From the IMG/VR virus record IMGVR_UViG_3300044858_000695, positions 1 through 25,340 of that record: 25,340 nucleotides of DNA; one strand, 5' to 3'. The notes under the pieces were generated by a model that saw nothing but the letters and a program-made list of their open reading frames with translations, did no database searches and was not told the DNA's origin. This DNA comes from a virus. Below are positions 1 to 25,340 of this stretch, in pieces. The position numbers were made by a program, and so were the translations under genes. How positions within the stretch are numbered: position 1 is the first letter of the stretch; the number at the start of each line of letters is the position of its first letter.

Positions 1-164
1 GCTTTTGCTGCAGCTTTTGCTGCAGTTGCTGCTGCGCGAGCTGCTTCTTGTACTGCCCATGCAGCCCTATCTGCTTCCATTTGAGCAACTTCTGTATCAG
101 TTAACTCAACTACTGTCTCTTCACCAGTTTCGCAGTTGATTATTAGTTTTGATGGTTTTGTCAT
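1..164 (-). CDS. Ala-rich small tail-region protein, C-terminus cut by window edge
   Basis: The frame starts at ATG 164-162, behind an AGGAGAAACC Shine-Dalgarno sequence, and stays open to the window edge (54 codons visible). The N-terminal half has alternating strand character with the segments LIINCETGE and ELTDTEVAQ; the visible C-terminal half becomes an Ala/Lys-rich helix (AARAAATAAKAAAKA). Short proteins of this design, an acidic start followed by an EADRAAW-type helix, are common just behind phage tail-fibre genes, and some are called fibre-assembly or minor tail proteins. The position directly after three fibre-like genes supports a tail-associated role. Function is not established from sequence. 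Confidence 0.7.
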   Translation of the reverse strand, partial: MTKPSKLIINCETGEETVVELTDTEVAQMEADRAAWAVQEAARAAATAAKAAAK

Positions 165-173
165 TGGTTTCTC

Positions 174-698
174 CTATGCTGTGTATTTAATACCGTAAAG
201 TGAAATTATAGTTCCTACTGCAATGTTGTCAGAAATTCCACCAAAAAAATCTAAAGATGTAACTGCTGAGGTGTTTTTCCAAGTGGCTGCCCATAAATCT
301 AATTGCCAAGCAGCACCAGTATCACTTGGGTATCCGCTATCGCCAATAATGTCTTTCCAATAACTTGTGTTTCTATATTGTGGCAAGTAGTACCAACCAA
401 CATTAAAAGCATTGGCAGATCCATTAGCTGATAAACATTGGCTAAACATTGCTGTATATCCACTACTATTTTCATATCCACCAACACCCCCATCATATGC
501 ATACATTTGCTTGTAAACATAATTAGTTCCGCTGTCATTATTTAGCCTGAACAAAATTGTATCTGATGTTGCGTTTCTTGTTGTTCGTGCAGAAATGTGG
601 AAACACAGATCATCGTATGTAGTAGGCAAATTGGTAAATGAAACATTTGAAGCTGTAGATATAATTTTGCTCTCAATAAGATCAAATGTATTAGCCAT
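174..698 (-). CDS. Tail/fibre-like structural protein, paralogue 3 of 3
   Basis: 174 aa. Third and last of three tandem paralogues (with 698..1237 and 1241..1840). Shared signatures are a near-N-terminal strand region (FTNLPTTYDDLCFHISAR), a central FRLNNDSGTNY motif matching LRFNNDTGSNY and IQFNGDTGTNY in the others, a K-N/K-S-T-S-A-x-T/S-S turn before the C terminus, and a closing SLYGIKY matching AIWGIK and ALYGIK. Composition suggests an all-beta domain. The start codon overlaps the upstream stop (TAATG), so translation is probably coupled. I infer a virion-surface or receptor-binding role from position beside the long fibre and from duplication; no named family can be assigned securely. 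Confidence 0.72.
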   Translation of the reverse strand: MANTFDLIESKIISTASNVSFTNLPTTYDDLCFHISARTTRNATSDTILFRLNNDSGTNYVYKQMYAYDGGVGGYENSSGYTAMFSQCLSANGSANAFNVGWYYLPQYRNTSYWKDIIGDSGYPSDTGAAWQLDLWAATWKNTSAVTSLDFFGGISDNIAVGTIISLYGIKYTA

Positions 699-1237
699 TA
701 TGAACCCGCCTTTATTCCCCAGATAGCAATCTTAGTTCCTGCTACGACTCTGTTGCCAGATCCACCACTTGTTCTAATTTGAATACTGGTAATTGCTGAT
801 GTGCTTTTCCATATTCCAGTATTAAATTCTGCGGAACTATTAGACTTTCTAGCTTTTATTTGAACTTGCTTGTAAAGATTAGTATTTCTATATTGATGAA
901 TATCAATATAAAAAGTTGTTGGAGTTGATTGCGATGTGCTTCCTGGTGCTATGTACCAAGCTGTTGCAATGCTATCGCCGCTATATTCTTCCGAACTGTC
1001 AAAACCTGTACCAGCGGCTGATACGTTTCTAGCCCATTGAAAGTTTCCGCCATAGTTACTTCCTGTGTCGTTGTTAAATCTTAAACGCAACCCATTGGTA
1101 TCTGCTGTTTCTTCAAATGGAAATATATACATTACAAGATCTGTGTAGTCTGTAAATGAAGATATATCAATACTGACTTCAGTTACTGTTGATGTTGTAG
1201 TGATTGTGTATAACGGAGTGAATGTACTTGTTGGCAT
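698..1237 (-). CDS. Tail/fibre-like structural protein, paralogue 2 of 3
   Basis: 179 aa, with the same architecture as its neighbours: an SSFTDYTDLVMYIFPF strand block, LRLRFNNDTGSNYGG in the middle, WKSTSAITSIQIRTSGG near the end and a terminal IAIWGIK. The last codons (GGA ATA AAG GCG GGT) also supply the purine-rich ribosome binding site of the next paralogue, whose ATG overlaps this gene's TAA. This gene's own ribosome site is AAGGGGTAAACA-ATG, made from the GIKG codons of the gene upstream. Likely a surface-exposed beta-rich tail protein; exact role unknown. Confidence 0.72.
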   Translation of the reverse strand: MPTSTFTPLYTITTTSTVTEVSIDISSFTDYTDLVMYIFPFEETADTNGLRLRFNNDTGSNYGGNFQWARNVSAAGTGFDSSEEYSGDSIATAWYIAPGSTSQSTPTTFYIDIHQYRNTNLYKQVQIKARKSNSSAEFNTGIWKSTSAITSIQIRTSGGSGNRVVAGTKIAIWGIKAGS

Positions 1238-1240
1238 TGT

Positions 1241-1840
1241 TTACCCCTTAATTCCATAAAGAGCAAATTTTGAATTTGCCCCAATGTTTCCGTTTGAACA
1301 AAAGAATTTAATTGAAGATATTGCAGATCCTGTAGTGGCATAAATTCCAGTATTTATTTCACCATGATTTCCGCCAGTATTGTTGTCTTTGACTCTACCT
1401 TCAGTTGACCAGTAAGTAATCTTTTTAGTTGTTGATGTATAGTCTGGAATTCTTAAAACAAATACTGTTCCACCATATGTTTCTGCTGGAGATCCTGTAT
1501 ATGCAACCCAACCATGTGTTTGTTTGGTTGTTCCTGAATAATTTCCGCCAGATAAATCATCGCCAGTTCCATAAATATAATGACTTAAATAGTTTGTTCC
1601 AGTATCACCATTAAATTGTATTCTAAGTCCATCACTACCAGAACTGACTGTCGGAACCCAGAATGCTCTTATCTCAAGATGCTTGTATCCTGTAGTTGTG
1701 ATTGATGTAAATTCAATAGATGATGTGCTTGAAGATACTGTTGTATCTGCCAAAGCCCAGTAAGCATTAGTTTCTGTTGGACCAGCAATGGCTGTGCTAA
1801 ACCCAAATCCCTTTGCAGATTGCGTTGTAAGCAACGGCAT
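1241..1840 (-). CDS. Tail/fibre-like structural protein, paralogue 1 of 3
   Basis: 199 aa. First of the three tandem paralogues; it has an extra N-terminal stretch of about 25 residues (QSAKGFGFSTAIAGP). It then has SIEFTSITTTGYKHLEIRAF, the family motif IQFNGDTGTNYLSHYIYG, TGSAISSIKFF and a terminal ALYGIKG. The ATG follows an AGGGGG tract located just after the stop of the upstream fibre gene. The family resemblance is visible by eye but identity is low outside the motifs, suggesting old duplication followed by divergence. Inferred to be a tail or fibre accessory protein. Confidence 0.72.
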   Translation of the reverse strand: MPLLTTQSAKGFGFSTAIAGPTETNAYWALADTTVSSSTSSIEFTSITTTGYKHLEIRAFWVPTVSSGSDGLRIQFNGDTGTNYLSHYIYGTGDDLSGGNYSGTTKQTHGWVAYTGSPAETYGGTVFVLRIPDYTSTTKKITYWSTEGRVKDNNTGGNHGEINTGIYATTGSAISSIKFFCSNGNIGANSKFALYGIKG

Positions 1841-1852
1841 GACTACCCCCTA

Positions 1853-2419
1853 TTAAGCAAACTTAGTTTGCGATGCTAATACTGTAAATGTTGCAGATGC
1901 TGTCTTAATAATTGTAAATACATAAGCATCAATAGATGATGCGTTACCAGCAGCTACCGCTGTACCACCCTGCCACTTTGGAGTGACTGATGTTCCATCA
2001 ATCTGAATTGTGCTTGGGTAGTAAGCAGTTGCACCGTTGGTGTTAAGCCATACAAGTGTAAGTGTGTCTCCTACTGGCAGTGCTGTGTTCAGAGATACAG
2101 TGCTACTGTATCTAAAGTTAAGTGTGTGGTTAGCTGTTGCATTGGATGTGTAGTACCAGATCGATGCTGTACCAAATTCAAAGTTGATAGTTCCAGTTGC
2201 AGCAGAAGCCACAACATTTATATCTTCTTCGATTCCTCTGATAGTTGTATCAGCAAGTGTTCCACCTGCTGCACGAGCTAGAGGGAATCCACCTGCTGTG
2301 GATCCATCATGTACTACTACTGTGTCCTTATCAGTATCTACTGTCAATTCGCCCAGTAGCCCTGTAAAGGATGCGTGTTGTGCCGTAGTTCCTCTACGGC
2401 GTTGGAATGCGAATGGCAT
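1853..2419 (-). CDS. Fibre protein with Mtd-N-like amino-terminal domain
   Basis: 188 aa from ATG 2419. The start MPFAFQRRRGTTAQHAS followed by LLGELTVDTDKDTVVVHDGST is the classic 'RRGTxxxW...GELgvdtD...v.vhDG' pattern found at the head of many phage tail fibres and related to the major tropism determinant N-terminal domain. The remainder (INFEFGTASIWYYT, TLVWLNTNGATAYYP, IQIDGTSVTPKWQGG) is predicted beta-rich and ends in FTVLASQTKFA. A TTG five codons upstream would lengthen the protein, but the ATG forms a TAATG overlap with the preceding fibre gene, so I chose it. Likely part of the receptor-binding tip or a fibre collar; the domain match is from pattern recognition only. Confidence 0.75.
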   Translation of the reverse strand: MPFAFQRRRGTTAQHASFTGLLGELTVDTDKDTVVVHDGSTAGGFPLARAAGGTLADTTIRGIEEDINVVASAATGTINFEFGTASIWYYTSNATANHTLNFRYSSTVSLNTALPVGDTLTLVWLNTNGATAYYPSTIQIDGTSVTPKWQGGTAVAAGNASSIDAYVFTIIKTASATFTVLASQTKFA

Positions 2420-4038
2420 TAGATCGTTCCCCAATCTGATAAGGAAGCCCAGTTAGCTGAGGTTCCGTTGTTTGTTAAGAAATAACCACTTACACCAGAA
2501 GTTATAGTTGGTATATAACTTGCTGCCGTAGTGGCACTTGCTGCAGCACTAGATGCAGAAGTTGCTGCAGAAGACGCTGATGTCGCAGCCGAAGTCTGCG
2601 ATGTTAAAGCACTCGATGCTGATGTTGCAGCCGAGTTTGCGCTGGTTAATGCATTGCTTGCATTGACGCCAGATGATCCAGCTGATGTAGCAGCGGAAGA
2701 TGCTGACGTTGCTGCAGCTGATTGTGATGCAGCAGAACTAGTTGCACTAGTTGCTGCATCGGTGGCTGATACGCCAGCAGATCCAGCACTAGTAGCAGCA
2801 GATGATGCGCTAGTCGCAGCGGACGCTTGTGATGTTGCAGCACTAGAGGCAGATGTAGCAGCTTGGGCTGCAGATGTTACTGCGGTGGCTGCCGATGTAG
2901 TTGCTGTTGCTGCGGAAGCGGAAGCAGTTGATGCAGATGACCCAGCGGAAGTTGCAGAAGTTAATGCACTTGATGCACTGGTTGCTGCAGAGCTAGCCGA
3001 TGCGCTTGCATTAGCTTCAAGAGATGATAAAGAAATCCATGTTCCAGTTGAGTTGTCGGCAGATGTAATATCCCCCATGTCTCGAACAAGACCAGATGCA
3101 ACTTGACCAGCAACAGATGACGCAGACCCAGCAGCAGATGATGCTGATGTTCCTGCAGATGTTGCGCTAGTGGCTGCTGAGTTGGCTGATGTGAGAGCAG
3201 CCGATGCAGACGTTGCTGCACTGGTTGCGCTTGTCGCTGCAGATGTAGCAGACGTTGCAGCCGATGTTGCGAAAGTAGATGCACTAGATGCTGAAGTAGC
3301 TGCTGCTGTGGCAGAGGCTGCAGAAGATGTAGCACTGGTTGCTGCTGCGGTTGCACTGGCTGCTGCCGATGTTGCTGACGTGGCTGCAGCGGAGGATGCT
3401 GCAGATGCGTTGCTTGCAAAGGTAGATGCACTCGATGCCGAGGTAGCAGCGGAGGTTGCTGAAGTAGCAGCACTTGCTGCACTAGTTGCTGCAGCAGTTG
3501 CACTGCTTGCAGCAGCGGTTGCAGATCCTGCAATACCAGTTACGTATGCTACGTTTGCTGCGTCACCAGATGTTGTTGGTGTTGCTACATTTGTAATTCT
3601 GTAGTTGTTAGCATTGATGATTCCAGCAGCGGTGATGATTGCTGCAGATAAAGTCTTTGTTCCACTCAGGGTTTGTGCGCCACCTGTACCGACAACATCA
3701 CCAGTTACTCCGTGTACGTTTGTGGTTGTAACTTCGTGTTGGCGAGACTCGGTAAAGTCTCGAGCCGATACACCGTGTTCAACGTTAGCACCAAAGGCGT
3801 GTGCCTTAGCACCTGATGAGTCAATGTTACGAGTGATCTGGTAGGCAGAACCTACCAGACTGGTAACTTCAACTACTTCTTCATTAGCTGTATCCTTCTC
3901 AAGAATGAGTGTGTAGGGATACTGTGCTGGAAGATTGCTTGCAGCAGCAAGCGTAAGGCTTGTTGCTGACGAACTGATCGATGCAGCAAGGGTTGTCTTG
4001 GCTGCATTCGAACTATAGTAACGTGCTGGAGTTGTCAT
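2419..4038 (-). CDS. Long Ala/Ser/Thr-repeat tail fibre protein
   Basis: 539 aa. Residues 17-95 form a beta domain (SLTLAAASNLPAQYPYTLIL, EEVVEVTS, YQITRNID, AHAFGANVEHG) that recurs in the adaptor encoded just upstream. Residues 118-168 carry TLSGTKTLSAA and the common fibre motif RITNVATPTTSGDAANVAYV. From about 170 to 505 the chain is almost only Ala, Ser and Thr in register (AATSASSA-type units), broken once near 310-340 by GLVRDMGDITSADNSTGTW. The end, YFLTNNGTSANWASL, is a typical fibre C-terminal cap. Such repeats build long trimeric shafts. Likely role: host-contact fibre. Its stop overlaps the next ATG (TAATG). The repeat tract opens long false frames on the opposite strand. Confidence 0.85.
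   Translation of the reverse strand: MTTPARYYSSNAAKTTLAASISSSATSLTLAAASNLPAQYPYTLILEKDTANEEVVEVTSLVGSAYQITRNIDSSGAKAHAFGANVEHGVSARDFTESRQHEVTTTNVHGVTGDVVGTGGAQTLSGTKTLSAAIITAAGIINANNYRITNVATPTTSGDAANVAYVTGIAGSATAAASSATAAATSAASAATSATSAATSASSASTFASNASAASSAAATSATSAAASATAAATSATSSAASATAAATSASSASTFATSAATSATSAATSATSAATSASAALTSANSAATSATSAGTSASSAAGSASSVAGQVASGLVRDMGDITSADNSTGTWISLSSLEANASASASSAATSASSALTSATSAGSSASTASASAATATTSAATAVTSAAQAATSASSAATSQASAATSASSAATSAGSAGVSATDAATSATSSAASQSAAATSASSAATSAGSSGVNASNALTSANSAATSASSALTSQTSAATSASSAATSASSAAASATTAASYIPTITSGVSGYFLTNNGTSANWASLSDWGTI
2524..3531 (-). repeat. Degenerate Ala/Ser/Thr codon repeat tract in the fibre gene
   Basis: About 1 kb of degenerate short repeats, on the plus strand dominated by gttgctgcag, gatgttgcag and gcactagatg variants, which code for AATSASSA-like units on the minus strand. 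It is interrupted near 3010-3110 by the unique segment coding for the MGDITSADNSTG region. Such tracts are prone to length change by recombination or slippage. Confidence 0.85.
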
Positions 4039-4041
4039 TCA

Positions 4042-4941
4042 TCACCTCTGGTACTGGATTGTGTTGAGGAAGTTTGCTTGCGCTTTTGCAGTTTCTTCTG
4101 CTAGTCGTACTGAGTAAAGCTGGAAAAGATATTTAGCAGTGGTGGTAGATGCACCAGCAGATACTGGTTGATCTAATGCGTCTGCTGAAACAGATGTGGC
4201 AATTACCTTGCCTGGGTCTACTGTTGAAAGTAGTCGATACATAGCACCAAAGCGAACAACATCTTCGCATGAGTTTGGCAATCCACTAACAGTCAACTGC
4301 TGGTTGTCTGTAATCGTTGTAGGGAATGCTGTGTATTGAATGTTAACACGAGCACCAGCCATAGGTGCTTCGTTGAGAACAATGGCTTGACCGTACGTAT
4401 TGGTATCTTCATCATAGTAGTTCGTGTCAATACGCCATCTTTTAACAAGAGCCCATACACCAGTTGAATCTGGTAGTTCCCAGGAAACTCCAGTGATATC
4501 TTCCAATTCGCTTGGCAATGAGTATGCATATTGAGAACCTGTAAAATCAAAATTTGTTTGCTTAATAACAGGGAAGTTCATTCCCTTGATTGTTTCAAGA
4601 ATTGCTCGCTTGACTTGAGTCCTTGGAAATAAAGGATTGTTTCTTATGACAGAGCCAGATACGTGGCTAGTTGCTGTAGTTCCACGCCATCCACGACCAA
4701 CAGTATTAGCTGCAGTTCCGAGGATTTGAAGAGTACCGCTTGCTGCAATAGACTTCTTTACATATAGAAGTTCATCGTCGATCTCAACAATACCCTTGCT
4801 GATAGCAGATGCATCATCTACCGCAATAGATAATTCATTGGCAGCAACAACGTTTAGGGCAATCGTGACTGATTCCTGGTTGCGAACATAACCATTGATC
4901 TCACCAAGCGTTTGTTCTGTTAATTCATTTAACGTAGCCAT
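4042..4941 (-). CDS. Putative head-tail adaptor (connector) protein with inserted beta domain
   Basis: 299 aa. The N-terminal helix (TLNELTEQTLGEINGYV) leads into a beta domain at about 28-106 (NELSIAVDDASAI, IVEIDDELLYV, GRGWRGTTATSHVSGSVI) of the same type as in the neighbouring fibre. After that comes RTQVKRAILETIKGMNFPV, QYAYSLPSELEDITGVSWEL, a central beta part and a long C-terminal helix (YLFQLYSVRLAEETAKAQAN). The helical bundle plus 'Y-x-LP-x-x-x-x-I' pattern resembles podovirus tail-adaptor proteins (P22 gp4/T7 gp11-like), and its place between capsid and fibre genes fits. Family assignment is inference. The ATG overlaps the preceding TAA (TAATG). Confidence 0.6.
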   Translation of the reverse strand: MATLNELTEQTLGEINGYVRNQESVTIALNVVAANELSIAVDDASAISKGIVEIDDELLYVKKSIAASGTLQILGTAANTVGRGWRGTTATSHVSGSVIRNNPLFPRTQVKRAILETIKGMNFPVIKQTNFDFTGSQYAYSLPSELEDITGVSWELPDSTGVWALVKRWRIDTNYYDEDTNTYGQAIVLNEAPMAGARVNIQYTAFPTTITDNQQLTVSGLPNSCEDVVRFGAMYRLLSTVDPGKVIATSVSADALDQPVSAGASTTTAKYLFQLYSVRLAEETAKAQANFLNTIQYQR

Positions 4942-5183
4942 TATGCTTGTAACGCCTTTCCTGCCTTATCAGACATGCGGACAGCTTTATTGATATCCTT
5001 CATCTGTGTTGATGCTGGCTGAATGCCAGCCTTCCTTGCGTTTCTATATGCATCAAGCTCTTTGTTTGCAAGCTTGTTTGCTGCACTAGCCAAAGGATCT
5101 GTAATACTAAAATTGGCAGCCTTGGCACATTCACCCCAGTTAGCGTGGTCTTGTGTCTTGCAACCTGATCTACAGTTACTCAT
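4941..5183 (-). CDS. Small Cys-containing conserved phage protein
   Basis: 80 aa from ATG 5183. The start MSNCRSGCKTQDHANWGEC has three cysteines and one histidine in a compact N-terminal knot, followed by a charged helical region (ASAANKLANKELDAYRNAR) and AGIQP. The C-x3-C-x10-C pattern at the head of a short protein in the capsid-to-tail gene cluster is one I associate with actinobacteriophage-like genomes, but I cannot name a function; metal binding is possible. An ATG six codons upstream exists, but the inner one gives an ATGAGTAA 8-nt overlap with the previous gene and starts exactly at the Cys motif. Its stop overlaps the adaptor start. Confidence 0.68.
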   Translation of the reverse strand: MSNCRSGCKTQDHANWGECAKAANFSITDPLASAANKLANKELDAYRNARKAGIQPASTQMKDINKAVRMSDKAGKALQA

Positions 5184-5430
5184 CGAAAATGTAATCTCCA
5201 TATCCTGCTGCCGTTAGTTCTGCTGCTTCTGCATCTGTTATGACATTGTCATAACCACCGCGTAATACGCGGTCATATGTTGCTAGGTCTGGATCGTATG
5301 GAACAACCATTGTTTTCCAAACGCCATTGACTTTAGCCACTGTCTTACCAATGGGATAAGAAACAAACCAAAGGTCGTACTCACGACCTGGTCTGTACTT
5401 ATATGTTGGTCCACGAAATATCTTCGACAT
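5176..5430 (-). CDS. Hypothetical small virion-module protein
   Basis: 84 aa from ATG 5430, which overlaps the upstream TAA (TAATG); a start two codons earlier lacks this arrangement. Recognisable pieces are FRGPTYKYRPGREYDLWFVSYPIG, VWKTMVVPYDP and a C-terminal DVITDAEAAEL-like acidic end (TDAEAAELTAAGYGDYIFDE). Tyr/Pro-rich with strong beta propensity in the first 50 residues. No family recognised; the position between capsid and adaptor suggests a completion or minor structural protein. Confidence 0.65.
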   Translation of the reverse strand: MSKIFRGPTYKYRPGREYDLWFVSYPIGKTVAKVNGVWKTMVVPYDPDLATYDRVLRGGYDNVITDAEAAELTAAGYGDYIFDE

Positions 5431-5705
5431 TACCACTTCACCTTGTCTGCCCAGTAGGCTGCTGACATAACACCTTTAGATATATTCTTTGAATGTCTAG
5501 CCTTAAATGATTGACGTCGCTGACGATACTTCTTTGTTTCACCAGATTTCTGCGGTGAACCAGAGACACCTTGCTGACCAAAACGAATAGTCTTTACTTG
5601 TGAGCCAGATTTGGCTACAACAACATGTGACTTCTTTGGGTGATTCGGTGTAGCCTTTGGCTTATTAAAGCCAGATACACCTGCTCGCTTTAGTCTTGGG
5701 TCCAT
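5430..5705 (-). CDS. Basic conserved phage protein, DNA-interacting type
   Basis: 91 aa, strongly basic (Lys/Arg scattered along the whole chain). It reads RLKRAGVSGFNKPKATP, then SHVVVAKSGSQVKTIRFGQQGV, and ends RRQSFKARHSKNISKGVMSAAYWADKVKW. The motif chain 'KTIRFGQQGV...RRxSFKARH...SAAYWAxKVKW' is one I recognise from many aquatic phage genomes and viral contigs as a short conserved protein of unknown role. The charge suggests contact with nucleic acid or the capsid interior. It follows the 52-aa basic gene with no gap (TAAATG). Confidence 0.72.
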   Translation of the reverse strand: MDPRLKRAGVSGFNKPKATPNHPKKSHVVVAKSGSQVKTIRFGQQGVSGSPQKSGETKKYRQRRQSFKARHSKNISKGVMSAAYWADKVKW

Positions 5706-5864
5706 TTACTTCTTCTTTGCTGCTCTCATGTTGTCAACTAGGTTTGGATATGGTCGTCCAGCAGCTTTGGCTGCAGCCTTAGCACTTGCCTTTTGGGCAG
5801 ATGTCAAAGGCTTAGAAACTTTCTTTGGGTTTGGTTTATCCCAAACTTGTTTCTTCTTTGGCAT
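5706..5864 (-). CDS. 52-aa lysine-rich small phage protein
   Basis: Small gene read directly from the sequence: ATG 5864, TAA 5708-5706. The product starts MPKKKQVWDKPNPKKVSKPL, continues with an Ala/Lys helix (TSAQKASAKAAAKAAGRP) and ends YPNLVDNMRAAKKK. Both ends are coupled: its ATG overlaps the TAA of the 43-aa gene upstream (TAATG), and its TAA touches the next ATG. The motif GRPYPNLVDN followed by a basic tail is familiar from short phage proteins near capsid genes. Function unknown; possibly DNA- or capsid-associated. Confidence 0.75.
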   Translation of the reverse strand: MPKKKQVWDKPNPKKVSKPLTSAQKASAKAAAKAAGRPYPNLVDNMRAAKKK

Positions 5865-5995
5865 TACTTCTTCTTTGCCTTCTTAACAGTAGGCTTCTTA
5901 ACAGCCATCTTCTTTCCAGTCTTCATTGCTTCCATCTTTGCCATTGCCATACCCTTTGGGGTGTATGCAAATTCTTTCTTTCCAACTTTAGGCAT
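5864..5995 (-). CDS. 43-aa lysine-rich small phage protein
   Basis: ATG 5995, TAA 5866-5864. The product starts MPKVGKKEFAYTPKGMAMAK and ends with a Lys-rich tail (MAVKKPTVKKAKKK). The opening 'MPKVGKKxFxYTxKG' is a recurring phage small-protein pattern. The ATG lies inside the end of the acidic 67-aa gene (8-nt overlap ATGCCTAA), and its stop overlaps the next start. Very basic next to a very acidic neighbour, so the two might pair; that is inference. Confidence 0.75.
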   Translation of the reverse strand: MPKVGKKEFAYTPKGMAMAKMEAMKTGKKMAVKKPTVKKAKKK

Positions 5996-6191
5996 CTTCA
6001 TCCTCTTCTTCGTAATCATCCATGTCATTCATTGACATTGGTGCGGGAAATTCCCACTCTGGTAATTGGCGTAGCAATAAATCCCAAGCTTCACCATCTG
6101 TAAAACCAGCGTCAATAAACGCCTTGTACATTTCATGTGCTTCGAAAGCGTATGCTTGAAGCGGTGTGATTAGGTTTAGTTCTTCGCTCAT
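5988..6191 (-). CDS. Acidic 67-aa protein downstream of the capsid gene
   Basis: 67 aa, ATG 6191 with AAGGA located 4-5 nt upstream. Mostly helical (LITPLQAYAFEAHEMYKAFI) with a DAGFTDGEAWDLLLRQLPEW segment that resembles a small helix-turn-helix-like or chaperone-like bundle, and a highly acidic tail (NDMDDYEEEDEDA). It is the first gene after the capsid hairpin. No function recognised. The acidic tail and the adjacent very basic small proteins suggest an interaction, but nothing proves it. Confidence 0.7.
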   Translation of the reverse strand: MSEELNLITPLQAYAFEAHEMYKAFIDAGFTDGEAWDLLLRQLPEWEFPAPMSMNDMDDYEEEDEDA

Positions 6192-6206
6192 AGTTTCCTT
6201 AAAGTA

Positions 6207-6232
6207 GGAAGGGGCAGTTGCCTGCCCCTTCC
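6207..6232 (-). terminator. Perfect 11-bp hairpin with GCAA tetraloop after the capsid gene
   Basis: On the transcribed strand the stem GGAAGGGGCAG pairs perfectly with CTGCCCCTTCC around a GCAA (GNRA) loop. It lies 8 nt after the capsid stop and 16 nt before the next ATG. No U-run follows (TACTTTAAGG), so full termination is unlikely; partial termination or protection of the capsid message from 3' decay fits better. Confidence 0.6.
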
Positions 6233-6239
6233 CGCCAAA

Positions 6240-7214
6240 TTAAGATGCGATGCTTGACTTGGTCTTGATAACGTAACGTGCTTCTGTACGGAAGACGTTC
6301 CATCCAAGTAGACCCTTCCAACCCGCTGGGCGGAAGCGCATCAACTTATCTGTAACTGGACCGATAACAGTCTTTGGCTCGTATGAGACAGCCTCAATAA
6401 GAGCCTGCTTTCCAAGAAGAACTGTTGCGTATACCTTTGATGTACCAGAACCTGAGATAGATTCTGCACGAGGTGTCTCGATGTAGCGAACCTGATCGAA
6501 GATACCGATCTCGCCTGACCAAAGGTTACCTACACCTGCGTCGGTGTATGTGTGTGGGAGCTGCCATACAGCAGATCCTGATGTCTGTGCTTCAGAACGA
6601 AGATCGTATGAAACATCTGGGTGGATTAGTGCAGTGTATAGACCGCCTTCGCGTGTCTGTACGTTTGCTCCACGTAGCTTTGCTACACCACGGCGAGCAA
6701 GTGCTGCTGTGAAGTTAGCTGCTGAAGTTGAAGATGAAACATCCTGTCCGTTGACTGTTGATTCGTCAGCAGAAGTTGTTCCTGTGAAACGACCTGTTGC
6801 TAGACCTGTGAGCTTAGCCCATACAAGTGAGTCTAGTGAGTCACGCATGTTGAATGACAACATGTCTGCAACTGCTGGGTCGATTGCTGAAAGAGACTCA
6901 AGAGCAAGACGCTCAGTTGTGATTACAGCGTTACCGTATTCGTTAACAGTAACGTTAACCTTGTTGGTGTTGCTGAGTTCTACTGCATCTGGATCTTGTG
7001 TCTGTGTTAGTGCTGATGTAGCACGTGATAGGTCTGTGTAGACCTGGAATACGACAGTGTTACCTGGGTTTGTTACATCGACAGGACGCTTGTCCGCAAA
7101 CTTGCGGAACATTGGTTCTGAACGAAGGTTAAACTCAATGTACTTGTCATACGCCGTCTGAATCAAGTTCGACATTGTTGATGTCGTCGTTGACGTAGCT
7201 GGTGTTGTTGGCAC
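6240..7214 (-). CDS. Major capsid protein, HK97 fold, N4-gp56 type
   Basis: 324 aa; GTG start at 7214 with AGAAGG 8 nt upstream, the best ribosome site in this stretch. The N-terminal Thr/Ser-rich arm (PTTPATSTTTSTMSN) precedes AYDKYIEFNLRSEPMFRKFA. Residues 86-105 (VNVTVNEYGNAVITTERLAL) are the hallmark of N4-gp56-family capsid proteins, followed by AVADMLSFNMRDSLDSLVW. Near the end come LIHPDVSYDLRSE, LLGKQALIEAV and LGWNVFRTEARYVIKT. It assembles the icosahedral shell; the scaffold is encoded immediately upstream. The family call is by motif recognition and size. Confidence 0.88.
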   Translation of the reverse strand: MPTTPATSTTTSTMSNLIQTAYDKYIEFNLRSEPMFRKFADKRPVDVTNPGNTVVFQVYTDLSRATSALTQTQDPDAVELSNTNKVNVTVNEYGNAVITTERLALESLSAIDPAVADMLSFNMRDSLDSLVWAKLTGLATGRFTGTTSADESTVNGQDVSSSTSAANFTAALARRGVAKLRGANVQTREGGLYTALIHPDVSYDLRSEAQTSGSAVWQLPHTYTDAGVGNLWSGEIGIFDQVRYIETPRAESISGSGTSKVYATVLLGKQALIEAVSYEPKTVIGPVTDKLMRFRPAGWKGLLGWNVFRTEARYVIKTKSSIAS

Positions 7215-7247
7215 GTTTAATTCCTTCTATTAGGGTTGATTGGATTG

Positions 7248-7700
7248 TTATCGCTTTAAGAAGTTGGTGAGTTCTTCAACCGAACTAGCGTTGCTAATTA
7301 ACGAATGAATGTCACGACCCACTGTTGGATCGATATCACCATTTTCAAAATCCGACATTTGCTCATATGCTTGAGCGTCAGGGTCTTCCGACTCTGATTC
7401 ATCAACGGCAGTAATGCCAAAGGCATCGCCGTATTCATTTAACCATTCTGCTACTGCATCCTCGTCGGCTTCAATATCCGATGGAATAAATGCTGCGATT
7501 CTTGGATTAAGTCCAAAGCTTTCTAAAACTTCCCCGATTGCTGCTTCGTGACTGTAAGTCTGATACTCCTCAAGCTGTGAATCTCTTTCCTTAAGTTGCT
7601 TGGAAAGCTGATCTACCTGCTTGCGTAGTTTCTTGACTAAGTCAGTACCAGTGTAATCGTCGTCGTCTTCGAACGTTTCGTACTCGTTGTATTCTGCCAT
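7248..7700 (-). CDS. Capsid assembly scaffolding protein
   Basis: 150 aa, strongly acidic. The N terminus is YNEYETFEDDDDY, residues 20-50 form a heptad-rich coiled coil (LVKKLRKQVDQLSKQLKER), and the C-terminal half continues Asp/Glu-rich (SDIEADEDAVAEWLNEYG) and ends in a short basic helix (SSVEELTNFLKR). An acidic, helical, coiled-coil protein with a basic C-terminal tail directly before the capsid gene is the usual scaffold design; the basic tail is the expected capsid contact. ATG 7700 follows GGGAGA at 7-nt spacing. It would guide shell assembly inside the procapsid and then leave. Confidence 0.8.
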   Translation of the reverse strand: MAEYNEYETFEDDDDYTGTDLVKKLRKQVDQLSKQLKERDSQLEEYQTYSHEAAIGEVLESFGLNPRIAAFIPSDIEADEDAVAEWLNEYGDAFGITAVDESESEDPDAQAYEQMSDFENGDIDPTVGRDIHSLISNASSVEELTNFLKR

Positions 7701-7841
7701 TGCTTTTTCTCCCTATTAGTTGTTGGACCCTCATCGGGTTTGCACCACACGTACTCCTCACAAGGGGAAGTGATTCATAGACGTGATGACTACCAGACTT
7801 ATACACATCACCAGGGCTGGTCGATCTGGGATGGAACCTAG
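7701..7841 (-). other. 141-nt untranslated gap upstream of scaffold and capsid
   Basis: The longest noncoding stretch inside the late operon, where other junctions overlap or nearly touch. On the transcribed strand it contains a GTGATG...CATCAC inverted repeat with a 17-nt loop, an ACCC-GATGA-GGGT mini-hairpin, and a TATAAG hexamer at 7803-7798 with only a poor TCGACC partner 15 nt upstream. No open frame with a ribosome site is present, and no tRNA cloverleaf can be drawn. It may hold an internal promoter or leader that raises capsid and scaffold expression. Confidence 0.4.
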
Positions 7842-9584
7842 TTATACGTCAGCTTTTTTAGCACGACGTCCAAGAGACGTCGTATCAATTGCTGACTTCT
7901 GTGCAAACATTGCACGTTCTTTAGAAGCCAAACGCTTCTTCTTAATGGTGACATCTGTGCCACCACTGAGAGCGAGTTCTTCACGAGCAAGATCTTCTGT
8001 TCCAGCTTGCTCACCGTAGAGACCCATAAGTCTGCGGTAATCTGCTTGGTTAGTTGCTGCAGTTTGGAATGCGCCTTCTGCCTGAGCACCCTTACCTGCG
8101 TTAAAGATTTCTTCAGCAAACTCTTTGTTTGTCATTTGACCAGCGCGTCTTCCAGCACCGCCAATTTCTGCTGCTCCGTACATACGCTTAGCGTCTTCTG
8201 TTGTGTACTTAAACTTAGAGTTAACCAAGTCAAAAGCCTTTTCGCTATCAAGCATGTAGGCTGCCAGTTCGCCTTCAGTCCAGCCGTAGTACTCTTTAAG
8301 AGCATTCTTGGTGTTTGAGTCAGCATTCTGTAAAGCATTCTTTGCAATGTTAACGCGATCTGTTAACTCGCCTACGCTTACTGAGTTTTCAATAAGACGA
8401 CGGAAGTCGTCTTGCGTATCGTAGAATCCTTCAGGTAATCCTGCGTTAGCTAGGATTTCTCGGTAGCCAGCCTCGGCTTGGATGTACTCAAATGGCTTGA
8501 GCAATCTATCGCCAGGGCGACCCTTACCATCTTTCATGCGCTTAGCAATTGTTTCGTTAGCAGCAAAGCGAGTCTTGTACGCCTCGCTGTCATAGATGCT
8601 ATTTAATATCTGTGCATCCGTTGGCATAATATTGTCTTCGTAGACATCGTCAATAGACTTCATTAATGAAGCCATAAAATCAGCACCAAGACCAGTGTTC
8701 TCAAACATCTTGAGTACGGAGTCACGAGCACCAAAGTCTTTGAACGTGTCAACCATCTGACCCATAGAACCGTCTGACATAACCTGCCAGACTTCTACAA
8801 CTCCACCAGTTTTACGTATAGTCTTTTCGTATGCAACCGTTGGTTTAGTTGGTTGCGCCATTGCTAGTTGCATATTGGCAATTTGTGTAAGAAGATCTTT
8901 GATCTGTGTATCAACAGCTGCAGTTGCTGCTGTTATTGGATTAACAGTCCCACTTGTATTGTAAGATGTTGAGAACGGTGTACCAGTATCAAAGGTGGTT
9001 GTGGTTGTAGACGTTGCTGTATTTGTTGCCGTGCTGGTTGCAGTAGATGTAGCGGTAGATGTTGCAGTGCTAGTAGATGTACTGGTTGCCGTGGCTGTAG
9101 CAGTATTTGTAGATGTAGCGGTACTTGTACTTGTAGCAGTATTTGTACTTGTAGCAGTTGCTGTACTTGTAGCAGTTGCTGTTTGTGTAGCAGTTGCTGT
9201 AACGGTCGGCGTTTGCATTGAACGTTCTTCAGCAGCCCGCCAAGCTGCAGGATTAAAGTTACTGAGATCTGGTGTTGCTGTCTTGGCTTTTGGTGGCTCT
9301 GTATAAATCTTTGTACCAGACCAGATCATTGCACCATTGTTATACTTTGGATTGTTATCAATGGTTGGGTTGATAGCCAAGAGTTCCTTGACTGTCATGC
9401 CATTGTCTTTAGCAATCTGGGAGAACGTATCTCCCTTTTTTACTGTAACAAATTCACGTGGATTATTGGCTGTTGCAGCAGCAGCTGCAGCAGCGTTAGC
9501 CTGGGCATTTTGAAATTTTTTCTGCTCATCAACTAGTGAATTAACACTGTTTGAAAAAGAACTTGACCATTCGTCGCGTGGCAT
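7842..9584 (-). CDS. LysM-domain virion-module protein with Thr-alternating linker
   Basis: 580 aa. After a helical, Ala-rich N terminus comes one LysM domain at 45-95 (FVTVKKGDTFSQIAKDNG, LLAINPTIDNNPKY, IWSGTKIY). Residues 125-197 form a linker with Thr at nearly every second position (TATATSTATATSTNTATS). The C-terminal 380 residues are mostly helical (VYEDNIMPTDAQILNSIYDS, ALKEYYGWTEGELAAYMLD) and end in a basic tail (KKKRLASKERAMFAQKS, GRRAKKADV). LysM binds peptidoglycan N-acetylglucosamine; no catalytic lysis motif is seen. Likely an internal or ejected virion protein that contacts the cell wall during DNA entry; that role is inferred from the operon position. Confidence 0.72.
   Translation of the reverse strand: MPRDEWSSSFSNSVNSLVDEQKKFQNAQANAAAAAAATANNPREFVTVKKGDTFSQIAKDNGMTVKELLAINPTIDNNPKYNNGAMIWSGTKIYTEPPKAKTATPDLSNFNPAAWRAAEERSMQTPTVTATATQTATATSTATATSTNTATSTSTATSTNTATATATSTSTSTATSTATSTATSTATNTATSTTTTTFDTGTPFSTSYNTSGTVNPITAATAAVDTQIKDLLTQIANMQLAMAQPTKPTVAYEKTIRKTGGVVEVWQVMSDGSMGQMVDTFKDFGARDSVLKMFENTGLGADFMASLMKSIDDVYEDNIMPTDAQILNSIYDSEAYKTRFAANETIAKRMKDGKGRPGDRLLKPFEYIQAEAGYREILANAGLPEGFYDTQDDFRRLIENSVSVGELTDRVNIAKNALQNADSNTKNALKEYYGWTEGELAAYMLDSEKAFDLVNSKFKYTTEDAKRMYGAAEIGGAGRRAGQMTNKEFAEEIFNAGKGAQAEGAFQTAATNQADYRRLMGLYGEQAGTEDLAREELALSGGTDVTIKKKRLASKERAMFAQKSAIDTTSLGRRAKKADV
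8994..9212 (-). repeat. Thr-X dipeptide repeat linker
   Basis: About 73 codons in which Thr alternates with Ala, Ser or Asn. On the plus strand the DNA reads as gttgctgta/gtagcagtt-like short repeats, giving a false opposite-strand frame of Val/Ala. It separates the LysM domain from the helical C-terminal region of the 580-aa protein. Confidence 0.8.
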
Positions 9585-9588
9585 CTAT

Positions 9589-10839
9589 TTACCCCAAGAA
9601 TCCGAAGTCGCGGAGAATAGTATTTGCAATACTTGTCTTCTCCTCTTTTGCCCAACTTGTGAAATCAGAGTTAGGTGAACGGCGAGCCATCTTCTTTGTG
9701 TCATAAAGGTTCATCGTTGTTACATTTCCCTTTTCATCTGTGTAGTTAAGTGCTCGCTGAACAAATGGGTTGTTAAGATCCAATGTGCTTGCATCTACTT
9801 CCCATACTCCAGCAATAGAATTAAGCCATGGATCTGCTGCTTGGCGTAGTGTTTGACCTTGTGATAACTGGTTAGTTAATCCAGGGAACATAGACATTGC
9901 TTGCTTCTGCAATTCGTTATCGATATCTTCTGCGTTAGTTGTACCAGAGATTAGACCTTTAATGCTGTTTTCAAACCATCCAGCAAATCTTGTGTTAGAC
10001 ATACTAGAATCAAATCCATAATCGTATGCTCGCTTGTACAACTCGTTAGCTACAGTCTCTAGCTTTCCAGTTAGGTTGTAGATCTGCTTGCCACCAATTG
10101 TACTTTTCTTACTAAAGTCAATTGAGTTAGCCATAATCTTATTAAGAAATTCTTGATCGTATCGGATTACTTTGCCATCTGCGTTAAGGATTACTGACTG
10201 CATTAACTGTTGTGCATAGTCAATAGCCTGCGCTGCTGTTATCTGGATACCATTACCCATGAACTGTTTAACAATATTGCTTGCATTTAATTGTAGATCT
10301 GCAGCAAACTGACCTGGGTTTGTTTCTTTAGCATAAACAAATGCACGTTGCTTATCTGTCTGGTTTTTATACCAAAGAGATCCTTGAATCATCTGAGTCA
10401 TTAACGCCTCAGATGTAATTCCTTGGCTTAGAATTTGATCGAGTACTGCCTTAAGGCTTGAGTCTGCTCCAATAATTCCAGCAGCAATACCAAACTTTGC
10501 CTGAAGCGTAGCCATGTCAAGCTTGTCAACATTAGTAAGAGCCTGTGTTGATGTAGCAGTATTGGTTCCAGTATTGGTTCCAGTATTGTTGCCAGTATTA
10601 GTTCCAGTATTGTTGCCAGTATTGGTTGCATTGTTAACCGCTGTATTAAGTCCAGTGCTTGCACCAGCTGCGGTTGGAATGGTAAGCTGTGTTCCGCTAA
10701 AGATTGTACTTCCACCGTTATACTTTGGATTACTCTTTAAGAATGGGTTGGCAGCAATTAATTTTGCTGTAGTTGTACCATTGGCAGAAGCAATTTTACT
10801 AAGTGTGTCGCCAGACTTAACCGTATACTTATCTGCCAT
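9589..10839 (-). CDS. Second LysM-domain virion-module protein
   Basis: 416 aa. The LysM domain is at residues 3-54 (KYTVKSGDTLSKIASANG, LIAANPFLKSNPKYNGGS, SGTQLTIP), right at the N terminus. A Thr/Asn/Gly linker follows at 72-98 (TNTGNNTGTNTGNNTG), again with Thr at alternate positions. The rest is a helical body (FAADLQLNASNIVKQFMGNG, AIDYAQQLMQSVILNADGKV, ETVANELYKRAYDYGF) with many Asn/Gln. Start ATG 10839 has GAGAGG 9 nt upstream and overlaps the preceding gene by 11 nt. It shares an extended LysM (NPKYxGGSxI) with the 580-aa and 493-aa proteins. Likely a companion internal or ejection protein; not an identifiable lysin. Confidence 0.72.
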   Translation of the reverse strand: MADKYTVKSGDTLSKIASANGTTTAKLIAANPFLKSNPKYNGGSTIFSGTQLTIPTAAGASTGLNTAVNNATNTGNNTGTNTGNNTGTNTGTNTATSTQALTNVDKLDMATLQAKFGIAAGIIGADSSLKAVLDQILSQGITSEALMTQMIQGSLWYKNQTDKQRAFVYAKETNPGQFAADLQLNASNIVKQFMGNGIQITAAQAIDYAQQLMQSVILNADGKVIRYDQEFLNKIMANSIDFSKKSTIGGKQIYNLTGKLETVANELYKRAYDYGFDSSMSNTRFAGWFENSIKGLISGTTNAEDIDNELQKQAMSMFPGLTNQLSQGQTLRQAADPWLNSIAGVWEVDASTLDLNNPFVQRALNYTDEKGNVTTMNLYDTKKMARRSPNSDFTSWAKEEKTSIANTILRDFGFLG

Positions 10840-11680
10840 CGCTGACTACCTCTCCAATTGCATTAGGGTCTCTAAGTAACTTCTCAACAAGACCTAAGAA
10901 TGTGTTGGCTGCAAATGATTCTGCATAATCTGGACGAGACATTGCAAAGTTACGAGCAAACATTGTTGGATCAAAGCCAGTGCTTTGAGTTCCAGTTGTA
11001 ATAGACTTACCACGTGGAAATTCTTTTGTAGGCTTTTGGGCATCTGTAGTGCCTTCTGCAACAGAAGGTTCTTTCTTAGCAGCAGCATTAAGACCCTGTG
11101 TATACATGTCAATTTCTGCTTGTGTTGCTCTGCGACCAAGCCTGCGTTCCATCTCATCGCTGATTTGTTGAGCAGCAGATGAGCCACTGTACTTAGTTGT
11201 GGTTGTTGTTTTGTTGTAAGACTTTCCATAGACTGGACCTTTAGGTCCATCACCACGAAAGTCTTCTGGGTCAAGCGACTCTAGGTAATTAAATGGGTCG
11301 CCATTGTTTGTACCAGTTGTCTGTGTCCAGTCAACTGCTTGGTTCCAGATTTTCTGAAGTGTCTTCTTATCTGTTGGTAAACCAAGTCTGCCAACGTTTG
11401 ACTTAAAAGAATTATATGCATTCTTGTATGCAGGGTTTGTAGATGCAAATGTAAACCATTGCTTTGCGTCGACTGGGTCGATGCCGACAATGTCCAAGAA
11501 TTGGATAGGAAGAATTCCCTGTTGAGCGTTGTACTCTGGTGTGTTATATCCACCGCTGTAGCTATCTGTAACAGGTCTTCCACCGATTACTCGTTTACCG
11601 CCGTTTGCTTTTGTTTTATCAAAATTATTTGGGCGAGCGTCCAACGTATCTGGAATGCCATCTTGGTCTTTATCATTCAT
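10829..11680 (-). CDS. Hypothetical virion-module protein with calcium-loop-like N terminus
   Basis: 283 aa. It begins MNDKDQDGIPDTLDARPNNF: DxDxDGxxDxxD at residues 3-14 matches a thrombospondin-type-3/EF-hand-like calcium loop. Then come a Gly/Asn-rich stretch, GILPIQFLDIVGIDPVDAKQ, a helical segment LPTDKKTLQKIWNQAVDW, SDEMERRLGRRATQAEIDMY and a C-terminal SMSRPDY-like helix (FAMSRPDYAESFAANTFLGL). No known family seen. It lies between the giant protein and the LysM proteins, overlapping both (ATGAATGA, 8 nt upstream; 11 nt downstream), so it is probably made with them and may join the same ejected complex. Confidence 0.62.
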   Translation of the reverse strand: MNDKDQDGIPDTLDARPNNFDKTKANGGKRVIGGRPVTDSYSGGYNTPEYNAQQGILPIQFLDIVGIDPVDAKQWFTFASTNPAYKNAYNSFKSNVGRLGLPTDKKTLQKIWNQAVDWTQTTGTNNGDPFNYLESLDPEDFRGDGPKGPVYGKSYNKTTTTTKYSGSSAAQQISDEMERRLGRRATQAEIDMYTQGLNAAAKKEPSVAEGTTDAQKPTKEFPRGKSITTGTQSTGFDPTMFARNFAMSRPDYAESFAANTFLGLVEKLLRDPNAIGEVVSDGR

Positions 11681-14600
11681 TGGTATCTACCAGCAACCCT
11701 TCTTCTAGTTCAGGCATGTTTGCCATCCAACGAGATGCAAACGCTGCAAAATCTTCTGATGCATGCTGTAGGAAGTCATAATGGAATTGGTCAAACCGTG
11801 CTTTCTTATCACGTTTTGCTGCTGCAGATAACATAGGAGTTTTCATTTCGTTATGGAATCTATCTGCGTTCTCAACCCAGTAAGCAATCTCTTGCCATTT
11901 ATAACTGCCAGTACCATCAGCATGTCGTCGCCACTTTTCATCATTGGCAATTTCCTTCATAGCTGGAAACGTCATTGTCCAGAAATCTTTTCGATCACCA
12001 TTGCGGATTTTTGCAAATCCTGGAAGTGTGTCATATAGATCTTGAACCATACGGTTGTACTCTTGCTTAATTCCAAGAGTCTCGTATCGCTTAGCAGATG
12101 TAGAGGTAACGCCGTACTGCATCATCATTGAGGTTCTGTACATCTCAGCCTTCTGAAGTTCGGCATAGCCGATTTTCGAAATAACCTGAGCTTCTACTTC
12201 CTCTTGAGTCTTTCGTGTAGAGATCTGATCTATTCTTCCTGGGTACTTCAACCGCTTATAAATTGCAGCAATTGCTGTATTGTACTCAGAAGAGATATCT
12301 CCATACCCAGATGAAAGCATCTCAGCATATTTTGTACCGTTAGGTGCTATACGCTTAAGAAGATCTGGATTCTTTCTCAACACTGAAATATCTTTTTCTG
12401 TTGCAGATAGTCCAGCAATGTTCTTTTGGTTTGAGCCAATCATTGCAAGGGAATCAATTCCCCAGTCTTCAATCATTCTTCCATCTGCCTTGGCACGGTC
12501 ACCGTTATACATGTCAAGTAGATCACCGTAGTACTGTGTAGCAGCACGTGTTACTGGATCAAAGCTTGTTGCAATTGGTAATGTGAACTGGGTGACAGCA
12601 CGGATAAATGCCATGTTTCCAGCTGCCTTAGTAGCATTGTCAAATGTTGGCATTGCGCCAAGACGACCATTTCTTTCCCACTCTGCCATGGATACACGCC
12701 AGTTGGTATATGCTTCGTCAAGGAAACGATCAGTATTAAATCCAGTTGCAGCAAGAAGTGATTCCATGTAACTTGGAACAATTGCATTCTTGGCTGTAGC
12801 CATAATGTCTTGAATGCGGTTTCCTGTTGGCTTTCCTTCTGCTGGATATCCTCCGTAGAGAACGCTGCTTTCAAAGAAGTCGTCACCTAAGAACTCACGA
12901 AGATTCTTTTCAATCTCTTCGCCGTACACTCCCCAAGTCTTTGATGCAAAGATTCCATTCTTAACTACATCTGAAACTAGAACTCCAGCAAACCATGACA
13001 CTGAAGGATCTGCAAGCATGAACTCCATCTGCTTTGGATTCCATCGTAACCCGCCACCACGTGGATCGCTATATGCTTTTAGTGCATCCTTTGGACGAAG
13101 AACTTCGTTACCAAATATTTTGATACTTTCTGGAAGCTTGTTACCAAGTGGCAACGGCATGCTTACCTTGAGCACTGCTCCTGGTGGAGCATCAGCTGCA
13201 GACTTGTATGTGTTGCCGTCTTGATCTTCATACTGTTCGTAGTTATCAAAAGCGTTAGCAACGCTGTTGTACCAGTATGCGTTTATTGGGTTCTTAGCCA
13301 TAAGTCGCAACGCGACTGCCTGGCTATTAAAGAATGCTAGAGGGAATGACATTGCAAATCGTGCAAGGTAAATTCCATTGGTCATACGGCGAGCAGAGTA
13401 AAGAGTTTGTTCTACTCGCTCTAGCGCAGTACGGTAAGCAGCCTGACGAATCTGATGGTTAACGACAGCATCTGTTGGATCAAACCCAGCAAGACGTGCA
13501 GAACGAACCATTGATGTCATTTCATCTCTGGTGTATTGCAAGAACAATGGAGTTCTAACAAGCTTTGTTTCTGCATCAGAAAGGATTTTCCATCCAGTCT
13601 GAACTGCTCCACCGATTACTGCTGTTGCACCTTCGTACCAGTTAAGGTCTCCGAGTGCGACGTTTGGTCCACTAATCTCTTCTGGCAGATCTAGTCTGCC
13701 AGACATTAGAGTTTCCATTTCCTTTACAGTTACTGGTCGATCAAGAATTAATCGACGAACCTCTGGGTCTGGATAAAGAGTACGTAGGTATGTGCGTGTG
13801 GTTGTAATCCAGTTGAGAAGATCCTCATCTGTTACATCTACTCCATCGTTGCGAAGTTGCTGAGAGATACGGAACACATATTCCTTGCCAGTATCACCAG
13901 TCTTTAACCACTTAAAAATTTGTGAATCAGACATTGTGTCATCCATCATCATGCCTAATGGCATGTCGAGTTCTTGACGCACTTCACGGTTAGCACGGTG
14001 AGCTAAAGCATTCCAATACGCCTTACCACCAGTGTCTCTACGGATCTTTACAAATGTACGACCACGAGAAAGAACACGCTTGCTGTACTGTGTCTGCATT
14101 GCTGTAGCAAGATAGCTTTGTGCTGTATCAATCTCAGACATGTATGGCAATGCACCACGAACTGATGGATCAGCAAGACCTTGAATATTATATTCTTTGC
14201 CATCGACAACTAGAACGTCGCTATCCTGACCAATACGCTTAATATCTGCTTTGTTACCACGTTCGATAACAGCCTTCTTAATTGTATTGCGGTATGACTC
14301 AATCGTATTGGCTACCGCTCTTACGTTTGCAGAATGAATGTCGTATACATCCTGAGCATCATCGTAAATCTTGCGAGCTTGGATTAGTTCATAATCCGCA
14401 TCAAACATCTTAGCTTCTGCTGCTGCCTTGTTAGCCTTGGTTGCTTTATTGGCTGCTGCTTGTGCTCGTTTAGCTGCTGCTTCTGCCTTACGTACTGCAT
14501 CTGCTGCTTCTTTAAGCAATTCTTCAGCATTCTTTTGGAGAGGAAGGTTAGTATTAAGATCTCCTTTAAGGAGATCGATTTTCTTCATGGTTTCTTTTTC

Positions 14601-16709
14601 AAGACGACGTGCTTTGGCTCCAGGAGTTCCTGGTATCCAGCGGGCTGCACGTTCTGCTCGAAGACCAGTGTTATAAATAATGTTCTTCATACCTGGCATT
14701 GCCTGGTTAAGACCAGCGACTGTCTCAGTTGCCATACTTGCTCTCATAAATGGATCAACCATTGAGTTCTTTGGTATGTATGCAAGACGAAGAAGGTTAA
14801 GATTGCTAAACACCATGTTGGCTGTGTCAAGGATTGCACCAACGCCCATGCCAGCGTAGAAACCTACGGCTCCTGCTACCTGACCTGTGCTAACTGGTGC
14901 TCTTCCGCCAGCAAGACGCTTGGTATTCAAAATAATCTGTGCTTCAAGGCGACCAAAGTCAAGCATTGGCAGTGTTGCTGCCTCAGTTGCTTGAGAGATG
15001 ATGCCATCATCAATTAAATTTAGTGTTCCATCTTCAGATGGAATGATCTTGTTTGCAACAAGGTAGTCTTGTACGTTAGCACGACGCTCTGCTGTTGAGT
15101 TGTGCCATCTTTTAATCTCTTCAAGTACAGCCTTGTCGGTATCTAGACCACCGATTGTACGTACGCCGTAGATCTTAGCCATTTGAAGCATAACGTTGCG
15201 TTCAATCATGCCTAATGCTTTAGCTCGACCAGTATCAGTCAACTCAGACATGAATAATTCAACTTGCTGGTTCTTAAACTCACGACCTTCTGGTGTGTTT
15301 AGTCCCTTAATACGGTTAAGGTCTGAACGTAAGTCGTTTGCTGCCTCAAGCTTACGTGGATTAGACACGTTAATATAGCCTTGAGGTGTTCCATCTCCTA
15401 AGTATGAGATTAAACGTACAGCTCTTTCGTATGGAGATGACTGATAGACAGCAGTTTTCCATGCGCTATTACCATCAGTACCGAAAATCTTAAGATCTCC
15501 TGTACGAGCAGCGTCAACAATCTTAGCTTTTGTTAACTGCATCTTCTCGTACCCAGCAAACTTACCTGGAGCGTAACGCTCAACAATGTTTGCCTTGGTT
15601 AACTTAGAATTCCAGTCATCAAGTGCTGATGCAAAGTTCTTATCGGTCTTCTTAAGACCATCAATGACTGCTTGGTATCGTGATCCAAACTTCTTATCAA
15701 GAACTGCAATACTCATGTCAGAAAAATTAGTTGTTGGTGTCAGATCACTGAGACCAAAGTCATCAAGGTGGTCTGCTAGCAGTGCTTGGTTCGTAAAGAA
15801 GCGGTTATAAGCAGCAGCATCACCACGTTGTGCAAGCAAAAAGTCTGCAACATCTCTGTGGTTATCTAACCTTGATACAATTGTTGCTGTATTGGTTGGG
15901 TTTCTTGTGTTAAGAACAAGAGGATTAGTTGAAAGTTCAGAGATATTCTTACCTTGGACTAGGTCATCAAGGTATATGGCTGCTCCATTAGGAGCAGATC
16001 CTGTCTTTGTTGTACCCCAAGTAACTGCATCTTCAAGTCGTGCTGTAAAGGTAGCCATATCTGCTGCAGTTACAATTTCAGAAGGACCAACTACGGCATT
16101 CTTTGCTGACTTAACTCCAATACTTGCTGCCTTAGACCCTGTTGCAGCAATAGCAATGTCTGTCATACCTGATGCAAAGATTCCAATCCATTCATTTTTG
16201 AATGCTTGGTTTCTTTGCTTGTCATTAAAGACATCAAAGTTTTCTTTAGCAAATGTTGGTGTAATTGATTCTGGAAGTGCAGCAGCTACTAATGGTCCTG
16301 CAATCGTAGCACCAGCTTGTCCCATAGAAATATCTTTAGATTTCTTTTTAGCAAACCTAAAAGACTCTACTGGGTTTAATCCTTTTGTCGCCATTGCTTG
16401 TGGCGTTAACAGCGTAGTTGAGATTCCTTGAGTAATTGGCTGGATAACTTTGTTGATACCCTGCATTACACCCATACCTACGTTAGTAGCATTACGTGTA
16501 AACCAGTTGCCAGACTCTTGACCCTGTTGAATCTTGTTGGCAATAAAGCCACCAACTGATTCTTCAACTTTACCGACACGTGTGTCAGCACCAGCACCTC
16601 TTTGCTGCTGGATAAACGTTTCTACCTTAGAAGGATTAAGAGGTTTAGGTTGGTTGGGTGTTGTCCAACCGCTACGATCTGCTACAAAACCATTAGGAGT
16701 ATTAGCCAT
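11673..16709 (-). CDS. Giant (1678 aa) internal-virion-type protein
   Basis: By far the largest gene. The N terminus is disordered (NGFVADRSGWTTPNQPK). Largely helical throughout, with a coiled-coil Ala/Lys/Glu segment at about 724-790 (ADAVRKAEAAAKRAQAAANK) and two hydrophobic blocks near 607-647 (GAVGFYAGMGVGAILDTAN) and 1109-1154 (IYLARFAMSFPLAFFNSQAV) that could insert in membrane. Large helical proteins with buried hydrophobic segments in short-tailed phages are ejected to build a DNA conduit across the envelope (T7 gp15/gp16-like idea); size, position after the portal block and neighbouring LysM proteins support this. No protease or transglycosylase motif is evident. ATG 16709 overlaps the upstream stop (ATGGCTAA) and has GGGGAGG 9 nt before it. 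Confidence 0.65.
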   Translation of the reverse strand: MANTPNGFVADRSGWTTPNQPKPLNPSKVETFIQQQRGAGADTRVGKVEESVGGFIANKIQQGQESGNWFTRNATNVGMGVMQGINKVIQPITQGISTTLLTPQAMATKGLNPVESFRFAKKKSKDISMGQAGATIAGPLVAAALPESITPTFAKENFDVFNDKQRNQAFKNEWIGIFASGMTDIAIAATGSKAASIGVKSAKNAVVGPSEIVTAADMATFTARLEDAVTWGTTKTGSAPNGAAIYLDDLVQGKNISELSTNPLVLNTRNPTNTATIVSRLDNHRDVADFLLAQRGDAAAYNRFFTNQALLADHLDDFGLSDLTPTTNFSDMSIAVLDKKFGSRYQAVIDGLKKTDKNFASALDDWNSKLTKANIVERYAPGKFAGYEKMQLTKAKIVDAARTGDLKIFGTDGNSAWKTAVYQSSPYERAVRLISYLGDGTPQGYINVSNPRKLEAANDLRSDLNRIKGLNTPEGREFKNQQVELFMSELTDTGRAKALGMIERNVMLQMAKIYGVRTIGGLDTDKAVLEEIKRWHNSTAERRANVQDYLVANKIIPSEDGTLNLIDDGIISQATEAATLPMLDFGRLEAQIILNTKRLAGGRAPVSTGQVAGAVGFYAGMGVGAILDTANMVFSNLNLLRLAYIPKNSMVDPFMRASMATETVAGLNQAMPGMKNIIYNTGLRAERAARWIPGTPGAKARRLEKETMKKIDLLKGDLNTNLPLQKNAEELLKEAADAVRKAEAAAKRAQAAANKATKANKAAAEAKMFDADYELIQARKIYDDAQDVYDIHSANVRAVANTIESYRNTIKKAVIERGNKADIKRIGQDSDVLVVDGKEYNIQGLADPSVRGALPYMSEIDTAQSYLATAMQTQYSKRVLSRGRTFVKIRRDTGGKAYWNALAHRANREVRQELDMPLGMMMDDTMSDSQIFKWLKTGDTGKEYVFRISQQLRNDGVDVTDEDLLNWITTTRTYLRTLYPDPEVRRLILDRPVTVKEMETLMSGRLDLPEEISGPNVALGDLNWYEGATAVIGGAVQTGWKILSDAETKLVRTPLFLQYTRDEMTSMVRSARLAGFDPTDAVVNHQIRQAAYRTALERVEQTLYSARRMTNGIYLARFAMSFPLAFFNSQAVALRLMAKNPINAYWYNSVANAFDNYEQYEDQDGNTYKSAADAPPGAVLKVSMPLPLGNKLPESIKIFGNEVLRPKDALKAYSDPRGGGLRWNPKQMEFMLADPSVSWFAGVLVSDVVKNGIFASKTWGVYGEEIEKNLREFLGDDFFESSVLYGGYPAEGKPTGNRIQDIMATAKNAIVPSYMESLLAATGFNTDRFLDEAYTNWRVSMAEWERNGRLGAMPTFDNATKAAGNMAFIRAVTQFTLPIATSFDPVTRAATQYYGDLLDMYNGDRAKADGRMIEDWGIDSLAMIGSNQKNIAGLSATEKDISVLRKNPDLLKRIAPNGTKYAEMLSSGYGDISSEYNTAIAAIYKRLKYPGRIDQISTRKTQEEVEAQVISKIGYAELQKAEMYRTSMMMQYGVTSTSAKRYETLGIKQEYNRMVQDLYDTLPGFAKIRNGDRKDFWTMTFPAMKEIANDEKWRRHADGTGSYKWQEIAYWVENADRFHNEMKTPMLSAAAKRDKKARFDQFHYDFLQHASEDFAAFASRWMANMPELEEGLLVDTNE

Positions 16710-16863
16710 TTACTGTCGCCTCCCCTTTTGCAGTCAATTCTTCTAACAGTGTTACACGGTCAGCGTCAGACTCAAAGGGAAAGCGAGCTAAATCCCACGC
16801 AACAGGCGCAAGATCAAAGCCAAGATACTCAAGGTTCTCCTCGAATTTCTTTATTACTTTCAT
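16702..16863 (-). CDS. 53-aa hypothetical coupling gene
   Basis: ATG 16863, TAA 16704-16702. The product starts MKVIKKFEENLEYLGFDLAP, then VAWDLARFPFESDADRVTLL and an EELTAKGEATVNG end. The ATG overlaps the previous gene's stop (ATGA), and its own end overlaps the giant gene's start by 8 nt, so it is tightly built into the operon. Mixed charge, probably helical; no family recognised. Confidence 0.72.
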   Translation of the reverse strand: MKVIKKFEENLEYLGFDLAPVAWDLARFPFESDADRVTLLEELTAKGEATVNG

Positions 16864-17282
16864 TCAGCCTGACTCCGTAGGTATTTAATAAATGCTTTTG
16901 TTGTTCCAGAAGATTCTGGTGAATCAGCAAACTTTTCAAACATTGGCATATACTTTGCCAATACTGAAAGATCTTGCAGTTGTTCATCTACTGGTGTTTT
17001 AAGTCCTAGTATTTCTCTTCCTGGTCCTGGACCAGCGTCCACACCTGCAGTAACAGGTTCGCTTGGACGGTTTGTTGGCGCACTTAATGGAATGACATTA
17101 GCCATTGGATTAGAAGCCTTTGCCATTGGTGCTCCAGCCTGATCGGCTTGGAATTGTTGCTGTTCACCGTATGCTGCATTAGGCATCTTACGTGCTGCTT
17201 GTCCAGCTGGTTTAGGTGGCAAGTCAGTCCGTTTTGATTGGCGTCCTGGTCCTGATACTGCGCCAGGGTTCATCATCGACAT
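16860..17282 (-). CDS. Pro/Gly-rich hypothetical protein
   Basis: 140 aa. The first 95 residues are low-complexity and probably disordered (GAVSGPGRQSKRTDLPPKPA, GVDAGPGPGREI). Only the C-terminal 45 residues look folded (PVDEQLQDLSVLAKYMPMFE followed by TTKAFIKYLRSQAE). AGG lies 6 nt before the ATG. It sits between the H1-like LysM protein and the 53-aa gene. No function recognised; the flexible head and short helical tail would suit a linker or assembly factor. Confidence 0.62.
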   Translation of the reverse strand: MSMMNPGAVSGPGRQSKRTDLPPKPAGQAARKMPNAAYGEQQQFQADQAGAPMAKASNPMANVIPLSAPTNRPSEPVTAGVDAGPGPGREILGLKTPVDEQLQDLSVLAKYMPMFEKFADSPESSGTTKAFIKYLRSQAE

Positions 17283-17289
17283 GTGTCAC

Positions 17290-18771
17290 CTATTTCTTAG
17301 TTGGAAGTTTTACCTTTGTGCCAGACCAGATCATGCTGCCACCCTTGTACTTAGACTTTTTGTCAGCAATCTTTGGATTTGCTGCAAGAATTTCAGATAG
17401 CTTTACGCCAGAAGTTTTTGCAATACCTGATAGCGTGTCACCCTTCTTAACTGTGTAAGAAGTTGTTGATCCACCTGCGTTAACTTGAACGTTAGGACCA
17501 AGCTTTAGACCTTTACCGCCACCTTTTGGATACTGTCCTGCTGGACGCTGTGGTCGTGTAATTGATGCTGGTGTTGCAGCTGGCTTAGATCCGCCACCAG
17601 TAGGAATCTTGTCAATTGCATAGAATCCTCCTGCTGCAAGAGCAACCTTCTTTACCTTGCCCTTTACTCCAGCCTTTGCTGCTTTCTCTGCTTTAGCAGC
17701 GTTAGCTGCTTTACGTGCAGCGTTAGCTGCAGATGCCTTCTTGCCTGATTCTGCAGTCTTTACTGCCTTAGCAACCTTTGCTGTTTTAGTTCCAGCGATT
17801 GCTGCTTGAACAAACTTAACTGGCTTAAGGAATTTACCTGGACCTGCAATAGCAGCAGTTGCTTTTGCTGCATCTAGAAAAGCTTTTCCTACCTTAGCAC
17901 CAGTTGAAGCTTCTTTAGCTGCTTTAACGGTAGTTACTTTTTTAGCAGTTGACTTAGCAGCAGTTACTTTCTTTTCAAGGGTTTTAAGTTTATCTGCTGG
18001 TTTCTTTTCAATACCAAGCGGATCTTTAAGACCCTTCTTCTTACCCATTTCATTAAGTGCTTGCGCTCCAGCTGTTGGCTTAGGAGCAGTTGGCTTATTG
18101 TCAACGGTAATTTTTATTCTATCTGGTGTTGCTGCTGCAGGCTTAGTGCCTTTCCAGTTCTTACGTTCTGCTGGTGTCATCTTTGCCCATGCTGCTTTGT
18201 TAGCAGCTGAACGCTCTGCACGAGTCATGCCTTTTTTGACAGCATCAGATTTAGGTGCAGCAGGTGCTGCAGCTTTCTTAACAGCTGGCTTTTTTACCTT
18301 TGGCTTTTCTGCAGCAGGTGCTGGTTTTGCAGATGCCTTCTTCTTAATTACTTTACCTTGTGGCTTAACTTCTGTAGCTTGAATAAAAGTACGAGTCTTA
18401 TTCATGCCACCGCCTTTAGGCGCAGACTTTTTAGCGGGTGCTGTTTCACGTGGCTTACGTGCAACGCCATCTTCCTGATCCCACTTCTGTTGAAGTTGAG
18501 CTTTGGCTTCACGGCGGTCACGTGCCATACGTTCTTGAGGGGTTTCAGTTGGCTTAACTTGAATCTTATTACCGCGATCATCGGTAATGTAATTCCCTTT
18601 AGCTTCTTTTCTTACCTCACTGGCTACCTCTTTGTCATCTGCTGAGATGCGAAGAGTGCGATCTTTTAATCCTGCTTGACTCTTTCCAGAAAAGGCTTGC
18701 TTGGCAGCAGACTTAGCGTCTTTACGTGCCTGCTTGAACTTTCTTGGCTTTGTCGGCTTCTTTGCTGCCAT
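17290..18771 (-). CDS. Histone-H1-like lysine-rich protein with C-terminal LysM domain
   Basis: 493 aa. Residues 1-370 are dominated by Lys/Ala/Pro with AAAPAAPKSD, KKVTAAKSTAKKVTT and KAANAAKAEKAAKAG stretches, very like linker-histone tails; an RSAANKAAWAKMTPAERKNW segment inside resembles an HMG-box-like or Nup-like helix. A hydrophobic patch follows (KKVALAAGGFYAID), then a Gly/Pro linker, and residues 439-493 are a full LysM (YTVKKGDTLSGIAKTSGVKL, ILAANPKI, SMIWSGTKVKLP). The basic part is expected to bind DNA and the LysM the cell wall; one chain doing both suggests packaging with the genome and a role at entry. That combined role is inference. AAAGGA lies 5 nt before the ATG. Confidence 0.7.
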   Translation of the reverse strand: MAAKKPTKPRKFKQARKDAKSAAKQAFSGKSQAGLKDRTLRISADDKEVASEVRKEAKGNYITDDRGNKIQVKPTETPQERMARDRREAKAQLQQKWDQEDGVARKPRETAPAKKSAPKGGGMNKTRTFIQATEVKPQGKVIKKKASAKPAPAAEKPKVKKPAVKKAAAPAAPKSDAVKKGMTRAERSAANKAAWAKMTPAERKNWKGTKPAAATPDRIKITVDNKPTAPKPTAGAQALNEMGKKKGLKDPLGIEKKPADKLKTLEKKVTAAKSTAKKVTTVKAAKEASTGAKVGKAFLDAAKATAAIAGPGKFLKPVKFVQAAIAGTKTAKVAKAVKTAESGKKASAANAARKAANAAKAEKAAKAGVKGKVKKVALAAGGFYAIDKIPTGGGSKPAATPASITRPQRPAGQYPKGGGKGLKLGPNVQVNAGGSTTSYTVKKGDTLSGIAKTSGVKLSEILAANPKIADKKSKYKGGSMIWSGTKVKLPTKK

Positions 18772-18800
18772 TGTTATCCTTTACCTAAAGTTATTAAGAT

Positions 18801-18950
18801 TTACTTAAGCTTGTTGTTGTTGCCCTTGATACCCTTTGGGGTAACGCCTTGCTTAACCATGCCTGCACCAACGGTCTTACCGCTGTTCTTCTTTGCTGAC
18901 ATTGCTGTTGAAGTTGGAGCCTTTGCTGGCTTTCCTTGCTTTCCGAACAT
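18801..18950 (-). CDS. 49-aa basic small protein
   Basis: ATG 18950 with a consensus AAGGAG 6 nt upstream; TAA 18803-18801. The product starts MFGKQGKPAKAPTSTAMSAK and then reads KKNSGKTVGAGMVKQGVTPK, ending GIKGNNNKLK. Strongly basic, with no acidic residue. It lies between portal and the H1-like gene. The good ribosome site and lack of alternative frames make it a real gene. Function unknown; possibly DNA- or capsid-associated. Confidence 0.72.
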   Translation of the reverse strand: MFGKQGKPAKAPTSTAMSAKKNSGKTVGAGMVKQGVTPKGIKGNNNKLK

Positions 18951-18964
18951 TTGTTTCTCCTTAG

Positions 18965-20725
18965 TTATGCTGGGATTTGACGAGTTACTCTCGCTGCTAG
19001 ATTTGGATTTCCTCCACCTGTGAGACCCGCAAGAAGTTCTTGCATTGCTGGTCTACCTTGAGGAAGTTGTGGTGCTTGTCCACCCATACCAGGTTCAGGT
19101 ACTGCTGGTTGTTCTGGCATTGCCTGACCTTCTGGGGTTTTTGGTGCTGGTTCTGGCTTAAAAGCATTTGCTACTGCATCCTCAAGAGAGATACCTTTCT
19201 TGCGATCTGTAATAACACTTGCCATCTTTTCTACAATCTTCATCGGGTCTTGACCTTGCATTACCATTTGTGGAATTGCTGCAGCCATTTGCGATACGGA
19301 CGCCTTAAGGGAATCACGCATCTCTTCGATGTCAATTGCTCGCTCTTCTTCGCCAGCATTAAGCGAGATAGGAAGGTTGCGACGCAACATTCCACGAGAG
19401 ATTAACTTATCTCCACGAGCTTGTAGACCCCATACCAATGCACGGTTAGGGTCTAAACCTGCCATAAGACCGTACTCAACGGTCACGCCATAGTTTCCGT
19501 TAATGTCGGAAGCTGGCTTATACTTTAACTTGTAAGGAACTCCGTTAGCAGTTGCAGATACTTCACGAGTAATCTCTGGGAAGTATGCTTCATCAGTTGC
19601 GAATGCAAATGAAATTGCTTGACCGATTGCCTCACCAAGAATTGATTGGTAAATCTTTACCTGTGAGTCGTAGCCTGCCATCAAAGCCTTTACGCCTTGA
19701 CCAGTAACTACTGAACCTTCTGCTTGTCCTGCACGTGCTTGAGGGAAACGTGTTCCCAACTTCATTTCATCTGCTAGAACATTGTTCTCCGCAAACGCGT
19801 ACTGAGGTACGTCCAAGTTAACACGACGAATTTTCTCAGGGGAGTTAGAACGAATGACTGAATCAGGACCAATGGATAGAGAAGTAACATCATTAGGAAG
19901 AGCAAGAGGAGCTTCAACAGACTTCTGAACAGCTTCCATAGTGAGGAGAGCCAGACGTGCTTTGGCTGCGTAAACAGGTAGGACATCGTCGAATTGACCC
20001 CTGGTCTCGCCATCAAGAGAAGGGCGTTGAGCAATCGCAATTGGGACGACGCCTGTCTTGTTTGGTGTTGTTGCAAGTACGAGACCTCCCCGATCTGGCA
20101 AGAACAGAACGGTTTTATCTTTGTCTGTCCAACGCACAACTTGTAACAAGCTGTTGCCATCGCCACGTGTATAAGTATTTGATTGGAGAATTGCATCAGC
20201 ATGCTCTGGGAAGTGAGCAGCTAGGTCTCCAGCTTTGCGGTGATATAGACGAGCGTAGATGTTTACAACACCAAAGCGATCCATATCGTAATAAGCACCC
20301 ATTGAATTTTCCACATGGATGTGTGGTCGCTTGTCCTTAAAGTTTGGTTCAACTCGCAAAGGAACAAAGCCATAGGTTGCTAACTGATCTGCGCCACGCA
20401 GTAGTTCCGTTCCAAGCCGAGATGATGCAACATAATAGTTTGCAATCTTGGTACGCTTGTCAGCCTTGGAACGCTGGTTATCATCTAGAGAAGAATCACC
20501 AGCAGCAGTAATGGTAGGAAGAACACCGACTTGTTCAGCAACATCTCGTGCAACGACATCAATGAGGTTAGCAATAATAGGACGTGACCACACGCCTTCT
20601 GGGAATAGTCCACGGAAGACTTGATCGGCATTACCCGCTCTAACCAAAGCAACCTCGCGCATGCGCTTATCGCGCTCGGAGTTTCGAGCTTTTAGTTGCT
20701 CGAATGCATTTACAAGTTCTTTCAT
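18965..20725 (-). CDS. Portal protein
   Basis: 586 aa, a normal portal length, directly after the large terminase (4 nt apart). The helical N terminus (FEQLKARNSERDKRMREVAL) leads into GVWSRPIIANLIDVVARDVA, the mixed core LATYGFVPLRVEP and VENSMGAYYDMDRFGVV, the segment ARLALLTMEAVQKSVEAPLA and long C-terminal helices (VKIYQSILGEAIGQAIS, EERAIDIEEMRDSLKASV). The last 70 residues are Pro/Gln/Gly-rich (PKTPEGQAMPEQPAVPEP). Portal dodecamers form the DNA channel at one capsid vertex and bind terminase. The assignment rests on size, layout, gene order and helical pattern; no short diagnostic motif exists. Confidence 0.82.
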   Translation of the reverse strand: MKELVNAFEQLKARNSERDKRMREVALVRAGNADQVFRGLFPEGVWSRPIIANLIDVVARDVAEQVGVLPTITAAGDSSLDDNQRSKADKRTKIANYYVASSRLGTELLRGADQLATYGFVPLRVEPNFKDKRPHIHVENSMGAYYDMDRFGVVNIYARLYHRKAGDLAAHFPEHADAILQSNTYTRGDGNSLLQVVRWTDKDKTVLFLPDRGGLVLATTPNKTGVVPIAIAQRPSLDGETRGQFDDVLPVYAAKARLALLTMEAVQKSVEAPLALPNDVTSLSIGPDSVIRSNSPEKIRRVNLDVPQYAFAENNVLADEMKLGTRFPQARAGQAEGSVVTGQGVKALMAGYDSQVKIYQSILGEAIGQAISFAFATDEAYFPEITREVSATANGVPYKLKYKPASDINGNYGVTVEYGLMAGLDPNRALVWGLQARGDKLISRGMLRRNLPISLNAGEEERAIDIEEMRDSLKASVSQMAAAIPQMVMQGQDPMKIVEKMASVITDRKKGISLEDAVANAFKPEPAPKTPEGQAMPEQPAVPEPGMGGQAPQLPQGRPAMQELLAGLTGGGNPNLAARVTRQIPA

Positions 20726-20729
20726 AATG

Positions 20730-22682
20730 TCACAATCTCACGGCTCGCTGTTGTGCAGCGAGGTCATCTAAGTTGATGATGTACCTTGATTCAATCTCTC
20801 CACGAGGTGTGAATTGATTGTTAATAAAGTTTGGTACGTTAGTCGAGGTTAATAAAGTTTCTCGGGCTACGATCTCACAGAACCATAACGCCATCACGGC
20901 GTCCATCTTGAGCTTCTTGCCTTGTACTCCTGGTTGCCAGGTTACTAGTTGTTCTATTAACTTTTTAACATGTTCATTCTTCGAGCTGTCTGGTAACTCA
21001 ATTAAGTTGTCATCAGCATGCTTGAAGTTGTTCATGACACCGTCTCGCTTAGTGACGGTTCCGAACAGTGGAGCCAGAGAGGCTACGCCGAACTCTGGGT
21101 CTTGCTTATTGTTTCCTGTGTAGTGTGGTCGGTATGCGACTCCACGTGTTGACAGGAAGTTACGAATCTCTTCGTCTTGTGTAAGGAAAAGCTGAAAAGC
21201 ATTTGATTCCACAATGACCGTATGCGGTTTATACGCATCGGTCCATTCCTTAATAAGAGAACGAATTGCTGCAGGTGTAGGAGCTGTCATGATGTGAACA
21301 TCCATGACGTAGCGTTTATGTGACCTGCGGTCAACTGCATAGGCGATAGCAGCGGTATCACCAGACATTGCTGGGTCGATACCTATAACTCTGTAGAAGT
21401 TCTCACAGTTATTAGGATGTCCTGCTGCGCCTGCAACCAAAGCCCCCGACTTTCTCATTCCGTTTACTGCGCCTCTGACGCACATCGGGTCGAAGATTGC
21501 ATTCTCCGCAATATCGAGGTTCTGGTATACCAGCGACCACTTAGATGGTCCTGCCTCGTTACGGACCGCCGTTAGACGCGGTCCTGTCCATCGATCAAAC
21601 ATTCCATTCTCGTCGGGTACGTCAGTATCCGTAAGAGGTTGTTCGGTCTTTTCCCAAAGACATTTCCAGTCTTCAGGCTTGTCTGCATATTCTAAGACTG
21701 CAGGCATGGACAAATATGACCAAGGCAATATGCCGTCGGTGTAATGCTGTGGGTTGCGGAGCTCTTTATATAAGTCAACCGCTGAGACTCGTGTGCCAAC
21801 TACCAACAGTTGACCACCGCCAGGTGGGAGACGAGAGGCGACTTCCTGCCTGATCCACTCCTGTTGCTTAGCCCACTCTGAAGCGTTACTCAGAGTGACC
21901 ACGTCGTCAAGGACGATTAAGTCTGCACGGTTTCCGTAAACCTGCCCGCCCATACCGATAGCTTCGACCGAAGGGTCTTTAGCATCGTTATCGCGGATGT
22001 CGCCACCAAGATAGATCTTGGTTGCTGACCACTGATCTGCGGTAGCTTTGTATCCATCGACTGGACCAAAAGCTGCCTGTAGGTCAGCGTACCTTGGATG
22101 CGTCAAGCGTTGCTTGATCGCATATAAAAACTTCTTTGCCTGCTCCTGGGTTTTGGAGATAACCATTATGGAGATATTAGGATTCTTAACCAGACGGTAA
22201 GTCACGTAGTTAATCGTGATTGTCATCGTCTTGGCGTGGTTAGGGGGTACGTTTACCAAGAGGCGGGAAAGTCCCGCCGACCCTTTTTCGTAGACCATGC
22301 TGTCGTGTAACCAAGAAGGATCATTGCCTTCCAACATGTCTACCACATTCATCATGTGGGGTGGAACCTTGGTTCCCAAGTAATTCTCAGAAAACTCCGC
22401 AAACCCAGTTAGTTCAGACCGAGCGTTATCAGCGAGGTCTGACGTTCTAAACCGAGCATTATCCACATAAGCTGAGAAGCCCTCGGCTTCTCGGCGTTGG
22501 GTGTCATACCAAGAACGACTACGACCAATAACCTTTAGGGCATCGGCGATGGTGCGCCCTTGGCGTACCAAGTCGATCAGTTCTTTGCGGGCTTCTTCTG
22601 GTGAAAGATTTCTTTCCAATGTGGACTCCAGTGTCTGTAGTAGTACAGAGGGGTCTGGGCAGAAGTATCCCCACTCTTGCAT
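20730..22682 (-). CDS. Terminase large subunit with N-terminal HTH-like extension
   Basis: 650 aa, the DNA-packaging ATPase and nuclease. A helical head at 31-65 (ARKELIDLVRQGRTIADALK then IGRSRSWYDTQRR) looks like a helix-turn-helix of the small-terminase type. ATPase motifs: Walker A variant PPNHAKTM at 146-153 (Lys151), Walker B DLIVLDD at 254-260, coupling motif LLVVGTR at 292-298. RNase-H-like nuclease acids: Asp436 in VIGIDPAMSGDTA, Glu492 in VIVESN, Asp594 in KMDAVMAL. All catalytic residues appear present. No separate small terminase gene is seen in this window. ATG 22682 lacks a clear Shine-Dalgarno; an 8-bp hairpin lies 12 nt upstream. Confidence 0.92.
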   Translation of the reverse strand: MQEWGYFCPDPSVLLQTLESTLERNLSPEEARKELIDLVRQGRTIADALKVIGRSRSWYDTQRREAEGFSAYVDNARFRTSDLADNARSELTGFAEFSENYLGTKVPPHMMNVVDMLEGNDPSWLHDSMVYEKGSAGLSRLLVNVPPNHAKTMTITINYVTYRLVKNPNISIMVISKTQEQAKKFLYAIKQRLTHPRYADLQAAFGPVDGYKATADQWSATKIYLGGDIRDNDAKDPSVEAIGMGGQVYGNRADLIVLDDVVTLSNASEWAKQQEWIRQEVASRLPPGGGQLLVVGTRVSAVDLYKELRNPQHYTDGILPWSYLSMPAVLEYADKPEDWKCLWEKTEQPLTDTDVPDENGMFDRWTGPRLTAVRNEAGPSKWSLVYQNLDIAENAIFDPMCVRGAVNGMRKSGALVAGAAGHPNNCENFYRVIGIDPAMSGDTAAIAYAVDRRSHKRYVMDVHIMTAPTPAAIRSLIKEWTDAYKPHTVIVESNAFQLFLTQDEEIRNFLSTRGVAYRPHYTGNNKQDPEFGVASLAPLFGTVTKRDGVMNNFKHADDNLIELPDSSKNEHVKKLIEQLVTWQPGVQGKKLKMDAVMALWFCEIVARETLLTSTNVPNFINNQFTPRGEIESRYIINLDDLAAQQRAVRL

Positions 22683-22694
22683 ATATAAACCATT

Positions 22695-22715
22695 AGGCAG
22701 GCATTAAGCCTGCCT
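22695..22715 (-). promoter_or_regulatory. Hairpin in the terminase leader
   Basis: AGGCAGGC and GCCTGCCT pair perfectly (8 bp) around a 5-nt loop. On the minus transcript it ends 12 nt before the terminase ATG, where no ribosome site is visible, and it is followed by AT-rich TGGTTTATAT. It may shape initiation, mark an mRNA processing site, or act as a weak terminator. Confidence 0.45.
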
Positions 22716-22920
22716 TAGAAGGCTCAATAAGTATTTCGCCTTATACTTATATAGGGGTCTAGAGCGTCGGCGTGTTTCAAGGGCATTTGGTAATTATTTT
22801 TTATTTATTGGTAAAAGTCCTGGTCAGCCTGGTTTTCTGGTGAAAATTATTTAGCTGATAGTGGGGGGTGGAGGGGGGGCGGTGCTAAACATCAGGGGGG
22901 TCGGCAAGGGTCGCGGACAC

Positions 22921-22944
22921 AAAAAAAGGGGCAGAGGTTGCCCC
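22921..22944 (-). terminator. Intrinsic terminator (distal of two)
   Basis: On the minus strand GGGGCA pairs with TGCCCC around ACCTC and is followed at once by seven T residues; an alternative 7-bp pairing with the next C-run is possible. This is a textbook rho-independent signal for transcripts coming from the 90-aa gene. Confidence 0.82.
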
Positions 22945-22976
22945 CTGCCCCCCAGAAAAACACGCTCAGATTTGAC

Positions 22977-23010
22977 AAAACCCCCCACCCTGTGGTACGC
23001 GGGCGGGGGG
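22977..23010 (-). terminator. Intrinsic terminator (proximal of two)
   Basis: On the minus strand CCCCCCGCCC pairs with GGGTGGGGGG over 10 bp around a 10-nt loop, followed by TTTTGTC. One position is a G-U pair only in the minus-strand RNA and an A-C mismatch in the plus-strand RNA, which supports the minus direction. Confidence 0.78.
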
Positions 23011-23033
23011 CTTGCCTAACTATCTATAGAGGG

Positions 23034-23111
23034 CTAACCCTCGCATTCATCTGCGTCGCTGGGGCACGTGCTCCCCCAGAAGCAAGGGCAATCCTCGCTT
23101 GAGTAACTCAC
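23034..23111 (-). CDS. Possible 25-aa Cys-rich mini-protein
   Basis: GTG at 23111-23109 overlaps the TGA of the 90-aa gene (GTGA); the frame ends at TAG 23036-23034, inside a GAGGG-CTAA-CCCTC hairpin. The predicted peptide has Cys at 8, 10, 16 and 23, including DCPCFWG and STCPSDADEC, with an acidic C terminus. The ribosome site is weak (GAGAG about 10 nt upstream). The frame is short enough to occur by chance; the stop/start overlap and the Cys spacing are what make it worth listing. Confidence 0.33.
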   Translation of the reverse strand: MSYSSEDCPCFWGSTCPSDADECEG

Positions 23112-23380
23112 GCGCTCACTCTCTTCATTATTACGCGGAAGTTATCGCCTACGATACGTAACTCCCTCGCGTTACGCACCTCCGCTATGTCATACACGAT
23201 ACCTATGCGCCCCTTGCCTATGTGTACAAGGTCGCCTAACTCTGCATACGCGAGGGGAACCAATTCGAAATCAGGGATGTGATTCAGGCTTGGAACTCCG
23301 TATTCCTTGCGTACCTCCAGCACCTCCGCCTTGAGGTCTGTGAGTAGGTCATTGTGTGTCCACGCTGTGATTGTGCTCAT
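23108..23380 (-). CDS. 90-aa hypothetical protein with SH3/KOW-like C-terminal half
   Basis: Start ATG 23380 has GAAAGG 7 nt upstream and lies about 44 nt after the predicted transcription start; the longer frame starting at 23440 begins inside the promoter and is rejected. The N-terminal part is helical (NDLLTDLKAEVLEVRKEYGV). The C-terminal half alternates short strands (ELGDLVHIGKGRIGIVYDIA, ELRIVGDNFRVIMKRV), resembling a small SH3-like or KOW barrel. It is the only minus-strand gene in the control region, with its own promoter and double terminator, so it is a stand-alone unit and may be regulatory. Function unknown. Confidence 0.72.
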   Translation of the reverse strand: MSTITAWTHNDLLTDLKAEVLEVRKEYGVPSLNHIPDFELVPLAYAELGDLVHIGKGRIGIVYDIAEVRNARELRIVGDNFRVIMKRVSA

Positions 23381-23430
23381 TGTGTTGCCTTTCGTGTTTG
23401 ATGCTGGAAGACCACCTCCCAACGACAAAC

Positions 23431-23459
23431 ATTCTCTCACACCTCGAGCCGAATGTCAA
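23431..23459 (-). promoter_or_regulatory. Sigma-70-type promoter for the 90-aa gene
   Basis: TTGACA (23459-23454) is a perfect -35 hexamer, the spacer is 17 nt and GAGAAT (23436-23431) is a 4-of-6 -10 hexamer. Transcription would start near 23424, giving a leader of about 44 nt before ATG 23380. Confidence 0.72.
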
Positions 23460-23503
23460 ATCTCAAGCGTAAATCCTCGGTGTGTTGGGTCGTTGCGTGT
23501 CCT

Positions 23504-23541
23504 GTGATGTGACGTGATGTGTGTCTATGCGCCGTGATGCA
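23504..23541 (+). repeat. Three GTGATG direct repeats in helical phase
   Basis: GTGATGTG at 23504 and 23514 and GTGATGCA at 23534 start exactly 10 and 20 bp apart, so they face the same side of the helix. This is an arrangement of regulator-binding sites or small iterons. Confidence 0.55.
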
Positions 23542-23549
23542 GGCGCATA
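23526..23549. repeat. 8-bp inverted repeat with 8-nt spacer
   Basis: TATGCGCC and GGCGCATA are perfect inverted copies flanking the third GTGATG unit. Either an operator half-site pair or an RNA hairpin; no U-run follows on either strand. Confidence 0.55.
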
Positions 23550-23600
23550 CCCCTGTTCGCGCTCATAGCGTGAGGCTAAGTGAAAGGTTCTAGATGCGAT

Positions 23601-23614
23601 CACACACGTGTGTG
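23601..23614. repeat. Perfect 14-bp palindrome CACACACGTGTGTG
   Basis: Self-complementary with no spacer, so it suits a dimeric DNA-binding protein better than an RNA hairpin. It lies 90 bp upstream of the first plus-strand gene. Confidence 0.55.
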
Positions 23615-23627
23615 CCTGTCTTTTCTT

Positions 23628-23681
23628 GATAGCAAAGCAAAGCTTTGCTTGATAAAGGGGGTCGAATCAAATCGGTTCGGC
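23628..23681 (+). promoter_or_regulatory. Two-stem leader element, copy A
   Basis: Stem 1 is AGCAAAG/CTTTGCT (23631-23649, loop CAAAG), preceded by GAT. The linker contains ATAAAGGGGG (23652-23661). Stem 2 is GTCGAATC/GGTTCGGC (23661-23681, 8 bp with two G-U pairs) around the loop AAATC. The element ends 22 nt before ATG 23704, whose ribosome site (CGAAAGGA) lies outside. Copy B has the same order, linker and loop but different stem bases that still pair. I read it as an RNA leader; a promoter reading with TTGATA/GATAAA is the main alternative. Confidence 0.62.
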
Positions 23682-23703
23682 AGTTGAACGAAAGGATTTA
23701 CCA

Positions 23704-23949
23704 ATGAGAACAGTTGAAACCAAGACACTGACCGCCGTCGTAAAGAACGGAGTCGTTCACGTGTCGAAGCCAGATGATAAGCGCATCTTCGCAAAGGTGC
23801 GAATCACCACTAACACAGCCAAATCTTCGAAGAAGATTGTGGCAATCCTTGATTCCTTCAAGGCATACCCGAACTTTACCACAGTTCTGGCTGAAATCCA
23901 AAAGGTAGAACCAAACGCCTATCTCACACTGAAAGGAGGTCGCGCCTGA
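23704..23949 (+). CDS. 81-aa hypothetical early protein
   Basis: ATG 23704 with AAAGGA at 7-nt spacing. It reads MRTVETKTLTAVVKNGVVHV, SKPDDKRIFAKVRITTN, then SSKKIVAILDSFKAYPNFTT and AEIQKVEPNAYLTLKGGRA. Basic, mixed alpha/beta, 81 residues, no family recognised. The final codons (AAAGGAGGT) double as the ribosome site of the next gene, and its TGA overlaps that gene's ATG. First gene of the plus-strand unit and preceded by leader copy A, so probably early; role unknown. Confidence 0.75.
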   Translation: MRTVETKTLTAVVKNGVVHVSKPDDKRIFAKVRITTNTAKSSKKIVAILDSFKAYPNFTTVLAEIQKVEPNAYLTLKGGRA

Positions 23950-24062
23950 TGTATTGGGGAGACTATGTAGCAGTAGCAATCGCACTATTCACAAGCGGAT
24001 TCACGCTTGGTCTGTTCGTCGCACGTCGTGCCGTCCGCGAATGGCTCGCACGTCAAAGATAG
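23949..24062 (+). CDS. 37-aa single-span membrane protein
   Basis: ATG 23949 overlaps the previous TGA (TGATG) and has a perfect AAAGGAGGT 8 nt upstream, so the short frame is very likely translated. The product starts MYWGDYVAVAIALFTSGFTL, with one hydrophobic segment at about 7-24, then a basic end (ARRAVREWLARQR) expected to stay in the cytoplasm. Small membrane proteins in early phage operons can be inhibitors, exclusion or holin-like factors, but nothing here selects among them. Its stop lies in the upstream flank of leader copy B. Confidence 0.75.
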   Translation: MYWGDYVAVAIALFTSGFTLGLFVARRAVREWLARQR

Positions 24063-24115
24063 CACATCTTTAGATGTGCTTATAAAGGGGGGACGGCAAA
24101 TCGCTGTCCCCTCTT
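24058..24115 (+). promoter_or_regulatory. Two-stem leader element, copy B
   Basis: After GAT, stem 1 is AGCACATC/GATGTGCT (24061-24080, loop TTTA). The linker reads ATAAAGGGGGG (24082-24092). Stem 2 core is GGGGACGGC/GCTGTCCCC (24089-24111, one G-U) with loop AAATC, and can extend to 13 bp (24085-24115). It ends 23-27 nt before ATG 24139, whose ribosome site CGAAAGGAG lies outside. Shared with copy A: GATAGCA, TGCTT, ATAAAGGGGG, AAATCG and CGAAAGGA; the stem bases differ but pair. Confidence 0.62.
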
Positions 24116-24138
24116 CACCAATCGAAAGGAGCAACACA

Positions 24139-24333
24139 ATGGACTACAAATTGCAGTTGAACTGGCAGGAAGACGAGAACGCCCCTCGCGGTACAAGATA
24201 CTACGTCGACATTGAGAAGAATGCCGACATACAAAAGCCAGAACTTTATCTGGCTGTGTCAACAGAAGGATACACGTGGCAAGAAGCAATGGCAAATGCC
24301 ATTGAGAAACTACAAGAGATAGGGGAAATCTAA
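24139..24333 (+). CDS. 64-aa hypothetical protein
   Basis: ATG 24139 follows GAAAGGAG at 7-nt spacing; an upstream in-frame ATG at 24007 falls inside the previous gene and leader element B and is rejected. Pattern: MDYKLQLNWQEDENAPRG, YYVDIEKNADIQKPELYLAV, then helix GYTWQEAMANAIEKLQEIGE. A compact beta-beta-alpha layout with an acidic bias, reminiscent of HicB-like or other small alpha/beta folds, but not assignable. It ends next to the following ATG (TAAATG), so the two are co-translated. Preceded by leader copy B. Confidence 0.74.
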   Translation: MDYKLQLNWQEDENAPRGTRYYVDIEKNADIQKPELYLAVSTEGYTWQEAMANAIEKLQEIGEI

Positions 24334-24696
24334 ATGGGAGCACGTATCAACTTCGTATTCAAGGCATACGAGAAAGAAAAAGCACACGTCACACTCTACT
24401 CACACTGGGGCGAGAGCAACTGGCGAGATGACTTAGCACAAGCACTGGCTCACGCTAAGCCTCGCTGGGATGATGCAAGTTATGGAATCCGAATAGTTGT
24501 TTCACAACTAATCGGTGAGGACTGGGGTAATCACACAGGTTACGGCTTGTTCACAAGCACAGAAGATGAAGACTTAGGTGACACCACTGTAATGGTGGAC
24601 TTTACAAATCAAACAGTCAATGATACAGGCAACGAACATTCGTTCGGTTCTTTCGTCGAGTATCACGAAGAGGTAAAGGAGTTTCATAATGCCTAA
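24334..24696 (+). CDS. 120-aa conserved-type phage hypothetical protein
   Basis: ATG 24334 touches the previous stop; AGGGGA lies 7 nt upstream. Segments: GARINFVFKAYEKEKAHVTL, YSHWGESNWRDDLAQALAHA, KPRWDDASYGIRIVVSQLIG, TGYGLFTSTEDEDLGDTTVM, VDFTNQTVND and FGSFVEYHEEVKEF. The opening 'RxxFxF...VTLYSHWG...' followed by a helix is a pattern I have seen in small phage and actinobacterial proteins of unknown role. Likely a beta-rich soluble protein. The end overlaps the next start by 8 nt (ATGCCTAA). Confidence 0.72.
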   Translation: MGARINFVFKAYEKEKAHVTLYSHWGESNWRDDLAQALAHAKPRWDDASYGIRIVVSQLIGEDWGNHTGYGLFTSTEDEDLGDTTVMVDFTNQTVNDTGNEHSFGSFVEYHEEVKEFHNA

Positions 24697-25327
24697 CTGG
24701 GTGTATAACTCCCTCGTAATCGAGGGTGATGCAGACATACTCGCACGGATCAAGGAGCAGTTATCTGCTCCTTACGAAAACAAACATCTTGACTGGCGAA
24801 CCAACGAAGTCAAGAACGAAATGGTTGAACAACCATTGTCATACTGGAACATCATCAAGCCCGACAACCTTGATGAGTATTACGACAAGCCAAACGGCAA
24901 GCAAAACCATCCAGACCACTGGTGGGCGTGGAACAACCGCAACTGGGGCGTGAAGTGGGATGCATCAAGTGCAGAACTACACGAAACAGAAGACGGTTCA
25001 CTGTGCTACACATTCGAATCCCCTTGGGGTATTCCGAATGATGCAATGCTCGCTCTATCCAAGCAATACCCAAGCGTCAGCCTCGAGCTCGAGTATGAGG
25101 AAGAGACTGGCTGGGGTGGAACCGTTGTCTATGACAATGGTTGTGAAGAAGTAACCGAAGAGTATGAAACTAAATGCCGAGACTGTAGCGCACTAAACAC
25201 GGTGGATTACTGTGACGATTGCAGTAATGAACTGTGTTCAAAGTGCAACAACATAAGCGAGGCAGACAAAGATGCACTCAAAAAGTGCGAGACACACAAG
25301 CATCTACTAGAGGAGGTAACAGCGTGA
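24689..25327 (+). CDS. DUF1281/YubB-like protein with C-terminal zinc-ribbon-like region
   Basis: 212 aa. Residues 1-150 have the DUF1281/Api92-YubB ferredoxin-like signature: MPNWVYNSLVIEGD at the start, SYWNIIKP near 51-58, WWAWNNRNWGVKWDA at 78-92, and FESPWGIP. Residues 163-186 hold three CxxC pairs (C163/C166, C175/C178, C183/C186) in CRDCSALNTVDYCDDC and NELCSKC, able to bind one or two zinc ions. Proteins of this family occur widely on phages and plasmids without a settled function; the zinc tail hints at nucleic-acid or protein contacts. AAAGGAG lies 7 nt before the ATG. Its TGA overlaps the next GTG. Confidence 0.78.
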   Translation: MPNWVYNSLVIEGDADILARIKEQLSAPYENKHLDWRTNEVKNEMVEQPLSYWNIIKPDNLDEYYDKPNGKQNHPDHWWAWNNRNWGVKWDASSAELHETEDGSLCYTFESPWGIPNDAMLALSKQYPSVSLELEYEEETGWGGTVVYDNGCEEVTEEYETKCRDCSALNTVDYCDDCSNELCSKCNNISEADKDALKKCETHKHLLEEVTA

Positions 25328-25340
25328 CCAAGTACATAGC
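25324..25340 (+). CDS. Start of a further early gene, cut by window edge
   Basis: GTG 25324 overlaps the preceding TGA (GTGA) and has a perfect GAGGAGGT 6 nt upstream. Only five full codons are visible (MTKYI), so nothing can be said about the product beyond its place in the early operon. Confidence 0.6.

Follow-up and report, generated by a model that had tools for sequence, protein, structure and literature searches.

Promoters that depend on the structure of the DNA are known mainly from N4-type phages, where they are read by a special virion polymerase. In supercoiled DNA, the hairpin of an N4 promoter is extruded, and initiation requires it. In actinophages, the ESAS of Cluster K mycobacteriophages are intergenic repeats that stand before a subset of non-structural genes, and their inverted repeat is tied to a putative promoter and to a start-site sequence (PMC3203893, PMC11373665). 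The accessible part of a report on Microbacterium phages of Cluster EG describes 18-bp inverted repeats that lie 14-22 bp upstream of the start codons of right-arm genes (PMC7302621). Here we describe an element from the early operon of a widespread family of uncultured phages. We read its unit as GATA, a hairpin of 7-8 bp with a loop of 3-4 nt (hairpin 1), an AT-rich box of 7-8 nt, and usually a few G's. A further hairpin (hairpin 2) often follows.

The window and its phage family

The window, by which we mean the whole stretch of DNA that was analysed, is a 25,340-bp virus fragment (IMG/VR record IMGVR_UViG_3300044858_000695). Its minus strand carries the terminase, the portal, the capsid, and a 1678-aa virion protein, and its right end is the start of a plus-strand early operon. 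The minus strand also has a repetitive 539-aa ORF (2419-4038) that is rich in Ala, Ser, and Thr, has 21-nt periodic repeats, and probably encodes a fibre-like protein. From the kind of phages that these are, we infer a freshwater origin. The host is probably an actinobacterium, because the terminase has relatives in cultured phages such as the Streptomyces phages of the Manuel group (Beephvirinae) and because the homologues of GP88 of a relative are almost exclusively in Mycobacterium and Streptomyces phages.

A search of species genomes with the terminase found no host or prophage. The region that carries the element was not found in any cultured phage, and when we inspected Streptomyces phage Manuel and ct2KA10, which are the closest relatives in culture, for hairpins, we saw nothing alike. 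Manuel has a similar set of replication genes, including a sigma factor, and is without such a hairpin. One relative with a genome of 41 kb encodes a proteasome/HslV-like peptidase (L143:4379-4936), which is unusual for a phage of this size. We could not show that the element lies at a physical end of the genome, as the ends of one contig (G001) repeat ~1 kb.

Two copies in the window

The first-pass annotation had claimed two copies of a two-stem RNA leader, and both are present, on the plus strand and 430 bp apart (Table 1). In copy 1, hairpin 1 does pair, but as a stem of 8 bp around an AAA triloop, which is a better reading than 7 bp with a CAAAG loop. The other details held up: the loop of hairpin 2 is identical (AAATC) in the two copies, and hairpin 2 ends 22 nt (copy 1) or 27 nt (copy 2) before the start codon, just as described. 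The linker sequence occurs within the window only at these two copies. If folded as single strands, both copies were more stable than dinucleotide shuffles (z = -2.5 for copy 1 and -6.9 for copy 2). In the RNA minimum-energy fold of copy 1, the bases of hairpin 2 pair with sequence further downstream instead, which marks this hairpin as weak in copy 1. The 37-codon ORF between the first gene and copy 2 encodes a hydrophobic stretch (MYWGDYVAVAIALFTSGFTLGLFV...) and ends inside the second element.

Table 1. Features of the two copies of the element and of the adjacent genes (positions are in the window)
Feature	Position	Strand	Basis
Copy 1, GATA at the foot of hairpin 1 (invariant)	23628..23631	+	sequence
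Copy 1, hairpin 1 (A-GCAAAGC / AAA / GCTTTGC-T; 8 bp)	23631..23649	+	sequence, folding, covariation
Copy 1, AT box (TTGATAAA)	23649..23656	+	sequence, element statistics
Copy 1, G-run (G5), putative transcription start	23657-23661	+	start predicted
Copy 1, hairpin 2 (GTCGAATC / AAATC / GGTTCGGC; two U-G pairs)	23661..23681	+	sequence
Copy 1, ribosome-binding site (GAAAGG)	23690..23695	+	sequence
First gene of the early operon (81 aa, MRTVETKTL..., ATG at 23704; no family match)	23704..23949	+	
37-codon ORF (TAG stop overlaps the GATA of copy 2)	23949..24062	+	read from sequence
Copy 2, GATA (invariant)	24058..24061	+	sequence, pattern searches, element statistics
Copy 2, hairpin 1 (A-GCACATC / TTTA / GATGTGC-T; 8 bp, loop TTTA)	24061..24080	+	sequence, folding, covariation
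Copy 2, AT box (TTATAAA)	24080..24086	+	sequence, element statistics
Copy 2, G-run (G6), putative transcription start	24087-24092	+	start predicted
Copy 2, hairpin 2 (GGGGACGGC / AAATC / GCTGTCCCC)	24089..24111	+	sequence, folding, covariation
Copy 2, ribosome-binding site (GAAAGGA)	24124..24130	+	sequence
Gene downstream of copy 2 (64 aa, ATG at 24139; no family match)	24139..24333	+	

Three readings were rejected. A riboswitch or other known RNA is not indicated: neither copy matched an Rfam family at the gathering score, and only chance-level matches were found elsewhere in the region. An intrinsic terminator does not fit, as the stems are AT-rich and hairpin 1 is not followed by a U-run. 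Nor does a programmed frameshift at AAAGGGG, as there are stops just upstream (such as the TAG at 24060-24062) and many copies lack the G-run.

Occurrence and placement in related phages

Relatives were collected by protein search and with a DNA pattern in which the variable stem positions were left free. The matches to this pattern in family members were paired at all inner positions, while chance matches in coding DNA were not. Our element finder allowed G-U pairs and one mismatch, and a later, wider finder dropped the requirement for GGG. The later searches required GATA; earlier searches without this requirement still found GATA in the family's copies of copies 1 and 2. The collected set comprises 126 distinct elements, with 35 distinct hairpin-1 sequences (stem-loops) and 240 base-pair cells.

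All 48 of the contigs that reach at least 1.6 kb beyond the terminase on the early side contain the element, and each has one ~0.6-1.2 kb from the terminase start, on that side. Most of these contigs have one to three further elements along the early operon, which makes one to four per genome; a few extra listed matches fall inside genes. The window has two elements, and a contig that matches its proteins (L057) has a third one ~3.1 kb further along, past the window's end. The distance from the element to the start codon has a median of 47 nt and a range of 13-61 nt; for this counted set, the search required a single orientation and a start codon preceded by a ribosome site, and the list without the condition adds just a few look-alikes in coding regions. 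Several relatives also have a conserved palindrome with GATA (GATAACATCTTCAAGAAGATGT; L006:5545, L007:9478, and others) that mimics the element. It apparently lies inside a coding region and is probably a coincidence.

Hairpin 1 is conserved as a structure

Although the finder tolerated them, there were no mismatches and no G-U pairs in the 240 pair cells of hairpin 1. Three of the seven inner pairs are fixed (C-G, A-T, and A-T at positions 3, 4, and 6) and the other four vary, and all are 100% paired: position 2 is A-T or G-C, position 8 has three types of pairs, and positions 5 and 7 each have all four Watson-Crick types. Across the 20 distinct triloop forms, the covariation score was 0.561, versus a mean of 0.150 for shuffled sequences; none of 500 shuffles and no slid control reached the observed value. 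In these forms, 30 cells were changed on both sides and none on one side alone. On the terminase tree, copy 1 underwent at least 28 changes of pair type, all of them compensated (recombination could inflate this count). These results support selection of hairpin 1 for its structure. The first-pass annotation had argued from two copies that structure rather than sequence is selected, and the homologues extend this far beyond two copies, with no unpaired stem among the 35 distinct sequences. It had also allowed for G-U pairs in both stems, and this part is correct for hairpin 2 only.

The half-sites C-A.A / T.TG are invariant across copies. The loops are AAA, GAA, TTTA, GTA, TTC, ATA, CAAG, TAAA, or AGA, so that both orientations occur, and two pairs of loops (GAA/TTC and TTTA/TAAA) are reverse complements. 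Hairpin 1 also varies in length, with 6 or 7 inner base pairs and a loop of 3 or 4 nt. As a result, the central gap between the half-sites varies from 5 to 8 bp and the distance from GATA to the AT box changes by several bp, with no compensation elsewhere, yet the box keeps its place next to the right arm. Such shifts are compatible with a folded hairpin, but they would not be tolerated if the sequence were bound by a rigid dimer on B-DNA or read as a -35/-10 pair.

The AT box and hairpin 2

The AT box is 7-8 nt long, always starts at the same distance past the right arm, and is usually followed by G's. Positions +1 to +7 are 83-99% A/T, with T at +2 in 94% of elements and A at +7 in 84%; because the finder required at least 5 of 7 A/T in the tail, the A/T level is partly built in, which does not apply to the sharp limits or to the preference for T and A. 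A/T content falls to 11% at +11, with a sharp rise in G after the box. This profile is like that of a melting box plus an initiating G, although a classical -10 box ends in T and this one ends in A.

Hairpin 2 behaves differently from hairpin 1. It is RNA-like: 83 of its 414 pairs (20%) are G-U, its sequence is variable, and unrelated replacement stems occur (such as GCTGGAC/GTTCAGC). Its covariation is modest, as the observed value was reached by 38 of 500 shuffles in one subset and 188 of 500 in another. Covarying helices with G-U pairs, which are a feature of structured RNA leaders, are thus weak in hairpin 2, whereas hairpin 1 covaries without G-U. Furthermore, hairpin 2 is absent from 14 distinct leaders, and there the AT box is followed by a short leader rich in CAA. 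Since hairpin 1 and the AT box are always kept and hairpin 2 is optional, the repeated unit is not a single two-stem RNA leader. The G-U content and the optional presence of hairpin 2 are expected if just this hairpin is always transcribed.

Promoters and polymerases

Upstream of copy 1, the best rightward score in a scan for SigA-like promoters averages no better than for shuffled sequences. Three relatives (L004, L077, and L078) have TTGACT-16-TATGAT upstream of copy 1, from which hairpin 1 would be transcribed. The element's own match to SigA (TTGATA-16-TTTGAT) is fair in most of clade A, with a score of 9.3, but scores only 2-4 in clade B.

Other signals lie around the start of the early operon. 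In the window, a good SigA-type promoter on the minus strand (23436-23464, TTGACA-17-GAGAAT) points left, at the small ORF at 23108-23440 and the terminase, and similar leftward promoters recur in several relatives. The sequence just upstream of copy 1 (~23480-23620) is non-coding and hypervariable among relatives, with TGTCATG-like repeats and modules like GTATTGGCTANTNGCAG; these repeats could be iterons or operators. Another intergenic region (22860-23000) is rich in runs of G or C and contains GGGGCAGAGGTTGCCCC and other inverted repeats, which are likely to be terminators between the divergent operons.

We also looked for a polymerase of the T7/N4 type. A search for PF00940 (run without a positive control) gave no match, and the ORF lists of two relatives (G004 and G010) contained no candidate besides a virion protein of ~1650 aa. 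The 1678-aa virion protein of the window had no match to PDB in a profile search and no conserved HD[SA] motif, and its predicted structure is mostly helical and of low confidence (pLDDT 57, pTM 0.27). None of these results supports a phage polymerase of this type, and this is negative evidence only. A sigma-like protein that is encoded by a relative (Sigma70_r4, E 1.6e-7) is a candidate factor for reading the element. We know of no host polymerase that uses hairpin promoters. An N4 hairpin that is inserted between the -35 and -10 boxes turns a host promoter off (PMC4496689).

Possible explanations

We give about an even chance to the element being promoter-like, with hairpin 1 acting in DNA. 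We prefer this reading because the length shifts are uncompensated and because there is no consistent rightward SigA promoter upstream of copy 1. Hairpin 1 would be read as a fold, at the DNA level. Negative supercoiling or strand opening, aided by the AT box and GATA, would extrude it; an RNA polymerase, which is probably that of the host together with a phage factor, would open the AT box; and transcription would begin at or near the G-run. If hairpin 2 is present, the RNA would carry it at its extreme 5' end, and this hairpin would shield the message or adjust its translation; leaders without it would be short, unstructured, and rich in CAA. That the extruded hairpin is required is a more tentative proposal, to which we give well under an even chance. 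We are somewhat more doubtful of the fullest version, a class of promoter in phages without their own single-subunit RNA polymerase. There, an extruded DNA hairpin of nearly free sequence, in supercoiled DNA, would be the recognition signal for the host polymerase and a phage factor, or would switch early genes in response to supercoiling, and a second hairpin, at the RNA level, would then cap the early transcript.

Covariation is the classical sign of RNA structure, and the main rival is an RNA leader or an intercistronic processing site. Transcription would start upstream, hairpin 1 would fold in the RNA, and a nuclease would cut the AU-rich linker, so that hairpin 1 guards the 3' end of the upstream RNA and hairpin 2 the 5' end of the downstream RNA; or else a phage protein would bind the hairpin. 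We consider this possible but improbable. It would account for the covariation of hairpin 1, the AU-rich linker with its RNA-like hairpin 2, the SigA-like promoter ~50 nt upstream of copy 1 in some relatives, and the internal copies that often start at or just after a stop codon (a stop triplet is at or just upstream of the element's start in 52 of 122 contexts). Against it, hairpin 1 has no G-U pair in any of its cells when hairpin 2 has them in a fifth of its pairs, copy 1 has no upstream gene on the same strand, and the loops vary freely, up to the reverse complement. Also, the position of the box is constant and its limits are sharp, and the linker shows no conservation as an RNA motif. 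Of the roles that were first suggested for the element, a structured promoter start region fits better than a ligand sensor or a translational operator, given the lack of G-U pairs, the fixed box, and the lack of a consistent upstream promoter; a role in RNA is compatible with the data as well. The computed loop energies of DNA and RNA do not discriminate between the two levels.

Strict Watson-Crick pairing alone is no proof of a function in DNA, as both the absence of G-U pairs and the inverted loops are also the footprint of template switching. Template switching during DNA replication can create and maintain perfect hairpins, including those of RNAs (PMC8794818), and it may also keep the pairing of hairpin 1 perfect. 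The element might also be a double-stranded operator, in which a dimeric phage regulator binds the palindrome RCANA...TNTGY beside an AT-rich -10 and template switching keeps the arms matched. The invariant half-sites and the reverse-complementary loops (PMC8794818) point this way, and inverted repeats beside promoters are known in actinophages (PMC11373665, and the accessible part of PMC7302621). We think that an operator is unlikely: the variable spacing of the half-sites does not suit a rigid dimer, the variable positions are complementary in every copy, and two copies of one genome often differ (GCAAAGC and GCACATC in the window), with little linkage between the stem combinations of copies 1 and 2 across genomes. 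It is very improbable that the element is a single-stranded DNA hairpin for replication, such as a loading site for primase or helicase. The relatives do encode a DnaB-like helicase and a split DnaG-type primase, and a hairpin with an AT-rich stretch resembles such loading sites; but a genome can have as many as four copies, every one of them in the early operon, and the counted copies all have one orientation and, as the search required, stand 13-61 nt ahead of a start codon that has a ribosome site.

Significance and comparison with known systems

If the element is a promoter in a widespread family of uncultured phages that lack a special virion polymerase, then folded DNA might be a general control signal. 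Alternatively, it would be an unusually clean case of RNA structure that is kept by template switching. The many natural double changes make a reporter test directly possible, and the early operon of these uncultured phages can be located by means of the repeat.

The element is not a member of the ESAS or of the N4 hairpin promoters. Its likeness to ESAS is in position, and not in sequence or in the form of the repeat. The arms of ESAS are 15-17 bp, imperfect, have a consensus within each subcluster, and are separated by 4-14 bp, whereas those of hairpin 1 are 7-8 bp, always perfect, and variable, with loops of 3-4 nt. ESAS contain SigA -35 and -10 boxes with a spacing of 17-18 bp and, as imperfect 17-bp repeats around a spacer of 4-13 bp, sit upstream of GGGATAGGAGCCC (PMC3203893, PMC11373665); our element has no consistent SigA pair and sits upstream of ordinary GAAAGGAG-type ribosome sites. 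The repeat of the Cluster EG phages (GATCAACCNNGGTTGATC) is fixed across three genomes and has a 2-bp centre, and the accessible part of that report does not describe covariation or an AT box (PMC7302621).

The N4 promoters are read by a giant T7-type virion RNA polymerase, and we found no vRNAP-like protein in our phages (which is negative evidence only). In N4, the polymerase reads purines in the loop through conserved contacts on the template strand, and the sequence is conserved from -17 to +1 (PMC4496689); here, the loops flip orientation, the length of the stem varies, and an AT box follows. Nevertheless, both are small DNA hairpins with short loops before early genes, and in both, some bases of the stem are fixed while others are free if the hairpin is kept (PMC4496689). 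By this analogy, the element appears to work most like the early promoters of N4.
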